Shown here piece by piece: positions 1 through 64,000 of a stretch of 64,000 nt of DNA (positions within the stretch are counted from its first letter, which is position 1; every line of letters starts with the position of its first letter). The notes under the pieces are model-generated. The model was not told the DNA's origin. It saw nothing but the letters and a program-made list of their open reading frames with translations, and ran no database searches. Source of the stretch: Acidobacteriaceae bacterium (GTDB taxonomy: Bacteria > Acidobacteriota > Terriglobia > Terriglobales > Acidobacteriaceae). The position numbers were made by a program, and so were the translations under genes. The stretch is from NCBI GenBank assembly GCA_025462735.1, contig JAOAPC010000024.1, positions 434,001-498,000 on the forward strand. The letters are read 5' to 3'.

Positions 1-908
1 AGCCGAGTCCGGATCTGAGTCAAGTCTTCCGCCGTGAGCCTCTCCTCAAATCTTGGGTCATAGTGCGCGTTCACTACCTGTGCCAAATCCACTACCGCAT
101 GCCGCGCCATTTTGTACGTCCATCGCGCTTGCTCGCTGCTGACGCCATCAATGCCGGCAATCACCAATGCCGTCGCATCCAGAATCACAGTTAGCGCCCC
201 CAGCCATGATTGGTTGCTATGTTGTGAGCGGTAAAAACTCAGCACCGGATACGACAGGTGACTCTCGAGTACCTCGGCGGCCCACCGCTCCCAATCATGA
301 AATAGCCGGTCGAGAGTTCCGCCGTCCATGCTACTCAGGGCCCTGGTCAGCAGCTCGGCCGCAGTGGGAGGCGACCCAGCCCGCGCGTCGAGCAGAGAAA
401 TTTCAATCTCCCGGCGTGAAAAAGCGGTGTAAATGGTGGGCAGATATCCGATCACTATGGCAAGAAAACCAAATCCCATTCCTGCCTCAAAAACCGAAAG
501 CGCCCGCGAGAAGTAGGACGCGGGAGTGACATCTCCGTAGCCGAGCGTGAAGAAAGTTTCCCCGCTGTGATACAGCAAAAGCCGGAAAGTAATTGGCTGA
601 TTTCCGAGGGAGAGGTGCGCGCCACCTCCATACTGCAGCAGCGCGAAGGCAAATATCAGCCCGCAGGCCCAAATGAAAAGCAATGCAATCATCGAGAGCG
701 GCCCGAAATATCCGAGAACAGTTTCGCGCCTCGTCTGGGACTTAATGTGGCTGGCTAATTTGGCGTACGGCGCCCAGGTATTGCGATAGAACAGAATCGT
801 GATCCGGAAATGCCGCTGCACGCGCCGAGGCAGAACTACGGTTTCGAACGCGTCCAACAGGACCGTCAATATAATTACCACTCCCACAATGAGCGCCAGT
901 ATGTGCAT
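1..908 (-). CDS. Two-TM potassium channel family protein (3' end cut by window edge)
   Basis: The minus strand is open from an ATG at 908 to the window edge, so at least 302 codons are present and the C-terminus is missing. The protein starts with a hydrophobic helix (MHILALIVGVVIILTVLLD). A second hydrophobic segment follows around residues 65-90, then a pore loop reading TFFTLGYGDVTP, which contains the K+ selectivity filter GYGD, then a last membrane helix (FEAGMGFGFLAIVIGYLP). The remainder, from about residue 160, is cytoplasmic and shows no RCK/TrkA-N nucleotide-binding motif. Family knowledge gives an ion channel of the Ion_trans_2 type in the inner membrane. No clear Shine-Dalgarno sequence precedes the start, so an earlier start is possible. 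Kdo synthesis gene kdsA follows upstream on the same strand, with no obvious functional link. Confidence 0.85.
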   Translation of the reverse strand, partial: MHILALIVGVVIILTVLLDAFETVVLPRRVQRHFRITILFYRNTWAPYAKLASHIKSQTRRETVLGYFGPLSMIALLFIWACGLIFAFALLQYGGGAHLSLGNQPITFRLLLYHSGETFFTLGYGDVTPASYFSRALSVFEAGMGFGFLAIVIGYLPTIYTAFSRREIEISLLDARAGSPPTAAELLTRALSSMDGGTLDRLFHDWERWAAEVLESHLSYPVLSFYRSQHSNQSWLGALTVILDATALVIAGIDGVSSEQARWTYKMARHAVVDLAQVVNAHYDPRFEERLTAEDLTQIRTR

Positions 909-953
909 TGGAGATGAGATGAACCGGGTGGGGGAATGGTAGCAGGATTACAA

Positions 954-1796
954 CTAAGGTGTAACGTGCGAGCTCGATACCGCCTTCTGCACCGCTAACA
1001 ATTCCTTCAACACACCGCGTAAATTCGTCGAGTGCAGCGCATTGGCTCCGTCCGATTTTGCTTCCTTGGGATTATCGTGCACTTCCATGAACACGCCATC
1101 CACTCCGGCTGCAACCGCTGCTCGTGCCAGCAGGGGAATGAATTCGGGCTGACCGCCGCTCACCCCATGACCTCCGTCACCTGCCGCTGAAGGCAGCTGG
1201 ACCGAATGTGTTGCGTCGAATACCACCGGCGCGAACTTACGCATGATGGCCAGCGAACGCATGTCCACTACGAGATTGTTGTAGCCAAAACTGGCGCCGC
1301 GCTCAGTCACAAATACTCGATCGTTTCCAGCCGATCGGCATTTTTCTACGATGTGTTTCATGTCCCAAGGCGACACAAACTGGCCTTTTTTTATATTGAC
1401 GGCGCGCTCGGTCATGGCAGCCGCGACTACAAGATCCGTCTGTCGGCACAAGAATGCCGGGATTTGCAACACGTCCGCTACTTCGGCGACTTTAGCGACG
1501 TCAGCGACCTCGTGCACGTCGGTTAGCACCGGCACGTGTACTTCGTCTTTCACTTTTTTCAGAATGCGAAGCCCTTCGGCGATCCCCGGCCCGCGAAAGC
1601 TGCGAATAGACGTGCGATTGGCTTTGTCGTATGAGGCTTTAAAGATGAAAGGGATATTCAGCGAGCGGGTCACGCCCTTGATCACTTCCGCCATAAAGAG
1701 CGCATGCTTTTCGCTCTCGATGACGCACGGCCCGGCGATAAGGAACAAGTTACCGGAACCGATGTTGATTCCGTCGACTTGGAAAGAGAGGCTCAT
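954..1796 (-). CDS. kdsA: 3-deoxy-8-phosphooctulonate synthase (Kdo-8-P synthase)
   Basis: Condenses phosphoenolpyruvate with arabinose 5-phosphate to Kdo-8-phosphate, the first committed step to the Kdo of lipopolysaccharide, in the cytoplasm. The 280-residue length is normal. Family motifs are plain: AGPCVIESE near residue 21, [42 protein letters not shown] and [17 protein letters not shown]. The residue after AGP is Cys24; the metal-independent enterobacterial enzymes have Asn there. With the His, Glu and Asp of the later motifs this indicates the metal-dependent class. The gene lies about 113 bp downstream of pyrG on the same strand, with a repeat-rich gap between; co-transcription is possible but not shown. 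It implies an LPS-bearing outer membrane. Confidence 0.96.
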
Positions 1797-1805
1797 TGAA
1801 AGTGT

Positions 1806-1893
1806 CGGAGTCTCAAGGTTTCAGAGTTTCCAATAGAAATGTAGGTTCGCAGAGTTCACACGAAACTTTGAAACTCGAAACTTTGAAACCCTA
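1806..1893. repeat. Irregular TTTGAAAC/GTTTCAAA repeat cluster between pyrG and kdsA
   Basis: The gap between kdsA and pyrG holds short repeats in both orientations: CTCAAGGTTTCAGAGTTTCC near 1812-1831, and two GAAACTTTGAAAC units at about 1861-1888. The same motif forms a larger cluster at 24411-24606. The arrangement allows stem-loops, but unit spacing is irregular and there is no spacer structure. Function unknown. Confidence 0.6.
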
Positions 1894-1909
1894 CTAAGAA
1901 TGCACTCTG

Positions 1910-3595
<1,686 letters not shown>

Positions 3596-3818
3596 CTAAA
3601 TTGTGTTGGAAATTTGTGCAGGGTGGCGTGCACGATCAATTATGACAGAAAAGAAGGTAGAGGAAAATGGAGAAATATCGGGGTTGAAATGTGAGTCTGC
3701 GTGGCAATGGGTTTCTGACCAAGTAGGACCCGGCGGCGGTGGTCCCCATATTGCATCGCCGGACTGCGCCATGAAGCCTGTTCTCGCGGTCGCATCGGCA
3801 GTAGACTTATGGTAAGTC

Positions 3819-4799
3819 ATGGCCTTACTTCGGCTCTGCCTAGTTCCGCTTCTCTTCTTATTCACCGTGGTCGCGTCCCCGTCGCCTGCCGTGGCCCAGA
3901 CCGGAACCAAGCGCCTCATCCTGAGAGACGGCTCGTACCAGGTCGCGACGAAATGGGAAATTAAGGGCGATCGCGTCCATTATTTCAGCGCCGAGCGCAA
4001 CGAATGGGAGGACGTTCCCAATTCGTTGGTGGACTGGGACGCCACCAAAAAATACGAAACCGAGCGGGCCGCCGGCAAGATGTCTCCGGAGGCCATTCGA
4101 CTGGAAAAGGAGCTCGAGGCCCAGCGCGTCGAGGACGAATCGAAATCGCCGCATGTCGCTCCTGGCCTGCGGCTTCCTTCAGAGGGCGGCGTGTATGCGC
4201 TCGATACCTACCTGACCGAACCGCAGCTTATCCCGCTGGACCAAACCGGAGGCGAAGTCAATCGTCACACCGGTCACAATGTTTTGCGAGGAGTCATAAA
4301 CCCCGTGGGTGGGTCGAAGCACACGATTGAGCTTGCGGGCCCAGGATCTAAACTGCAGATTCATGCCGCGCTGCCCACAATTTATGTCAACCTCGACGCC
4401 GGCGGAGACGAAGACGATAACTCAAAAACCCCAGCTGCCGAACTTCCCTGGGACCGCTTTCGAATCGTGCACGCACAGGTGAAGGGCGACAGAAGAATCG
4501 TAGGCGCAATCAAAATTGCCGTGTATGGGAAATCAAGTCAGGAGCAGGATGTGATCCCAGCGGACGCCGAGCAACTGGGCCAGGGTTGGATCAAGCTCAC
4601 TCCCAAGGCTCCACTCCAACCTGGTGAATATGCGGTTGCTGAGTTGCTGGGAAAACAGGGAATGAACAGCTACGTTTGGGATTTCGGCGTTCATCCCGAC
4701 GCGCCGGCAAATATGTCTGTGATCAAGCCGGAGACGTCGGAGGTAAAAAAACCACCGGAACAGCGAGACGAAACAGAGAAGATGCAAAAGCGGGACTAA
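3819..4799 (+). CDS. Secreted hypothetical protein, acidobacterial type
   Basis: A 326-residue protein that I cannot assign to a named family. Residues 1-26 form a Sec-type signal peptide (hydrophobic LLFLFTVVAS followed by AVAQ), so export is likely. The mature part begins with a short beta-rich segment (KRLILRDGSYQVATKWEIKGDRVHYFSAER). It continues with a charged helix (residues 80-110) and a beta-rich body with many Gly/Pro turns. The C-terminal 20 residues are strongly charged and probably disordered. It is divergent from pyrG across a 235-bp gap that probably holds both promoters. No catalytic motif or cysteine pair is visible. Confidence 0.75.
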   Translation: MALLRLCLVPLLFLFTVVASPSPAVAQTGTKRLILRDGSYQVATKWEIKGDRVHYFSAERNEWEDVPNSLVDWDATKKYETERAAGKMSPEAIRLEKELEAQRVEDESKSPHVAPGLRLPSEGGVYALDTYLTEPQLIPLDQTGGEVNRHTGHNVLRGVINPVGGSKHTIELAGPGSKLQIHAALPTIYVNLDAGGDEDDNSKTPAAELPWDRFRIVHAQVKGDRRIVGAIKIAVYGKSSQEQDVIPADAEQLGQGWIKLTPKAPLQPGEYAVAELLGKQGMNSYVWDFGVHPDAPANMSVIKPETSEVKKPPEQRDETEKMQKRD

Positions 4800-4864
4800 C
4801 CCATACTCATTGACCGCAGCTTTGGCAGGCAATTAAACTACAAACTCTTTCTAAGACTCTTATC

Positions 4865-5302
4865 GTGCGGCCCTACCGCTCAACCCGGGATCTTCTTGCT
4901 GACATAGAGCAAGCGCTCGCCGAGAATCGCCCGTCTTTCCATCATTCTCCGCTTGAGAAGGTCGCTGGGTTGCTGGCCGAAGGCCGCCACTATGGCTGGG
5001 TTGGAATCTACCTAACGCTGGAGAAACAGGCTGCGACGCCTCTCCTGCCGAATGCAGTCCATCCTGCACAATTCGAAGCCTCTGGCACTCGCAAAAAAGT
5101 CATCGTGAGCATGAAGATTGCCGGCCGCGAGATTGGGTTTCTCAATGTTGAGAGTAATCGCGAGAACGCCTTTGGCGGAGACGAGCGGGTCCTACTTGAG
5201 CGCGTAGCAGGTCTGCTGGCCAAGTTTCTAGTTGGACCGGGCAAGTACCTGATACGCAAGGCCGCGGAGCCAGAACCGCCCCCGAAAGCTGCGGCTGCGT
5301 AG
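4865..5302 (+). CDS. GAF-domain protein
   Basis: A 145-residue protein that consists almost entirely of one GAF-like domain: helix (LLADIEQALAENRPSFHHSPLEKVAGLLAEG), strand HYGWVGIYLTLE, then IVSMKIAGREIGFLNVESNR and the closing helix DERVLLERVAGLLAKFLV. No cysteine cluster is present, so the fRMsr methionine sulfoxide reductase subgroup of short GAF proteins does not fit well. The last 12 residues are a Pro/Ala tail. Translation would begin at GTG (4865). No convincing ribosome binding site is visible, so the start is tentative. A small-molecule sensor role is inferred from the fold only. Confidence 0.7.
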   Translation: MRPYRSTRDLLADIEQALAENRPSFHHSPLEKVAGLLAEGRHYGWVGIYLTLEKQAATPLLPNAVHPAQFEASGTRKKVIVSMKIAGREIGFLNVESNRENAFGGDERVLLERVAGLLAKFLVGPGKYLIRKAAEPEPPPKAAAA

Positions 5303-5325
5303 CTGCTTAACCGTTCAGTACGATC

Positions 5326-5381
5326 GTGGCCGACGGGCGTCTCGCCCGTACGTATGCGTGGCCGACGGGCGTCTCGCCCGT
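5326..5381. repeat. Two tandem copies of a 24-bp GC-rich palindromic element
   Basis: Positions 5326-5349 and 5358-5381 are identical. Each contains the hairpin ACGGGCGTCTCGCCCGT. They lie just after the GAF gene. Related palindromes recur at 5902-5923, 22130-22151, 29567-29700, 31441-31613 and 54650-54672, so these are members of dispersed REP-like families. Confidence 0.8.
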
Positions 5382-5446
5382 CCAGGTAAGGCCGCATCCG
5401 TAACATAAGCCGGACGATCAAACTCCCCTTCGTCTTATACTGCCGT

Positions 5447-6679
5447 GTGGTGAATTCAGCTCCACCATCCCGCCTCGCTTACATCGACTGGCTTCGCGGC
5501 CTCGCTTGCGTGCTCATGTTCCAAACCCATTGTTATGACGCCTGGCTGGGCGGCACCGCCCGCGACTCCAAATTTTTCATGTGGTCGCAACTCGGTGGCA
5601 CGTTTCCCGCGCCGCTGTTTCTGTTCCTGGCGGGGATCTCATTCGCAATCGTGGTTGACAAACTTCGGCAGAAGAATGTCCCTCCCGGCCAGATCGCACG
5701 AACGACCATCAAGCGCGGCGCCGAAATCTTCGCCCTCGGCTTGTTGTTTCGGCTTCAGGAATATGCAATTTCTCTGGGCTGGGCGCCATGGAGCGACTTA
5801 TTCCGCGTGGACGTCCTAAATACAATCGGCGCTTCCATGATGCTGATGGGCGTTGTCTGCTGGATCGTCCTCGGGGTATGGAATCCTAGACAGCCACGTA
5901 GCCCCGGACGCCCTCGTCCGGGGAACTCCTCGGCTGAAACCCAAAGCTCCACGAGCCTAATAGCCGTAGCTGTGCTTGCGACCGCCGCTATTTCCGCTTT
6001 CACTCCCTTGCTCTGGACCACGTGGCGCCCGCGCTTCCTACCCTGGGAGCTCGAAAGTTACATCGATGGCGTTCACAATCTCGGCCAGCCACAGTCATGG
6101 ATTTTCCCGATCTTCCCGTGGACCGCTTTTGCCTTCGCCGGGCTCACTGTGGGATTTCTTCTGCTGAGCGCGCCCGCGAAGAAGCTGGGCGGCTACGCAT
6201 TCTTTTGGATCGCAGTCTCTGGAATCGGTTTGGTTTTGTTCTCGAAATTTTTAGACTCGCGAGGCCTGCGAATCTATCCCGTCTATGATTACTGGCACAC
6301 CAGCCCCAGCTTTTTCATAATCCGCGTTGGCATGCTGTTGCTTCTCACAACATTTGCTTATGGCTGGTGCCGGTGGGGGCCGGGTCAGTGGGGTTTCAGC
6401 CCGCTCATTCAGTTAGGCAAAACTTCGTTGCTGGTTTACTGGGTGCACATCGAATTGGTCTATGGACGGTTCGCGATTTTACCCCACCGCAGCCAGACTA
6501 TCGCAGGAGCATCGCAGGGACTGCTGGTCATATTTCTTACCATGCTGGCGCTCTCTTTATTGCGAACAACGTTGCGGACTAAATTGAGTGAACGATTCCG
6601 TGAGGCACTGACTTGGCGACGCCGCCGTGTGCAATCCACAGCCGCAGCCTCCGGCTTGTCCAGTACAAAGTTGCAGTAG
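5447..6679 (+). CDS. Multi-pass membrane acyltransferase (DUF1624/HGSNAT-like)
   Basis: A 410-residue membrane protein with about ten hydrophobic segments. It opens with YIDWLRGLACVLMFQTHCYD, which matches the first helix of the heparan-alpha-glucosaminide N-acetyltransferase-like/DUF1624 group (D-x-x-R-G near the N-terminus, conserved H). FPAPLFLFLAGISFAIVV is the typical third segment. The likely role is transmembrane acyl transfer onto a sugar; the substrate is unknown. Translation starts at GTG 5447. Residues about 150-170 (PRQPRSPGRPRPG) are encoded by a palindromic repeat inserted in frame at 5902-5923, giving a charged loop between two helices. The C-terminal 30 residues are basic. Confidence 0.8.
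   Translation: MVNSAPPSRLAYIDWLRGLACVLMFQTHCYDAWLGGTARDSKFFMWSQLGGTFPAPLFLFLAGISFAIVVDKLRQKNVPPGQIARTTIKRGAEIFALGLLFRLQEYAISLGWAPWSDLFRVDVLNTIGASMMLMGVVCWIVLGVWNPRQPRSPGRPRPGNSSAETQSSTSLIAVAVLATAAISAFTPLLWTTWRPRFLPWELESYIDGVHNLGQPQSWIFPIFPWTAFAFAGLTVGFLLLSAPAKKLGGYAFFWIAVSGIGLVLFSKFLDSRGLRIYPVYDYWHTSPSFFIIRVGMLLLLTTFAYGWCRWGPGQWGFSPLIQLGKTSLLVYWVHIELVYGRFAILPHRSQTIAGASQGLLVIFLTMLALSLLRTTLRTKLSERFREALTWRRRRVQSTAAASGLSSTKLQ
5902..5923. repeat. Palindromic repeat inserted in frame in the acyltransferase gene
   Basis: CCCCGGACG and CGTCCGGGG form a 9-bp stem around a CCCT loop, inside the coding sequence of the acyltransferase at 5447-6679. The frame stays open and the element is translated as a Pro/Arg/Gly-rich loop. 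Confidence 0.75.
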
Positions 6680-6701
6680 TTTGCTATGACAAGCTAGAGG
6701 A

Positions 6702-7295
6702 TCACGCGGGAACGACTATAGAGTGTTCGGAGCAAATTGTGTGGTATGGCTCGCCTTTCATTGCTCCCTGAAACGCCTTTGCCGGATAAGCACAGCGGAG
6801 ATGAAAGAAGTGGGTCCGGGCAAGCTCATTCCAAAGCTGTTCCAGTCGGATCGCGGAGTCATACTTTTTCTGCTTCCACAGAACCGCAACCATTTCGCCG
6901 AAGACGACTACGCGCTTATGCTTTACATCGGCGGCAGCTTGCGCCTTGCGAATTACGCTTGCAAACTCTCGCAGAAATTTCTGCCGGTTGGGACCACTTG
7001 GGTCCATGAATATATTCAAAGCCTCAGACGCATCCAGAGCAGTGAAGCGTCCTTGTCTGGCCGCTGCTTCTATGTCGATGTTTTGCGCGGATAACCGTTT
7101 GCGCAGGCCCTTGAGATGCGCTTTTGTCATAACCACCGCAACGGACTCACCCGCCTTGAGGGCGCTTCCAAACGAGGCACCTAGCCCGTCCAGCAGGAAG
7201 CTGTCGCTGGTGTAGAACTGGACTACGTGGGCCTCATCCGGCACTAACTGAGACGGAAAAACGTCAGTGCCCAAGGCACCCATTATCGTGGACAT
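6702..7295 (-). CDS. MEDS (DcmR-type sensory) domain protein
   Basis: A 197-residue protein that matches the MEDS sensory domain over nearly its full length. The conserved start HVVQFYTSDSFLLDGLGASF is followed by ALKAGESVAVVMTKAHLKGLRKRL, then GRFTALDASEALNIFM and VVVFGEMVAVLWKQKKYDSAIRLEQLWNEL. The RecA-like fold of this domain was described in DcmR of methylotrophs and methanogen sensors, and in some proteins it regulates anti-sigma or histidine kinase partners. Here it stands alone, without a kinase or DNA-binding domain. It ends 22 bp from the convergent acyltransferase. A soluble signalling role is inferred. Confidence 0.8.
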   Translation of the reverse strand: MSTIMGALGTDVFPSQLVPDEAHVVQFYTSDSFLLDGLGASFGSALKAGESVAVVMTKAHLKGLRKRLSAQNIDIEAAARQGRFTALDASEALNIFMDPSGPNRQKFLREFASVIRKAQAAADVKHKRVVVFGEMVAVLWKQKKYDSAIRLEQLWNELARTHFFHLRCAYPAKAFQGAMKGEPYHTICSEHSIVVPA

Positions 7296-7411
7296 TGCAC
7301 ACCCCTAAACTCCATTATGGGAGCTGCGTCGGAATCATTCCATACCAGAAACCCTGTAGTTTGAACGACTCCGACAAGCGAACCCCGTAAATTTAAGTTC
7401 AGACCTGCGTT

Positions 7412-8920
7412 CTAACGCCGCTCAATTGATTGGTCTGCCAATTGCTTTCCATATTTCCGGTAGAACTGGTTTTGAAATAGTTCCTGCGGATCGTACCGCC
7501 TTTTCAAGTTGAAGAACTCATCGGCTTGAGGGTAGGCACGATGAAATTGCGCCGGAGTCGCGTGCAATCGATAGGGCAAGTAGTATCGGCCACCGGCCGC
7601 TAGGGCCGCGTCCACCAGTTCAATCGTCATTGCCTGCATTTCGGCGTCGCCTGCTGCAGAACGCGGCTGGCTGAAAAACATTACGAAAGCGAGTATGTCG
7701 TTATGGGCGTAGTTGAGAAAAGTGTCAGAGTCAGTCTTTACATCGCGCACTGTTACGTTCAAAAGATCCTCATTGTGCTTGCGTATGATCTTTCGTGCTG
7801 CACCCAGGAATTCTCCCGCATGGTCTCGATCTACGAAGTATTCGTGCAGAATGTCGGTCGTTCCTTCTGACCGATCCAGGTACCACTCGGCGTTGTCATT
7901 CATTAGCTGATTTCGAGAGAATACTTTGCCCGTGAGCTCAGCTTGTATATGTGTCTCTGCTGCCCAGCGCATCTCTTTGCCGTATGTGCTACCAGCCGAA
8001 CCACGAAAAATCAGACGCGGCAGCCAACGTGAGCCAGAAGCAGTGAGCTGCGGAATTGGTCCGCTTTCTCGATAGAAGACATTTATGAGAACTTCATCGA
8101 ACATCTTCTGGGGCGTGATGTTCAATCTCGCGTACACCAGCTCGACATCTGGAGTCTTGCGAAGAGTGCGAGCGAACGACTCCATTGCTCGACCAAGAGG
8201 GACAACATATTGTTCGAGACGTAATCGCTGGTTGGGTACAACCCGCAAGTCTGCATCTAGGATGACCCCGAAAAGTCCGTAGCCTCCGAGAACAAGCGAG
8301 AAGAGTTCCCGATTCTGAGCGCGGCTGCACGCTATCACTGATCCGTCTGCTTTCATCAAGTGAAAGGACTCGACCGTCGAGGCAATCGGTGGTCGGCCAT
8401 ATTGCCAGCCGTGACAATTTACGCTTAGCGATCCGCCCACTGTGAAAGAATTATCCGATTGCATCACCGCAACCGAACGACCGTGCTGGTCAAGGTAGGG
8501 AATGACATCGGCCCACTTCGCACCTGCCTGCACGTGAAGCAAATTCTTGTCTTCATCGAGCTTCATGCCCTTGAAAGGAAGCATGTTGACCGCGATGCCT
8601 CCCGGATAGATTGTCTGTCCCCCCATGCTGTGCCGAGCTCCCGCGATCGACACATGCAAGTGAGTAGCTTGTGCCTTCAGCAGCAGCTCACGGAGCTCAT
8701 CTTCGCCCTTTTGGGGATCACTGGGGATATCCCAAATTTCGGCAACTTGCGTTTTGTTTAGGCGGCTGACGTCATCTGCATACCCAGCGGGAAGTTTTTC
8801 GACGACAGTCCTATCCAGGTAGGCTGTCCTGACCAGGTGGAACGTCGGCGGAATTATCGCGAGCAACGCGACAGCTCCCACCGCGAGCAGCAAGAGCCTT
8901 TGTGTTCGCCGACGGGACAT
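7412..8920 (-). CDS. Membrane-anchored FAD-linked oxidoreductase (FAD_binding_4/PCMH type)
   Basis: A 502-residue protein. Residues 8-30 form an N-terminal hydrophobic anchor after four basic residues. The PCMH-type FAD domain covers about residues 65-235, with HLHVSIAGARHSMGGQ, LHVQAGAKWADVIPYLDQHG, SFTVGGSLSVNCHGW and LGGYGLFGVILDADLRV. The C-terminal half resembles the substrate-binding part of the alditol oxidase/DprE1/DHCR24-like group and ends with RRYDPQELFQNQFYRKYG, which is typical of this family. The substrate is unknown; sugar alcohols, lactones and sterol-like compounds are all represented in the family. It is divergent from the duplicated leader segment at 8977. Confidence 0.85.
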   Translation of the reverse strand: MSRRRTQRLLLLAVGAVALLAIIPPTFHLVRTAYLDRTVVEKLPAGYADDVSRLNKTQVAEIWDIPSDPQKGEDELRELLLKAQATHLHVSIAGARHSMGGQTIYPGGIAVNMLPFKGMKLDEDKNLLHVQAGAKWADVIPYLDQHGRSVAVMQSDNSFTVGGSLSVNCHGWQYGRPPIASTVESFHLMKADGSVIACSRAQNRELFSLVLGGYGLFGVILDADLRVVPNQRLRLEQYVVPLGRAMESFARTLRKTPDVELVYARLNITPQKMFDEVLINVFYRESGPIPQLTASGSRWLPRLIFRGSAGSTYGKEMRWAAETHIQAELTGKVFSRNQLMNDNAEWYLDRSEGTTDILHEYFVDRDHAGEFLGAARKIIRKHNEDLLNVTVRDVKTDSDTFLNYAHNDILAFVMFFSQPRSAAGDAEMQAMTIELVDAALAAGGRYYLPYRLHATPAQFHRAYPQADEFFNLKRRYDPQELFQNQFYRKYGKQLADQSIERR

Positions 8921-8976
8921 TCACGAACCTACCGGATCAATCCGACAGTGTACGCTAGCAGCCTCTCTCGGGCTTG

Positions 8977-9150
8977 GTTTCCTTCCGCCCACAGGTTACG
9001 GCTGGTCTTGTATTCTGGAGCAATTGCACCTCGCTCGCAGAGGCCACATCAGCTCGGAATGAAATCGCAGGAGACTCTCGTGTGTAAATTCATCTGCTTC
9101 CTAGCTCTCTTGGTTGTCGGTATCACACTGCCCGCCATCGCCGCACCTCT
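8977..9150 (+). repeat. Duplicated promoter/leader segment, copy A
   Basis: About 170 bp here align with 10401-10563 with few mismatches. Shared blocks include ACGGCTGGTCTTGTA, CTGGAGC, GCACCTCGCTCGCAGA, CAGCTCGGAATGAAATC, and GGAGACTCTCGTGTGTAAA followed by TTCATCTG. The copy covers the upstream region, start codon and signal-peptide codons of the oxidoreductase at 10479. Similarity stops near codon 30. Confidence 0.85.
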
Positions 9151-9184
9151 GTCCGAGTCCCGGATTCTGCAGTTCCGCGAATAA
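9059..9184 (+). pseudogene. Truncated duplicate of a secreted oxidoreductase 5' end
   Basis: This 41-codon reading frame begins MKSQETLVCKFICFLALLVV, nearly identical to the signal peptide of the Gfo/Idh oxidoreductase at 10479. It then diverges and stops at 9184. The upstream sequence is duplicated too, so it is probably still transcribed. It looks like a gene remnant left by a local duplication or insertion. A functional exported micropeptide is possible but has no support. Confidence 0.65.
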
Positions 9185-9501
9185 CCCATAAGTTGAGACT
9201 CATGGTGTTGCTGAATCATGTTGTGAGCCAGAACCGGCCCCAAACCTCCGGTGATGGGACGCGAACTCGCCAATTTAATAGCACGGTCTCACACTGGATT
9301 TACCAACCCGAGAATGTGAGCAACTTGGCACAGACGCAAATAAGCGCATTTGCTAATGTCTTCACAGGTGAATAACCCGGGGGTCGCGGTTTAGGAATGA
9401 AGGACAATGCTGCCCTCGTAATTCTCCCAACTTTTCCTTATCGGCAAGCTGTTCCGATATCGGTCTTCTAACGCTCTGAACAGCAGAACACGGAGTCTCA
9501 A
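9185..9501. other. Intergenic, no gene recognised
   Basis: These 317 bp between the truncated leader and the repeat-rich secreted protein contain no plausible reading frame and no clear hairpin. They presumably include the promoter for the gene at 9502. Confidence 0.5.
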
Positions 9502-10089
9502 ATGAAACTCAATCGACAAAAAACAATATGGATTTTTGCTCTTGCAGTCACGTTCACCCTGCTCGTCACGCCAATGGTCGCGGCGGCGCAACAATCACCG
9601 CAAGACCAGAACCACAGCCGGGCCGATCGCGACGACAACGCCAACAACCTTATGTACCAGCAAGGCCTCAGCCACGGGCAATCCGACCGCGCGAGCAATC
9701 AGGCTCACCACTATCGCCTGGAACCTAATGATGCGGACGACCGTCGTGCCTATGAGTCTGGATATGATCAAGGCTATCAAAATAGTCGCGACGCCAATCG
9801 CGATTACAGAGGACAGAATGGCCGGTACGATGCTCGATCTGAACCTAGTGGCGATGTGGCGACCCAGAACGGCTTTCAGGATGGCGCCAACGACGGTCTG
9901 CAGGATCGGCAGGTGGGACACAGCTCCCGTGCCACGAGGCGTCAAAACTATAAGTATGGCAACCGCGGCTACGGTGCGAGCTTCGGTAGCAAGGACCAGT
10001 ACAAAGCGTCGTACCGTCAGGCCTACATTCAGGGATACGAAAAGGGCTATGACGGCCAGGGCTCGGGGCAGCGCTCAGACAACCGGTAG
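9502..10089 (+). CDS. Secreted Gly/Tyr/Asn/Gln-rich hypothetical protein
   Basis: A 195-residue protein with a clear Sec signal peptide (residues 1-30, ending VAAAQQ). The mature part is hydrophilic and rich in Asn, Asp, Gln, Arg, Gly and Tyr. It contains loosely repeated helical units of the form Y-x-x-G-x-x-x-G or G-Y-x-x-G-Y, such as YQQGLSHGQSD, YESGYDQGYQ, FQDGANDGLQD and YIQGYEKGYDG. Similar repeat proteins with unknown role occur in acidobacterial genomes. No cysteine or catalytic motif is present. It lies between the two copies of the duplicated leader and may have been brought there with the rearrangement. Confidence 0.7.
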   Translation: MKLNRQKTIWIFALAVTFTLLVTPMVAAAQQSPQDQNHSRADRDDNANNLMYQQGLSHGQSDRASNQAHHYRLEPNDADDRRAYESGYDQGYQNSRDANRDYRGQNGRYDARSEPSGDVATQNGFQDGANDGLQDRQVGHSSRATRRQNYKYGNRGYGASFGSKDQYKASYRQAYIQGYEKGYDGQGSGQRSDNR

Positions 10090-10241
10090 CCAAGCTCGAA
10101 GGCGCCAGGATTCTTGCCAGGCGTGGAATAATCCCGAAAGAATAAAATTCCACATCTGACAATCAACTTGCAGTGGTATTAACCTGACCGGGGGCGAGCG
10201 GTTTTCCCATCAAAACGGGAGATTCGATTTGATCGGGAATA

Positions 10242-10333
10242 TGGCGCAGGAGAGAGATTCGGACCCCCGGTACGGTTTCCCGCACAGCGGTTTTAAAGAC
10301 CACAGCCGGGTTCTGAATCGCTTGGAAACCTTT
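10242..10333 (-). pseudogene. Decayed tRNA-Ser-like sequence
   Basis: Read on the minus strand, this stretch aligns with the intact tRNA-Ser at 11659-11748. It has a terminal GCCA, a T-loop-like TCCGAAT after GGGGG, and an anticodon arm GTGGT-CTTTAAA-ACCGC. The T-stem has lost one base, the acceptor 5' strand does not pair with the 3' strand, and the anticodon position reads TTA. These faults indicate a non-functional relic. It occupies most of the 389-bp gap 10090-10478, which otherwise holds only the upstream part of the leader duplication. Confidence 0.45.
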
Positions 10334-10400
10334 CTACGCTACTTCAGTTTTCAACCGTAGTTTTGCTACAGCGATAAATTCACGGCCTCCCTCCAACTCC

Positions 10401-10563
10401 GTTTCCTTCCCCAGGTCACGGCTGGTCTTGTAATCTGGAGCGATCGCACCTCGCTCGCAGAAGCCGGACCAGCTCGGAATGAAATCACAGGAGACTCTCG
10501 TGTGTAAATTCATCTGTTTCCTAGCTCTCTTGGTTGTCAGCATCACGCTGCCCACCGTAACCG
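10401..10563 (+). repeat. Duplicated promoter/leader segment, copy B
   Basis: This is the partner of 8977-9150 and is attached to the intact oxidoreductase gene. It includes about 78 bp of upstream sequence and the first 28 or so codons. Confidence 0.85.
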
Positions 10564-11621
10564 TGGCGCAGTCCCCCGTTCAGTCCCTCGGCAAGCCCTT
10601 ACGCGTCGCCATCGTCGGACTGGTGCATGGGCATGTTGCCGGCTTTCTCTGGCCCGCCCTCAAGCGCAGCGACATTCAGATCGTGGGGATCGTCGAAGCG
10701 GACCAGCAACTCGCACATCGGTACGCGGACCAGTACAAACTCGATCCGCAATTGCTGTATAGCGATGTTGAACAGATGCTGACGACGGTGCAGCCGCAGG
10801 CGGTGTTGGTGTACACGGACACGCGCGATCATCGCCGCATTGTGGAAGCCGCTGCACGCCATCGTATTCCGGTGATGATGGAGAAGCCCCTGGCGGTCAG
10901 CACGGAAGACGCGCTGGCAATCAAGCGGGTCGCCGATGCCGGTCATATCCCTGTGCTGGTGAACTACGAAACCACGTGGTATCCCAGCAACACCGCTGTC
11001 TATCAACTGGTGCGCGATGGCGCGCTCGGCGATATCCGCAAGGTTGTTGTACACGATGGCCATAAGGGTCCGAAGGAGATCGGTGTCCCACCTGAATTCT
11101 TCGCGTGGCTGACCGATCCGGCACGCAACGGTGCGGGAGCGCTATTCGATTTCGGCTGTTATGGCGCAGACCTTATGACGTGGCTGATGAATGGAGAAGC
11201 CCCGATCACCGTCACCGCGGTCACGCAACAAATCAAGCCTGAGATTTATCCGCACGTCGATGATGAGGCGACCATCATTCTCACCTATCCAAAAGCGCAG
11301 GCCATCCTGCAAGCATCATGGAATTGGCCGTTCGACCGCAAAGACATGGAAGTATATGGAGCGACCGGCGAAGCTATTACGGTGCGCCGCGACGACCTTC
11401 GCGTACGCCGGAACGGAGACGATGAAGAGCGACAGCAATCCGCTCCGGCGCTCACCACTCCCTACAATGATCCAATCTCATACCTGATCGCAGTCGTCTC
11501 CGGAGAGATCAAGCCCAGCGGGCTTTCGGCGCTCGATACCAACGTTACCGTGGTCCGCATTCTGGATGCCGCACGAGAGTCAGCAAAAACGGGCAAGACG
11601 ATCAGGCTCGCAGATCGTTAG
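10479..11621 (+). CDS. Exported Gfo/Idh/MocA-family oxidoreductase
   Basis: A 380-residue NAD(P)-dependent sugar or cyclitol dehydrogenase-like protein. Residues 1-31 form a signal peptide without twin arginines (CKFICFLALLVVSITLP, then TVAQ). From residue 41 the Rossmann domain reads LRVAIVGLVHGHVAGF, a divergent glycine motif. The family EKP signature is at residues 135-137 (MMEKPLAV). The C-terminal beta-sheet domain includes GALFDFGCYGADLMTWLM, typical of the family. The presence of a Sec-type leader on a nucleotide-dependent enzyme is notable; exported relatives are usually Tat-type. The substrate is unknown. The promoter and leader are duplicated upstream at 8977. The gene ends 38 bp before tRNA-Ser. 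Confidence 0.88.
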   Translation: MKSQETLVCKFICFLALLVVSITLPTVTVAQSPVQSLGKPLRVAIVGLVHGHVAGFLWPALKRSDIQIVGIVEADQQLAHRYADQYKLDPQLLYSDVEQMLTTVQPQAVLVYTDTRDHRRIVEAAARHRIPVMMEKPLAVSTEDALAIKRVADAGHIPVLVNYETTWYPSNTAVYQLVRDGALGDIRKVVVHDGHKGPKEIGVPPEFFAWLTDPARNGAGALFDFGCYGADLMTWLMNGEAPITVTAVTQQIKPEIYPHVDDEATIILTYPKAQAILQASWNWPFDRKDMEVYGATGEAITVRRDDLRVRRNGDDEERQQSAPALTTPYNDPISYLIAVVSGEIKPSGLSALDTNVTVVRILDAARESAKTGKTIRLADR

Positions 11622-11658
11622 TGCTTTTAATCAACGGAGCCGAATGGCTGTATGTAAC

Positions 11659-11748
11659 TGGCGGAGAGTGAGGGATTCGAACCCCCGATACCCGTTAAGG
11701 TATGCCGGTTTTCAAGACCGGTGCCATCAACCGCTCGGCCAACTCTCC
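11659..11748 (-). tRNA. tRNA-Ser (anticodon UGA)
   Basis: The minus strand folds as a class II tRNA. Acceptor GGAGAGT pairs with ACTCTCC, the discriminator is G, and CCA is encoded. The D-arm region reads GGCCGAGCGGTTGATGGC. The anticodon arm CCGGT-CTTGAAA-ACCGG gives UGA. A long variable arm and the T-arm GGGGGTTCGAATCCCTC complete the fold. The 5' half is repeated at 14513-14554. Confidence 0.96.
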
Positions 11749-11750
11749 GC
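11710..11750. repeat. Putative attachment repeat in tRNA-Ser (left)
   Basis: This 41-bp segment runs from the anticodon loop to the 5' end of tRNA-Ser. It matches 14513-14554 apart from one inserted T in the right copy. It includes TTTCAAGACCGGTGCCATCA and GCTCGGCCAACTCTCCGC. Similarity stops abruptly on both sides, as expected for an integration crossover. Confidence 0.8.
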
Positions 11751-11900
11751 GCGTCTTTATTTAGAATATCTTACCGTAATGACGCTAGATGGCATGCTTC
11801 TTCTCACGCATACACCAACTCAGTCGGAATAGTGAAATAGCGTTTGAAGTCGGGGCTGAGCGGATCATGGAGGAAAGTGACCGACGCTGGCCGGTGAAAT

Positions 11901-12869
11901 ATGCAGATGACAATCGAGCTGAATGAGGCAGACCTTCTCGCGAGGATGAAGAATTTCGAGGATCACCTCGTAGAACGCAAAGTCGTATCGGATAACAAGG
12001 ATTGGAAGAAGACGGCGGTTGCTTTTGCGAATTCGGTTCCTGTCGGGATTCCGGCGATCCTCTTCATCGGTGTTCGAGATGGCGGTGAAATTGAGACGCC
12101 ACAGAAGAATTTGGATGAGGCTCAAAAGAAATTCAACTCGAAGATGAAAACGGTCTATCCGCGAATTTTTTATGTCCCGAAGATCGTGTCGGAGAATGGA
12201 CTGCAAGCACTCGCGGTAATCATTCCCGGCAGCGAATTGCGACCGCATTTTGCAGGACTAGCATATGTACGGCGAGGCTCAGTAACGGAAGATGCTTCAG
12301 AAGAACAATTGAGTGAATTGATTGCACAACGTAACAGTAAGACAGCGACAATACTTCGATGGAAGGGGAAGAATGTGACTGTTTTTCTGCGGAGCGGCGA
12401 TTCCGAAGCCGCTTGGCCGAATAGCACTATCGTTGTTGATTGCAACCAGTTCTACGTTAGCTTGCAGACCGTCCCGCATGAGCCTGCAACTTCCTTTCCT
12501 TTAAGCCGTGTTGAAATTAACTTCGATCACGCGAGATACAGATTGCAACTGGAAATTGCGGACGTGAGTCGAAACGCTTGGAAAGTCGAATTGGAGCGAC
12601 ACGCTCGGCAGATCGTTGGTTATTCGATGACTCACGAGGGGCGGCTACTACTGCGATATCTTCTAATCCACGGAAAAGGCGAATGCTCAACTCCCTTCAT
12701 GCCGGAGATTTCCATGGATACTCAGAACCGAGAAATGGAAATAGCAGTGAAAAATGGTTTAGTTGAGCGCAGACTGCAAAAGGACACGATCCCGCACTCG
12801 ATATATATCGTGGAGGCGCAATACCAGCTCGTCCTACAGAAAGTCTTGCCGGACATCCTCAAGGAATAA
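11901..12869 (+). CDS. AlbA_2 (Schlafen-like) domain protein
   Basis: A 322-residue protein. The N-terminal 140 residues match the AlbA_2/Schlafen-type domain: an acidic start (NFEDHLVERKVVSDNKDWKK), then TAVAFANSVPVGIPAILFIGVRDGG, LDEAQKKFNSKMKTVYPRIF, ALAVIIPGSELRPHFAGLAYVRRGS and a closing helix EEQLSELIAQRNSK. This fold binds nucleic acid or nucleotide and is frequent in defence and toxin-antitoxin regulators. The C-terminal half (residues 150-322) is unassigned; its end could form a winged-helix-like unit. The gene is first in the island and sits 38 bp before the Mrr-like nuclease on the same strand, so the two probably form an operon. An alternative ATG lies at 11907. Confidence 0.75.
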   Translation: MQMTIELNEADLLARMKNFEDHLVERKVVSDNKDWKKTAVAFANSVPVGIPAILFIGVRDGGEIETPQKNLDEAQKKFNSKMKTVYPRIFYVPKIVSENGLQALAVIIPGSELRPHFAGLAYVRRGSVTEDASEEQLSELIAQRNSKTATILRWKGKNVTVFLRSGDSEAAWPNSTIVVDCNQFYVSLQTVPHEPATSFPLSRVEINFDHARYRLQLEIADVSRNAWKVELERHARQIVGYSMTHEGRLLLRYLLIHGKGECSTPFMPEISMDTQNREMEIAVKNGLVERRLQKDTIPHSIYIVEAQYQLVLQKVLPDILKE

Positions 12870-12907
12870 ATAGGAGTCCCTGAAATCTGGGATCATCTCA
12901 ATAAATA

Positions 12908-14002
12908 ATGCAAATTCAAGCTCTAGAACTCGCATTGAAGGCGCTCGACCCCGATACGTTTCAAAAGCTCTGTTTTCAGTTATTGAAGGAAAAACACCCC
13001 GAGCTTGAGCCGAAACACGTGGACGGAAGGGGCGGTGATGAAGGCTTGGACGTGTTCGCGGGAGAATTATACGGCGATCTGGCAATCTGGCAATGCAAAG
13101 CTTTCCCCAATGGTGTCGGTCAGTCTCAGAGAGCAAAAATCAGAGAATCGCTCCGAACGGCTCTGAAGAACTTCTCGCCATCTTTCTGGGTTTTGTGTCT
13201 GTCTGTGGATATGGACACCAAAGCGCGTCGCTGGTTTGAGAGACTACAGAAATCTTATGAATCAAAGGTCAAGATCACTGACTTCAGCGCTTCTCACATT
13301 GTGAACGAGTTGCTTTTTCGGCGTACTCTTCGCAACAGTTTCTTCCCAACGGTGATGCTCGACATTCCGGAACTCAAACGCCGAGTCACCGAGACCGGGA
13401 AGCTAAGCACTCAGGAGTTGGGAAAGCTAACAGATGAAAATGTCGAAGACTTGATCGAGCGACACCAGGATCAGGATGCCCGTTTCCGTTATGAATACAT
13501 CTTTGACCCTGAATCTGGCCCACCGTCAGCCCAACCTCCGGTCTCGCCCGGCCTTGTAATGACCATTGCTGATGGGACAAAGAAGCTCAACCTTTATGCA
13601 AGGGATGTTAAGGCTTTGCAAGCTAACCCTCCACGCTTCTCGGTCGGCTTTACAGGAAGCGGAATTGAGAAATTCGAGACCTTCCTTGATACCGGTGCCG
13701 CACAGGAATTCGGAGTGGATGAACTCGGGCCGTTTACAACGAACCTTCCTCTCCTCCAGGCTTCTCCGGTTAGGCCGCAAACGCTGGTTGTCGCTCTGTC
13801 TCCCGCTGTCACCAGTAGGAAGCACAATGTGCGCGTAATTTTTCAAAAGAATGAAGCAGAATACGTTCAATACAACGTGATGGAGATGAACCCTGTTCAA
13901 GTGGGCAGGAAGGAGATGACCCTTGCCGTTTCACACGCCCGAGTACCGCTCCGAATCCAGTTTGTTGTTCCGTTTCAAGGTGAACTTACGAACTGGTGCT
14001 AA
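12908..14002 (+). CDS. Mrr-type restriction endonuclease-like protein (5' part of a frameshifted gene)
   Basis: This frame of 364 codons begins with an Mrr-like PD-(D/E)XK nuclease domain: helix PDTFQKLCFQLLKEKHPELE, then GRGGDEGLDVFAG carrying the catalytic Asp, then AIWQCKAF with the Q-x-K half of the motif. A helical segment with QSQRAKIRESLRTAL follows. Mrr-type enzymes cleave modified or foreign DNA. The middle and C-terminal parts (residues 170-364) are beta-rich and unassigned. The frame ends with a short unconvincing tail (GELTNWC), while an overlapping frame continues with good coding character to 14357. A one-base indel around 13960-14000 is therefore likely. It is the second gene of the island, with a 38-bp gap to the AlbA_2 gene. 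Confidence 0.75.
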   Translation: MQIQALELALKALDPDTFQKLCFQLLKEKHPELEPKHVDGRGGDEGLDVFAGELYGDLAIWQCKAFPNGVGQSQRAKIRESLRTALKNFSPSFWVLCLSVDMDTKARRWFERLQKSYESKVKITDFSASHIVNELLFRRTLRNSFFPTVMLDIPELKRRVTETGKLSTQELGKLTDENVEDLIERHQDQDARFRYEYIFDPESGPPSAQPPVSPGLVMTIADGTKKLNLYARDVKALQANPPRFSVGFTGSGIEKFETFLDTGAAQEFGVDELGPFTTNLPLLQASPVRPQTLVVALSPAVTSRKHNVRVIFQKNEAEYVQYNVMEMNPVQVGRKEMTLAVSHARVPLRIQFVVPFQGELTNWC

Positions 14003-14357
14003 GCCCACAGAGAAAGACCTCGAAGCCATCGCTCTGCTGAAACGCTATATGGACAATGGTACGCTGGACGTGAGCGACATCACCATGACAGTTGCGAAGG
14101 CTGAGGAAAACAAGGGTCTTCTGTCTGAGCAGTTTCCCGATGGCAAGGGCTTATTTAGGGTCGCACACCAGGAACATACGCCAGTTCCAGAAATTTTCGG
14201 AATCCCGGTCAGAACCGGCCCAGTTGCGATGGACGTTGAAGCGGAGATCAGGGATTTTCCCGAGACGCGAGAGAGGTTTCAAAAAGCTCGTATCGGGAGT
14301 GGAGTGAAAATATCCCTTCGTCCTCTTGGCCCAGTGCGATTCTCACTGCTTTCATAA
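13923..14357 (+). CDS. C-terminal continuation of the Mrr-like protein in another frame
   Basis: This frame overlaps the end of the preceding one by 80 bp. From about 13980 it gives a well-formed sequence (NLRTGAKPTEKDLEAIALL, then MDNGTLDVSDITMTVAKAEEN) that ends at 14357. The first 20 residues are probably out-of-frame translation. The simplest view is one original protein of about 480 residues, split by a frameshift that is either real decay or an assembly error. A separate small gene is less likely, since no ribosome binding site precedes it. Confidence 0.55.
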   Translation: MPFHTPEYRSESSLLFRFKVNLRTGAKPTEKDLEAIALLKRYMDNGTLDVSDITMTVAKAEENKGLLSEQFPDGKGLFRVAHQEHTPVPEIFGIPVRTGPVAMDVEAEIRDFPETRERFQKARIGSGVKISLRPLGPVRFSLLS

Positions 14358-14715
14358 CCTGGAATTTGATGCGCTCAATAAAAGGAATTCCATTGCACAA
14401 TTCATTGCACGGTCATTGATTTTTCCCAAGTGAACCCGAAACCCTCCTAGCGGAAGGTCAAGCAGCGATGTAAAGGATTGAAAACAGGACGTACCTAACA
14501 AGACGGGCTGCTTTCAAGACCGGTGCCATCAACCTGCTCGGCCAACTCTCCGCAGCCTAGGAGGCTTCTCCGTTATTACAACACAGAAATGTGGCCGAAT
14601 AATCAGCGTTGGTAACGGGCGCTAACCCTCGCACTCGCACCATAACCAGTAGACACGCGAGCAGCCATTTACAAACCTTTACTCTTTTATTCCGAATGCT
14701 TGCATCAAATTTTCC
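14358..14715. other. Island right end and following intergenic region
   Basis: These 358 bp hold the partial tRNA-Ser repeat at 14513-14554 and otherwise no plausible reading frame. The last 160 bp presumably contain the promoter for the VWFA gene. Confidence 0.5.
14513..14554 (-). repeat. Partial tRNA-Ser copy, putative attachment repeat (right)
   Basis: This copy reproduces the 5' half of tRNA-Ser, from the anticodon loop to the first base of the acceptor. One extra base sits in the D-loop region (CAACCTGCTCGG against CAACCGCTCGG). The 3' half is absent, so it cannot be a tRNA. It marks the far end of the island. Confidence 0.8.
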
Positions 14716-15867
14716 ATGCGCTCTCAAGTACTGGGTGTAGTTCTGTCGCTTGCAGCCACGGTGTTGTTTGGCCAGCAGAGCCCCGACCCGCAACCCAAGC
14801 CGGAAGCAAACGACCACCCAGCGACATCGATGTCGGTGGACGCAAAAGTCGTGAACGTGTTGGCCACGGTGCGCGACAAACACGGAAAGATCGTTCCCAA
14901 TCTCACCAAAGATGATTTCACTCTGGAAGAAGACACCCATCCGGTGGCGATTCACTATTTCGCCAAGGAAACCGATCTTCCGCTCACGCTCGGCCTGCTC
15001 GTCGACACCAGCATGAGCCAGCGTCGCGTTCTCGATCAGGAGCGCGCTGCCAGCAAAACTTTTCTCGACCAAGTGCTGCGCGAAAAAGACACCGCATTTC
15101 TAATTCATTTCGACAAAGAGGTCGAGTTGTCGCAGGACCTCACTTCCTCACGACCCAAGCTCGAGGCTGCTCTCGAGTCGTTGCAAACTCCCGCGCCCAC
15201 TCAGGAAGACAATCCTCCTGGCTCCGGCGGGGGCTCAGGTGGAAACTGGCCAGGGGGTGGCAGAAATGGCGGTGGTGGCGGTGGCGGAAGAAGGCACGGT
15301 TCGCATCACGCGGGAACTCTGCTATACGACGCGGTCTATCTCGCGTCGAATGAACTCATGCAGAAGCAGCGGGGCCGCAAAGCTTTGATTGTCCTTTCGG
15401 ACGGGGTGGATCGAGGAAGTAAGGAAAGCTTAGAGAGTGCGATCGAGTCAGCCCAGCGTGCAGACACCGTGGTTTACGCAGTTTTGTTCAAAGATGACGA
15501 GGAACACGGCAACCGTGGCGGCTTTGGTTTCCCTGGGATGGGCGGAGGAGGAATGGGCGGCGGCGGAATGGGTGGCGGCAGGCGCGGCGGCGGGCAACGA
15601 CCTCCCGAGCCGGAAGAACAAAGACCAGATGGCAAGAAAATTCTTGCTCGTATTTCCAAGGAAACTGGGGGACGCTTGTTTGAGGTTTCTAAGAAGCAGC
15701 CAATCGACCAAATTTACAGCAGCATTCAAGAAGAATTGCGCAATCAGTACAGCCTGGGTTTCACCCCTGAAAAAAACGACACTGCCGGATATCACAAGCT
15801 TCTGCTGAAAACCAGGCAAAAGGACACTACCGTTCAGGCGCGCAACGGATATTACGCCGGGCAGTGA
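14716..15867 (+). CDS. Secreted VWFA-related protein, acidobacterial type
   Basis: A 383-residue exported protein. A signal peptide covers residues 1-20. The conserved entry segment VVNVLATVRDKHGKIVPNLTKDDFTLEED is followed by a von Willebrand type A domain with the metal-binding motif D97-T-S99-M-S101 (LLVDTSMS) and KALIVLSDGVDRGS. The closing segment reads ISKETGGRLFEVSKKQPIDQIYSSIQEELRNQYSLGF. This matches the VWFA-related family that is expanded in Acidobacteria. Two Gly-rich inserts (about residues 165-195 and 265-295, GGGGMGGGGMGGG) break the domain. Such proteins are thought to bind partners outside the cytoplasm; the partner is unknown. Confidence 0.88.
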   Translation: MRSQVLGVVLSLAATVLFGQQSPDPQPKPEANDHPATSMSVDAKVVNVLATVRDKHGKIVPNLTKDDFTLEEDTHPVAIHYFAKETDLPLTLGLLVDTSMSQRRVLDQERAASKTFLDQVLREKDTAFLIHFDKEVELSQDLTSSRPKLEAALESLQTPAPTQEDNPPGSGGGSGGNWPGGGRNGGGGGGGRRHGSHHAGTLLYDAVYLASNELMQKQRGRKALIVLSDGVDRGSKESLESAIESAQRADTVVYAVLFKDDEEHGNRGGFGFPGMGGGGMGGGGMGGGRRGGGQRPPEPEEQRPDGKKILARISKETGGRLFEVSKKQPIDQIYSSIQEELRNQYSLGFTPEKNDTAGYHKLLLKTRQKDTTVQARNGYYAGQ

Positions 15868-16047
15868 GCCGGTCACTTCCCCTGGTTTGTTCACCCGCCC
15901 AAAACCCTGTTTTCGAGCCATTTTCGGCCAAAATCCGCCGAAACTCTTTTCCTCCTACAGGGTTGAGATTATTGGCAGTTCGAATGGCCTGCTCCGGCGG
16001 TCCAGGCGCGGAGCGCCCGGCAGCCAGGTCGGCTCGGGGGAGGTTTT

Positions 16048-18759
16048 ATGAAGGCTCTTTACCGCATCTTCAGCACTAGCATTAGCATTCTCACTCTTTC
16101 AGCACTGATGTCAGGGCCGGTGCTCATGGCTCAAGTGCAAGAAGATCAGCAATACGATGCTCCTGACCAGAGCTACGATCAGCCGCAGTATGACGCCCAA
16201 GCCGACACTCAGCCGGCTACCCCCGATCCGCCTGCGCGTGCCGCTCGCCTGCAGTACATGAATGGCTCAATCTCCGTGCAGCCTCAGGGAACCGGCGATT
16301 GGGTTTCCGGAGAGATCAACCGGCCACTGACGGATTCAGACAACATCTGGGCTGACAAGAACTCACGTGCTGAACTCAGCGTGGGGACAGGCGTAATCCG
16401 CATTGACTCCGAAAGCAGTCTTACCCTGACCGACGTCGCCGAAAATATGGTGCAGTTGCAGCTCCACCAGGGGGCGCTAAATTTACACGTCCGCCGCTTA
16501 TACGACAACGAACGATATGAAGTGGACACGCCAAACCAGGCGTTCACAGTGTCGAAGCCGGGCGATTATCGTTTCGATGTCGATCCTGATGGCGATAAGA
16601 CTGTGGTCACGGTTTGGAGCGGCGAAGGTGAAGCCTCCGGAGATGGTCCGGCAGTGCGGGTTCGCGCCGGTCAGCAGGTGCGGTTCAGCAATGGCACTTC
16701 CATGACGGTGGACGTTCACGACGCGCCCGCCCCTGATTCATTCGACGAGTGGGCACGCAACCGCGATCAGCGGGGCGACAATTCCGAGTCTGCACGTTAC
16801 GTCTCGCCTGACGTTGTGGGTTCAGACGACCTCGACGAGTACGGCACCTGGCGCAATACTCCCGAGTACGGGCACGTATGGTCCCCGAGGGTGGATCCCG
16901 GGTGGGCGCCATACACCTCTGGTCACTGGGTTTGGGAAGACCCGTGGGGATGGAGCTGGGTTGATTATGAGCCGTGGGGATTCGCTCCCTTCCACTATGG
17001 CCGTTGGGTCTATGCCGGCGGCGGGTGGGGATGGGCTCCCGGTCCAATTTATGCTCGCCCGTACTATGCTCCCGCGCTGGTCGGCTGGTTTGGCGGCGAC
17101 TTCGGTGTCGGAGTCGGTTTCGGCGGAGGCTTCGGCTGGTGCCCGCTTGGGTTTGGTGAACCGTTTATCCCGTGGTATGGCGTAAGTCGCGGCTATTTCA
17201 ACCAAGTTAATATCACCAACACGCGCATCACCAACGTCAGCAATATCTACAATAACCACTTTGTGAACGGGCGCCTCAGCGCGCGCAACGGCTATCAGGC
17301 GCACTACGCGAACATGCACGCGCCGGGCGGATTCACCGCCGTCTCACGCAACACGCTGGTGAACTCGCTGTCGGTTAGCCGTAACAACATCCGGGTTTCG
17401 CCAAACGCCTTGAACCGGGTGAGCGCACTTCATTCGCCCGGCGTTGCCCCGACACGGGCCAGCATGATGGGATCGAGAGGAGCCCGGGCTGCAGTTCCAC
17501 CGCAACGGGCATTTGCCCGGCCGGTGGTAAGCCGGTCAACTCCTTCTGCTGGGAACCGCGGTTCGTTCAACGCGGGCGCTCGGGGCGCGAATGCAGGCAA
17601 TCTGGGAAGACCGGGTCCGGTCGGCGGAATGCAGCGCCCAATAAATGCTGGTACGCAGCAGCGTCCAACGCTCGGTGCCGCCAATCGCGGGCCGGGACTT
17701 AATAATCCTCGCTCCAATAATCCTGGGTTCCATAATGGACCCAATAATGCCGCCGGTTCCACTAATCGCGGGCCGGTATTCAATAATTCGCGAGGACCGC
17801 AGAACGGCTCAATGGGATCACGGTCCGTTCCGCGTCCTCCAACTGCAGGTGGTGGAAAGTCTGGCGGCCGGGGCATGAATGCGGGTTCAGTCAATTCGAA
17901 TTCGCGTCCGATCAATTCGCGACCCATGAATTCGCAACCGTCGGCGCCGCAAATGAGCTCGCGGAACAATGTGCCGCCTCCGTCATCTGGTGGTATGGGT
18001 CCAAGCCAGCCTTCCTTCTCGCAGCGCGGCGGTAGTCCGAATTTTCCGCGGCCTTCAAGTCCGCAGAGCTCACCTGCTCCGCGCTCGAATGAGCGAAACG
18101 GGCCAAGAGGTGCAGCCAGCGTCCCGCGCCCGTCGGGTGCAGTAACCCAGCGCGGATACTCATCGGGCCCAGATCGCGGAAGCTATTCCAGCCCACGTCC
18201 CTCGCCTTCATATCAGGCGAGCAACCGAGGTAGTTACGGCGGGGGTTCGTATAGCGGACCGTCTCCCAGCTCTGGTGGCGGATCTTATAGTCGTCCATCG
18301 TCACCTTCGTATGATCGAGGCTCTTCGGGACCCGGACGGTCCACTCCTTCATACGGTGGCGGTTCATATGGTCGTCCGTCGCCCCCGTCTGGCGGTGGAT
18401 CTTACGGTCGGCCTTCACCTTCGCAGGGTGGTGGCGCACACGGACGCACCATGTCGATGCCGTCATACGGTGGAGGAGGCTACGGTGGTAGCAGGGCTTC
18501 TTCTCCGTCCTATGGCGGAGGTAGGGTACCAGCCTACAGTGGTGGCGGCGGCGGCCGATCCATGCCGACGCCGTCGTACGGCGGCGGTGCTGGCCGCTCA
18601 GGTGGATTCGGAGGCGGTGGGCACGTCTCTTCTGGGGGAAGTTTTGGCGGAGGTGGTGGTCATAGCAGCGGTGGCGGAGGGGGCCATAGCGGCGGCGGTG
18701 GTGGTGGTGGTCACAACAGTGGTGGCAACGGTGGCGGAAGTGGACACGGACATCACTAA
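16048..18759 (+). CDS. Secreted FecR/DUF6600 protein with long Gly/Ser/Arg/Pro tail
   Basis: A 903-residue exported protein with a good ribosome binding site (GGGGGAGG) 4 bp before the ATG. After the signal peptide (residues 1-28) and an acidic Gln/Tyr/Asp-rich stretch comes a FecR-like domain (about 70-220: RAELSVGTGVIRIDSESSL, YEVDTPNQAFTVSKPGDYRF). A DUF6600 Trp-rich segment follows (about 262-345), with repeats of W-x-P-x-V and WGWSWVDYEPWGFAPFHYGRW. From about residue 470 the sequence is low-complexity: first Asn/Pro/Arg-rich, then repeats of SYGGGSYGRPSP type, ending in Gly/His (GGGHSGGGGGGGHNSGG). It is probably a surface or periplasmic structural protein. A strong terminator follows at 18784. 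Confidence 0.85.
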   Translation: MKALYRIFSTSISILTLSALMSGPVLMAQVQEDQQYDAPDQSYDQPQYDAQADTQPATPDPPARAARLQYMNGSISVQPQGTGDWVSGEINRPLTDSDNIWADKNSRAELSVGTGVIRIDSESSLTLTDVAENMVQLQLHQGALNLHVRRLYDNERYEVDTPNQAFTVSKPGDYRFDVDPDGDKTVVTVWSGEGEASGDGPAVRVRAGQQVRFSNGTSMTVDVHDAPAPDSFDEWARNRDQRGDNSESARYVSPDVVGSDDLDEYGTWRNTPEYGHVWSPRVDPGWAPYTSGHWVWEDPWGWSWVDYEPWGFAPFHYGRWVYAGGGWGWAPGPIYARPYYAPALVGWFGGDFGVGVGFGGGFGWCPLGFGEPFIPWYGVSRGYFNQVNITNTRITNVSNIYNNHFVNGRLSARNGYQAHYANMHAPGGFTAVSRNTLVNSLSVSRNNIRVSPNALNRVSALHSPGVAPTRASMMGSRGARAAVPPQRAFARPVVSRSTPSAGNRGSFNAGARGANAGNLGRPGPVGGMQRPINAGTQQRPTLGAANRGPGLNNPRSNNPGFHNGPNNAAGSTNRGPVFNNSRGPQNGSMGSRSVPRPPTAGGGKSGGRGMNAGSVNSNSRPINSRPMNSQPSAPQMSSRNNVPPPSSGGMGPSQPSFSQRGGSPNFPRPSSPQSSPAPRSNERNGPRGAASVPRPSGAVTQRGYSSGPDRGSYSSPRPSPSYQASNRGSYGGGSYSGPSPSSGGGSYSRPSSPSYDRGSSGPGRSTPSYGGGSYGRPSPPSGGGSYGRPSPSQGGGAHGRTMSMPSYGGGGYGGSRASSPSYGGGRVPAYSGGGGGRSMPTPSYGGGAGRSGGFGGGGHVSSGGSFGGGGGHSSGGGGGHSGGGGGGGHNSGGNGGGSGHGHH

Positions 18760-18783
18760 AAGAATAGTTGTCCAGAAAACTCA

Positions 18784-18811
18784 CGCCGCCTGCGGGCGGC
18801 GTTTCTCTTTT
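18784..18811 (+). terminator. Rho-independent terminator after the FecR/DUF6600 gene
   Basis: CGCCGCC and GGCGGCG form a 7-bp GC stem around a TGCG loop, followed by the T-rich tail TTTCTCTTTT. It lies 25 bp after the stop codon. Confidence 0.85.
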
Positions 18812-18828
18812 CAGTGGACCTCGTCAGC

Positions 18829-21057
18829 TTAGTGGCCCTCATCGCCAGCCGGGGCCAGGTCTGGAGTGTCCAGAGTCTGAGCCGTCTGTTTCTGCGGCAG
18901 GTCCGGTGGCGGCTGGAATTGTCCTGGATCTTTCCCGGCCAGTGCCGCGCTCATGAATTGCATCCAGATGGGAAGCGCTGCGCGCGCTCCGGTCTCCTTT
19001 GAGCCCAGCGATCTTCTCTCGTCATAACCGACCCACACCCCGGCCGTCATCGCTGGCGAGAACCCCACAAACCAGGCATCGGTGAAATCGTTCGTTGTGC
19101 CGGTCTTGCCACCGAGAGGGACCTTCAATTTGGTTGCCGCAACTCCTGTCCCGTGTTCCACCACAGCTTCCAGCATCGATGTCATAATGCGCGCGGTGCG
19201 AGAGCTGATGACGTCCTTCACTTCCGGATAATCTTCTTCCAGAACACGGCCGTCGTAATCTGTCACCTTGGTGACAAAGCGCGGGGCTAGTCGCACTCCA
19301 TCATCTGGAAAAACGCTGTACGCGGAGGTTTGCTCCATCAACGTCATCTCCGCTGCGCCCAGCGCAACCGGCAAATAGGGCGGCAGCGGGGAAGTGATAC
19401 CAAACTTGCGTGCGTACTCCTCGACCGTGCGAATACCAATTTTGTCAGCAAGTTTCAGCGCTGGAATATTTCGCGACTGCGAAAGCGCCCGGCGCAAAGT
19501 AATTGTGCCTTCGTATTTGTCGTCGAAGTTGTGCGGGAAATATTGCCCGGAGGCAGTTTGAAAGATCACCGGTGAATCGACGACGGTGTCATCTGGTGAA
19601 GCCCCTTGATCAATCACCGCCGTGTACACATATGGCTTGAACGAAGACCCCACCTGGCGCAGCGCCTGGGTCGCCCGATTGAACTTGGATAGATTGAAGT
19701 CGCGTCCGCCGACCATGGCGCGCACTTCACCGCTGAGATTGTCGATTGCCAACAATGCGCCCTGCACACCGGAGTCCTGTTCCAGACTTACTCGCGCTTT
19801 GCCTCCAGGCGCGAGCGATAATACTTTCACGTACACGATGTCTCCCGGAATCAGCAGGCGCGCCAATGGCTTTTTCGTCCAGGCGACATCCGCCTTCGTT
19901 AGAGTCGCAACGTAATTTCCAATTTTTATTCCCGCCGTGGTTGTGGCGACTGCGGTCACCAACCCGTGCATGTAACTGCCGGTAGCAAGTTGCTCATCCC
20001 AGTCGGGATTTTGATAGTGCTCGAGCGTCTGCCCTTCGAACAAAATATTTTCGAGATGCCCGTGCCAGCCATGGCGGCGCTCATAGGCAGCCAAACCGTC
20101 GAGCACGGCAGCGTTGGCCGCTGCCTGCAAATCCATATCCAGCGTGGTGTACACACGCAGGCCGCCCGCGTGGACCTGGTCGGCTCCGTACTTGCCCTCC
20201 AGATACTGCCGCACTTCTTCTACGAAATATGGGGCCAGTGAATTCGGATCATGTGCAACATTCAAGCCGAGCGCGGCTTTGCGGGCCGCGTCAGCTTGTG
20301 CAACGGTAATTTTCCCGTCCTCTAGCATTGCGTCGATGACGAGAGTGCGCCGGCGGAGAGCATGGTCTGCGTGGTTGATCGGCGAATAGTAAAGCGGGGA
20401 CTTCGGCAGCCCGGCGATCAGCGCCGCCTCAGGAAGCGTAAGCTGCCTGGCCGGCTTGCTGAAGTAATATTCCGGGGCCGCTTCGAACCCGTACACGCCG
20501 TGGCCCAGATAAATCTGATTGGCGTAGAGGGTGAGGATTTGTTGTTTGGTAAATCGCCGCTCGATCTGGATCGCGAGCAGGGCCTCCTGGATCTTGCGAT
20601 GGAACGACCGGTCAGGTGAGAGAAAAAGATTTCGCGCAAGCTGCATGGTGAGGGTGGAAGCTCCCTGCACTTTGCCGCCGGATTCAATGTCTCGGAATGC
20701 CGCTCCCGCGATGCGCCAAACATTGACCCCCCAGTGCCTGTAAAATTCTTTGTCTTCGATTGATACCAGCGCGTCGAGTAGCACCTTGGGGAAATCGTTG
20801 TAGGACGCGACTACGCGCCGCTGCAGGGCAAACGACCCGATGACGTTTCCATGAACGTCGTAAAGTTCGGTGCTCGAAATGGGGCGATAGTGTTCGAGCG
20901 CTTCGACCTGAGGAAGGTCGGTTGAATAGACCAGCAACAGCCCGCCGACCGCGCCGACCACAGCAGACGCCAGCACTAGCGCGCCAAAGATCAGCCGGCC
21001 AACCAGCCGCTTACGGCTCGTCTCTGCCGATCGCAGCTCTTCAAAAACTGCTTTCAT
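18829..21057 (-). CDS. Penicillin-binding protein 1A family (class A PBP)
   Basis: A 742-residue bifunctional peptidoglycan synthase. One N-terminal membrane helix (residues 22-46) anchors it. The GT51 glycosyltransferase domain has the catalytic EDKEFYRHWGVN, then GASTLTMQLARN and RRFTKQQILTLYANQIYLG. The transpeptidase domain carries the Ser-x-x-Lys motif in VGSSFKPYVY, S-x-N in LSQSRNIPA and KTGTTNDFTDAWFVG. All three active-site motifs are intact. It polymerises and cross-links murein on the outer face of the inner membrane. It converges on the FecR/DUF6600 gene, and the terminator at 18784 sits between them. Confidence 0.96.
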   Translation of the reverse strand: MKAVFEELRSAETSRKRLVGRLIFGALVLASAVVGAVGGLLLVYSTDLPQVEALEHYRPISSTELYDVHGNVIGSFALQRRVVASYNDFPKVLLDALVSIEDKEFYRHWGVNVWRIAGAAFRDIESGGKVQGASTLTMQLARNLFLSPDRSFHRKIQEALLAIQIERRFTKQQILTLYANQIYLGHGVYGFEAAPEYYFSKPARQLTLPEAALIAGLPKSPLYYSPINHADHALRRRTLVIDAMLEDGKITVAQADAARKAALGLNVAHDPNSLAPYFVEEVRQYLEGKYGADQVHAGGLRVYTTLDMDLQAAANAAVLDGLAAYERRHGWHGHLENILFEGQTLEHYQNPDWDEQLATGSYMHGLVTAVATTTAGIKIGNYVATLTKADVAWTKKPLARLLIPGDIVYVKVLSLAPGGKARVSLEQDSGVQGALLAIDNLSGEVRAMVGGRDFNLSKFNRATQALRQVGSSFKPYVYTAVIDQGASPDDTVVDSPVIFQTASGQYFPHNFDDKYEGTITLRRALSQSRNIPALKLADKIGIRTVEEYARKFGITSPLPPYLPVALGAAEMTLMEQTSAYSVFPDDGVRLAPRFVTKVTDYDGRVLEEDYPEVKDVISSRTARIMTSMLEAVVEHGTGVAATKLKVPLGGKTGTTNDFTDAWFVGFSPAMTAGVWVGYDERRSLGSKETGARAALPIWMQFMSAALAGKDPGQFQPPPDLPQKQTAQTLDTPDLAPAGDEGH

Positions 21058-21187
21058 GAAAGCTTGTGCTTAGGATAGCAGGAAGGAATCTCGATACGGC
21101 AGAGCTCCATTTTATGGGTTGTGAGTGTAATCACCTGGTTTCGGCAGTTGAGACCAAACTCTCGATGACCCGATCTTCGCTGCGCAT

Positions 21188-21922
21188 TCAGTCCGATGAA
21201 CTGTAGGCCGATACGATGGAGCACTTCCTGCAAAGGTGGAAGATCATCTGAACCCCACCATTGCCGACAAAGGTTTCATTAGCCGTCTGTCTCCAAGTAT
21301 CATTGCCACAAGCGTCGTTACAGATCGCTGCAAACAGCGGCATGTCACGACCACACTCAGGGCAATCTGTCTTAACGGGGTTGTAGATGAACGGGTATCC
21401 TCCCACCTGATGCCTTGGTTCATCCAGTCCGTCGCGAATAGCGACTTCCGCATCCGTCGATTGCCAGTATTGCCTGAGTTTCAGTTGATCGTCGGCGTCG
21501 ATAGACTCAAGTGATATTTGCCTATTCGGAAAAATTCCAGTGTACCCGTCGTATGGTCCCTCTAACCCGTGCTCAGCATCAGGTTGTCTTGGCGGAAGGT
21601 TCAGAATCTTGATCGAGCCATTCTTTTCAATTTTGTAACTGAAATTTCCAAATGGAATGCTGCACCTCCAGCAATAGACAAGATGGACGACCGAAAAGCG
21701 GTTCTGATCCAGATTGAGAATCGGGTCCTTCGCATGCAGCGAGAGAAGCCTTGTCAACGGCCTTTTGCAATTCGGACAAGAGCCACCAGCGACATCGTTC
21801 TCACCGCAAAAGTCATGGAGAACCTCCTTCGGGCCCGGATTGAAGTTCAACGAATGCCCCCATTCGGGATCGCCCGTAGGCTGATTCGGGTTCGTAGGTG
21901 CCCGATCGTTTTCGTTCGCCAT
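21188..21922 (-). CDS. Cysteine-rich DUF1963 (YwqG)-like protein
   Basis: A 244-residue soluble protein. The second half resembles the DUF1963/YwqG family: HQVGGYPFIYNP, then DCPECGRDMPLFAAI, then FVGNGGVQMIFHLCRKC. Additional cysteine pairs occur in GGSCPNCKRPL and YCWRC, so one or two zinc sites are likely. Function of the family is unknown. I chose the ATG at 21922 because GAGGA precedes it by 7 bp; a TTG six codons earlier keeps the same frame. It is not closely linked to a neighbour (131 bp from PBP1A). Confidence 0.65.
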   Translation of the reverse strand: MANENDRAPTNPNQPTGDPEWGHSLNFNPGPKEVLHDFCGENDVAGGSCPNCKRPLTRLLSLHAKDPILNLDQNRFSVVHLVYCWRCSIPFGNFSYKIEKNGSIKILNLPPRQPDAEHGLEGPYDGYTGIFPNRQISLESIDADDQLKLRQYWQSTDAEVAIRDGLDEPRHQVGGYPFIYNPVKTDCPECGRDMPLFAAICNDACGNDTWRQTANETFVGNGGVQMIFHLCRKCSIVSAYSSSD

Positions 21923-22129
21923 GATTTTTTCCTCGGTCAATAATAATCGAGCCGCCGATGCCAGTTGACGTTATATCGCCATTTCACAAGTTACGGAACA
22001 ATTCAGCGAATTCGTCACCAAAAGGCATTTTTGGACTGTATTTGAGGATGCGGAAAATAATTTGCTCAATTAGGCGGAGGGAGAACAACAAAGAACAGAG
22101 ATGAAAGAAACAGAAAACAGAAGGTCCAG

Positions 22130-22151
22130 GCACGGGCACGCTCGCCCGTGC
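22130..22151. repeat. Palindromic repeat after the S41 peptidase gene
   Basis: GCACGGGC and GCCCGTGC form an 8-bp stem, 10 bp past the stop codon of the S41 homologue. There is no T-run on either strand, so it is more likely a REP-like element than a terminator. Confidence 0.65.
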
Positions 22152-22161
22152 CAAATTTGCC

Positions 22162-23376
22162 TTACCCTTGGCGGCTCTTTAATACCTGAACGGCCTTATC
22201 CAGTTGCTCATCGTGCTCCGGCGCGGCCTTCTTTTGGATGTCAGAAGGAACTGCGTTCTCGTCCTCATCCGGAACAGCTCCATCGTCGGATACATCGGCA
22301 ACCACGATATTTGGCGTGACAGCGTTATCCTGGATTGCTTTGCCTTCGGGAGAATAATATTTCGCGATCGAAAGAATAAGCGCCCCACCATCCTGCAGCT
22401 CGATGAGCTTCTGCACCGATCCGTCGCCGAAGGTCTTATCGCCCACAACATCGCCGCGCGCGTTCTCGAGCACCGCCGCTGCCACGACTTCTGCCGGTCC
22501 CGCAGTCCCCTTGTTCACCAGCACAACCAGCGGTAGGGTTGTGATCGCCTTAGAAGGATCGGCGTTGAACGCCTCTCGCGGATATTTCTGCCCTTGCAGG
22601 TAAGTAATGGTCCCGTGGTTGAGGAACAGATTTGCGGTGGCGACCCCCTCCGCCTCATCCCCCTGAGCGCAATCACGCAAGTCGATGATCAGCTTTTTCG
22701 CGCCGGATTTTTGTAGCGACTTGATTCGGCTTGCGATCTCCTGAGACTTGCCCTTCGTCAACGCATCCACCCGGATTTGCGCAATGCCGTCCTCGAGCAT
22801 CTTGTCCTTGATCGGCGGAATCGTCACGATGTCACGAGTGACGACGACCTTTTGGGGCTCAGATCTGCGCGCCCGCACCACCGAGAAAGTTACGGTCGAG
22901 CCGGGCTCTCCCGTAAGCAGGCTACGAATCTCAGCCACAGACATCTCGCGCGTACTCTTGCTTTCAATCGCCTCTAGAATGTCGGTGTCTTGCAGGCCAG
23001 CTTTTTCCGCCGGACCGCCAGGAATCACTGACACCACCGACGCGTAGCCGAAGCGCTTCGAGATCGCCGCTCCAATATCACCCTTGGCGCCGATCTTGCG
23101 GGCTTTGTATCCCTTGTACTGCTCCGGGTTCAAGTAGCTGGAGTTCGAATCCAGAGACTCCAAAAGTCCATGCAGGGCGCCGTCGGTGACCGTGGGCAGG
23201 TTCGGGTCTTCCACATATTCGCTTCGCACCCGCGAAAGCACTTCGCTATAGACTTCCATCTGACGGTACGCGCCGTCATTATTCGAAGCGCGAACCCCAC
23301 GGATTTGCCCCGCCAGCGAGAAAAGCAGAACACCGGCCGACGCTACAAGAATGGCTGTTTTGATTTTTGTGGACAT
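22162..23376 (-). CDS. S41-family (C-terminal processing) peptidase homologue, active site apparently lost
   Basis: A 404-residue exported protein: signal anchor at residues 5-25, N-terminal helices, a PDZ domain (about 95-175: VVSVIPGGPAEKAGLQDTDILEAI) and a tail-specific protease domain. Active CtpA/Prc enzymes have x-A-S-A-S-E with the Ser nucleophile and, 25 residues on, a Lys in T-F-G-K-G. Here the two positions read GTAGPAE and TFGDGSVQ: Gly replaces Ser and Asp replaces Lys. The fold is otherwise well kept. It may act as a non-catalytic binding or regulatory protein. I chose the ATG at 23376 because GGGAG lies 4 bp upstream; an in-frame ATG at 23427 would add a hydrophilic stretch before the signal. 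Confidence 0.85.
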   Translation of the reverse strand: MSTKIKTAILVASAGVLLFSLAGQIRGVRASNNDGAYRQMEVYSEVLSRVRSEYVEDPNLPTVTDGALHGLLESLDSNSSYLNPEQYKGYKARKIGAKGDIGAAISKRFGYASVVSVIPGGPAEKAGLQDTDILEAIESKSTREMSVAEIRSLLTGEPGSTVTFSVVRARRSEPQKVVVTRDIVTIPPIKDKMLEDGIAQIRVDALTKGKSQEIASRIKSLQKSGAKKLIIDLRDCAQGDEAEGVATANLFLNHGTITYLQGQKYPREAFNADPSKAITTLPLVVLVNKGTAGPAEVVAAAVLENARGDVVGDKTFGDGSVQKLIELQDGGALILSIAKYYSPEGKAIQDNAVTPNIVVADVSDDGAVPDEDENAVPSDIQKKAAPEHDEQLDKAVQVLKSRQG

Positions 23377-23508
23377 CTGACTCCCGGAATGGCATGGGCC
23401 ACGCTCGCGCGTACCCGAGTGATCCAATTATATCTGGTTTGATGCGGCCCTTTGGAACTTCGGTGCATGGGAGATTATGGGCGGAAGATCGATTTTAGGC
23501 CACCCATC

Positions 23509-23679
23509 CTATGACTTCCAGGCTCCTGTTCTGAGCGAATTTACCCATTCGCGCAAAAGTTCAGCCTTTTCTCGCAGACGTGTCGCCAGAGGTTCCGGGG
23601 CTTTCTTGGCACGCTGTTCACAGTCAGCGGCCTGCTTCTTAAGCTCCTCAATCGTTGGATCGGGAGGAACTATCTTCAT
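23509..23679 (-). CDS. Small charged helical protein (56 residues)
   Basis: The minus strand encodes MKIVPPDPTIEELKKQAADC, then a charged helix with QRAKKAPEPLATRLREKAE and WVNSLRTGAWKS at the end. The sequence is amphipathic and rich in Glu, Lys, Ala and Leu, consistent with a real short helical protein rather than chance. It lies between the divergent S41 and DUF1080 genes. No strong ribosome binding site is visible. Function unknown. Confidence 0.5.
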   Translation of the reverse strand: MKIVPPDPTIEELKKQAADCEQRAKKAPEPLATRLREKAELLREWVNSLRTGAWKS

Positions 23680-23753
23680 ATTTGTGGATATTGTGCCATG
23701 AACTCAGCTATATAAGCTGTTCTAGTGTAATATTTCCGATTTCGAGGTGGCGT

Positions 23754-24410
23754 ATGTTCCGTTGGCTGGTCGCTCTCTGTATTGTGGCTCTTTTCTCTTC
23801 TGCCCACGCCCAAACTGACGACTGGAAGCAGCTTTTCGACGGCAAAGACCTGACCGGCTGGAAACATGTCGGCCCCGGTTACATGACTGTCGAGGATGGT
23901 CTGATTCGCACTCACGGCGGCATGGGACTGCTCTACTGGACCGGCGGTAAGCTCGGTGATTGCGTGATTCACGTGGTTTTCAAAATGCGCGACCACAATG
24001 ACAACTCTGGCGTATTTATCCGCATTCCGATCGAGCCGCGTGAAGAGTGGATGCCGGTGCATTACGGCTACGAAGTGCAGATCGACAATCAGCCGGAAGA
24101 CTCGAAAGAGGACGACTACCACGTCACCGCCGCCCTTTATTCCTTGACGAAACCGCTGGCACGTCCGGGTAAACCTGGCCCCGAATGGAACACTATGGAC
24201 ATCACGCTGGATGGGCCACACACCATCGTGGTTCTGAACGGGACAAAGGTGACCGATTACACCGAAGGCGAGCCAGTTCCGGAGAGGAAGTTCAAGTTTG
24301 AGCCACAGCGCGGGCCGCGTCCGAACGAAGGCTACATCGGCCTGCAAAACCACAGCGACAATGACATTGTCTTTTTCAAAGAAGTCGCGGTCAAGATGTT
24401 GAAGAAGTAG
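23754..24410 (+). CDS. Secreted DUF1080 (3-keto-disaccharide hydrolase-like) protein
   Basis: A 218-residue protein with a signal peptide (residues 1-19, ending SSAHAQ) and one concanavalin-like DUF1080 domain. Conserved features are WKQLFDGKDLTGWKHVGPG at the start, GDCVIHVVFKMRDHNDNSGVFIRIP, HYGYEVQIDN and GYIGLQNHSDNDIVFFKEVAVK at the end. The family includes 3-keto-disaccharide hydrolases that cleave oxidised sugars outside the cytoplasm. The start at 23754 is favoured by GAGGTG 4 bp upstream and by the signal peptide. The repeat cluster at 24411 begins immediately after the stop. Confidence 0.88.
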   Translation: MFRWLVALCIVALFSSAHAQTDDWKQLFDGKDLTGWKHVGPGYMTVEDGLIRTHGGMGLLYWTGGKLGDCVIHVVFKMRDHNDNSGVFIRIPIEPREEWMPVHYGYEVQIDNQPEDSKEDDYHVTAALYSLTKPLARPGKPGPEWNTMDITLDGPHTIVVLNGTKVTDYTEGEPVPERKFKFEPQRGPRPNEGYIGLQNHSDNDIVFFKEVAVKMLKK

Positions 24411-24606
24411 GTTTCAAGGTTTCAAAGTGGCAAGGTTTCAAAGGCTTCGATGCTTCAAAGCAGGAGTTTCGGGTTGCTGGAAAACCATTTCTAGAAACCT
24501 TGAAACTCCGAAACTTTGAAACCTGTGTTTTGGAAAACTTTGAAACTTAAAACGTTGAAACCTCGCTTTTGGAAACTTTGAAACCTTGAAACGTTGAAAC
24601 CTGTCT
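24411..24606. repeat. Cluster of GTTTCAAAG/CTTTGAAAC repeats
   Basis: About 195 bp built from short variants of GGTTTCAAAG on the first part and CTTTGAAACCTTGAAAC on the second. The halves are in opposite orientation and could form a long imperfect hairpin between the convergent DUF1080 and LolA-like genes. Related units lie at 1806-1893. Unit length varies and no unique spacers occur. Confidence 0.8.
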
Positions 24607-24615
24607 TTTGGAGCG

Positions 24616-25572
24616 CTAGCGTTGCGGCGTGACCGAAGCAGGCTCGGGAAGAATTGGCCCCTGCGCCTGGCTTTTCGCCGCGCGACGGTCAACTCCGGTG
24701 ATCTGGTAATCGTCGTAATCGATCGTCAGGGTCGCCGCGCCTCCCATACGAATGTGGCTCACCGAGCGGTTGTGCGCAATGAACCAGAAGTTCCCAACTT
24801 TTTCCCAGGTGCAGTCGATCTGGGTGTCGCGAATCCAGAACGAAGGTGACTTCGCTGGCTCGCCCTCCATGCGCACCACCGCGAAATCATGCGCATCTAC
24901 CCAGATCTTGCCCGCATAGAGAAATTTATTTGGTTTGCGAGGTTTCACCACGAGCACAAAGCAAGAATTTCCGTCCGCTGTGCTGTCCGCGCCTACCAGC
25001 TCAAACTTATAGTTCTCTGGACTTAGCTCTACCTGCTTGCGGTGCTCGAAGGCCTCTTTCTCGCTGTCCAGTAACTTCAATAGCACGCGGTTCAGCAGTA
25101 ATTTAGAGCCGCTCTGAGAGACTACGGAAAAAGTTCTCTGATCCGGAGCGCTGTAGGTGGCAAGCACTTCCATGCTTGCCTCCCGTCCTCCGAGGAGCCC
25201 ATGATACTGCAGGTCGTACTTGCGTTTGCCTTGGAAGCCGCGCAATTCCGCCGACCGCCTGGCGTTCGCCGCCATGACTTTTTGCACGATCTCATCCACC
25301 GAAAGCATTGGCGGACCTTTCGCCTTTGAACCGTCTGGGTCCGCTTCTCGGGAAACCAGGTACTTGGGAATATCTTTCGTCGCCGGATCAGGAGACTGTT
25401 GCCGCGAATTGGAAACACCTTGGCCAAAGGCTTCACCAGCGACCAATGCGATCAGGACTATGGTCCAAGTAGAGGCACACGACCTCGCACGCGGCCATTC
25501 TGGCCGGAGACTCTGGACCTCAGCAGCTGCGATCACCTGCACATTGTCGCCATTACAGCGGGGAAAGCTCAT
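24616..25572 (-). CDS. LolA-like exported protein (outer-membrane lipoprotein-sorting fold)
   Basis: A protein of about 318 residues. After a basic N-region a hydrophobic signal segment reads TWTIVLIALVAGEAFGQG. The mature part contains LSVDEIVQKVMAANARRSAELRGFQGKRKYDL, then strands that include NYKFELVGADSTADGNSCFVL and KFLYAGKIWVDAHDFAVVRMEGEPA. This pattern of outer-membrane lipoprotein carrier-like proteins (LolA/LolB fold) suggests binding of a lipid or lipoprotein in the periplasm. The chosen ATG (25572) overlaps the channel gene upstream by 20 bp and has AGAGAGAAG before it. It is the last gene of a minus-strand run that starts at treS. Confidence 0.7.
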   Translation of the reverse strand: MSFPRCNGDNVQVIAAAEVQSLRPEWPRARSCASTWTIVLIALVAGEAFGQGVSNSRQQSPDPATKDIPKYLVSREADPDGSKAKGPPMLSVDEIVQKVMAANARRSAELRGFQGKRKYDLQYHGLLGGREASMEVLATYSAPDQRTFSVVSQSGSKLLLNRVLLKLLDSEKEAFEHRKQVELSPENYKFELVGADSTADGNSCFVLVVKPRKPNKFLYAGKIWVDAHDFAVVRMEGEPAKSPSFWIRDTQIDCTWEKVGNFWFIAHNRSVSHIRMGGAATLTIDYDDYQITGVDRRAAKSQAQGPILPEPASVTPQR

Positions 25573-26272
25573 CTTCTCTCTCTTTAGTCGGCTCCTCAGG
25601 ATATTGGTCCCGAGCAAACCGTTTCTCCAGATATTTCCGCGCCAGGTCTTTCCCACCCAAACCAAAAGCGAGGGCCAAGCCGAGCATCAGCGCCCCAAAA
25701 GCCAGCGCAAACGCAATCAGCACCGTGCGTGAGCCGATGCCAATTTCCTCAAATGCCATCGAGATTACGAACAGGATCATCATTGCCCGCAACGTCTGGC
25801 TAATCAGACGCGGCGACGGCAAATCGGCATTCACGCCGCTAAGAAGCGCCGCCCGCGAAAAGAAGCTGGCCGCCAATAATCCGAAGAACAAAATGAAGAA
25901 CGCGGCCACCAATCTGGGAAGAAAGCCAAAAAAGTTGGAAATATGCGGGTCCAGCCACGGTAACGGCAGCACGCTGATTCCAACCAGAAGGAACCCCAGC
26001 CACGCCACCCAGAAAACAAAGCGACTCAGCATTTCCGCAGGCGGAGGTAGCGCCGACCTGCGCAGCAACTGCGCTGCTCCCGTGTGCTCAGACAATTTGT
26101 CGAAGCGCGCGATCCTCAACACGCTTTTCACGGCCACTCTCAGCACATAGGCAATGATCCAGCCCACAACCACCAGCAACAGCATCTCCAGAAAGCGAGG
26201 CAGAAAGCGGGCGACGCCCTGCACAATTTCGTTCATCGTCCTTTCCAGCTCTCCTATAAAGTTCTGCCACAT
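25553..26272 (-). CDS. MscS-type TM-helix channel-like membrane protein
   Basis: A 239-residue membrane protein of the conserved TM-helix family related to small-conductance mechanosensitive channels. It has four to five hydrophobic segments: FLPRFLEMLLLVVVGWIIAY, FVFWVAWLGFLLVGIS, LVAAFFILFFGLLAASFF, MMILFVISMAFEEIGIG and IAFALAFGALMLGLALAFGLGG. The last, with its Gly/Ala pattern and GGKDLARKYLEK, is diagnostic. The large cytoplasmic beta domain of true MscS is absent. The ATG at 26272 has GAGGTG 5 bp upstream and follows the glycosyltransferase stop by 7 bp, so translation is probably coupled. Confidence 0.8.
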   Translation of the reverse strand: MWQNFIGELERTMNEIVQGVARFLPRFLEMLLLVVVGWIIAYVLRVAVKSVLRIARFDKLSEHTGAAQLLRRSALPPPAEMLSRFVFWVAWLGFLLVGISVLPLPWLDPHISNFFGFLPRLVAAFFILFFGLLAASFFSRAALLSGVNADLPSPRLISQTLRAMMILFVISMAFEEIGIGSRTVLIAFALAFGALMLGLALAFGLGGKDLARKYLEKRFARDQYPEEPTKEREDELSPL

Positions 26273-26279
26273 ATACACC

Positions 26280-27548
26280 TCACTTCCCGCCGTCCCACAA
26301 GTCAATCAGGTGCGGCTTTTGTTGTTCGAATGCCTGACACAACGATTCCGTATTGCGTTCCATTTCGTCCACTGATGAGTCGCGATTGTCGGTCAAGAAC
26401 GTGTATGCTCTGCCTCGAAACAGAGGAACCAGCGCTTGCACAATGTGGTCGCGTCCAATCACCGCTTTGTGAAAAGCGGTCGCAAATTCATATACCGTAC
26501 GCGCCCAGAGTTCACCGGAATACGCGAACCTATCTTCAGGGAGAGCAGCCAGTCTCTTGAGTTCCTCATGAGTCGGCGAACTCAGGATCGATAGGAAAAC
26601 CGGGTCCAATTCCTTCACCCCGAATGTGAACATGTCATGAAGCCGCTTACGATTCAAACGCGACGCTTCCTCCCCGACTGATGGTTCGCAGCCCAAACAT
26701 GGGGCTTCAACCGGTTCCGGCGTCGAGTGCCACACCGACGCGTAGGAATCCAGAGAACTGAACAGTGTCCCTGCAGTTTCGCGCATCGCCCCTACTAGAT
26801 CAGATGGCGCGTCCTCGCGCCGGGTTTTGGTTCCTAAGAACGATTGTGCAAGTTTGCACTTGCCGATCACCGCCCATAACGTCATCCACAACTCGGTTCC
26901 GCGGCGGCCTTGTTCCTGGTTCCAGATGTCCTGGGAGAGAAAGTGGCTGCCCAGCTCTCCTGAAAAAGCGAAATCTGCCGGATAAGGCTCGCGGACTGAG
27001 CACCCATACAAGGTCTTCGCCATGGGATACACCAGATTGCGGATGAGCAATCCATCGAACTTGGCCCGGCGGTAAACGGGAAGCACCATCTCCTTGCCAT
27101 CACGAAATACTGGCCGCAGCAGTCGCTCGATCCAGCCCGGCTCGAGTGTCGTAGATTCCGGCGAGACTATGGCGCAGGCGCGAGCTTGGAGTAAATCGGT
27201 CGCTGCCAAAATCGTGTGCATGGCGATCCCGTTTGCCGGCCCGCCTTCATATTGCGTACTTATACAGTGCAGGGTCCGCAAGGCATGCAGATCGCTGGCA
27301 ACACTAAGATCGCTGATCGAGGCAGCCCGCACCAGGTCCTGCGTGCCATCGCGTGAACCGCCGTCTGCGTTAATGATGACCGAGCGCTCGCGCGGGAAAT
27401 GCTTTAGCAGGCCGGCCCGCACCGCCTGCACTACCTGGCCTACAGTTCGACCGTCGTTGTAGGTCGGCACACCGACAACGATGTCCACATCGCCGACGTT
27501 CATCAGCTCGCGAACAAAATCGTCCGAAAGAATGCTCTCGTCAGGCAA
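26280..27548 (-). CDS. Glycosyltransferase, GT2/GT81-like (possible glucosylglycerate-type synthase)
   Basis: A 422-residue cytoplasmic protein with a GT-A fold start: VDIVVGVPTYNDGRTVGQVVQAV, then SVIINADGGSRDGT where the usual DxD or DSD reads ADGG. STQYEGGPANGIAMHTIL, VSPESTTLEPGWIERLL and REPYPADFAFSGEL follow. The helical C-terminal half is about 180 residues long. Overall shape and motif order resemble glucosyl-3-phosphoglycerate, mannosylglycerate and glucosylglycerate synthases more than cell-wall GT2 enzymes. That specificity is inferred, supported by the adjacent TreS-type amylase and channel gene, which suggest compatible-solute metabolism. Confidence 0.7.
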   Translation of the reverse strand: MPDESILSDDFVRELMNVGDVDIVVGVPTYNDGRTVGQVVQAVRAGLLKHFPRERSVIINADGGSRDGTQDLVRAASISDLSVASDLHALRTLHCISTQYEGGPANGIAMHTILAATDLLQARACAIVSPESTTLEPGWIERLLRPVFRDGKEMVLPVYRRAKFDGLLIRNLVYPMAKTLYGCSVREPYPADFAFSGELGSHFLSQDIWNQEQGRRGTELWMTLWAVIGKCKLAQSFLGTKTRREDAPSDLVGAMRETAGTLFSSLDSYASVWHSTPEPVEAPCLGCEPSVGEEASRLNRKRLHDMFTFGVKELDPVFLSILSSPTHEELKRLAALPEDRFAYSGELWARTVYEFATAFHKAVIGRDHIVQALVPLFRGRAYTFLTDNRDSSVDEMERNTESLCQAFEQQKPHLIDLWDGGK

Positions 27549-27697
27549 TACAACTCCAGAAAACTAACCCATCAACGGGACCTAGCATTTCGCACTGCTC
27601 ATACTATTGTCTATTCGTGAGGTCATTGTTAACGCATTGTTAATTGATTTGGATTCAGCAACCAATTTGACCTGCGTCAACTCAGAGGCTTGCAATT

Positions 27698-29335
27698 TCA
27701 GATCTTTCTCAACCTGAACCAAAAAAACTGATAGGGCGCCAACGTCAGCAAATACGGCAGCTCGCCTATGCGCGGGAAAATATTTCGCCCAAACATTTCA
27801 ATCAGAATATTTCCTTTGTAGGTTTTCAAATCCAGTTCTACCGCCTGCGCTTTGCTGGAAAGATTGTTCACTGCCAAAATCGTCTCATTTCCGAGCTTGC
27901 GCGTGTACGCCAGAACTCGATGGTTCGCGGGATAGAGAAATTGTATTGATCCGCGCCCCAGCACCGGGGTCGCTCGCCTGATCTTTATCAACCGCTTCAT
28001 CCAGGAAAGTAGAGAGTGGTCGAAGCGCTTTTGCGACTGCACATTGATCGCCTGGTAGCCATACACCGGATTCAACATGAGAGGCGAATAAAGTCCCTCG
28101 GGATCGGCCGTGGAGAATCCGCCATTCCAACCGCCGTCCCACTGCATAGGTGTGCGTACCCCATGTCGATCGCCAAGGTTCACATTGTCTCCCATGCCAA
28201 TCTCATCACCGTAATAGATGATAGGCGTGCCGGGGAGAGACATCAGCAATCCGTTCATCAGCTCAATTTTGCGCCGGTCATTGTCCAGCAAAGGCGCAAG
28301 CCGCCGCCGGATCCCCAGGTTCAGGCGCATGGCCTTCTCTTTGGCGTACTCGTCATACATGTAATCCCGCTCCATGTCGGTCACCATTTCGAGCGTGAGT
28401 TCGTCATGGTTGCGCAGGAACAGGCACCACTGGCACACCTCGGGAATTTCCGGGGTTTGCTTGAGAATTTCGGTGATCGGCTTTCGATCTTCCAGCTTCA
28501 GGCCCATGAACATTCGGGGCATGAGTGGAAAATGAAAAGCCATGTGGAACTCGTCGCCATTGCCAAAATAAGCGCGAAGATCGGTCGGCCATTGATTGGC
28601 TTCCGCCAGCAACATGCGGCCGGGAAACTCTCGATCTATCTGCGCCCGCAGGTCTTTTATAATCTGGTGCGTTTCCGGAAGGTTCTCGCAATTCGTTCCT
28701 TCGCGCTCCACCAGATAAGGCACTGCATCCAGACGAAACGCGTCGACTCCCATACTCAGCCAAAATTTCATGATGTCCCACATTTCCTCACGGACCTGCG
28801 GGTTGTCATAGTTAAGGTCGGGCTGATGGCTGAAGAAACGGTGCCAGTAATATTGCTTCGAAACCGGGTCCCACGCCCAGTTCGACAATTCCGTGTCCAG
28901 AAAAATGAGCCGCGTTCCCTTGTATTTGGTGTCGGTGTCGCTCCAGACATACCAGTCGCGCCGGGGATTGTTGCGAGAGCTACGCGATTCCTGGAACCAC
29001 GGGTGCTGGTCCGAAGTATGGTTCAGCACCATCTCGATAATCACCCGGATACCGCGCTGGTGGGCCGCTTCCAGGAATGTCTTGAAATCGTCCAACGTGC
29101 CGTAGGTAGGATTAACCGACCGATAATCCGCAATGTCGTATCCATCATCGCGCAATGGCGACGGGAAAAAGGGCATCAGCCAGATCGCGGTAATGCCGAG
29201 TTCCTGGAGATAGTCGAGCTTCTGCGCCAGGCCCCGGAAATCGCCGTTTCCGTCGCCGCTGCTGTCGTAAAAAGCGCGGACGTGCACCTGATAGATAACC
29301 GCGTCCTTGTACCAAAGCGCGTCTTGTGCGGCCAA
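27698..29335 (-). CDS. treS: Trehalose synthase-type GH13 alpha-amylase family enzyme
   Basis: A 545-residue GH13 enzyme that probably interconverts maltose and trehalose. The sequence matches TreS from the N-terminus: ALWYKDAVIYQVHVRAFYDSSGDGNGDF, then MVLNHTSDQHPWF. The catalytic triad is visible: nucleophile Asp in FRLDAVP, acid/base Glu in LLAEANQ and the third Asp in LRNHDE. GTPIIYYGDEIGMGDN is also typical. A C-terminal beta domain closes the protein; there is no maltokinase fusion. Other GH13 isomaltase-like activities cannot be excluded. It is first in a minus-strand run with the glycosyltransferase (149 bp), the channel and the LolA-like gene. Confidence 0.9.
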   Translation of the reverse strand: MAAQDALWYKDAVIYQVHVRAFYDSSGDGNGDFRGLAQKLDYLQELGITAIWLMPFFPSPLRDDGYDIADYRSVNPTYGTLDDFKTFLEAAHQRGIRVIIEMVLNHTSDQHPWFQESRSSRNNPRRDWYVWSDTDTKYKGTRLIFLDTELSNWAWDPVSKQYYWHRFFSHQPDLNYDNPQVREEMWDIMKFWLSMGVDAFRLDAVPYLVEREGTNCENLPETHQIIKDLRAQIDREFPGRMLLAEANQWPTDLRAYFGNGDEFHMAFHFPLMPRMFMGLKLEDRKPITEILKQTPEIPEVCQWCLFLRNHDELTLEMVTDMERDYMYDEYAKEKAMRLNLGIRRRLAPLLDNDRRKIELMNGLLMSLPGTPIIYYGDEIGMGDNVNLGDRHGVRTPMQWDGGWNGGFSTADPEGLYSPLMLNPVYGYQAINVQSQKRFDHSLLSWMKRLIKIRRATPVLGRGSIQFLYPANHRVLAYTRKLGNETILAVNNLSSKAQAVELDLKTYKGNILIEMFGRNIFPRIGELPYLLTLAPYQFFWFRLRKI

Positions 29336-29853
29336 ACTTTCTTTCCCCGAATCTGAATTGATGTGGCGCGGGTTCTGAGCGTAGTCGAACGAGACCCTCG
29401 CCAGCGAATCTACCCTACGCCTGAAATCGCCTTTGATTACGTGCGTCCGGTGGGCAAAACGCAGTTAGATGCCGATTGTTCTCTCGATGAAGCCTTTGTG
29501 ACTCACTACTACTCTAAGCCACCCGCCTGAGGAAATTCTTGTGTGGGAGCTGTATCAGCCGTGTGGGTCGGACACTCTTGTCCGACAAAAGCCCCCAAGC
29601 TGCAAAAACCGCGTGGGGAGCGCCGTCCTCGGCGGTCCGACGGAGTAACGCTCCGCAAGCTGCACGTGCCGTGTGGGTCGGACAGTCTTGTCGACAAGGT
29701 GAGCAGGCAGAAGCGACCGCGTCCCCTCGCACACACCGTGTTTCTCAGCACACACAAAGTGCCGCCTCGGATTGCGCTATCTATCCTGGTTTCACACACA
29801 TACCTCAAGACGGCCCGATTGCAGATATTCCCGGTGTTCAAGGGAGAACACAT
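29336..29853. other. 518-bp divergent intergenic region with repeats
   Basis: It lies between the divergent treS and the micro-membrane-protein gene. Positions 29558-29700 hold palindromic repeats (separate entry). The rest shows no plausible gene; promoters for both directions are expected here. Confidence 0.5.
29558..29700. repeat. REP-like palindromic repeats (GTCGGACA...TGTCCGAC family)
   Basis: Two copies of GTGTGGGTCGGACA-(N)-CTTGTC(C)GAC stand at 29561-29586 and 29671-29696. The first is a perfect 8-bp stem with loop CTCT. The second has lost one C. Between them lies a related element, GCCGTCCTCGGC, near 29622. The same family occurs at 31441-31468 and, translated, inside pcrA at 55479-55500. 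Confidence 0.8.
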
Positions 29854-30045
29854 ATGCAGCTCGTAATCACATTCATCACGGTCGTCGGTGGACTCATCTT
29901 CTCAGTGGCAGTCGCCGTAGTTGTCGAGGAATTCATCTTCGGACAAATCTTCCGCATGTTCTTTACTCCACCCAAAACATCACCCGCGGTTCCGATTTTG
30001 GCGAGATGGATTGCTCAACCAATTCGGGCAAATCAGGGACGATAG
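29854..30045 (+). CDS. Micro membrane protein upstream of the SPFH gene
   Basis: A 63-residue protein with one long hydrophobic helix (residues 2-26, LVITFITVVGGLIFSVAVAV) and a short basic C-terminal tail. AGGGAGA 7 bp before the ATG supports translation. It ends 24 bp before the SPFH gene on the same strand, so the two are probably one operon. Function unknown; it may be an accessory subunit of the SPFH protein. Confidence 0.65.
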   Translation: MQLVITFITVVGGLIFSVAVAVVVEEFIFGQIFRMFFTPPKTSPAVPILARWIAQPIRANQGR

Positions 30046-30069
30046 CGCTGATTGATCGAAGGAGGACGT

Positions 30070-31419
30070 ATGCTTTTTCTGAAATATTTGCTGCTCTGGG
30101 GCGGAATCGGGATGATCGCGACCGCGATCGGAATTCTCACCCGCGACTTCTACTTCGAATTCAAATATCGCCAATCGCTCGCAGCTGGGGGCGCGACCGT
30201 GGCGGCCGCCAAACCCGAACTTCGCTGGCGCGCCTCGATTGCCCTGGTTCTGCTCGCCTGGGGACCAATTCTTCTGGCCTTGAGCATCGTTGTCGTCCCC
30301 AGCGGAATGGGCGGCGTTCGGGTGAGCCAAACCAGCGGCAGGTTCCCGGGAACTCTCTATCCCGGAGCGCACTTCGTAACTCCGCTTGCCGAAAGCCTTG
30401 CGCTTTTCGACACCCGCGACCAGCTGTTCACAACCGGGGCAGTCGAGGATGGGAGATCGGAAAAGAAGCACGCCGAGAACCCCGACCCGCTTCGCGTTCA
30501 GGCGAAAGAAGGGTTGTCCCTCGGCCTGGCAATTACCATTCGCTATCGTCTCGATCCAAAGCACCTCGATTACATCCAGGCCAACCTTCCTCAGCCGGTC
30601 GAGAAGGAAATCGTGCCTCCGGTAGTAGCTAGCGCCTGGCGTGAACTCGTCCCGAATTATACGGTGCGCGAAGTCTTCGCCACTAAGCGCGAGGAGGTGC
30701 GCTCTAGGGCCGCCGCCGTGATCACCCAAAAACTTGCTGCCGACGGAATCGTTGTGAAAGAAGTCATGCTGCGAGATATTCAACTCCCGCCCGAATACGC
30801 GAAAGGTCTCGAAGACCTGCTTCTGAAGGAACAGGAAGACGACCAGATGGGTGTGCAGACCGACATTCAGCAGAAGCAGGTTCGGATCTCTGAACTCGAG
30901 GCCGAAGCCACTAAGGCCCAGCAGGTGAAGCGAGCTGAAGGCGAAGCGCAGGTGAGAGTGCTTCAGGCCAAGGCCGAAGCGGACGCAATGCAGTACACGC
31001 TTCCCCTGAAACAAAAACAAATCGAACAGTCCAAACTTGAAGCCGCGGCACGAAAAGAAGCCACGGTGCAGAATGCCGAAGCCGATGCCCAAGCGACCGT
31101 GAAAAACGCCGAGGCCATGGCGCAGGCTAAGGTTCTCGACAGCAAAGCCGAAATGGAGCGTCGCAAATTGCTGGCCGACGCCGAAGCGGAGCGCATTCGA
31201 GTCACCGCCGTCGCCGATGCCGAACGCATGAGAAATGAAGGCGTCATCCTGAAACAGAATCCTCTGTTGATCAATAAAATCATCGCCGAGAAGCTGTCGG
31301 ACAAGCTGCAGATCATGATGGTTCCCTCGGATGGCAAATTCTTTTTTGCCAATGACGTACTAAAGAGTATGAACATGGCGAACAAGAACAGCGAGGCAGA
31401 ACAGGGAGAGGTGAAGTAG
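30070..31419 (+). CDS. SPFH/Band 7 (prohibitin/flotillin-like) membrane protein
   Basis: A 449-residue protein with two N-terminal membrane helices (residues 3-22 and 55-77). An SPFH domain follows (about 80-290: GGVRVSQTSGRFPGTLYPGAHFVTPLAES, LSLGLAITIRYRLDPK, VVKEVMLRDIQLPPEYAKGLEDLLLKEQE). Then comes a long Ala/Glu/Lys/Gln-rich coiled coil (about 285-410). The C-terminus has the conserved end KLSDKLQIMMVPSDGKFFF. SPFH proteins form large cage-like rings that organise membrane microdomains or regulate proteases. The start at 30070 follows GGAGGA by 4 bp. The usual NfeD partner is missing; the micro protein at 29854 takes that place. Confidence 0.88.
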   Translation: MLFLKYLLLWGGIGMIATAIGILTRDFYFEFKYRQSLAAGGATVAAAKPELRWRASIALVLLAWGPILLALSIVVVPSGMGGVRVSQTSGRFPGTLYPGAHFVTPLAESLALFDTRDQLFTTGAVEDGRSEKKHAENPDPLRVQAKEGLSLGLAITIRYRLDPKHLDYIQANLPQPVEKEIVPPVVASAWRELVPNYTVREVFATKREEVRSRAAAVITQKLAADGIVVKEVMLRDIQLPPEYAKGLEDLLLKEQEDDQMGVQTDIQQKQVRISELEAEATKAQQVKRAEGEAQVRVLQAKAEADAMQYTLPLKQKQIEQSKLEAAARKEATVQNAEADAQATVKNAEAMAQAKVLDSKAEMERRKLLADAEAERIRVTAVADAERMRNEGVILKQNPLLINKIIAEKLSDKLQIMMVPSDGKFFFANDVLKSMNMANKNSEAEQGEVK

Positions 31420-31434
31420 ATGGGAGGGGCACCG

Positions 31435-31640
31435 CACAAGCCGTGTAGGTCGGACATTCTTGTCCGACGAAAAGCGGTATAAGCTGCACAGCACGCGTGG
31501 GCACAGCCGCCCTCGGCTGTCCGGCGGAGCAACGCTGGCGCGGGAGGGCTTCAGCCCTGAAGGACTGAATTCGGTAGGGTACGCACGGGAAGGGCACGGC
31601 TTTAGCCGTGCCGATAGTAGGCAAAAGGATACGGGCTTTA
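31435..31640. repeat. Mosaic of REP-like palindromic repeats
   Basis: At least four different short palindromes are packed after the SPFH gene: GTCGGACATTCTTGTCCGAC near 31449-31468, ACAGCCG-CCCT-CGGCTGT at 31503-31520, AGGGCTTCAGCCCT at 31545-31558 and GGCACGGC-TTTA-GCCGTGCC at 31594-31613. A partial GGGCTTTAGCC follows at about 31631. The clustering of different families at one spot suggests a preferred insertion site. Confidence 0.8.
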
Positions 31641-31724
31641 GCCACTGAGGAATCGCCACTGACGACTTAGATTCCGAAAGCCAAAGCCATGCACCATGCC
31701 ATTTATAATTCGCCCAATCTCGCA

Positions 31725-32930
31725 ATGATGCTTCCGTCCTCACGTGTGCGCTGGTCACTGTGTCTATGCCTTCTTTTTTCGCAACTCTGCTTTGCGACCG
31801 ATTGGCACGATCCGGTCTCACAACTCGCAACACAAATCACTGCCGCTACCGGACCCGGCGTCGTGGCTCTCGAAATCAACAATCGCTCGTCGATCGGTTC
31901 CGCCGACGTAGAAGAGATTCGACGCGAACTGACGAGTGCGCTGGCTACCTCTGGCGTGCGTGTCTGGCAGCCCGATCAGGCCGCAGCCAATATCAAACTG
32001 ACGCTCTCAGAAAACGTTCAGGATTACGTTTGGGTCGCTCAAGTTCAATCAGGGACCAGCGACGCCAAGGTCATACTGGTTTCGACGCCCCGTCCCGAAT
32101 CCGCGCCCTTAGCCCCCAACGCGCCGCCCGTGACCATTCACGCGACCCCGCTCGTTTCCCAGCCGGACCCGATTCTTGATGTGGCAATCCTGGAAAGCAC
32201 TCCGCCACGGATAGTCGTGCTCGGCCGAACTGCGATCACAATCCAGGAGTTCACGAACCAGCACTGGGCGGTGGTACAGTCCCTGCCCGTCTCTTCGCCG
32301 AATCCGCTTCCTCGTGATTCTCGCGGACGAGTTTTCCTCCGCAAAGATCATCTTTTCGACGCTTATTTTCCTGGTCTCGCTTGCCATAGTACAAACTCAG
32401 CCCCGATCGCCATGAACTGTTCACCCAGCGAAGACCCGTGGCCGCTCCAGATGCAAGGCCTGTCTGCCTTTTTCTCGCCTTCGCGGAATTTCTTTACTGG
32501 CGCGCTTGTTCCCGGCATTGGAAAACAAAAATCGGCGCCCCCGTTCTACTCAGCTGCTGCAATTCCGCGGGCCAATTATGCGCTTTGGATTTTCGCTGGC
32601 ATCGATGGCCAGGTCCATTTGCTTGACGGAATCAATCAACAAGTCCTCGGCAAAATTCGCTGGGGTAGCAATGTTGCTTCCGTGCATCCCGCTTGCCGGC
32701 CCGATTCACTGGTTTTGGCCGACGCAGCTGACAGCGAACCGGCAGAGTCGATTCAAGCTTTCGAGGTTGTCGATCGCGAGCCAGCCGCAGTCAGCCCGAA
32801 GTTGACCGTGAATGGAAGCACCACCGCGTTGTGGAGCACACCCGGCGGCGAAAATGCCATCGCCGTTTACAAGAATTCCAGCACAGGAAATTATGAAGCG
32901 CTTCAGCTCACTTTTGATTGTGGCCGCTAG
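31725..32930 (+). CDS. Secreted hypothetical protein upstream of the SBP/kinase genes
   Basis: A protein of about 401 residues that I do not recognise. The likely signal peptide is RVRWSLCLCLLFSQLCFA. The mature part starts with a segment of about 120 residues (VALEINNRSSIGSADVEEIR, NIKLTLSENVQDYVWVAQVQ) and continues with strand-rich sequence that looks like a partial beta-propeller (ALWIFAGIDGQVHLLDG, VLGKIRWGSNVASVHP). An earlier ATG at 31689 is possible, but it would place 12 polar residues before the signal. The 3' end overlaps the next gene by 38 bp, which suggests an operon with the solute-binding protein and kinase. Confidence 0.7.
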   Translation: MMLPSSRVRWSLCLCLLFSQLCFATDWHDPVSQLATQITAATGPGVVALEINNRSSIGSADVEEIRRELTSALATSGVRVWQPDQAAANIKLTLSENVQDYVWVAQVQSGTSDAKVILVSTPRPESAPLAPNAPPVTIHATPLVSQPDPILDVAILESTPPRIVVLGRTAITIQEFTNQHWAVVQSLPVSSPNPLPRDSRGRVFLRKDHLFDAYFPGLACHSTNSAPIAMNCSPSEDPWPLQMQGLSAFFSPSRNFFTGALVPGIGKQKSAPPFYSAAAIPRANYALWIFAGIDGQVHLLDGINQQVLGKIRWGSNVASVHPACRPDSLVLADAADSEPAESIQAFEVVDREPAAVSPKLTVNGSTTALWSTPGGENAIAVYKNSSTGNYEALQLTFDCGR

Positions 32931-34251
32931 TCTTGCGACGGTGGCGATAGCGACAGCCGCAACGCGCCCGCACTATGGCGGAACTTTGCACGTTGGCGTG
33001 CAGGAAGCGCCGCAAAGCTTCGATCCAGCTGCCTCGGACGGGCCCGGATTTCGCAGCCTCTCGCAGCTGGTGTTCGAAACTCTCGTCAAGTTGGACGAGC
33101 GCGGCCACCCCCGACCTTTGCTGGCAACTTCCTGGCAGGTCGAACCGGGAAACCAGCGCTGGCGCTTTCAGCTGCGCGGCGGCGTCATATTTAATGATGG
33201 CATTCCCGTCGACCCAGCCAGCGTCGCAGCCTCACTGCGTACTGCAAATCCTGGGTGGAAAGTTTTCGCCCTCGGAGACCTGGTTATGATCGAAACCAGC
33301 TCCCCCGTCCCGGATCTTGCTGCTGAACTTGCGCTGCCCCGCAACAGCATCTCCCGGCGCAGCGAAGGCAAACTCATCGGCACAGGCCCGTTCATCGTCG
33401 CGCAATGGGACGCAGCCAAGCAGCACTTGACCTTACAGGCGAATGACCAGTATTGGGCGGGTAGGCCGTTCATCGATTCCATTGAAGCCGACTTTGGAAA
33501 AAATGATCGCGACGAACTGATGCTCATGGATCTGGGCAAGAGCGATCTCGTCGAGATCGCCCCCGAAGACATTCGCCGCGCACAGACCGGCAATCGAGTT
33601 GTCAAGGCGTCTCAGCCCGCAGAACTGCTGGCCTTGCTGTTTACCCGCGATGCTCAGTCCGATGACGAGGTTCGCATGCGAAACGCGCTCGCCCTCAGCA
33701 TCGATTCGGCGGCCCTGAATAATGTTGTTTTTCAAAGTGCGGGTAATCCCAGCGGGGCCCTGCTGCCCAATTGGCTCTCCGGCTATGCGTTCGTGTTTCC
33801 TGGCGGCGGAGCTGGTGCAGCGGCTCTTCGCGCAAAGGCACCACAACACCTCGCCACCTGGACTCTCAACTTCAATACCGCTGATTCCGTCGCCCGCATC
33901 GTGGCCGATCGCATTCTGCTGAACGCGAAAGACGCCGGCATCGTGCTCCAGGTTTCCAATTCCGAAACTGCCGACATCCATCTGGTCCAGCTTGCGCTGC
34001 CTTCACCGGATGCGGAAACGGCTCTCAGCGAACTGGCGCTCGAGTTTCAGCTTCCCGCTCCAACATTCAGCACCTCATCTGTCGGCAGTCTTTATGCGGC
34101 TGAGAGCGCTTTGTTACAAAATCACCGTGTGGTTCCGATCGTTCATCTTCGCAGCGCGGTCGCGTTCCGCCCGAATGTTCACGGACTCAAGTTGTTGCCG
34201 GATGGAACCTGGCAGTTAGATAACGTCTGGCTCTCTTCAGAGAATCCATGA
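32893..34251 (+). CDS. Extracellular solute-binding protein, family 5 (oligopeptide/dipeptide type)
   Basis: A 452-residue exported binding protein with a signal peptide (residues 1-22, ATAATRPHYGG at the cleavage region). Family 5 hallmarks are TLHVGVQEAPQSFDPAASD, LVFETLVKLDERGHPRPLLATSWQVEP, RWRFQLRGGVIFNDG, GTGPFIVAQWD and DQYWAGRPFIDSIEADF. It is shorter than typical DppA/OppA proteins (about 500-540 residues). No ABC permease or ATPase gene is nearby. The stop overlaps the start of the histidine kinase by 4 bp (ATGA), so translation is coupled and a sensory role is likely. CAGGAA precedes the ATG. Confidence 0.85.
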   Translation: MKRFSSLLIVAASLATVAIATAATRPHYGGTLHVGVQEAPQSFDPAASDGPGFRSLSQLVFETLVKLDERGHPRPLLATSWQVEPGNQRWRFQLRGGVIFNDGIPVDPASVAASLRTANPGWKVFALGDLVMIETSSPVPDLAAELALPRNSISRRSEGKLIGTGPFIVAQWDAAKQHLTLQANDQYWAGRPFIDSIEADFGKNDRDELMLMDLGKSDLVEIAPEDIRRAQTGNRVVKASQPAELLALLFTRDAQSDDEVRMRNALALSIDSAALNNVVFQSAGNPSGALLPNWLSGYAFVFPGGGAGAAALRAKAPQHLATWTLNFNTADSVARIVADRILLNAKDAGIVLQVSNSETADIHLVQLALPSPDAETALSELALEFQLPAPTFSTSSVGSLYAAESALLQNHRVVPIVHLRSAVAFRPNVHGLKLLPDGTWQLDNVWLSSENP

Positions 34252-36050
34252 GCTTTCGGCGCAGGCTGCTTCTGCTGTTTGCGCTCACGGTATTGTTGTC
34301 GGTTGCGGCGGTCACTCTGATCATTTCAACCTTGACGCGGCGTGCTTTCGACCGAGCTAACGACGAGCGAACCGCGGCCTTGGTTGCTCAGTTTCACCGG
34401 GAATTTGAAAGTCATGGAGAGGATGTAAGCCGTAGGCTTCAGTCGATAAGCGCGGGCTCCGATGCCAATCGAATGCTTGTAGCCGCCGCCCAACCGGTTC
34501 CTGACTACAGTCCTTTTCTCGACGCTGCCCAGGTCGTCGCCGAAACTCAGCGTCTCGATTTTCTCGAGTTCGCGGATGATCGCGGCACCATCATCTCATC
34601 GGCACAATGGCCGGCGAAATTCGGGTACAAGGAACCGCTCGCAGACCAAAACGCATCCGCCGCTCCTTTCCTTAAAAGTCCTTTTCTTAAAGAGGAAGAT
34701 CTGCCCTCCGGCCCCGCTCTCGGCCTGTTCGCAATCCGCGTAATGACCGCGGTAGGACGCCGGCTTTATATCATTGGCGGTATTCGTCTAGACAGAAGTT
34801 TTCTTGCAACGCTGGAGCCGCCCGCCGGAACTGGCGTCATGTTGTACGCAAACCTCGGTACTGAGAATTTTTCACCCGATCACCTGATTTCGGCCGCCAG
34901 CGCGTCGCTGGACTCCACGCAACTCGCGCCAATGATTCAGCAGGTGCAACATGATCGTCGCGAATCTGGCGCTATCATCCATGGAAACTCGGCCGATGAA
35001 ACCGTGAACGCATTTCCCCTCACCGGGGAAAATAATCAGGTGCTCGGAGTTTTGTTGGTGACCAGCTCGCGCCAAATCTATACCGAGCTCCGAAACCAAA
35101 TACGTGCCGCGGCGCTGCTGGCCGGTTCTGCGGGATTGATTTTGGCAATCTTGCTAAGCAGTTGGGCTGCAACCCGCGTGACCAGACCTGTCGAAGAATT
35201 GGCACGGGCCGCCCACGAAGTCGCCGCCGGTAACTGGAACGCGACCGTCAAAGTAAGCACGCAAGATGAACTGGGAGAACTCGCCGAGTCATTCAACCGC
35301 ATGACGCGGGACCTGCTCAACCATCAGGAACGCCTGGTGCAATCCGAGCGCGTGGCCGCATGGCGGGAGTTGGCCCGCCGCCTCGCCCATGAGCTCAAGA
35401 ATCCGTTGTTTCCTCTTCAATTGACGGTGGAAAATCTATTGCGCGCCCGCGAACAGGGTCAGCAACAATTCGATGAAACTTTTCGCGAGAGCGCGACAAC
35501 TCTGCTTGCCGAAATTTCCAATCTGAAGAACATCATTGGAAAATTCAGCGATTTTTCCAGGATGCCGCAACCGCATTTTCAAGCCGTCCAGTTGAGCGAA
35601 CTCTTCGAAAGTACGATCAAACTGCATCAGGCACAACTCGCGAAAGCGAATATCTCATGCAAGTGCGAGACATCTGCTGCTCAACCGATTGCCGCAGATC
35701 CTGAGTTATTGCACCGTGCTCTTTCAAACTTAATTCTGAATGCGATCGAAGCCATGCCGGAAGGCGGCACGCTCACCTTGCGCGCAACCCAGCGTCAAGA
35801 CTCTGTTCGCATCGAGGTGTCTGATAGTGGCAAGGGGCTGGCGCCGGAAGAATGCGCCCAGCTATTCACGCCCTACTACACCAGCAAGTCGCAGGGCACC
35901 GGTCTGGGGCTAGCGATTGTGCAGTCCATCGTCAGCGATCACGGCGGGAGAATCAGCGTTACGAGCGAAGCAGGCCGAGGCACAACATTTATCATCGAGA
36001 TTCCTGCGAACCGCGATAAATTGCCGGCTGTGCAGCGAACACACGTTTAG
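34248..36050 (+). CDS. NtrY-like sensor histidine kinase
   Basis: A 600-residue membrane sensor kinase. A first membrane helix (LLLLFALTVLLSVAAVTLII) is followed by an extracytoplasmic domain of about 250 residues. The second helix (AALLAGSAGLILAILLSS) leads into a HAMP linker (TRVTRPVEELARAAHEVAAG). The HisKA box reads WRELARRLAHELKNPLFPLQ. The HATPase domain has LSNLILNAIEAMPEGG, DSGKGLAPEE and GTGLGLAIVQSIVSDHGG. All motifs are intact. It is coupled to the solute-binding protein gene upstream and lies 33 bp before its probable partner, the sigma-54 activator gene. Confidence 0.92.
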   Translation: MSFRRRLLLLFALTVLLSVAAVTLIISTLTRRAFDRANDERTAALVAQFHREFESHGEDVSRRLQSISAGSDANRMLVAAAQPVPDYSPFLDAAQVVAETQRLDFLEFADDRGTIISSAQWPAKFGYKEPLADQNASAAPFLKSPFLKEEDLPSGPALGLFAIRVMTAVGRRLYIIGGIRLDRSFLATLEPPAGTGVMLYANLGTENFSPDHLISAASASLDSTQLAPMIQQVQHDRRESGAIIHGNSADETVNAFPLTGENNQVLGVLLVTSSRQIYTELRNQIRAAALLAGSAGLILAILLSSWAATRVTRPVEELARAAHEVAAGNWNATVKVSTQDELGELAESFNRMTRDLLNHQERLVQSERVAAWRELARRLAHELKNPLFPLQLTVENLLRAREQGQQQFDETFRESATTLLAEISNLKNIIGKFSDFSRMPQPHFQAVQLSELFESTIKLHQAQLAKANISCKCETSAAQPIAADPELLHRALSNLILNAIEAMPEGGTLTLRATQRQDSVRIEVSDSGKGLAPEECAQLFTPYYTSKSQGTGLGLAIVQSIVSDHGGRISVTSEAGRGTTFIIEIPANRDKLPAVQRTHV

Positions 36051-36083
36051 TAAAAAGAGAAGGAAACGGGGAAAGGGAAAACT

Positions 36084-36653
36084 TTGCTACTCAAGGCCCA
36101 CCTGCTGATCGTCGACGATGAAGCCAGCACGCTGGCCACGCTGTCTCGCGCCTTCCGCCTCGCCGGCCATGAAGTAACAGTTTGTGACAACACCAATCGC
36201 GCCATTGAGCTTGCCAAGGCCGATCACTTCGATCTGATCTTCTCCGACGTAGTAATGCCCACAAAGAACGGGCTGGCATTTCTCGAAGAGCTGCGATCGC
36301 TCGGCTTGAGCACGCCGGTCGTGATGATGTCCGGTCAGGCGCACATCGAAATGGCCGTGCGCGCAACCAAATTGGGCGCACTGGATTTTCTGGAGAAGCC
36401 GGTTTCGACGGAAAAACTTCTGCTCACGGTCGAAAACGCTCTCAAACTGCAGCGCCTGGAATCCGAAAATCTCCAGCTTCGCCAACGGCTCGGGAAATAC
36501 GAAATTGTATGGGGCGCCGATGCCATGAAGAAAGTGATGGCGCAGCTTGCGCGCGTCGCTCCTACCGAAACTCGCGTCTGCATTCTTGGCGAAACCGGGA
36601 CCGGGAAAGAATTGGTCGCGCGCACGCTGCACGAGAAAAGCCCGCGAGCATAG
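36084..36653 (+). CDS. NtrC/NtrX-type sigma-54 response regulator, 5' part (frameshifted)
   Basis: The first 189 codons give a receiver domain ([24 protein letters not shown] with the phospho-acceptor Asp, [16 protein letters not shown]). The AAA+ domain follows up to Walker A ([20 protein letters not shown]), and then a stop appears after SPRA. The family sequence would continue SGPFAAVNC, which is present two bases later in another frame. Loss of one base near 36650 (GCATAGGCC where GCATCAGGCC would restore the frame) explains the break. Translation begins at TTG 36084 after GGGGAAAGGG. It probably pairs with the kinase at 34248. Confidence 0.85.
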
Positions 36654-37489
36654 GCCCATTCGCGGCGGTGAACTGTGCCGCAATTCCGGCTGAACTGATC
36701 GAATCGGAATTGTTCGGCCACGAAAAGGGGTCCTTCACAGGCGCGGCTAACCGCCACATCGGCAAATTTGAACAGGCGGAGCACGGAACCCTTTTTCTCG
36801 ATGAAATCGGGGACATGCCGTTGCCCATGCAGGCCAAACTTCTTCGCGTGCTCGAAGAGGGCGAGGTCGAGCGCATCGGCGCAACCAAGCCAGTAAAGGT
36901 CGACGTCCGTGTCATCGTCGCTACACATCGCAACCTGCAAGCCTTAGTTCACGACGGCAAGTTCCGCCAGGACTTATTTCACCGCATCTACGTCTTCCCG
37001 CTTTTGCTGCCGCCTTTAAGAGAAAGGCGCGAAGACATTCCCGCGCTTGTCGAGCATTTCGCCGCTCAAGTCTGCGCCCAGAATAATTGGAAGCCGGTCA
37101 CGTTCACCGCAGATTCGGTGAAAGCTTTGCAGGAATATTCCTGGCCCGGCAATGTCCGCGAACTTCGAAATATGGTTGAGCGCCTTATGCTGCTTGCGCC
37201 GCGCGATAGTGGTAGTGATGAAGTCGGCCTCGAAACGGTCCGCGCTGTTCTTTCGCCCACAGCCGAATTGGCCGCCACCAGCGCTGCCCATGGATCCGGC
37301 CCGCTCACGGAGCGCGTTGAAAACTTTGAACGGGAAACAATTCTGGCGGAACTGAAACGAGCCAGCTTTCACGTCACAAATGTAGCGAAAGCCCTTGGCC
37401 TCGAACGCAGCCATCTTTATAAAAAAGCCGAGCAGTTAGGGATCGATGTAAGAAAAGAACGCAGAGATGGCGAACTCAAGCAGGATTGA
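36653..37489 (+). CDS. NtrC/NtrX-type sigma-54 response regulator, 3' part (frameshifted)
   Basis: This is the continuation of the preceding gene in the next frame. It holds most of the sigma-54 activation domain: [22 protein letters not shown], the sigma-54 contact loop KGSFTGA (GAFTGA with Ser), Walker [12 protein letters not shown], and LREREDIP-like and [10 protein letters not shown] motifs. A Fis-type DNA-binding helix-turn-helix closes it ([19 protein letters not shown]). The C-terminus is intact, so the frameshift looks recent or is a sequencing error. No independent start codon with a ribosome binding site is visible, so alone it would not be expressed. It converges on the PilZ gene, 6 bp away. 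Confidence 0.85.
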
Positions 37490-37495
37490 TTTCTC

Positions 37496-37894
37496 TTACC
37501 AAGGCCTCAATCGCTCGAGGTCCGTGTTGTCGCTTCGCCGCGGCTCATCTTTGGGACGGGCGGTTGAAAGTTGCCGTTTGATCACCGTCTGCAGGCGGTA
37601 ATGATCCTCCTCCTGAAGCGTGGTGAACTTAAATGGCTGCCGGTCCCACGCGACTGGGGTGAGCATCTGGGCGTCGCCCGCTATGCAGCCCTTATTGGTC
37701 AGGAACATTAATTTCCCGACTGCTCCAGGTTGCACGGGGCGCTGCAAACACAGCAGGCCGCCTGTTACAGAAATGACTTTCAGTTGCGCGGAGCATCGGA
37801 CTCCACCGGGAAACCGGACTACTACCGGGGTCTTCTCTTCGAAGCCGACGCGCTGCGCCCGTTCGCGGAACTCAGTTTGGGGGGCAAAGGGCAT
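37496..37894 (-). CDS. PilZ-like domain protein with degenerate motif
   Basis: A protein of about 132 residues that resembles a single PilZ domain. It has an arginine-rich start (FRERAQRVGF), strands TPVVVRFPGGVRCSAQLKVISVTGGLLCL and AVGKLMFLTN, and a charged tail. PilZ domains bind c-di-GMP through R-x-x-x-R and D/N-x-S-x-x-G; here the second motif reads V-I-S-V-T-G, so binding may be weak or lost. An in-frame TTG at 37945 would extend it by 17 residues; I prefer the ATG at 37894. Confidence 0.6.
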   Translation of the reverse strand: MPFAPQTEFRERAQRVGFEEKTPVVVRFPGGVRCSAQLKVISVTGGLLCLQRPVQPGAVGKLMFLTNKGCIAGDAQMLTPVAWDRQPFKFTTLQEEDHYRLQTVIKRQLSTARPKDEPRRSDNTDLERLRPW

Positions 37895-38064
37895 GAATTG
37901 AGTATCGACATTTTTCTGGAAAATTGAGAGATTACGGAAGGCCAAAAATCATGTCAGCATTTGGCCAAGAGCAATGTCGTCGGCTCGAAACCCGCTCTGG
38001 ACGGCCAATTCCAGGCAAAACCCAAAACCCATCGACGCCGCAGGCATAAATCCGTGCGTCTGGC

Positions 38065-38898
38065 CTAAGCTGCCTGGTCCTGTTTTCGATTCAGATTGGC
38101 TGGACGTGGCCTAAGCGCCCCTTCGATCGCGGTTAAAACCTGGTCGTAGGAGGTAAGCATCTCGTGATGGCGGTTCGCCTTCGTCCACCACAACACGCGC
38201 ACTTTGAACGAAGCCGTCTGCGGATCGTCCAGGCTTGTGACCAGCGCCTCCGGAGCAGGGTCCTGTAAGACTCCGGGCACTTTCTTCACCGCATCCACAA
38301 TCAAGCGTTTGATTCTGTTGAGGTCGTCGCCATCTTTTACCGGGAACTCGTATTCCCACCTGCGATTGTCCAGCGCCGTATTGACCGTCACCGCGTGAGT
38401 GAACAGATCGGCATTGGGGATCATTACCCGCCGCGCATCGTAGGTTTTGATGATTGTCGCCCGGGGCTGGATTTCTTCCACCGTTCCTTCGAAAGCGTCA
38501 ATCTTGATTTCATCGCCTACGCGAAACGGCTCGGCCCACAGCAGCAGGAGGCCGGCAAGAAAATTCTGCAGAATGTTCTGGAACGCGAAGCCGATGGCAA
38601 CGCTTCCTATGCCGAGAACTTTTATCAGATCGCTGGCCTGAAACGACGGCGCTACCACTGATAGTCCTACCAGCACTCCGAGCATTACAACTGCCGCGCC
38701 GGTCAGCCGCGCAAACACCATGCCCAGGTTTTCGCGATGTCCCTTCGTAGCACGCCGTATAACACGGCCAACGAGTTTACTCAGGACGTAGAAGCCGAGG
38801 AAAACAACGACCGCGATCGCCAACGAAGGTAGCCGCCCAATGAAGCTTGTACCGATACGGTGAAGAGAATCCCAAAAGGCGCTGAAGTTCACGTGCAT
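38065..38898 (-). CDS. MscS-family mechanosensitive ion channel
   Basis: A protein of about 277 residues with the classic MscS layout. Two or three N-terminal membrane helices (LPSLAIAVVVFLGFYVL, VVMLGVLVGLSVVAPSF) are followed by the pore helix region VLGIGSVAIGFAFQNILQNFLAG. The cytoplasmic beta domain has FRVGDEIKIDAFEGTVEEI and RRVMIPNADLF. An alpha/beta C-terminal domain follows (DPQTASFKVRVLWWTKANRH). It releases solutes on hypo-osmotic shock. I chose the ATG at 38898 by homology of the N-terminus; an upstream ATG at 38955 is in frame. It is divergent from the GH30 gene. Confidence 0.92.
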   Translation of the reverse strand: MHVNFSAFWDSLHRIGTSFIGRLPSLAIAVVVFLGFYVLSKLVGRVIRRATKGHRENLGMVFARLTGAAVVMLGVLVGLSVVAPSFQASDLIKVLGIGSVAIGFAFQNILQNFLAGLLLLWAEPFRVGDEIKIDAFEGTVEEIQPRATIIKTYDARRVMIPNADLFTHAVTVNTALDNRRWEYEFPVKDGDDLNRIKRLIVDAVKKVPGVLQDPAPEALVTSLDDPQTASFKVRVLWWTKANRHHEMLTSYDQVLTAIEGALRPRPANLNRKQDQAA

Positions 38899-39028
38899 AT
38901 CGTCAGATGAGATGCGGTGTCGTGAGTACGGGTTTGCGAGTAGCTGGCATTGCAAGCATAATGTTCATTCCATCGAGCGTCAGCATCGCCGAACGCAGCT
39001 CAATCCAAATTCGGAATCGGAGAAGACA

Positions 39029-40456
39029 ATGTCCAACGAATCAACTCGTCGCGATTTCCTGAAAGTGTCTGGCCTGAGTGCGGCTGCCTTGGCCAGCCCA
39101 GTCTCAGTATTGCCTAAGGCCTATGGGAGCGTCGCGCCAGGAGAAATTTCTGTTTGGACTACAGATGACGCGCAGCGTTGCGCGCGCGGGCCGTCAGTGT
39201 CATGGAAGCCCGTCCCCGCAACTAGCGCACCAGGTACAGTGGTGCTCGATCCTGACAAGAAATTCCAGCCGATCCTCGGCTTCGGGGCCGCGTTCACCGA
39301 TGCTGCCTGTTACACCTTGAACCGCCTTGATCCTCCGGCGCGCGAAAAACTTTTTCATCAGCTTTTTCATCCCTCCGAGATGGCTTTCAGTGTTTGCCGC
39401 ACTTGCATTGGATCGAGCGACTACTCAACCAAGGTTTATAGCTACGACGAAGGCGATCCTGATCCAGAACTGAAGCGCTTCTCCATCGAGCACGACCGTG
39501 CCTACATCCTCCCGATGCTCCGCGAGGCGCGTAAAGCAAATCCTGACTTGTTTCTGTTCTCCTCGCCGTGGAGCCCGCCGGGATGGATGAAGCCCAACCA
39601 CTCAATGCTGGGCGGAAACATGGAGCGCAAGTACATGCCTTCTTACGCAAATTATTTTGTTAAGTTCTTACAGGGTTATGAAGCTGAAGGTGTCCCGGTG
39701 CAGGCCGTCACCATTCAGAACGAAGTCGATACCGACCAGGACGGCCGCATGCCCGCTTGCAGTTGGCCCCAGGAATACGAAGCTGATTTTGTTCGCGGGC
39801 AGCTTGGTCCGGCGTTTGAGCGTGCCGGAGTTAAGACGAATATCTGGATCATCGACCACAATTACAACCTATGGGGCCGCGCCATGGGAGAACTGGAAAC
39901 GCCCGGTTTACGTAAATACTCGAACGCAATCGCCTGGCATGGCTACGTAGGTCAGCCCGAATGGATCAATCGCGTGCAGAGTGCGTACCCCGACGTCGAA
40001 ATGTATTGGACCGAAGGTGGCCCCGACTACACCGAGCCGGATTACATGACCGGCTGGTCAAAGTGGAGCAGCACTTTCACCGGCATCCTGCGCAATTGGT
40101 GCCGTTCGATCACCGCGTGGAATTTCGCTTTGGACGAGGTCGGCAAGCCCAACATCGGGCCGTTCCCCTGCGGCGGACTCGTGACTGTGCACTCGCAGAC
40201 AAAAGAAGTCACTTACTGCGGCCAGTTCTGGGCTTTTGCCCACTACTCGCGATTCGTCAAAAGAGGCGCGCGCCGCCTGGATTCGCAAAGCGCGTCCACG
40301 GATGTTCTGCACGTTGCATTTGAAAATCCCGATGGGCACCGCGTTGTCGTGCTCACGAACTCCGGTCCGGCCCAGACCTGCACGCTCAAACTTGGCGATC
40401 GCACTGCAAGTATTCCGCTAGGCCATAACTCTGTGACGACTCTAGAGTGGAGCTAG
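39029..40456 (+). CDS. Secreted GH30 glycosidase (glucosylceramidase-like)
   Basis: A 475-residue exported glycoside hydrolase. The N-terminus has a twin-arginine motif (TRRDFLKVSGLSAAALASPV), so folded export by Tat is likely. GH30 features are ILGFGAAFTDAACYTLNRL, FSVCRTCIGSSDYS, FLFSSPWSPPGWMK, the acid/base Glu in TIQNEVDTDQ and the nucleophile Glu in MYWTEGGPDY. The C-terminal beta domain reads HVAFENPDGHRVVVLTNSG. Activity on beta-glucosides or beta-1,6-glucans is expected from the family. The nearest downstream element is a terminator that serves the opposite strand. Confidence 0.92.
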   Translation: MSNESTRRDFLKVSGLSAAALASPVSVLPKAYGSVAPGEISVWTTDDAQRCARGPSVSWKPVPATSAPGTVVLDPDKKFQPILGFGAAFTDAACYTLNRLDPPAREKLFHQLFHPSEMAFSVCRTCIGSSDYSTKVYSYDEGDPDPELKRFSIEHDRAYILPMLREARKANPDLFLFSSPWSPPGWMKPNHSMLGGNMERKYMPSYANYFVKFLQGYEAEGVPVQAVTIQNEVDTDQDGRMPACSWPQEYEADFVRGQLGPAFERAGVKTNIWIIDHNYNLWGRAMGELETPGLRKYSNAIAWHGYVGQPEWINRVQSAYPDVEMYWTEGGPDYTEPDYMTGWSKWSSTFTGILRNWCRSITAWNFALDEVGKPNIGPFPCGGLVTVHSQTKEVTYCGQFWAFAHYSRFVKRGARRLDSQSASTDVLHVAFENPDGHRVVVLTNSGPAQTCTLKLGDRTASIPLGHNSVTTLEWS

Positions 40457-40533
40457 GACAACCGTTGAATCGGTGTTGTGAGATTTAGAGTTCGAAAAGA
40501 AATCTAGCCATCCGCGTTATCGGGATAAAAAAA

Positions 40534-40567
40534 GGATCAAAAGAAAACCCGCCAGCGCTGGCGGGTT
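40534..40567 (-). terminator. Rho-independent terminator for the Gln-rich small protein gene
   Basis: On the minus strand the perfect palindrome CCCGCCAGCGCTGGCGGG is followed by TTTTCTTTT. It begins about 22 bp after the stop codon of the gene at 40589. On the plus strand the tail is not T-rich, so it works mainly for the minus strand. Confidence 0.85.
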
Positions 40568-40588
40568 GAAAGTTCAACTGGTATACGA

Positions 40589-40780
40589 CTAAGCGCGTTT
40601 CCGCTCTCTTTCCTGGTCTTCCCGGTTGCCATCAGGGCTGCGACGCTGCTGCTGGTCGGTTTCCACGTCATTATCTTGACGCCGGTTTTGGTCTTGCTGC
40701 TGCTGTTGCGGCTTCTGTTTGTCCTGTTGACCCTGACCACCTTGGCCGAACTGTCCGCCCTGGTTTTTTTCGTCTCCCAT
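40589..40780 (-). CDS. Small Gln/Asp/Arg-rich disordered protein (63 residues)
   Basis: Encodes a highly hydrophilic peptide starting MGDEKNQGGQFGQGGQGQQD and ending QERERKRA, with a central run of glutamines. It has no hydrophobic residues to form a core, so it is probably intrinsically disordered. GGAGAA 6 bp before the ATG and a strong terminator after the stop support a real, well-expressed gene. Function unknown; stress-associated hydrophilin-like proteins have this composition. Confidence 0.75.
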   Translation of the reverse strand: MGDEKNQGGQFGQGGQGQQDKQKPQQQQQDQNRRQDNDVETDQQQRRSPDGNREDQERERKRA

Positions 40781-41245
40781 GTTGAGTTCTCCTTCGCGCT
40801 CGAATTTAATGCTTTCGTGAGATGCAAAATTCGGACGAATGTTCTACTCCTGAGCCGACACTTTCGAGAGCAGCTGCACAGCAGCTCTGCTGATCGCCTG
40901 AGTTCGCAGGGGACACAATGGGCAGCACTGTTTCTTGCGAAAATTTGCTGTCCATGGACTTCACTTCAATTTCAATAATTTAGGAAAATTCAGAGCTGGC
41001 CGACTCAGTCCCGGGATGCTGACGTGCGCAGGATTGTCGAATCCTCACTTGGCGAAAGCTAGGCCGTCCGCTCCGTGGCCGGCCATTCGTCCGGATAAAA
41101 GGCGTGCTTTACTCTTTGGTACATGTCGCAGTTGGAACGCTTTATCCATGTTGTTCTGGTCTTACCGCAGAATTGACCAGATATACAGCGGTGCGCATTA
41201 CCGAAGTGACGTTTGGCGGGTAGGCAATCCGAATAGAATCAGGAC
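40781..41245. other. 465-bp intergenic region, no gene recognised
   Basis: Reading frames here have no ribosome binding sites and no protein-like composition. It presumably holds the divergent promoters of the Gln-rich protein gene and the gene at 41246. Confidence 0.5.
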
Positions 41246-41473
41246 ATGAACTCCCCCATAGTAAGACGCGCTGCAATTAGCGCGCTGCATTCTCAGATCT
41301 CCGAACGCGCGCCTTTCCTGAGAGGCAAACTGCACCAAGCGCTAAACCTGTTGGACCATTATGAGAAAACTGGCATCGTCTATTCGTTACACTGGGCCAT
41401 GAAATTTCACAAGGAAGTTGTGGAAGCAATTGGAAATCGCCCGCCAGCGATGATCGAAGAAATGCCGCGCTAA
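41246..41473 (+). CDS. Small hypothetical protein (75 residues)
   Basis: A short, mostly helical protein (RRAAISALHSQISERAPFLR, HQALNLLDHYEKTG). It ends in a Pro-rich tail. No family is recognised. AGGA lies very close to the ATG. It precedes tRNA-Met, which is on the opposite strand. Confidence 0.45.
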   Translation: MNSPIVRRAAISALHSQISERAPFLRGKLHQALNLLDHYEKTGIVYSLHWAMKFHKEVVEAIGNRPPAMIEEMPR

Positions 41474-41529
41474 CAACACCGCGCATTCTCGAGTCCGGGC
41501 GAATCCTGCCGGGACTTTTCCTTGAATTC

Positions 41530-41606
41530 TGGTGGCGGCGGTTGGACTCGAACCAACGACCTACGGATTATGAGACCGTCGCTCTAGCCACCTGAGCTAC
41601 GCCGCC
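41530..41606 (-). tRNA. tRNA-Met (anticodon CAU, elongator type)
   Basis: The minus strand gives acceptor GGCGGCG paired with CGCCGCC, D-arm GTAGCTCAGGTGGCTAGAGC, anticodon arm ACGGT-CTCATAA-TCCGT with CAU, T-arm GTTGGTTCGAGTCCAAC and an encoded CCA. It has the AGAGCG and GTAGGTCG blocks of elongator tRNA-Met. A tRNA-Ile2 with lysidine is less likely. Confidence 0.95.
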
Positions 41607-41764
41607 ACTTTCAAGATTGTAAGGGAACGCGAGGAAGATAATTCGGAAATTGCCTTGGCACGGACTGGTCGACCGGCAATCCTCGGCGCATTTCGATTCT
41701 AAGAGGCTGCGCGAAAAGCTGTCAAATACGAACACAATACTTGGCTGCGGAGCCGGTTTACAGG

Positions 41765-42055
41765 CTACCGAGAATCTCCGAGGGAGCCGGATTTTGCGTC
41801 GTCCTCGTCGCCCGGAGTGCGGCGATACTCTTCAATGATCTGAAGCGCTCGCGGAGCATCCTCTTGGCGCACGAGAATCACGGTGCCTCCGATTGGCAGC
41901 ACATCCTGCGCAGCGTCAAGTGCGGTGACCTCGCAGTCGATGCCTTGCGATTGAAGTAATCCGCTCACCACCATTGTTTCCGATTCTTGTTCTGCATCGA
42001 ACACGCGTACAAGCTCTTCATTGGGATCGGGCAAAGGATTCGGATTAGCCGCCAT
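41765..42055 (-). CDS. DUF2007 (putative signal-transducing) protein
   Basis: A 96-residue protein with one DUF2007 domain: ELVRVFDAEQESETMVVSGLL, QSQGIDCEV and IGGTVILVRQEDAPRALQIIEEYRR, similar to the small ferredoxin-like fold of this family. AGGAGGA 6 bp before the ATG is a strong ribosome binding site. The C-terminal 15 residues are acidic and flexible. Function of the family is unknown. Confidence 0.82.
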   Translation of the reverse strand: MAANPNPLPDPNEELVRVFDAEQESETMVVSGLLQSQGIDCEVTALDAAQDVLPIGGTVILVRQEDAPRALQIIEEYRRTPGDEDDAKSGSLGDSR

Positions 42056-42278
42056 GGTATTCCTCCTGAAGGATTATAGATGCGGGACTGAAGCAACCGA
42101 GTTCGTTCGCCCGCCTTGAACCTTACACGGCGCACGCCCTGAACCTTACTAGTGACTGAAGTGTGTTGATTCCCGTCGACGTTACCTAGCACAATAGCGC
42201 AACGTCGGTTTCGAGCGGCACATCTAATTAGTAAGCGGGTGGGCGCATCCCGCGCGGAACAACGGAAAGAGGGCCCTT

Positions 42279-42527
42279 TTGGAAGACGCGCATGCCAATG
42301 AAGTGAAACAGGAAGCGCAGAAGATTCGCCGCCTACAAATAATGATCAGCATGGTGATGTCGGTCATCAGCCAGGACCCGAACCTCACCATCGAAGAAGC
42401 TTCGGAATTGGCGGCTGGCGCCAAGCGCGCCGCCCTGGCCATGTTCCCCGACAAAGAATTCGCCTACGACATCCTTTACAAACCACGGCTGCAAAGATTA
42501 ATGAGAGAGAGATTTCATCTGCAGTGA
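42279..42527 (+). CDS. Conserved-looking small helical protein (82 residues)
   Basis: A helical soluble protein with the segments VKQEAQKIRRLQIMISMVMS and NLTIEEASELAAGAKRAALAMFPDK. Translation begins at TTG 42279 after GGAAAGAGGG. The amphipathic pattern and the good ribosome binding site support a real gene. No family is recognised. Confidence 0.65.
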   Translation: MEDAHANEVKQEAQKIRRLQIMISMVMSVISQDPNLTIEEASELAAGAKRAALAMFPDKEFAYDILYKPRLQRLMRERFHLQ

Positions 42528-42577
42528 GATATGTTGTTCCTCACGACATTTGTGCATGCTTTACGCTGGTTGAAGCC

Positions 42578-44683
42578 CTAGAAAAACATTCGCAATCCCG
42601 CATCAATCCGCCTAGCTGGTAAAAGATAGAACTGGCCGTCTCCGAATTCGCTCTTGGCAACTGGATCGCGACGGTCGGATAGATTGCTGCCGTCCACTCG
42701 CAGTTCCCAGTGGCGTGTGCGATAGCCTGCGCTCAATCCAAGAGTCGCGAAGCCCCCAGTCAGAGCTGTGTTCAGCATGTCAAGATATTGATCGCCGGTG
42801 TAATTGATTTCGATGCCCCCCAGAAATCCGTGCGCCGGGCTGTACTGTATGCCCACTGCCGCCACATTTCGCGCCGACATTTGCAGCCGCCTTCCGGAGA
42901 GTTGCACCGGAGTACCGTTGAAGTCCTGCACGAAATTGGTGAATGTTGCATCGTGAAAACTATAGGTGCCGCGTACCACAATCTGCTTTCTCAAAAAGTA
43001 GGAGACTCCAGACTCAACGCCCTGAAACCGCTGCTTCCCCGAATTGATCAGAGACGGCACCCCGTTCACATTCGTGGAAGTGACGAGGTTGTCAAAGTTC
43101 ATCAGGAAGCCTGAAGCTTCTGCTTCAAGGCGGCGGTCCAAAAAGCGCCCCTTCAGTCCGCCCTCTACACTTTGCGCTGTCTCTGGTTTGAGAATCAGCG
43201 GTCCACCCCCTGTTTCGCCGATTCCGAAATCGATTGCTGCCGGCTTGTACGTGCTGCGATAGTTCACATATAGTCCGACTAAGTCCTGCTTCCGCTGCCA
43301 CGCGGTAAAGATGGCGCCAAGGCTTGTGCCCCGGCGAACGTCCGTGCGGCTCTGTTGATTGTTTGTTCGCGCACCACCATCGACTACTTGCTGATGTTCT
43401 CCAGTTACGTTCAAACGCACCCCGGCGTCGAATCGAAGTCGCTCCAGAGGCGTCCATTCCGCAGAGGCATACGCACCAAGAAAATTGCGATGATCGTTAA
43501 TATGAAAATCGAGATCGGAAGGGGAAGGCACAATCGGCGCGAACTCCCCGTTCAACGGTGCAGTGTAATCAAAATCAGCCCCATGGGCCACGCCTGTTCC
43601 ATGCAGATAATCTCCTCCAAAAAGAAATCGGACAGACGGCAAGAGCTTCCATGAAAAGTGCGAATCAACATATGCGTCGGTCAGATAAATCTTCTCGCGA
43701 AACCCGTGCACGTTGCTTGGCGAATCGGCAACATCGGTCAGAAAGCCTCGGAATGCGCCCTGGTCGTCACGTGAAACGCTGGCTGAGGTATTCCATTGCC
43801 CGCTTCCTACAATCCGGGTAAGTCCGCCGGTAATCGTTCCTCGATGATCATTGAGAAACGCGCCCGCCATGTTCTGGTTTGCGTCCACCGGAACCAACGG
43901 CGAGAGCGACGCACCGACTCTCGGCCGCGGACTTGCCGGATTCTGATCGAGCCAATTCAAGTCCACGTTGAGCCACTCGCTAGTTGGTCCCACAGGTCTG
44001 CGCGCCAACCGCCACAATCCGTGCCCCCGGCGGTATGCTGTGCGGGGATCGCTGAAGCCTTCGCGCTCTCCTTCCAAGGTTAGCCGGGAGACCCATTCAC
44101 CCCAAAGCGGAACTGGCAACGAGAACGCACCGCCTCCGCTGCCGTAGGTGCCAGCGTGCAAATCTAAAGTTTTTTCGGTGTCTGCTGCGCTCTTGTGGAC
44201 GACCTGAATCACTCCTACAAACGATGTCGCACCATACATCACTGGGGCGGGGCCGCGAAGCACTTCAACTCGATCGAGATCGCTAAGATTTAAAGCGGGA
44301 ATTGCGGGATTAAAAGCTCCTCCCCAGGGAACACCATCGACCACTAGCAGAAAGGCGTCGAATTCTTTCAATCCCCAAAAGTCAGGGACAGAACTTGCCG
44401 GGCCTGCATCTCCACCCGGCGCAATCTCAACTCCGGTCGCTAGCGCCAGCGCTCCGCGCAAGTCCCGTGCGCCTTGTGAGATCAATTCATCTCCGCTGAA
44501 GACTTCGATTGCGGCTGGAACATTCTCCGGATCTTCGGGCAGGCGCGTCGCGGTGACTTCCACAGTCTGCTGAAGCGTCGGCAATTTGGGAGGATTCGAG
44601 TTCGGAGATGGAGGATTTTGGGCAGCGGCAAGTGAAACCGAAATGACGACTAACCACAGGGGAGAAATTTTCACCTTAGCCAC
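42578..44683 (-). CDS. TonB-dependent outer-membrane receptor
   Basis: A 701-residue outer-membrane protein. After the signal peptide (residues 1-21) comes a TonB-box/plug entry (TLQQTVEVTATRLPEDPENVPAAIEVFSG). The plug domain (GARDLRGALALATGVEIAPG, RVEVLRGPAPVMYGATSFVGVIQVV) leads into a 22-strand-type beta barrel with alternating aromatic strands. The C-terminal residue is Phe (LRMFF), typical for barrel assembly. It would import a siderophore, vitamin or glycan with TonB energy; the substrate is not visible. The carboxylase gene starts upstream of it, 15 bp away on the same strand. Confidence 0.92.
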   Translation of the reverse strand: MAKVKISPLWLVVISVSLAAAQNPPSPNSNPPKLPTLQQTVEVTATRLPEDPENVPAAIEVFSGDELISQGARDLRGALALATGVEIAPGGDAGPASSVPDFWGLKEFDAFLLVVDGVPWGGAFNPAIPALNLSDLDRVEVLRGPAPVMYGATSFVGVIQVVHKSAADTEKTLDLHAGTYGSGGGAFSLPVPLWGEWVSRLTLEGEREGFSDPRTAYRRGHGLWRLARRPVGPTSEWLNVDLNWLDQNPASPRPRVGASLSPLVPVDANQNMAGAFLNDHRGTITGGLTRIVGSGQWNTSASVSRDDQGAFRGFLTDVADSPSNVHGFREKIYLTDAYVDSHFSWKLLPSVRFLFGGDYLHGTGVAHGADFDYTAPLNGEFAPIVPSPSDLDFHINDHRNFLGAYASAEWTPLERLRFDAGVRLNVTGEHQQVVDGGARTNNQQSRTDVRRGTSLGAIFTAWQRKQDLVGLYVNYRSTYKPAAIDFGIGETGGGPLILKPETAQSVEGGLKGRFLDRRLEAEASGFLMNFDNLVTSTNVNGVPSLINSGKQRFQGVESGVSYFLRKQIVVRGTYSFHDATFTNFVQDFNGTPVQLSGRRLQMSARNVAAVGIQYSPAHGFLGGIEINYTGDQYLDMLNTALTGGFATLGLSAGYRTRHWELRVDGSNLSDRRDPVAKSEFGDGQFYLLPARRIDAGLRMFF

Positions 44684-44698
44684 TTTAATTGAGCTTTG

Positions 44699-46249
44699 CT
44701 ACAGCGGCATGTTCCCATGCTTCTTGGGCGGGTTTTTGTCGCGTTTAGTTTGGAGCATCTCGAGCGCCTGGATCAGCTTCTTGCGGGTATCTCGAGGTTG
44801 AATGACGGCGTCCACGTACCCGCGTTCGGCGGCGACATACGGATTGGCAAAGCGGTCGCGGAATTCGTCTATCTTCTGAGTCCGGAGTTCATCGCGGTTT
44901 TTCGCGCGTTCAAGTTCGCGCCTATACACGATGTCAACTGCACCTTCAGGGCCCATGACTGCGATCTCCGCCGTCGGCCACGCATAGTTCACATCGGTAC
45001 GGATGTGCTTGGACGCCATCACGCAATACGCGCCTCCGTAAGCCTTGCGCGTAATCACGGTCAGCTTCGGAACCGTGGCTTCGGCGAAAGCGAACAGCAA
45101 CTTAGCGCCATGCCGAATGATGCCGCCATACTCCTGAGTTGTGCCGGGAAGAAATCCGGGAACATCTTCGAATGTAATTAGCGGAATGTTGAAGCAATCG
45201 CAAAAGCGCACAAAACGCGCGCCCTTCACCGACGCGTTGATGTCGAGCGTGCCCGCCAGAAAAGCCGGCTGGTTGGCAACGATTCCCACTGAGCGTCCAT
45301 CCATGCGCGCAAATCCTACGACAATGTTTTTCGCGTAATGCTCGTGTACTTCGAAGAAATATCCGTCATCGATGACGGCACGGATGACGTCCTTGATGTC
45401 ATAGGGCAGATTCGACTGCGGGGGCACAATCGTGTCGAGAGCGGCATCGGCGCGGTCTACCGGATCAGTACACGGCTTGCGCGGAGGATCATCAAGATTG
45501 TTCGACGGAATGAAGCTGAGCAATTCCCGCAGCATGGAGAGGCACTCGGCATCATCATGCGCCAGAAAGTGGGCAACGCCCGAAGTCTCGTTGTGCGTCT
45601 GCGCGCCGCCGAGTTGTTCTTTGGTCACATCCTCGTGCATCACCGTCTTAATTACATCCGGGCCGGTGATGAACATATAAGACGTGTTGTTGACCATGAC
45701 GATGAAGTCCGTGATTGCAGGCGAGTACACAGCGCCACCGGCGCATGGCCCCATGATCGCCGAAAGCTGCGGCACGACGCCGCTATACAGCGTGTTGCGC
45801 AGGAAAATATCCGCGTAGCCGGCCAGTGACACCACGCCTTCCTGAATGCGCGCGCCGCCGGAATCGTTCAGCCCAATCATGGGAGCGCCAACCCGTGCCG
45901 CCATCTCCATGATCTTCACGATCTTCGCAGCGTTGGTTTCTGAGAGCGATCCGCCGAAGACGGTGAAATCTTGCGCGAAGACGAAAACTAGCCGGCCGTC
46001 GATCCGCCCATATCCGGTGATGAACCCATCGCCGTAATACTTCTGCTCGGCCATTCCAAAATCGTTGGCGCGATGAGTGACGAAGCGGTCGGTTTCCTCG
46101 AAGGTGCTTTCATCGAGAAGAAAATCGATGCGTTCGCGCGCCGACATCTTGCCTTCTTTATGCTGGCGCTCGCGGCGTTCGCTTCCGCCGCCTTCCTGCG
46201 CCAGTTGGTCGCGGCGCTTCATCTCCTGCAACTTCTGCTCAAGGTTCAT
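44699..46249 (-). CDS. Acyl-CoA carboxylase carboxyltransferase beta subunit (propionyl/methylcrotonyl type)
   Basis: A 516-residue biotin-dependent carboxyltransferase that moves CO2 from carboxybiotin to an acyl-CoA. Family motifs are [86 protein letters not shown] and [13 protein letters not shown]. The length fits PccB/AccD5-like proteins. The biotin carboxylase partner is not in this window. The end [17 protein letters not shown] is the common C-terminus of this family. Confidence 0.94.
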
Positions 46250-46387
46250 GGGAGGGGATTATAAAGCCCCGGTCGGGTCTTCCGTGGTTGGTCGTTGGCG
46301 GTTCGTCGTTGGTTGTTCGGGAATTGCTGTTTGTTCGCCGGAGTGCATGCCAGCATTGCAGCACCACTAGATATGTGTTGCGAAGGG

Positions 46388-46975
46388 TTAAATGGTGCCC
46401 TCTTTCCCGCGCATTCGCACATAGACCAGAGCAAAGTCGGAGCCTTTCCCTTTGTCCTTGTCGGTATCGCGAGGATTGATGGCCACAATGTGCTGATTGC
46501 TTTTTGTCCCAGATTTCAGCTCGATGGTTTTCCCGTCGTTCTTGCCTTCGCACTTCAACTCTTCGGAATCGCCCTCGTCAGTGTAGTTCTTATCTGACGT
46601 ATGACATTCGAGGACTTTGCCGTATTTTTTCAGCTGGTCTTTGTAGAATGAAATTACTTTGCTGGTCGCGTCGCTGGTTTCATATTCCACCGCGACAACC
46701 TTGAGGCCGAACGCTGATGTGGAGATATCCACGTTGGCGCTCTTTTCATCATCCGAGTCACCTTTTTGTTTGGGCCGCGCGCCAGGGTAAACAGAGAGTC
46801 CAGTATCGCGCACATCAGCATCGTTTTTCACGTGGATTCCGCCGAACGGAGTGTCGATGTCCACCTTCTTGTCCTGGCCATTATCATTCTTTTTTACATT
46901 GACGCTGCACCCGGCAAGCAGAAGAAAAGCTGCCGCAAGCATTAACGAAACAGAACGTTGAGAATGGTTTCGCAC
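46388..46975 (-). CDS. Lipoprotein of unknown function
   Basis: A 195-residue protein with a lipoprotein signal (LMLAAAFLLLAGC, lipobox LAGC at residues 20-23). The mature part starts with a charged Asn/Asp/Lys linker. A domain follows with strands and one helix (LKVVAVEYETSDATSKVISF, YKDQLKKYGKVLECHTSDKN), resembling the short lipoproteins that carry a K-x-x-x-F-Y-K-x-x-L unit in Acidobacteria. It lies 9 bp after the GH3 gene stop on the same strand and is probably co-transcribed. Confidence 0.75.
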   Translation of the reverse strand: MRNHSQRSVSLMLAAAFLLLAGCSVNVKKNDNGQDKKVDIDTPFGGIHVKNDADVRDTGLSVYPGARPKQKGDSDDEKSANVDISTSAFGLKVVAVEYETSDATSKVISFYKDQLKKYGKVLECHTSDKNYTDEGDSEELKCEGKNDGKTIELKSGTKSNQHIVAINPRDTDKDKGKGSDFALVYVRMRGKEGTI

Positions 46976-46984
46976 AGTGTCCTC

Positions 46985-48889
46985 CTATTTGCGGGCTGAA
47001 GTGCCCGCTCCTCGCGCGGCAATCCCCGGAATTGTAACCGGCAGGTGGCCCTGAATTGCCATCTCCCCGAACAGGGCCTTCGCGGCGCTGAGTTCCGATA
47101 CCGGTGCTGCAGAAAATGTGCAGAGATAATTCTGCACCTCGGGAAAATCTTTCGCCAGATATGGATTGCCCACGGCTAGAAGGACAGTCTTTTGTCCGCT
47201 GGCCTTCAAGATTCGGTGCAACAGGTCGGTGCTCGCATCCGGCAACGAGACCGAATTTCGAGCGCCCGTGTTGGTTTGCACAACCTTTCCGGCCGTGGGT
47301 GCAGCGTAAACCGCAACTACAACTTTTTCCGATTGCTGGACGGCGGCAACTATGTTCGGGGCCATCGCCGTCGCGAGGTCTGGGTCGGTGTAAATCACGT
47401 TTGCATCCGGTACTCTGAATTTAATTTGGCGTTCCAGCATGCGGCCTGCTTCGAGGCGCACATCGTCCGTAAGAACAATCACTACGAGCCGATTCCGCAC
47501 TTCTACACCGCTTTGATACGGAAGCCCGGCGGAAATTGTTCCGGTCTTCTTCAGCGGTAGCACCGTTCCGTTCTGCCGGACCAGCGTGATACCTGCATCC
47601 GCGATTTGCTGACCTACCGCAACGTGCTCGGGGCTTCCTACGGTCCGATCCAAAGCTGAAATATCGACCAGCCTGGCCTTGTGCAATCCCAGGGAAGCTT
47701 TGGTCTTAAGAATCTTTAGGACTGACTCATCCAGACGCGATTCTGAAATTTCACCGCTGCGCACGGCGGCAATCATGGCGCGGTCGGCGGCATCGAGATC
47801 GGGAGGAATTAACAGCACGTCATTGCCGGCCTTAAACGCATCGACCGCCTCCTGGCCAATGTTTGTGGAGTACAGACGCGTGAGTGCTCCCATGTCCAGG
47901 GCGTCGGTAACGATGAGCCCCGAGTAACGAAGTTGTTGTCGCAGCAGTCCTGTAACAATCGCAGGCGAAACGCTCGCAACCGCATTCGGATTGGGATCGA
48001 GAGCCGGCACCGTGACGTGCGCGATCATGATCGAATCTACACCTGCTTCAATGGCCTTGCGGAACGGAGGCAGTTCCACCGAATCGAGACGCGCGTGATT
48101 GCCAGAAACTTGCGCAACCCCAAGATGCGAATCGGTTGCGGTATCGCCGTGTCCGGGAAAATGCTTGGCAGTCACCAGCATTCCAGCGGAGTGCGCGCCG
48201 CGAATGTAGGCCGAAACGAAGTCGCCAACTTCCTGCGGGTCTTCGCCAAAGGAACGGGTGTTGATGATGGGATTATCGGGATTGGAATTGACGTCGGCCA
48301 CAGGGAAAAAATTCCAATGCACGCCGATGGCACGAGCCTCCTCACCAGTGATTCGTCCGAAATCCTCGGCGAATTGCGGGTGCCCGCTGGCGCCAATGGC
48401 CATCGCGTTCGGGAAGCCGGTGGTTCCGTGCAGGCGATTGCTCACGCCCACTTCAAAATCAGCGGCGATCAGCAGAGGAAGCTTGGAGTCGCTTTGCAAC
48501 CTATTCAGAAGTTCAGCCGCTTCGTAAGGTTCGTTCTTGTAGATGAACGGCGGCTCATAGCGCACCGTCATAGCAAATGACCCCACGTGATACTTGTTCA
48601 TGGTGTCGCGGAGCTGGAGATACGCCGGGCTGTTCACATTCAGAAATTCGGCCCGCGTCCAAATCATGAACAGTTGGCCGACCTTTTCTTCCACCGACAT
48701 TTTGCGCAGGGTTTTTTCGGCCCATTTTTCGCCATCATGGTCGAGACGAACTGGCAGCGGTTGGTATTTGGTTTTGGCGGAAGCCGAAATGGCCATGAAT
48801 GAGAGTGTTAGGACAAATAATGCGCGGCGGATTGTTGATCTGGTCATTGATCGGGTCATGAATCGGATCATCGAGAAGGAAGATATCAC
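46985..48889 (-). CDS. GH3 beta-N-acetylhexosaminidase-type glycosidase, exported
   Basis: A 634-residue exported glycosidase. The signal segment is RRALFVLTLSFMAISASA. The GH3 domain shows KVGQLFMIWTRAEF, LLIAADFEVGVSNR, GVHWNFFPVADVNSNPDNP, the NagZ-type motif KHFPGHGDTATDSHLGV (catalytic His/Asp loop) and the nucleophile Asp in IVTDALDMGAL. A second alpha/beta domain of about 230 residues completes the protein, unlike short cytoplasmic NagZ. It probably removes GlcNAc from murein fragments or chitin outside the cytoplasm. The GTG start at 48889 overlaps the miaA stop by 4 bp (GTGA). Confidence 0.92.
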   Translation of the reverse strand: MISSFSMIRFMTRSMTRSTIRRALFVLTLSFMAISASAKTKYQPLPVRLDHDGEKWAEKTLRKMSVEEKVGQLFMIWTRAEFLNVNSPAYLQLRDTMNKYHVGSFAMTVRYEPPFIYKNEPYEAAELLNRLQSDSKLPLLIAADFEVGVSNRLHGTTGFPNAMAIGASGHPQFAEDFGRITGEEARAIGVHWNFFPVADVNSNPDNPIINTRSFGEDPQEVGDFVSAYIRGAHSAGMLVTAKHFPGHGDTATDSHLGVAQVSGNHARLDSVELPPFRKAIEAGVDSIMIAHVTVPALDPNPNAVASVSPAIVTGLLRQQLRYSGLIVTDALDMGALTRLYSTNIGQEAVDAFKAGNDVLLIPPDLDAADRAMIAAVRSGEISESRLDESVLKILKTKASLGLHKARLVDISALDRTVGSPEHVAVGQQIADAGITLVRQNGTVLPLKKTGTISAGLPYQSGVEVRNRLVVIVLTDDVRLEAGRMLERQIKFRVPDANVIYTDPDLATAMAPNIVAAVQQSEKVVVAVYAAPTAGKVVQTNTGARNSVSLPDASTDLLHRILKASGQKTVLLAVGNPYLAKDFPEVQNYLCTFSAAPVSELSAAKALFGEMAIQGHLPVTIPGIAARGAGTSARK

Positions 48890-49827
48890 GACGTGGGCTG
48901 AAGATTGTTTCTGACTACGGCAACTGCTTGCGCGATCACTTCCGCCTCATCGCCAAATCCGTGGATCCAAGTCATCTGCGGCTCGCGGCGAAACCAGGTC
49001 ATTTGTCGTTTGGCGTAGTTGCGATGGGCCTGCTGTACCGCATCAATCGCAGCTTCGCGATCGAGTTCTCCCCTGAGCAGTTGCACCGCTTGCTTGTAGC
49101 CGATCGAAGTCAATGGCCGAGCCGCTTCGCCATACGTTTGTAGGATTTGCTCAGTTTCGTCGACCAAGCCGGAATCAAACATCCGCAGCACGCGGTGATT
49201 AATGCGCTCGTACAGTTTGGCGCGGTCAGGATCGAGTCCAATGCGCAATATGTTGAAGCCGGCAAGCGCATCGCGTCCGGCCTTCCATTGCTCGCTCATG
49301 GGCTGCTTCGCGCTGAGGCAAACTTCAATGGCCCGAATGATTTTGGGAACGTCATTCTCGTGAATCCGGGCAGCGGCGTCCGCATCTATTGTTCGAAGTA
49401 TGCGATGCAAATACTCCGGGCCTTTTTGGTTCGCCCGCTGTCGCAGCCTATCGCGTAGTTCTTCCGAGCGCTGCGGCCCCGGGAATAATCCTTCGAGCAA
49501 AGCCCGCAAATAAAGCCCAGTTCCGCCGACGACAATCGGCAGCGCTCCGCGATTCTGAATCGCACGCAGAATTTCTCGCGCAGTGCGGGCATACTCGCCG
49601 GCAGTGGTGTATGCGGTTGGGTCGATCACATCAAATAAATGATGTGGTGCGCGCCGTTGTTCTTCTGGAGTTGGCTTGGCGGTGCCAATGCGAAACTCGC
49701 GATACATGGTGACCGAATCGCAATTCACGATTTCGCCATGAAATGCGGTTGCGAGCTCCAGCGAAAGCAAAGTCTTGCCGCTGGCGGTAGGACCAAGGAT
49801 AACAACCAGCAGGGGATCGCGAGACAA
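48886..49827 (-). CDS. miaA: tRNA dimethylallyltransferase
   Basis: Transfers the dimethylallyl group to A37 of tRNAs that read UNN codons. The 313-residue length is normal. Motifs are the P-loop VVILGPTASGKT, NCDSVTMYREFRIGTAKP, HHLFDVIDP, VVGGTGLYLRALLEG and TSIGYKQAVQLLRGE with the closing YAKRQMTWFRR. Translation starts at TTG 49827, directly after the stop of a small membrane-protein frame and coupled to the GH3 gene downstream. The serine tRNA with UGA anticodon in this window would be one of its substrates. Confidence 0.95.
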   Translation of the reverse strand: MSRDPLLVVILGPTASGKTLLSLELATAFHGEIVNCDSVTMYREFRIGTAKPTPEEQRRAPHHLFDVIDPTAYTTAGEYARTAREILRAIQNRGALPIVVGGTGLYLRALLEGLFPGPQRSEELRDRLRQRANQKGPEYLHRILRTIDADAAARIHENDVPKIIRAIEVCLSAKQPMSEQWKAGRDALAGFNILRIGLDPDRAKLYERINHRVLRMFDSGLVDETEQILQTYGEAARPLTSIGYKQAVQLLRGELDREAAIDAVQQAHRNYAKRQMTWFRREPQMTWIHGFGDEAEVIAQAVAVVRNNLQPTS

Positions 49828-49828
49828 T

Positions 49829-50029
49829 TTAGCGCGCGCTCCAGTGAATGTTATGCCAATAGCGCGTGATGGTGATAGCGAGAATGAGAATAATGATTAC
49901 GATGAGGCCGATATTCTCGAACCATCTGTGTGGCGCGGGCGCTTTGTCAGACTTTCCCCGCTTTGTGCCGGGCGTTGAACCTGAGCTTGAGCCTGAGACT
50001 GGTCTGGCCACGCCGATATTGTAAGGCAT
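49829..50029 (-). CDS. Small single-pass membrane protein upstream of miaA
   Basis: A 66-residue frame with a Ser/Gly/Lys-rich N-terminal half and one strongly hydrophobic helix near the C-terminus (GLIVIIILILAITI), then RYWHNIHWSAR. It stops one base before the miaA start, so translation may be coupled. No family is recognised. Composition is protein-like, but the ribosome binding site is weak. Confidence 0.5.
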   Translation of the reverse strand: MPYNIGVARPVSGSSSGSTPGTKRGKSDKAPAPHRWFENIGLIVIIILILAITITRYWHNIHWSAR

Positions 50030-50122
50030 GTATCGAGGCCGACCATGCTCCTGCGAGACAATGCGGTCGACCTAAAGATCGCGAGCCATTCGTCGATAAA
50101 TTAAGAGCGATCGTTATGCGAA

Positions 50123-50467
50123 ATGAAAGTTAATCCAAAACGCGCACAGAAAGCGCCGCTTCTCGGCGCGGGTTCAGTCCGGTTGGCGATCGTACTTTAT
50201 GACCAGCTTATCCAGGATATTTCGCGCGCCGATGATGCGCTTGCCCATCGCCACTCTGAACAATGTGCGACGGAGATTGGTCGCGCGCTTGCAGTGATTG
50301 GGTATCTGCAAGCTATCCAGCGTCGGGGTGGCCGACGCGATGTCGCACGCAAGCTGGGTGGGTTTTACATTATGCTGCGCGAAAAACTAGTGGAAGCCCA
50401 GGTGCGCTCCTCGCGCCAGATTCTCTCCGAGTTGCAGCAACAGCTCAGAAAAAGGCGGGAACCATAA
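50123..50467 (+). CDS. fliS: FliS-like flagellar chaperone homologue (orphan)
   Basis: A 114-residue helical protein that matches FliS over its length: LAIVLYDQLIQDISRADDAL, then TEIGRALAVIGYLQAIQ and VARKLGGFYIMLREKLVEAQ, which correspond to the LYDGAI, QDII-ELQ and LYDYM-RRL-EAN blocks of the family. FliS binds the flagellin C-terminus in the cytoplasm and prevents early polymerisation. No flagellin, FliD or other flagellar gene is in the window, so the role may differ or the flagellar genes lie elsewhere. The basic ends are unusual. Confidence 0.65.
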   Translation: MKVNPKRAQKAPLLGAGSVRLAIVLYDQLIQDISRADDALAHRHSEQCATEIGRALAVIGYLQAIQRRGGRRDVARKLGGFYIMLREKLVEAQVRSSRQILSELQQQLRKRREP

Positions 50468-50507
50468 GTCATGAGAACCCGACGCCTTCACCGTCAGATA
50501 ATCCCTT

Positions 50508-50678
50508 CTAACCCATCCCGAGTTCATCGGCGGCTTCGAGCGGAGTACCACAGCGCGGGCAAATCACCGCTCCACAATCTCCACAGGTCAGCGGCTGGTT
50601 TATTTCGACTGCACATTTGGGGCAGTAAAGCTCGGTCTTCGCGCTCTGTTCGCTTTCCTTGTTGTCGGACTTCGTCAT
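50508..50678 (-). CDS. Small zinc-ribbon protein
   Basis: A protein of about 56 residues with three C-x-x-C pairs: YCPKCAVEIN, TCGDCGAV and CPRCGTPLEAADELG. This is a double zinc-ribbon-like arrangement. An in-frame GTG at 50696 would add six residues. Function unknown; such short ribbons often bind nucleic acid or act as metal sensors. Confidence 0.65.
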   Translation of the reverse strand: MTKSDNKESEQSAKTELYCPKCAVEINQPLTCGDCGAVICPRCGTPLEAADELGMG

Positions 50679-50724
50679 TCCAATGCAATGTAGCACAGAG
50701 GCATTGTGGGGCTGCGATCAGCGA

Positions 50725-50919
50725 TTAGTGTGGAAGGTCACTAGCCGGGCGATTTCCCGGCTGAGACTCCAGATCCGTCGTTTTTTCCCGCCCATTGAGA
50801 TCGTTCATGGCACGAGCGACTATGGTTTCGAGGTCTGCCCGCGAGAAATATTGACCTCGCATTACGACCGCCGCAATTTTTCGCGTGTTGCCGATATTCT
50901 CCAGCGGATTCCCGTCCAA
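50725..50919 (-). CDS. Amidohydrolase, 3' part in another frame (decayed gene)
   Basis: This frame continues the preceding amidohydrolase: ADLVLLDGNPLENIGNTRKI and VVMRGQYFSRADLETI, the usual C-terminal end of the family. The frame is joined through EVAHAADLV just upstream, so a one-base loss near 50950-50955 separates it from the main body. It would not be expressed alone. Confidence 0.6.
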   Translation of the reverse strand: MDGNPLENIGNTRKIAAVVMRGQYFSRADLETIVARAMNDLNGREKTTDLESQPGNRPASDLPH

Positions 50920-50924
50920 TAAAA

Positions 50925-51941
50925 CTAGGTCGGCCGCATGTGCAACCTCCGCTGCCCATATTTATCCAACTTGACCATATACAGTGCCGGATTGACAGTC
51001 GCCGCTTGCAATGCCTCAAGTGGAGTGAGACCGCCCTCGACGAGTAATTCGAGCTCGCGCTGCATCGGCATCCCCGGCAATAGGTTCGCGGAGGGCCCGT
51101 GCGTGCCAGTCAGGAACTGCACGCCCGTTCGATGCATCTCCCTGACCAATTCAAGGTTACGGTCTAGTTCTGTTGTTTCGGCAAACTTCGGGGCAGTGCC
51201 TTTATCACTGAGTGACACTGGTGCCCTATGACCACGATGTGCGGAAGCGGTCGCCGCGAACTCGGTGGAGACTAGGCTGGGAATCACCCAAGTGGCATGA
51301 TCGCTGATGTCTAGAAACACCTTCCGTGCATCCTCGGTGCGGTAGCTTTCCGCCTTGTTGTTGTAAGCCCGCTCTTGGCTGGTCACGGTAGGACTCTCCG
51401 GAGTATTCGCGCCGCACGAGAAGCAGGCCGAGATGATCTCACTGAGATCTTCGATCGTCCGGCGCCCTTCGATTCCAGTACTGGAAGGCTTTTCGTCCCC
51501 ATTAAGCTGGGCTGTTTCGAGTTCCGGTTGCAAATCGCTCAACTCGCGCAGATCTGCTGCGGTAGAAGTGTCAAGGTCTCTTACTCCGGTGACCCCGCTC
51601 GCAAGGTAAAGGCGAAACATCGCTTTGCGCGCAATCTCGCCGCCTGCTTGGTGCAGATGGGTATTCATGTCCCACAGGCCAGGTATCACAAACCGGCCAT
51701 TGCCATTAATTGTCTGGACATGTGGACTCGAGCTGATGATGGCAATTTTGCTCACCGCCGCGATAAGGCCATCTTTGATCGTGACCGTCATATTCGGATG
51801 GAAGCCGCCGAAACGGGTATCCACCACGTTTACATTGGTGATGACAAGGACTGTTGAAGGTTTCGCGCCCAAGGCGCCCCACAGAAAGGAATTACAAAAG
51901 AAAATGCAAACCGCGACCCATTTCACCGCCTGACTCCCCAC
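50925..51941 (-). CDS. Exported amidohydrolase family protein, 5' part (frameshifted and degenerate)
   Basis: A signal peptide (AVCIFFCNSFLWGALGA) precedes an amidohydrolase fold: LVITNVNVVDTRFGGFHPNMTVTIKDG, VIPGLWDMNTHLHQ with the metal-binding His pair, and TPLEALQAATVNPALYM. The segment that usually carries the catalytic Asp (x-x-G-T-D) reads FLTGTHGPSAN, so Asp is replaced by His. The middle of the domain is short for the family. A frameshift near 50950 ends the frame early with RRLHMRPT. Together these points suggest a decaying gene. It lies 18 bp downstream of the adenosine deaminase gene on the same strand. Confidence 0.7.
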   Translation of the reverse strand: MGSQAVKWVAVCIFFCNSFLWGALGAKPSTVLVITNVNVVDTRFGGFHPNMTVTIKDGLIAAVSKIAIISSSPHVQTINGNGRFVIPGLWDMNTHLHQAGGEIARKAMFRLYLASGVTGVRDLDTSTAADLRELSDLQPELETAQLNGDEKPSSTGIEGRRTIEDLSEIISACFSCGANTPESPTVTSQERAYNNKAESYRTEDARKVFLDISDHATWVIPSLVSTEFAATASAHRGHRAPVSLSDKGTAPKFAETTELDRNLELVREMHRTGVQFLTGTHGPSANLLPGMPMQRELELLVEGGLTPLEALQAATVNPALYMVKLDKYGQRRLHMRPT

Positions 51942-51959
51942 CTCAAAATTTAGAAAAGG

Positions 51960-52958
51960 CTAGGCCCGCAGAGCGGCAGAGTCAAGCAAATTAAGAAAGT
52001 TCAATTTTTTCTCTGCGGGGAGGAAGGAAGCTTCAAAAGAATTTCGCGCCAGCTCGCGCAAGTGCTCGTCGGAAAAGCCGAATTCCGTTTTCGCCAGCTC
52101 GTATTCGTGGCTAAGCGAGGTGCTGAACATCGCGGGATCATCGGTGTTCAATGTCAACATGAGACCTTGATCGAAGTAGCTGCGGACAGGGTGATCGGAA
52201 ATTCTTGCGCAGCATCCGGTTCGCAGATTGCTGGTGAGGCAGATCTCAACCGGGACTTGCCGCTGGGAAAGCTCTTCGATCAGCTCAGGGTCACGACCAG
52301 CCGTAAGTCCATGCCCAATTCGCTCCGCGCCTAAATTCAACGCTCCCCAAATGGATTCCGGGCCCGCGCTTTCCCCGGCGTGTGCGGTGAGCCTGAGGCC
52401 TTGGCTGGCAGCGTTCGCATACTGTTCGCGAAACAATTCCGGCGGCGCTTTCTGTTCGTCACCGCCAATGCCAATGCCAACGACATTACGCTCACGATAT
52501 TTGGCTGCCAGTTCGAAAACATCCTGCGCCGCGCCCGGACCGAACTGGCGTACAGCATCGAAAATCCAAAGCAATGAGATTCCGAAGTCGCGCTCCCCAC
52601 GTTCCCTGCCACGCTCCAGCCCCTCGAAAATAGCTTCGAAGTCCTGCTTCCGCCATAAGCACACGCCGACAGAGACATAGACCTCGGCATGCAACGCGTT
52701 TTCGGCCATGAGCTGCTGCATAAGGCGATAGGTGATCAGCTCGTAATCTTCGGGCGTTTGCAGGTCTTCAGTGAGGGTCTTGAAGGCCGTTAGAAATCCG
52801 GCAAAATCTTTGTATTGATAAAGCGTCTCCGCCTCCGCCAAAGTGCTTTGCTTGCCGTGGTGCCGGCGGAGTTCGACCAGTGTTTGCGGAGTGACCGAAC
52901 CCTCGAGGTGCAGGTGCAACTCAGCTTTGGGAAGAGAATGGATGAAGCCAGACGGCAT
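51960..52958 (-). CDS. add: Adenosine deaminase
   Basis: Converts adenosine or deoxyadenosine to inosine forms in purine salvage. The 332-residue length is typical. Zinc and catalytic motifs are LPKAELHLHLEGS (His-x-His), RLTAHAGES (His and the proton-shuttling Glu), RIGHGLTAGRDPELI (His) and LTLNTDDPAMF (Asp pair). All are intact. Some family members deaminate adenine instead (Add-like adenine deaminase), which cannot be excluded by eye. The permease gene is convergent in function but lies on the same strand downstream at 53045... upstream in transcription. Confidence 0.93.
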   Translation of the reverse strand: MPSGFIHSLPKAELHLHLEGSVTPQTLVELRRHHGKQSTLAEAETLYQYKDFAGFLTAFKTLTEDLQTPEDYELITYRLMQQLMAENALHAEVYVSVGVCLWRKQDFEAIFEGLERGRERGERDFGISLLWIFDAVRQFGPGAAQDVFELAAKYRERNVVGIGIGGDEQKAPPELFREQYANAASQGLRLTAHAGESAGPESIWGALNLGAERIGHGLTAGRDPELIEELSQRQVPVEICLTSNLRTGCCARISDHPVRSYFDQGLMLTLNTDDPAMFSTSLSHEYELAKTEFGFSDEHLRELARNSFEASFLPAEKKLNFLNLLDSAALRA

Positions 52959-53044
52959 TTTCTGATTGTAGATTTCCGGCGGAAGATTCGCTATGTCGGG
53001 GGCGAACTCGTTAACCCGAACTCCGCGGACGAGGGCGTGAGCGG

Positions 53045-54628
53045 CTAAGCCTGATTCTTTGCGAACTCGCTATGCTTGCGGCTGTAGAAGACGTAAATCA
53101 GGAGCCCAATCGCCAGCCACACCACAAAGCGCAGCCATGTGATCACGGTCAGGCCGGTCATCAACCCGCCGCAGAGAATCACTGAAATCAAAGGGAACCA
53201 GGGAACGAAGGGGACGCGGAATGCGCGCGGACGATCGGGCTGTTTCCGTCGCAGAAAGATTACGCCCAACGAAACCAGCACAAACGCGAACAGTGTTCCG
53301 ATGTTTGAAAGGTCAGCCGCGTCGCCAATATCCACGAGGCCGGCCGGAATTCCAACGGCAAAGCAGGCGATCCATGTGGACCAGTGCGGTGTTTTGAACT
53401 TAGGATGCACCGCGGAAAAAAGCTTGGGCAGAAGCCCGTCGCGAGACATGGCATACCATATTCGCGCCTGGCCGTACTGAAACACGAGGATGGAAGAAAT
53501 CATTCCCATGAGTGCGCCCAGCACGATGACCGAACGAAACACGAGATGCGCCCCCAGGACTTTCAGTGCGTAGGCCACCGGCGCTTCCGCGGCTTCGCCC
53601 GAGACGAATGTGGTGTACTTGAGCATTCCGAGCAGAACAATCGCAACGCCAACGTATAGAACCGTGCACACTATCAGCGACGCAATGATGCCGAACGGCA
53701 GGTCGCGTTGCGGCTTCTCGCACTCCTCAGCGGCAGTAGAGACCGAATCAAATCCTATGTAAGTGAAGAACACAATCGCGCCGCCAGTCAGGACGCCTGC
53801 AAATCCGGAAGGAGCAAACGGTACCCAGTTCGCCTTATGAACCAGCGTTCCGCCGACCACCAGAAAAGTAAGGATGGCGCCGATCTTGATCAACACCATT
53901 ACATTGTTCGCTTCCGCAGATTCACGTACTCCGCGGACCAAAAGCAGGGTCAGAATAAAGACAATCAAAAATCCAGGCAGGTTGAAGTACGCGCCGGTCC
54001 ATCCGCCTGAGGCCCACACCGGGCTCGACCACTTGTCGGGCAAGTGAATTCCAAACACCGCAAGTTGCGCTTTGGAATAGCCGCTGAACCCGACGGCCAC
54101 GGCGACGTTGCTGACCACATACTCTAGAATCAGGTCCCAGCCAATGACCCAGGCAAAAATCTCCCCGAGCGTCGCGTATGAATAGGTGTATGCGCTGCCG
54201 GCGATGGGGATCATCGAAGCCAGCTCGGCATAGCAAAGTCCGGCAAAGCTGCACGCGACCGCAACCAGCAGGAAAGAAATTGCGATGGAGGGCCCGGCTG
54301 GCGGACGTCCGTGCATTAATGCGCCCGCCGTGCTTCCGGTGCGCAGGAAGTTGATCACCAGGTCGAGGACCTGCGCGTGCAGAATCGATGGCACTGCAAA
54401 GTGCTCACCCGCCGCCGCGGTTCCAGTGAGGACGAATATTCCTGAACCGATGATTGCGCCAATCCCGAGCGCGGTGAGCGACCACGGCCCCAGCGTCTTG
54501 CGAAGACGATGCTCGGGCCGGTCGGCTTCTGCGATCAGCTTGTCGATGGATTTACAGCAAAGGAGCTGGCTGCCGTTGGCTTGGTTGGCCGGTTCGGCAG
54601 GCTTATCCGTGGTTGAAGATGGTCCCAA
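53045..54628 (-). CDS. APC-family amino-acid permease (cationic amino-acid transporter type)
   Basis: A 527-residue membrane protein with about 12 helices. It opens with the family signature TALGIGAIIGSGIFVLTGTAA. Further landmarks are CYAELASMIPIAGSAYTYSYATLGEIFAWVIGWDLILEY and FTYIGFDSVSTAAEECEKPQRDLPFGI, both diagnostic for the CAT/YhdG-like subgroup. A loop of about 40 residues between the first two helices (LHAQVLDLVINFLRTG) is longer than in most APC proteins but has been seen in related transporters. It imports amino acids by symport. A palindromic repeat lies upstream at 54650. Confidence 0.93.
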   Translation of the reverse strand: MGPSSTTDKPAEPANQANGSQLLCCKSIDKLIAEADRPEHRLRKTLGPWSLTALGIGAIIGSGIFVLTGTAAAGEHFAVPSILHAQVLDLVINFLRTGSTAGALMHGRPPAGPSIAISFLLVAVACSFAGLCYAELASMIPIAGSAYTYSYATLGEIFAWVIGWDLILEYVVSNVAVAVGFSGYSKAQLAVFGIHLPDKWSSPVWASGGWTGAYFNLPGFLIVFILTLLLVRGVRESAEANNVMVLIKIGAILTFLVVGGTLVHKANWVPFAPSGFAGVLTGGAIVFFTYIGFDSVSTAAEECEKPQRDLPFGIIASLIVCTVLYVGVAIVLLGMLKYTTFVSGEAAEAPVAYALKVLGAHLVFRSVIVLGALMGMISSILVFQYGQARIWYAMSRDGLLPKLFSAVHPKFKTPHWSTWIACFAVGIPAGLVDIGDAADLSNIGTLFAFVLVSLGVIFLRRKQPDRPRAFRVPFVPWFPLISVILCGGLMTGLTVITWLRFVVWLAIGLLIYVFYSRKHSEFAKNQA

Positions 54629-54649
54629 AGGGTCCTCAGTTCGCGCTGT

Positions 54650-54672
54650 GGGACGGACGTCATCGTCCGCCC
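54650..54672. repeat. Palindromic repeat upstream of the permease gene
   Basis: GGACGGACG and CGTCCGCCC form an imperfect stem around a TCAT loop, between the permease start and the small basic protein gene. Confidence 0.6.
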
Positions 54673-54683
54673 CACACGGATCC

Positions 54684-54845
54684 TTACCGCTTCGCCTGTC
54701 CGCGCGCCAGCTTCTTCACTTTTGGTTTCTTCGATCCGCGAGCGTAATCGCGGGGCTTTAACGGATTTTCGGTTTTGCGCTTCTTGCGAGCAGCGCGTTT
54801 TGATTTTTTACGTTCGTCTTTGCTGAGTGCACTTGTATTTGCCAT
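54684..54845 (-). CDS. Small highly basic protein (53 residues)
   Basis: Encodes MANTSALSKDERKKSKRAAR, then KKRKTENPLKPRDYARGSKK and a Lys/Arg-rich end. About 40% of residues are Lys or Arg, which suggests nucleic acid or ribosome binding. AAGGAA lies about 12 bp before the ATG. Function unknown. Confidence 0.6.
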   Translation of the reverse strand: MANTSALSKDERKKSKRAARKKRKTENPLKPRDYARGSKKPKVKKLARGQAKR

Positions 54846-54889
54846 GAATGCGGGTGATTTCCTTTGATCCGTGATTGATTCTGTCGTCC

Positions 54890-54990
54890 CTGAAGGGACT
54901 CGGTCACTTTGCTGCTTACCCGGCACTTACGTGCCGGGCTATCATATTCCGCCCCTTCGGGGCTGTGCGTTGAGCTTCTGTTGGCTCGAC
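54890..54990. repeat. Composite palindromic repeat between pcrA and the basic protein gene
   Basis: Three hairpins follow in a row: GTCCCTGAAGGGAC, CCCGGCACTTACGTGCCGGG (54919-54938) and CCCCTTCGGGG (about 54953-54963). The composite looks like a BIME-type unit. It lies just past the pcrA stop. Confidence 0.75.
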
Positions 54991-55023
54991 CGAAATCTTC
55001 GGTTACCGCTCAAAGCTAACAGC

Positions 55024-57804
55024 TTAGGGTCTAACGCTCTCCAGTTGGGCGTACTTCTCTACCAGCTTCTTTAGTCCGAAGCGAGAAAATTGTACCGTAA
55101 TCTTGGCCTCTTCGCCTTCGCCTTCGCGATGATAGACCGTTCCCTCTCCGTACTTAGGATGCCGGACCTTCTGTCCGGGACGAAATCCGCGCCGCCCCTT
55201 CGGTTCCTCGACCGGCACCTTAGGGACAGAAAACTTCTTTCCGCGGGACGCAAAGAATTCGGCAATGTTGTCAATCGAGTTGTATTTTGGCCCCGCCGTC
55301 TTGCGCGCGGCAGCGGTTCTCTCATTCCATTGCGCCGACTGATCTTCGTCTTCGTAGGCGTAGTGGGGATCAGAACCGTGTGGCTCGGACATTCCTGTAC
55401 GAGCGTTCTTATTGTTTGAATAAGCACCGGACTGAGTTCCGGCCCCAGCATAGCGGCCCGAGCCGGACCTTGCACCCTGGTCGGACAAGAATGTCCGACC
55501 CACACGTGCAGTGCTCGCACGAGATTTCCCCAACTCCTCCATCAACTCCGCCGGAATCTCGTCCAAAAATCGCGACGGTACGCTGGCTTCAGGCATATCG
55601 GTCCCGTATCGCCGGCGATAAACCGCCCGCGTGACCACAAGTTGGTCCATAGCGCGGGTCATGCCGACGTAGCACAGCCGCCGCTCTTCTTCGATGTCGT
55701 CAGGGTTCAGAAACGTCCGCGAATGCGGAAATAGGCCTTCTTCGAGCCCGCACAAAAACACCAGAGGAAATTCAAGGCCTTTGGCCGCGTGCAACGTCAT
55801 CAGCGTGATCTGGGCCCGTTCGTCGTAGGCATCGGCATCGCTGACCAGCGCGGCGTGGTCCAGAAATTGGTCGAGGGTCTCGCCACGATCTTTCGAGTCC
55901 ATGGCGGCGTTGACCAATTCGCGAATATTCTCAATTCGCGAGTAGGCTTCCGGCGAATCCTCTGCTTCCAGGATTTTGATATAGCCGGTGCGGTCGATCA
56001 AAAACTTCAGGAGTTCGGCGATGTTGGCCGGGGCCCCGGGAGCGCGGAAACCTTCGACCACAGCGGGATTGTCGTTGCCGACGTCCTCTTCCGGCGAATC
56101 CGATTGTGCGCGCACACCAGCCGCTGCCGAATTTCCAGCGTGAATAAATTCTCCACCGCCGAAATCAAATGCTGACGGATCGAATTCCGTTTGATCATCA
56201 GCCGCATCGCTCTCATCCAGGCCATGTGGGGACCGGCTCTCTCGCAAGCCTGCCCTGAGCGAAGTCGAAGGGTCCGCCAGCACTCCGCTCCGCTGCTCTT
56301 CCACCGAACCAGAAGTCTCCTGCAGTCTTTCCACATACGTTCCTACTGCCATTGCTCGAGCGTCTGCAATTAGATCGCGGAACGACTTCAGCGCCTGCTG
56401 CGCTCTCGCTGGCAGCAGCCCGCGCTCGATGCTCTCTCCAATTGCTGTCCACAATGACAGCCCAGTCTCAAGCGCGATCCGCTCCACGACTTCTATCGTG
56501 GTTTTTCCGATCCCGCGCACCGGCGTATTGACTACGCGCAACAGAGAAACCGAATCATCGGGATTGTGAATGACTTTCAAATACGAGATCAGGTCTTTGA
56601 TCTCCGCGCGCTCGTAAAACGAAAAGCCGCCGACCACGTGATACTTAAGCTGATACCGTCGAATGGCTTCTTCAAACAACCGCGATTGCGAATTGGTTCG
56701 ATATAGCACCGCCGCCCGCGCATCTTCGCCGCGGTCGGTCGCTTCCCGCACGTAGCGTGCAATTGCATCCGCCGCGAACAGCGCTTCATTTTCGCCGTCG
56801 GGAGCTTCGTAGTATCCGATCTTCGTCCCCCCCTGCCGCGAGGTCCACAGGTTCTTGCCTTTGCGCCGGACGTTATTCGCCACCACCGCCGACGCTCCCT
56901 GCAGAATGTTCTGCGTTGAGCGGTAGTTCTGCTCCAGACGGATGATCTTGGCTTCAGGAAAATCTTTTTCGAATTCCAGGATGTTGCGAATGTCGGCGCC
57001 GCGCCAGGAATAGATCGACTGGTCTTCGTCGCCCACTGCGCATACATTGTGCCGAGTGCCTGCGAGCATCCGCATCAACTCATATTGCGGACGGTTGGTG
57101 TCCTGATATTCATCGACCAGAATGTATTGAAAGCGCCGGTTATAGTGCTCGCGCACCGTGGCCGCCGATTTCAGCAGCCTCACTGCTTCAAGCAGGAGGT
57201 CGTCGAAATCGAGCGCATTCGCCCGCAGCAACTCTTTGCGGTATTCCGCGTAGATCTGCGCGACACGCTCAGTTTTTGGATCAGCTGAGTTGAGATAGAC
57301 CTCCTGCGGATCAAGCATGTGGTTCTTGGCCCATGAGATCTGCCCCAGAACCGCGCGCGGCGTGAGTTGCTTGTCGTCAATTCCCAGCCGCTTCATGATC
57401 GATTTCGTCACTTGCTGCTGATCGGACTCGTCGTAGATGACAAAACTTTTCGTATGCCCGATCGGCGGCTTTCCGGGGACAGCGGAGGGAATCCTAAGGG
57501 CCTCAATGTCTCGTCGCAGGACTCGCACGCAGAAGGAATGGAAGGTCGAGATGACTGGCTTGGCGATCGAGAGTCCCCCGACAAGTTTGTCGACTCGTTC
57601 TCCCATCTCGGCGGCGGCTTTGTTGGTGAACGTCATTGCGAGCACCGACTCCGGCATCACCCCGGCATTTTCGATCAGATGCGCGATGCGATAAGTGATG
57701 ACGCGAGTCTTCCCGCTCCCCGCGCCGGCCAGAATGAGTACCGGCCCGTCAGTGGTTTCGACAGCCTCACGTTGCTGCGGGTTGAGTTGGGAGAGAAAAG
57801 ACAA
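55024..57804 (-). CDS. pcrA: UvrD/PcrA-type 3'-5' DNA helicase with repeat-derived inserts
   Basis: A 926-residue superfamily 1 helicase for excision repair, replication restart and transcription-repair coupling. Motifs are LNPQQREAVETTDGPVLILAGAGSGKT (Walker A at residues 27-33), LVDEYQDTNRPQYELM, SIYSWRGADI, RLEQNYRS, TLMTLHAAKGLEFPLVF and LCYVGMTRAMDQLVV. The C-terminal Tudor-like domain (RPGQKVRHPKYGEGTV, then VQFSRFGLKKLVEKYAQLE) is present. Typical PcrA is about 720-750 residues. The excess lies in two linkers (about 495-570 and 760-850). They contain translated palindromic repeats: DPSTSLRAG near residue 510, RVGRTFLSDQG near 768-778 and NARTGMSEPHG near 799-809. Confidence 0.94.
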   Translation of the reverse strand: MSFLSQLNPQQREAVETTDGPVLILAGAGSGKTRVITYRIAHLIENAGVMPESVLAMTFTNKAAAEMGERVDKLVGGLSIAKPVISTFHSFCVRVLRRDIEALRIPSAVPGKPPIGHTKSFVIYDESDQQQVTKSIMKRLGIDDKQLTPRAVLGQISWAKNHMLDPQEVYLNSADPKTERVAQIYAEYRKELLRANALDFDDLLLEAVRLLKSAATVREHYNRRFQYILVDEYQDTNRPQYELMRMLAGTRHNVCAVGDEDQSIYSWRGADIRNILEFEKDFPEAKIIRLEQNYRSTQNILQGASAVVANNVRRKGKNLWTSRQGGTKIGYYEAPDGENEALFAADAIARYVREATDRGEDARAAVLYRTNSQSRLFEEAIRRYQLKYHVVGGFSFYERAEIKDLISYLKVIHNPDDSVSLLRVVNTPVRGIGKTTIEVVERIALETGLSLWTAIGESIERGLLPARAQQALKSFRDLIADARAMAVGTYVERLQETSGSVEEQRSGVLADPSTSLRAGLRESRSPHGLDESDAADDQTEFDPSAFDFGGGEFIHAGNSAAAGVRAQSDSPEEDVGNDNPAVVEGFRAPGAPANIAELLKFLIDRTGYIKILEAEDSPEAYSRIENIRELVNAAMDSKDRGETLDQFLDHAALVSDADAYDERAQITLMTLHAAKGLEFPLVFLCGLEEGLFPHSRTFLNPDDIEEERRLCYVGMTRAMDQLVVTRAVYRRRYGTDMPEASVPSRFLDEIPAELMEELGKSRASTARVGRTFLSDQGARSGSGRYAGAGTQSGAYSNNKNARTGMSEPHGSDPHYAYEDEDQSAQWNERTAAARKTAGPKYNSIDNIAEFFASRGKKFSVPKVPVEEPKGRRGFRPGQKVRHPKYGEGTVYHREGEGEEAKITVQFSRFGLKKLVEKYAQLESVRP
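55383..55500. repeat. Inverted pair of GTCGGACA-family repeats inside pcrA
   Basis: GGTCGGACAAGAATGTCCGA at 55479-55498 is a full copy of the dispersed palindrome. 55383-55405 (GCTCGGACATTCCTGTACGA) is a second, decayed copy in the opposite flank orientation. Both are read through in frame. Confidence 0.75.
56249..56275. repeat. Dispersed repeat (CCTGAGCGAAGTCGAAGG type) inside pcrA
   Basis: A copy of the sequence TGCCCTGAGCGAAGTCGAAG, known to recur widely in bacterial genomes as an interspersed element, is translated as DPSTSLRAG in the linker of the helicase. Confidence 0.7.
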
Positions 57805-57923
57805 TTAAAGGAGCGGCTCCGGAGATCGCTGACTAGATTTTACAGGATGCACGCTTGCGCGCATTTAGCAGGGAGATCAGAAGCTACCAATCTGGTGGGC
57901 TACTGCAACGCTTGCGATCTGTT

Positions 57924-59198
57924 CTAGCAAGCCAACTGATCGCGCGTGAGCTTCAGGCCGTTCAGGTTTCCGAGAACTGTGACTGCGATGCTGTCGGTCT
58001 CAAAAAACTGGTTCGCCAACTCCTTTAATTCCTCTGCCGTCACAGCTTCAATCTTGGCGATCAGTTCATCTAAACCGTAGAACTGGTCAAAATACATTTC
58101 CTGGCGCGCGAGGTTTGACATGCGCGCATTCGACGACTCTAGCGACAGCATGAGACTGCCCTTCAGTTGGTCCTTGGAGCGCCGAAGTTCGTCTTCGGTC
58201 ACCATTTCGGTCTTCAGTTTTCGAAACTCCGAAACAATGCACTCCACGACTTTGCTGGCGGATTCTCGGGAGGTCCCGGCGTAAATCGACATGCAACCGG
58301 TATCGCGATAGGGATTGAGGTCGCTATAGATCGCGTAGGCGAGTCCTTGTCTCTCACGAATGTTCTGGAACAATCGCGAGCTCATTCCCCCGCCCAGCAA
58401 CGTGTTCAGAATGTAGGACGTATGCCGCCGTTCGTGCGTAATCGGATAGGAAGGCACGCCTACGCAGATCTGCACCTGCTCCAGGGACTTTTTATTTCGC
58501 AGAATGATCTTGGGAACGATCTTCGGCGGCGAGCTGTGGAATCCATTACTCATGGACTTCATATTCTCGAAATGCTTAGCTACGAGCTCCACGAAACGAT
58601 CGTGATTCAGATATCCAGCCGCAGTGATGATCATGTTGCCGGGAGAAAACCGCTGGCTGTAAAAATCAAACACCGGAGTGCGGTCGAATCGCTTCACCGT
58701 ATCTCGGGTTCCGAGGATCGGTCTCCCGAGCGGATGATCTTTCCAGAAATTCTGGGTGAAAATTTCGTGGACAAGGTAATCAGGATTGTCCTCGTCCATC
58801 TTGATTTCTTCAAGAATTACGCCACGCTCTCGGCTGATATCCTGTGCGTCAAAGACCGGGTTCAAGACCAGATCGCTGAGAACGTCGAGGGCGATCGGAA
58901 CGTGCTCATTCAGTACTTTAATGCTGAAGCTGATGCACTCCTTGGCGGTGAATGCGTCCATGTTTCCGCCAATCGAATCCACCTGGCGCGCGATTTCCTC
59001 GGCCGAGCGATGCTGTGTGCCCTTGAAGACCATGTGCTCGATAAAATGGGAAATGCCGTTCCAAGGAAGATCTTCGTCGCGCGAGCCGGTCTTCATCCAA
59101 ATACCGATGGAGACGGAGCGAATGTGCTGCATCTCTTCGGTAATGACGGTCAGGCCATTCGGCAAAACCGCGCGTCGAATATTACGGTCTTCATCCAT
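57924..59198 (-). CDS. M16-family zinc peptidase (processing-peptidase/PqqL-like)
   Basis: A 424-residue protein with the inverted zinc motif H-x-x-E-H in ISHFIEHMVFKGT, the distal Glu region (KECISFSIKVLNEH, RGVILEEIKMDEDNP) and the non-catalytic C-terminal half (ERRHTSYILNTLLGGGMSSRLFQNIRERQGLAY). This is the length and order of bacterial mitochondrial-processing-peptidase-like YmxG proteins. Zinc ligands are intact. No signal peptide is visible, so it is probably cytoplasmic. It lies 119 bp downstream of... on the same strand as pcrA and is transcribed toward it. Confidence 0.93.
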   Translation of the reverse strand: MDEDRNIRRAVLPNGLTVITEEMQHIRSVSIGIWMKTGSRDEDLPWNGISHFIEHMVFKGTQHRSAEEIARQVDSIGGNMDAFTAKECISFSIKVLNEHVPIALDVLSDLVLNPVFDAQDISRERGVILEEIKMDEDNPDYLVHEIFTQNFWKDHPLGRPILGTRDTVKRFDRTPVFDFYSQRFSPGNMIITAAGYLNHDRFVELVAKHFENMKSMSNGFHSSPPKIVPKIILRNKKSLEQVQICVGVPSYPITHERRHTSYILNTLLGGGMSSRLFQNIRERQGLAYAIYSDLNPYRDTGCMSIYAGTSRESASKVVECIVSEFRKLKTEMVTEDELRRSKDQLKGSLMLSLESSNARMSNLARQEMYFDQFYGLDELIAKIEAVTAEELKELANQFFETDSIAVTVLGNLNGLKLTRDQLAC

Positions 59199-59366
59199 GT
59201 TGATGTTTTCTGTGTATTAATTCTTACATACTGGGCAGGATTGCGCTAACCTAGTCTAAATAACTGAAAAAGAAATACTTAGGCCCAGATTGGCAGCTTT
59301 CCTGTCCAAATTCTTCTAAAATGAGTTTGCGGGAACCCAAAACAGCTCAGGCAAGGATTTAGATGC

Positions 59367-60476
59367 ATGAACGCAGAATCCAATACCAGTCTTTTAGGGC
59401 TTGAGCTTCAGGAACTTACCCGGATTGCCGAAGAAACGGACGAGCCCTCCTACCGCGCCCGCCAGCTCTTTCATGCCTTGTACGTCGAGCGCGCTAGTTC
59501 ACTAGATGAGGTTTCCACCCTCCCGAAGGATTTCCGGTCCAAGTTGAAGACTGAGGGATTCACGCCTGGTCTCCCCGAGATCACAAAGCAATTTGTGTCG
59601 GCGGATGGCACCGTGCGCTACTTGATGAAGCTTGCCGACGGAGAGACCGTCGAAACCGTGTGGATGCCGGAGGGTGATGAGGGCGAAACCGGCGATGGCA
59701 GTGAAGCTGGCGCAGACAAGGCGCGAGCCTGGAGTCGGGCCACTATCTGCGTTTCCAGCCAGGTGGGCTGTGCTGTGAACTGCCAGTTTTGTCTCACTGC
59801 GCTCCTCGGAATGAAGCGGAATCTGACCGCGGGCGAAATCATCGGTCAGGTAATCACTGTCTTGCGAGAGCAGAAGGTTTCTCCTCCACAGGATCGCGTG
59901 AACCTCGTGTTCATGGGAATGGGCGAGCCATTCCTGAATTTCGAAAACTTTATCAAAGCGGTGCGGCTGCTGGCTAAAGGAGTGGGAATTCCAGAATCGA
60001 GGATGACAGTTTCGACTGCCGGAATTGTGCCCCGTATCTTCGACTTGGGCGAGTCTGGAGTGCGGCCGAAACTGGCAATTTCTTTGAATGCACCGAACGA
60101 CGAACTGCGAACTCAGCTGATGCCGATCAATAAAAAGTGGAACCTGGAGCAGCTAATGACCGCGGCGCGCGAGTTTCCGCTGCGCAATCGTGAGAGGCTC
60201 ACGTTTGAATATGTATTGTTAAGGAATACGAATGACTCGGCTCATCACGCCCGCCAACTGGCTGAATTAGTCCGAGGGATGAAAGCGAAGATCAACTTAA
60301 TCGCATTGAATCCAGGTCCGGGGGTGGCATTTCAAACCCCAACCGATGAGGCTGTGCTCCACTTTCAAAAAATCTTGACGGATGCGGGTGTGCCCGCGTT
60401 TATTCGCCGTCCCCGAGGCCGCGATATTTATGCTGCCTGCGGTCAATTAAAGCGCACCATAGAAATGACCAGCTAA
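59367..60476 (+). CDS. rlmN: Dual-specificity 23S rRNA/tRNA adenine C2-methyltransferase
   Basis: A 369-residue radical SAM enzyme that methylates C2 of A2503 in 23S rRNA and of A37 in some tRNAs. The radical SAM cluster motif is C-A-V-N-C-Q-F-C in VGCAVNCQFCLTA. Other landmarks are YRARQLFHALY, VNLVFMGMGEPFLNFENF, VSTAGIVPRI, KLAISLNAPNDELRTQLMPIN and RPRGRDIYAACGQLK, which includes the second essential Cys. An acidic insert of about 20 residues (DEGETGDGSEAGADK) sits before RATICVSSQVGC, a place where family members are usually shorter. AAGGA precedes the start by about 11 bp. Confidence 0.95.
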   Translation: MNAESNTSLLGLELQELTRIAEETDEPSYRARQLFHALYVERASSLDEVSTLPKDFRSKLKTEGFTPGLPEITKQFVSADGTVRYLMKLADGETVETVWMPEGDEGETGDGSEAGADKARAWSRATICVSSQVGCAVNCQFCLTALLGMKRNLTAGEIIGQVITVLREQKVSPPQDRVNLVFMGMGEPFLNFENFIKAVRLLAKGVGIPESRMTVSTAGIVPRIFDLGESGVRPKLAISLNAPNDELRTQLMPINKKWNLEQLMTAAREFPLRNRERLTFEYVLLRNTNDSAHHARQLAELVRGMKAKINLIALNPGPGVAFQTPTDEAVLHFQKILTDAGVPAFIRRPRGRDIYAACGQLKRTIEMTS

Positions 60477-60487
60477 GAAACTTACAA

Positions 60488-62236
60488 CTACTTAGCCGCT
60501 TGTGCCTGGGCAAAGTCCCCGACCGCAGTGTGGTGCGCAGCCGGCAAATCGATTTGAAAAACTGCGCCGCCCTCGTCTCGATTGCGGCCGGTGATTTTCC
60601 CGCCGTGCTGCTGGATGATGCCATAACACGCGCTCAGGCCCAGTCCAATTCCTTGCCCGACAGGGCGCGTCGTATAGAACGGGTCGAACACCCGGCCTGG
60701 CTCTGCCATTCCCGGGCCGGTGTCGGCAAATTGAATGACTACCAGGTCGCCTTCAGCCCGGGTGGAAACCGTGATAGTTCCGCCGCGTTCCGACATCGCG
60801 TTGACGGCATTAATGATGATGTGCGAGAAGACTTGCAGCAGCTGATTGGAATCTGCATGCACTCTCGGCAGCGGATTCGCCATTTCGACAGAAGAAGCGA
60901 CCCGCGCGACTTCCATCTGCGGCTGACTCAGTTTGAGGCAGGTTTGCAGGATCGCGTTCACGTCGACGGGAGCTTTGCTCGACGGTAGTTGTTTAGCGAA
61001 GCTGAGCAAGCTTGAGACCAGCGCGCGAACTCGTTTAGTCTGCTGCGAGATTTTCGCTGCCAAACTGCGTTGCTCAGGCGTAAGCTCGGTCGCTGCGAGA
61101 AGCTCGGAATAGCCGAGCATTGCGGTAAGCGGGTTATTTAATTCGTGTGCGGCTCCCCCCACCAACTGCCCCATGGAAGCCAGTTTCTCTGACTGAACCA
61201 GTTGGGCCTGCAGCAACTGCAATTCTTGAAACGACTGACGAGAGGAGCGGAGCAGGCGGATCAGCTCGATATCCAGAAAGTGCTGTTTCAGAAAAACCAT
61301 GGCGCCCATTACGATCATGGCGGCCAACGTCAGCAGCAAGCGAAAAGTGTGGACCCGAGGCGGAATCGAGGTGTCAAAGGCCGAAAACCATGCGAAAATT
61401 GGCAGCGAAAATACCGCGATCATCCCCAGCCGTGCGGCCCAAACGCCCCGCGGGAGAGACTTGGCCGATATACTCTCTTGCGCAGGGATATGGAGCGCAA
61501 GCAATCCGGGCACGCTCATCCATGCCATTGAGAGCACGAGAGGCAGGTCGTAGAGACTTCCGGAGTAGTAGGTTTGCCGGCCAATTGCCCAAATCGCTAC
61601 GTAGGAACTTGTCGAATAGAGAAAGCTTGCGCCGAACCAGTGGGCGTAAATATTCCTCCAGGAGCCCGAGCTGCGATACCAAAGCAACGCCAGCCCTCCA
61701 AGCAGAGCCACTTTCTCCACTGAATACGAGGTCTGTAAGTTGGCTTGGTAAGCCACTGGATCCGCATAACCAAATTGCCAAGCCATCACGGCATAAACAT
61801 AAACATAGACCCACCAGAGCAGTAGAAGCGCAAAGTCAAGTGAGCCGGATCGCAACTCTCGATCACGTTGCTCGATATTCGGTTGCAGCGCTAATGCCGC
61901 CATCATGGGCACAACGTGGAGAAATAGCAGGGCGTCCCAGCTGAAAAGGTCGGGGACATCCTTTCTCTGAATGACCTCGACATAGGTCCAGACAAACTGA
62001 TAACTCAACCAGCACGCGAGGCCCAGACCCATCAGAACCCAGAACAGCTTGGTGCGGCCGTCATGGCGAAAGACGTTTGGCAGGCAGGAGAGCACTGCCG
62101 ACAGCAGAAGCAGGCACTGTAAAAGGTCACTCAGCGCAACCAAGCCAAAGCTGCGATGAGACAGCAATGAGGCGGTGATCTGGAGCAATACCAGACACAC
62201 CAACCCAGCACCCCACGTTTTGACACGCGAAGACAT
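60488..62236 (-). CDS. Multi-pass membrane sensor histidine kinase
   Basis: A protein of about 582 residues. The N-terminal 300 residues hold eight or nine membrane helices of unknown sensor type (no PAS or HAMP seen). The kinase core has the H-box QLVGGAAHELNNPLTAMLGYSELL, LQVFSHIIINAVNAMSERGG, FADTGPGMAEPGRVFDPFYT and GIGLGLSACYGIIQQHGG. It resembles NtrB/ZraS-like HisKA kinases. I chose ATG 62236 because GAGG lies 3 bp upstream; a TTG at 62254 is in frame. No response regulator is adjacent. It is divergent from another kinase at 62424. Confidence 0.85.
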   Translation of the reverse strand: MSSRVKTWGAGLVCLVLLQITASLLSHRSFGLVALSDLLQCLLLLSAVLSCLPNVFRHDGRTKLFWVLMGLGLACWLSYQFVWTYVEVIQRKDVPDLFSWDALLFLHVVPMMAALALQPNIEQRDRELRSGSLDFALLLLWWVYVYVYAVMAWQFGYADPVAYQANLQTSYSVEKVALLGGLALLWYRSSGSWRNIYAHWFGASFLYSTSSYVAIWAIGRQTYYSGSLYDLPLVLSMAWMSVPGLLALHIPAQESISAKSLPRGVWAARLGMIAVFSLPIFAWFSAFDTSIPPRVHTFRLLLTLAAMIVMGAMVFLKQHFLDIELIRLLRSSRQSFQELQLLQAQLVQSEKLASMGQLVGGAAHELNNPLTAMLGYSELLAATELTPEQRSLAAKISQQTKRVRALVSSLLSFAKQLPSSKAPVDVNAILQTCLKLSQPQMEVARVASSVEMANPLPRVHADSNQLLQVFSHIIINAVNAMSERGGTITVSTRAEGDLVVIQFADTGPGMAEPGRVFDPFYTTRPVGQGIGLGLSACYGIIQQHGGKITGRNRDEGGAVFQIDLPAAHHTAVGDFAQAQAAK

Positions 62237-62423
62237 GTACCTCGCCCCAAGCAATTTTAGGATTGTTTACGGTTTACGCCGATATTACTTCGGTAACTAC
62301 CTTGGTGAGACTGGACCCATCTCTCGCTCCGTCGGTACTTGCAGGGTCATCTTTAGGGTTTAAGGGTGGTTTCTGCTTGCCATAGCTATATTCCAGCCCA
62401 TAATATCCAGCAAGAACACTGCT

Positions 62424-64000
62424 TTGCCTGTCCTAAACCGAACTTGGCTGCCTCGCTTCCGCCCTCGATCTTTGTGGCGGAAGTCGCCGTTTAGCCCCGA
62501 AGAAAACCTGAGGACTGAGCGCTGGCTGGCGACAGCCAGAGTATTTCTTGCCATATGGGCACTGATTGCTCTGTGGCTTGATCCGGAGGAGGTCCGTTCG
62601 CCTTGGGCGTACGCCTTGTTGGGTTTTTACATCGCACACGGCACGGCTGTCCTGGTTCTGCTGAGGTCGCCGCAGCAATCCACGTCCCCGCTTCGTTTGC
62701 TGGTTCATTGCGTCGATGTGCTCTGGCCGGCTTTGATTTCTCCATATACCAGCGGGCAGAACAATCCCTTCTTCCTGTTTTTTGTTTTTGTGCTGGCTGC
62801 TGCCGCCTACCGGTGGGGACTTTGGGAAACAGTGATGACCGCTGTCGCGTCGGTCTCCCTGCTCTGGTTGGAGAGTGTGTCGTTCGAAGAAGGGATTATG
62901 CGCACGCTGAACGCATGGAGTACCCATCATCAGATGCCGGTCGTCCAAATCCGCATCCTTGGCATTGAACCAAGACAGCTGCTCATGGAATCGGTGTACT
63001 TGATCGTAATGGGACTTCTGCTGGGCTATTTGGCCGAGCGCCAGAAGAAGCTGAGCGCGGAAAAAGATATCGTCGCGAGGATGCTGCGACTGGTGCGAAT
63101 AGATGTTGGCTTAGCCGGCAGTCTTTCACATATCGTGAGGGAATTGGTCAGCCTCTACGGCGCCAGAGGAGCGCTGATCGTCACCCGTGAAAGCGGAAGT
63201 CACCGCGTACATGTTGGCGAACTTCAATTGGACAGCGCGTTTCCTGAATTGCGATGGGCTGATGCACGCCCTGGGGCTTCAGAGACATATTTGCGGGAGA
63301 GCATCGCGATAAGTTGGCTTGCAACCCGGGATGGTGAAACAGGTGAGGTCCGCCTCACCGGACTCGGTTCCTCAGGTTCGCCCGTGCGTGATGTCGATCA
63401 TGCCGTGGTTCGCAGTTTTGCCAATCTGCATTCTTTTAATTCGCTGGCTGCGTCTTTCTTTTCCTTCTCACACGAGCTTTCGGGACGAATCTTTCTGCTT
63501 GACCCTACTTTTCCATCTGGGACGGAAGAAGGACTTATCTTTCTACAGGACCTGGTCAGGCAGATCACGCCGGCACTCTACAATCTTTATCTTTTGCGGC
63601 GGCTGCGGAGCAGGGCCGGCGCTGCCGAGCGAGCGCGCTTGGTGCGCGAGCTTCACGATGGCGCGGTGCAGTCTTTGATCGGCGTGGAAATGCAAGTGGA
63701 CGTACTCCGCCGTCATCCACCTGCCGCGGACTCCATGACGGACGAACTGGAGCGCATTCAGGGATTGCTTCGGGAAGAGGTGTTAAATCTACGTGAGCTG
63801 ATGCAGGAGATGAAGTCCACGGAGATGGATGCCCGCCGGCTAGCTGGCTTCTTGCGCGATACTGTGCAAAGATTTCAGCGGGAAACCGGCATTGCTGCGC
63901 AATTTGTCATGGACGGAGACGAGGTCGTCCTTCCTCAATCGGTTTGCCGAGAATTGGCGCGTATTACGCAGGAGGCTCTGGTTAACGTGCGGAAGCACAG
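62424..64000 (+). CDS. NarL-partner type (HisKA_3) sensor histidine kinase, 3' end cut by window edge
   Basis: The plus strand is open from a stop at 62361 to the window edge. The N-terminal part has about five membrane helices (ARVFLAIWALIALWLD, WAYALLGFYIAHGTAVLVLL, PFFLFFVFVLAAAAY, LMESVYLIVMGLLLGYL). A GAF-like region follows (about 215-400). The dimerisation domain then has the H-box ERARLVRELHDGAVQSLIGV, with the phosphorylated His at 63654-63656. The segment ELARITQEALVNVRKHS is the start of the ATPase domain and is cut. No ATG or GTG is available near the N-terminus; TTG 62424 is a tentative start. Confidence 0.8.
   Translation, partial: MPVLNRTWLPRFRPRSLWRKSPFSPEENLRTERWLATARVFLAIWALIALWLDPEEVRSPWAYALLGFYIAHGTAVLVLLRSPQQSTSPLRLLVHCVDVLWPALISPYTSGQNNPFFLFFVFVLAAAAYRWGLWETVMTAVASVSLLWLESVSFEEGIMRTLNAWSTHHQMPVVQIRILGIEPRQLLMESVYLIVMGLLLGYLAERQKKLSAEKDIVARMLRLVRIDVGLAGSLSHIVRELVSLYGARGALIVTRESGSHRVHVGELQLDSAFPELRWADARPGASETYLRESIAISWLATRDGETGEVRLTGLGSSGSPVRDVDHAVVRSFANLHSFNSLAASFFSFSHELSGRIFLLDPTFPSGTEEGLIFLQDLVRQITPALYNLYLLRRLRSRAGAAERARLVRELHDGAVQSLIGVEMQVDVLRRHPPAADSMTDELERIQGLLREEVLNLRELMQEMKSTEMDARRLAGFLRDTVQRFQRETGIAAQFVMDGDEVVLPQSVCRELARITQEALVNVRKH

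Follow-up and report, generated by a model that had tools for sequence, protein, structure and literature searches.

The only tRNA-Ser gene with a UGA anticodon detected in this Acidobacteriaceae genome appears to have exchanged its 5' half and upstream DNA for apparently mobile DNA, and a congener retains one side of the corresponding empty site. The gene lies in a 64,000-nucleotide stretch, called the window here, at one border of a small island whose far border carries a second copy of the tRNA 5' half. We consider it probable, at roughly three chances in four (0.77), that the island is what remains of an integrative element that targeted a tRNA gene and belonged to the 5'-fragment kind, most likely inserted by a tyrosine integrase. 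This reading is based on the repeat, its orientation, an exact breakpoint, a one-sided empty site, unusual base composition and a patchy distribution of the island genes; that a search found no recombinase in the island speaks against it. The features are collected in Table 1.

Table 1 Features of the island and its surroundings, in window coordinates
Feature	Position	Strand	Remarks
Intact tRNA-Ser(UGA)	11659..11748	-	ARAGORN call; 5' half probably island-supplied, 3' half original
tRNA-proximal copy of the 41-bp repeat	11710..11750	-	First 39 nt of the tRNA and two bases upstream
Island DNA now preceding the tRNA	11749..11900	-	tRNA promoter would now have to lie here; consensus promoters no better than chance
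Island body, 2,761 bp	11751..14511		GC 0.494 versus 0.557 in the rest of the window
Gene A, 322 aa, Schlafen/AlbA_2 domain	11901..12869	+	PF04326, E 3.5e-9
Gene B, N-terminal part, 364 aa, Mrr_cat nuclease domain	12908..14002	+	PF04471, E 2.1e-4, marginally over the cut-off
Gene B, C-terminal part, different frame	13923..14357	+	Both parts in one frame in relatives
Remnant, displaced original tRNA-Ser 5' half	14512..14553	-	One extra D-loop base
Native tRNA-Ser upstream region	14554..14604	-	Conserved in G004; contains block cATTTCTGTGTTGTAATAA
FecR/DUF6600 gene	16048..18759	+	Directly upstream of uninterrupted tRNA-Ser in G003 and G004

The repeated tRNA half ends at the anticodon loop

The first-pass annotation described a direct repeat of the tRNA-Ser 5' half with one extra base, and the ARAGORN call, a direct-repeat search and BLAST agree that the repeat is real. 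Two exact blocks were returned by the repeat search, 11710-11732 with 14512-14534 (23/23) and 11733-11750 with 14536-14553 (18/18), and the extra base that separates them sits in the distal copy, the remnant. The existence of this copy is upheld and its position is corrected by one base, from 14513-14554 to 14512-14553. When the tRNA was compared with the entire window by BLAST, it aligned to the remnant at 41 of 42 positions (E 4e-14) and no further partial copy scored comparably, the next matches being 10-14 nt long with E > 2. The probability that a 41-base match arose by chance is negligible. The copies are spaced 2.76 kb apart, and their identity stops at tRNA nucleotide 39, where the 7-base anticodon loop ends. 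The island junction reads CTTGAAA/GCAGCC (the slash marks the break). This 7-base loop is described in a review as a standard overlap segment of tyrosine integrases (PMC8371274). DNA folding at the island junctions was unremarkable (z 0.15 and -1.08), and a search for arm-type sites found no common word of 7 or more bases at the island ends. A 14-nt near-repeat of the junction lies at 14346-14359, possibly by chance.

A congener retains one side of the empty site

Judged by its flank, the remnant is the original 5' half together with the native promoter region, because the DNA upstream of tRNA-Ser in the congener G004 matches the flank of the remnant and not that of the intact tRNA. The tRNA-Ser gene of G004 is uninterrupted, and its upstream DNA resembles the remnant flank with a score of 61 (shuffled maximum 35; 0 of 1000 shuffles as high), versus 15 for the island flank of the intact gene, a value reached by 802 of 1000 shuffles. 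With the island removed, the joined flanks match G004 in 138 of 158 columns, and ARAGORN still calls a tRNA-Ser. In a second relative, G003, neither flank gave a clear result (scores 21 and 24, reached by 95 and 28 of 1000 shuffles), and the native upstream flank was seen in one congener only, G004. The 3' (left) neighbourhood of the tRNA differs among the genome studied here, G003 and G004. The predicted empty site, in which the sequences bordering the island would meet at a single tRNA copy, was found on the right side, where DNA right of the remnant joins one intact tRNA-Ser in G004; the left side is rearranged in all three genomes.

The island is absent from G003 and G004, and no second 5'-half copy was found on the contigs fetched from them (18.2 and 12.5 kb), so that neither provides the counterexample named in the first-pass annotation, an island-free relative carrying both tRNA copies. 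Such a copy was likewise found at none of 15 tRNA-Ser(UGA) loci fetched from other genomes, the sole other match being 19 nt long and in the opposite orientation (L081). A search for the exact break pattern recovered the same scar in only 1 of 398 family genomes, the one studied here, and therefore no active relative was found. When the neighbouring penicillin-binding-protein gene was used as the query, 41 loci were obtained, and only two of them, again in G004 and G003, carry a tRNA-Ser on the sequence retrieved.

From the arrangement of the flanks, the working tRNA-Ser is a gene whose 5' half and upstream region are now supplied by the island, and transcription of tRNA-Ser(UGA) would now start in island DNA. 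An origin of the tRNA promoter in the island had been proposed earlier; that the native upstream region stands at the remnant agrees with it, and consensus promoters on the island side (11749-11900) did not rise above shuffles. According to the review, rebuilt bacterial tRNA genes nearly always retain their own promoter and replacement is seldom seen (PMC8371274).

Composition and gene content of the island

In GC content the island lies below every one of 111 window tiles and of 268 tiles drawn from 42 further loci fetched for this genome. Both island genes proved accessory and not core, as had been supposed: among 300 family genomes 9 have gene A and 8 have gene B, this genome included in each count, and both are missing from all 7 other genus members (drafts, 65-99% complete). 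The genes are adjacent in no relative examined. The N-terminal part of gene B is LmuA-like (PADLOC, E 3.5e-14), and the gene is called frameshifted, or affected by a sequence error, because relatives encode both parts in a single frame. A relative of gene A in another genome, G120, lies inside a 3'-type tRNA-Arg island (L226) together with integrase, capsid and prohead protease genes. No relative of either gene was confirmed among viral contigs, and gene A had no match among phage records. Gene B matched 10 plasmid records (9 from Streptomyces, 1 from Rhodococcus); among the 8 of these 10 that were listed, only the N-terminal nuclease part was matched, and no plasmid record covered 80% of the gene. 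Searches of solved structures gave no sequence match to gene A or B at E 0.01, and NCBIfam and PHROGs gave nothing below E 0.01 for the island genes. The cargo of the island may have been defensive.

The reported lack of a recombinase in the island was borne out: none of the three reading frames tested had a recombinase match in Pfam, and the window's contig, C12, carries none of the 11 PF00589 matches of the genome. One integrase, at C13:94206, seemed to lie 5' of a weak tRNA match. That match is a 3' piece of tRNA-Gln(CUG), and since the complete gene stands 22.7 kb off on the same strand, this is an ordinary 3'-type case. ORF 27698-29335, which matched the longest ORF of another locus and was considered as a possible integrase, is an alpha-amylase by Pfam.

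Other routes to a duplicated tRNA half

A short REP-like repeat of Acidobacteriaceae often stands between direct repeats of ~20-60 bp and recurs in tRNA genes. Flanking direct repeats accompany 6 of 11 REP-like loci in this genome (G000), inside and outside tRNA genes, and 9 of 30 loci sampled without regard to tRNA, versus 14 of 2047 control pairs. At its tRNA-Thr(GGU) and tRNA-Gln(UUG) genes the tRNA 5' part is duplicated around a REP-like repeat, and the break in tRNA-Thr falls at most one base from the end of the anticodon loop. A route to partial tRNA copies that needs no integrase seems to exist in the same genome.

The 41-bp duplication could by analogy be a long target duplication left by a non-integrase insertion, as for the REP-like repeats in tRNA genes, and the island borders, with their direct repeats of 41/42 bp, lie within the size range common around these repeats in G000 and its relatives. 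We consider this unlikely: a REP-like repeat is missing from the island (best match 13 nt, E 0.25), no palindromic repeat of the TTGAGGCG type stands at its junction, which is not of the AAG/TTGAGGCG or GAAC/TTGAGGCG form, and the REP-like spacers at Thr and Gln measure ~100 bp versus 2.8 kb with genes. It is quite unlikely, too, that an unrecognised REP-like duplication process that repeatedly strikes tRNA loops, and not an integrase, placed the island; such a process would also bring gene-bearing DNA to tRNA genes, giving them new 5' halves and promoters. Whatever its bearing on the island, REP-like duplication of tRNA ends offers another source of partial tRNA genes, one open to testing, and island surveys and tRNA annotation could mistake such partial genes for island scars.

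Circular DNA bearing the tRNA 5' half might also have entered with no site-specific recombinase, if RecA-dependent homologous recombination acted on the 41 bp of identity. The product would be the same and an integrase, of which none was found, would be unnecessary, but this route would not predict a break exactly at the end of the anticodon loop, and 41 bp of identity is short for homologous recombination, which makes it very improbable. An assembly artefact is extremely doubtful: although the draft comprises 24 contigs and the island junctions fall at a repeat, the longest exact match between the copies is only 23 bp because of the inserted base in the remnant, too short to mislead a usual assembler, and past the remnant the window runs on through a VWA gene and reaches the orthologue of the gene bordering the tRNA in G003 and G004.

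Proposed origin of the island

The favoured integrative-element origin would begin with mobile DNA, circular or otherwise, whose attachment site held the first 39 bases of tRNA-Ser(UGA). We infer that a tyrosine integrase most likely inserted it at the anticodon loop of tRNA-Ser on the chromosome. Crossing over there would have linked the 5' half and upstream DNA of the element with the 3' half on the chromosome, forming the present working gene. The original 5' half would have moved, together with the native promoter region, to the far end of the island, where decay may have begun with the one-base insertion. The integrase would since have been lost, or would have acted in trans, and what remains would be a 2.76-kb relic encoding a Schlafen/AlbA_2 protein and, in a frameshifted gene, an Mrr/LmuA-like nuclease.

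Comparison with known systems

The first-pass annotation was right that the 5' half is duplicated and that the island lies on the promoter side, and it implied a rarer arrangement than is the case: in the published Islander account, 159 of 3,919 islands have a 5' tDNA fragment (PMC4383910). The arrangement is uncommon, not new, and already catalogued. As in those islands, according to the same account, an intact tRNA gene is accompanied by a displaced end fragment in the same orientation, the 5' fragment lies upstream of the tDNA, and the breakpoint is anticodon-centred, one of Islander's two site types. At 2.76 kb the island lies within Islander's length range of 2-200 kb; the integrase filter would reject it, and it is filed only as a relic resembling the class because it contains no integrase ORF. 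An uninterrupted site in relatives, which is outside Islander's filters, was found for the right side and in G004 only.

The pTN3-like integrases of Thermococcales are described as using the tRNA 5' half as attB, with the restored tRNA expressed from element DNA, as proposed here; unlike the present case they are archaeal, the target in T. nautili is tRNA-Leu, and the integrase is present and split by integration (PMC8371274). In the tRNA-dependent lysogeny described for actinobacteriophages, insertion takes place in an essential tRNA gene and the element likewise provides the tRNA function, but the phage brings a whole tRNA and none is rebuilt (PMC10865867), whereas here the tRNA appears rebuilt, the functional tRNA-Ser standing at the island junction, which sets the island outside that system. 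The 3'-fragment island of G120 shares the tRNA target, the anticodon-loop crossover, the partial copy at the far end and a relative of gene A, and differs in that its duplication concerns the 3' half, the native 5' side stays in place and an integrase adjoins the tRNA. The tRNA-Ser island would add an acidobacterial example to a minority class of tRNA islands.

The tRNA-Ser(UGA) gene and its displaced 5′ half

The window corresponds to positions 434001-498000 of contig C12 in a 4.36 Mb draft genome of 24 contigs. Four tRNA-Ser genes, with anticodons UGA, CGA, GCU and GGA, were detected in this genome; the gene in the window is therefore the only UGA gene found, and it is presumably needed by the cell. 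Nucleotides 1-39 of this gene, together with two more upstream bases, recur beyond the island as a remnant whose D-loop carries one extra base. Because the anticodon TGA occupies nt 35-37 and nt 39 is the final base of the seven-base anticodon loop, the copies stop exactly at the loop end. The first-pass annotation had reported a repeated 5′ half with an extra base, and this was confirmed, with the second copy lying one base away from the 14513-14554 assigned to it.

Coordinates of the features discussed (window positions unless a contig or fetched locus is named)
Feature	Position	Strand or orientation
Intact tRNA-Ser(UGA)	11659-11748	minus
Second copy, tRNA-Ser nt 1-39 plus two more upstream bases	14512-14553	same as intact tRNA
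Gene A	11901-12869	
Gene B	12908-14002 (N-terminal part)	
14-nt near-copy of remnant junction	14346-14359	
tRNA-Ser pseudogene	10241-10333	minus
Direct duplication	8961-9154 and 10385-10574	
tRNA-Gln(CUG), intact	L153 = C13:72724-72794	
tRNA-Gln(CUG), 3′ fragment	L118:9480-9544 = C13:95479-95543	
Integrase match beside this fragment	C13:94206-94751	
Congener G005, tRNA-Ser(CGA) region	G005:C76 (L070:9516-11587)	
Family genome G120, island	L226:7186-17381	
G120 intact tRNA-Arg(CCG)	L226:7186-7262	
G120 tRNA-Arg nt 31-77, second copy	L226:17335-17381	
REP-like repeat loci	L148:9936-10122, L128:997-1087, L073:7257-7420, L258, L262, L267-L269, L275	

Other repeats were seen nearby. A degenerate full-length tRNA-Ser pseudogene, with TTA at the anticodon position and only sub-threshold Rfam matches, aligns to tRNA-Ser(UGA) with a score of 57 (best of 1000 shuffles, 36); the working gene is 1.4 kb away, so that three tRNA-Ser-derived sequences fall within 4.3 kb. 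The remnant junction (CTGCTTTCA..ACC) has a 14-nt near-copy (86%) 162 bp further into the island, which may be chance. A Gfo/Idh/MocA gene has its upstream region and its signal-peptide start in a direct duplication of ~190 bp (83% identical across 194 columns).

The island side of an empty site in a congener

The congener G004 (locus L073) carries one tRNA-Ser, with the same sequence as the window's, and upstream of it an orthologue (70% identity) of window gene 16048-18759. Window positions 14512-14604, to the right of the remnant, align upstream of the G004 tRNA at 83.7% identity with the tRNA half counted in. When the tRNA was excluded, the remnant flank scored 61 against G004, a value above that of all 1000 shuffles (maximum 35); the score for the flank beside the intact tRNA was 15, which 802 of 1000 shuffles equalled or exceeded. 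With the island removed in silico, joining sequence left of 11710 to that right of 14511, ARAGORN still called a tRNA-Ser, and the joined flanks agreed with G004 in 138 of 158 aligned columns. A second relative, G003, has one tRNA-Ser and the same neighbour gene as G004 and lacks the island; its immediate upstream sequence bears no convincing likeness to either flank (scores 21 and 24, equalled or exceeded by 95 and 28 of 1000 shuffles).

The left (3′) side of the tRNA differs in all three genomes. In G004, no more than ~260 bp separate the tRNA from an orthologue of 5447-6679, and two additional tRNA 3′-end copies lie in this space; the window has ~5 kb there. The window also has a VWA gene (14716-15867) in the space from the remnant to 16048, where G004 and G003 have none. 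For these reasons the empty site is shown on the island side only: the predicted junction of the remnant flank to a single tRNA is present in G004, and the left side is rearranged in all three genomes. Of the tRNA-Ser(UGA) loci of other genomes, 15 were examined as far as contig ends allowed; a 5′-half copy was seen in none and extra 3′-end copies in three. A pattern search for the exact scar, blind to scars with a different break or with substitutions, hit one of 398 family genomes, namely the source genome itself.

The native upstream block common to G004 (ATTTCTGTGTTGTAATAA) now faces the remnant. By its position, the working tRNA-Ser would be transcribed from island DNA, as had been proposed; consensus promoters sought on the island side scored no higher than in shuffles.

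Composition and cargo of the island

The 2,761-bp island has a GC content of 0.494 (0.557 in the remainder of the window), a value as low as which was found in none of 111 sliding tiles elsewhere in the window and none of 268 tiles from 42 other loci of this genome, mostly around tRNA genes. Gene A encodes 322 aa with a Schlafen/AlbA_2 domain. The N-terminus of gene B matches Mrr_cat at 21.8 bits (cut-off 21), and in PADLOC the gene resembles LmuA (E 3.5e-14), the Lamassu nuclease. Its C-terminal part, from 13923 onward, is in another frame. Three relatives (L113, L111 and L112; E 3e-6, 7e-4 and 0.008 for the C-terminal part) match both parts in one frame, as worked out from match coordinates, indicating that gene B is frameshifted in this assembly.

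Both genes are accessory, as first proposed: at thresholds of E 1e-10 and 1e-6, relatives of genes A and B occur in 9 and 8 of 300 family genomes, respectively, the source genome counted in both, and in none of the seven other genus members (drafts, 65-99% complete). The two were never neighbours among the relatives examined (eight loci for A, six for B) and so give no sign of being one system. In G120, an ordinary 3′-type phage-like 10 kb island at tRNA-Arg(CCG), with an integrase adjoining the tRNA and capsid and prohead protease genes, contains a relative of gene A interrupted by an internal stop; gene A relatives can therefore travel on tRNA-targeting phage-like islands.

Recombinases and partial tRNA copies

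The reported lack of a recombinase was borne out: three island frames gave no match, and none of the 11 PF00589 matches in the genome is on C12. Judged by coordinates, four matches over the cut-off, on C6, C9 (12576), C16 (22978) and C23, and a fragmentary one on C15 are each located 3′ of a tRNA gene. On C13, a tRNA-Gln(CUG) 3′ fragment beside an integrase match, 22.7 kb from the intact gene, gives the outline of an ordinary 3′-type island. In G005, one tRNA-Ser(CGA) retains only ~64 bases of its 3′ part; a second tRNA-Ser(CGA), complete and different from the first, lies ~1.5 kb away and has directly on its 5′ side a gene resembling the tyrosine integrases of the source genome, and this may be an element bringing its own tRNA.

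Among 48 ARAGORN calls (one tRNA called twice), 11 tRNAs have partial copies near the parent gene, eight of 3′ ends and three of 5′ parts (Ser, Thr-GGU and Gln-UUG); copies were counted if at least 20 nt long, including a tRNA end and within ~10 kb, so that copies farther off, for example the tRNA-Gln(CUG) fragment, are missed. At tRNA-Gln(UUG) and tRNA-Thr(GGU), the partial and full copies are separated by a stretch containing a short palindromic REP-like repeat that starts TTGAGGCG, and the 5′ copies there look like the product of a process other than that of the Ser island. In this acidobacterial family the repeat (TTGAGGCG...CCGAAATCC...) often has direct duplications of ~20-60 bp on either side and recurs in tRNA genes, duplicating a tRNA end. 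The source genome has 11 similar matches, six with 22-40 bp direct repeats around the main copy, at tRNA genes and elsewhere; further loci in G003, G004 and G007 have flanking repeats of up to 63 bp, some in arrays. We sampled 30 loci, one per genome, as the best matches from 150 family genomes, unselected for tRNA and including the query locus. At nine of them, direct repeats on either side exceeded the set score (as did 14 of 2047 control pairs), a tandem array (L260) and an imperfect case (L264, 24/29) among them; the other 21 showed none. A tRNA gene is found no more than 400 bp away at four loci, one of them the query, and each of these four has exact repeats of 24-32 bp. In a set of 100 family genomes, 11 contain GATTCGAACTTGAGGCG, the junction of T-loop and repeat, and none contains the reversed control. 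The arrangement resembles an insertion that made a long target duplication around the repeat; our limited literature search found no description of it in acidobacteria, which leaves its absence from print unproven.

These observations suggest that partial tRNA copies can arise without an integrase in these genomes, an unlikely route to the Ser duplication as well. The Ser island is a poor match for it: the island contains no REP-like repeat, has a different junction sequence and carries genes.

Relation to known tRNA islands

Taken together, the earlier observation of the tRNA-Ser island is confirmed and its interpretation supported, the main limit being the one-sided empty site. The most likely reading of the island is a decayed relic, devoid of an integrase, of a documented but uncommon kind of tRNA island, that with a 5′ fragment. 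The Islander catalogue (PMC4383910) lists 3,919 islands, of which 3,760 have the fragment from the 3′ end and 159 from the 5′ end. According to a review (PMC8371274), rebuilt bacterial tRNA genes retain their original promoter with very few exceptions, archaeal pTN3-like integrases use the tRNA 5′ half with the tRNA expressed from the integrase promoter, and such 5′-half use with expression from the element is seldom met in bacteria. A limited search of the literature on tRNA integration sites found no acidobacterial case, its absence from print being unproven. The tRNA-Ser island belongs only to the broad kind in which a tRNA gene is split by an inserted island: unlike the Islander class, which is defined with an integrase criterion, it has no integrase, and we therefore class it as a relic resembling the 5′-fragment class.
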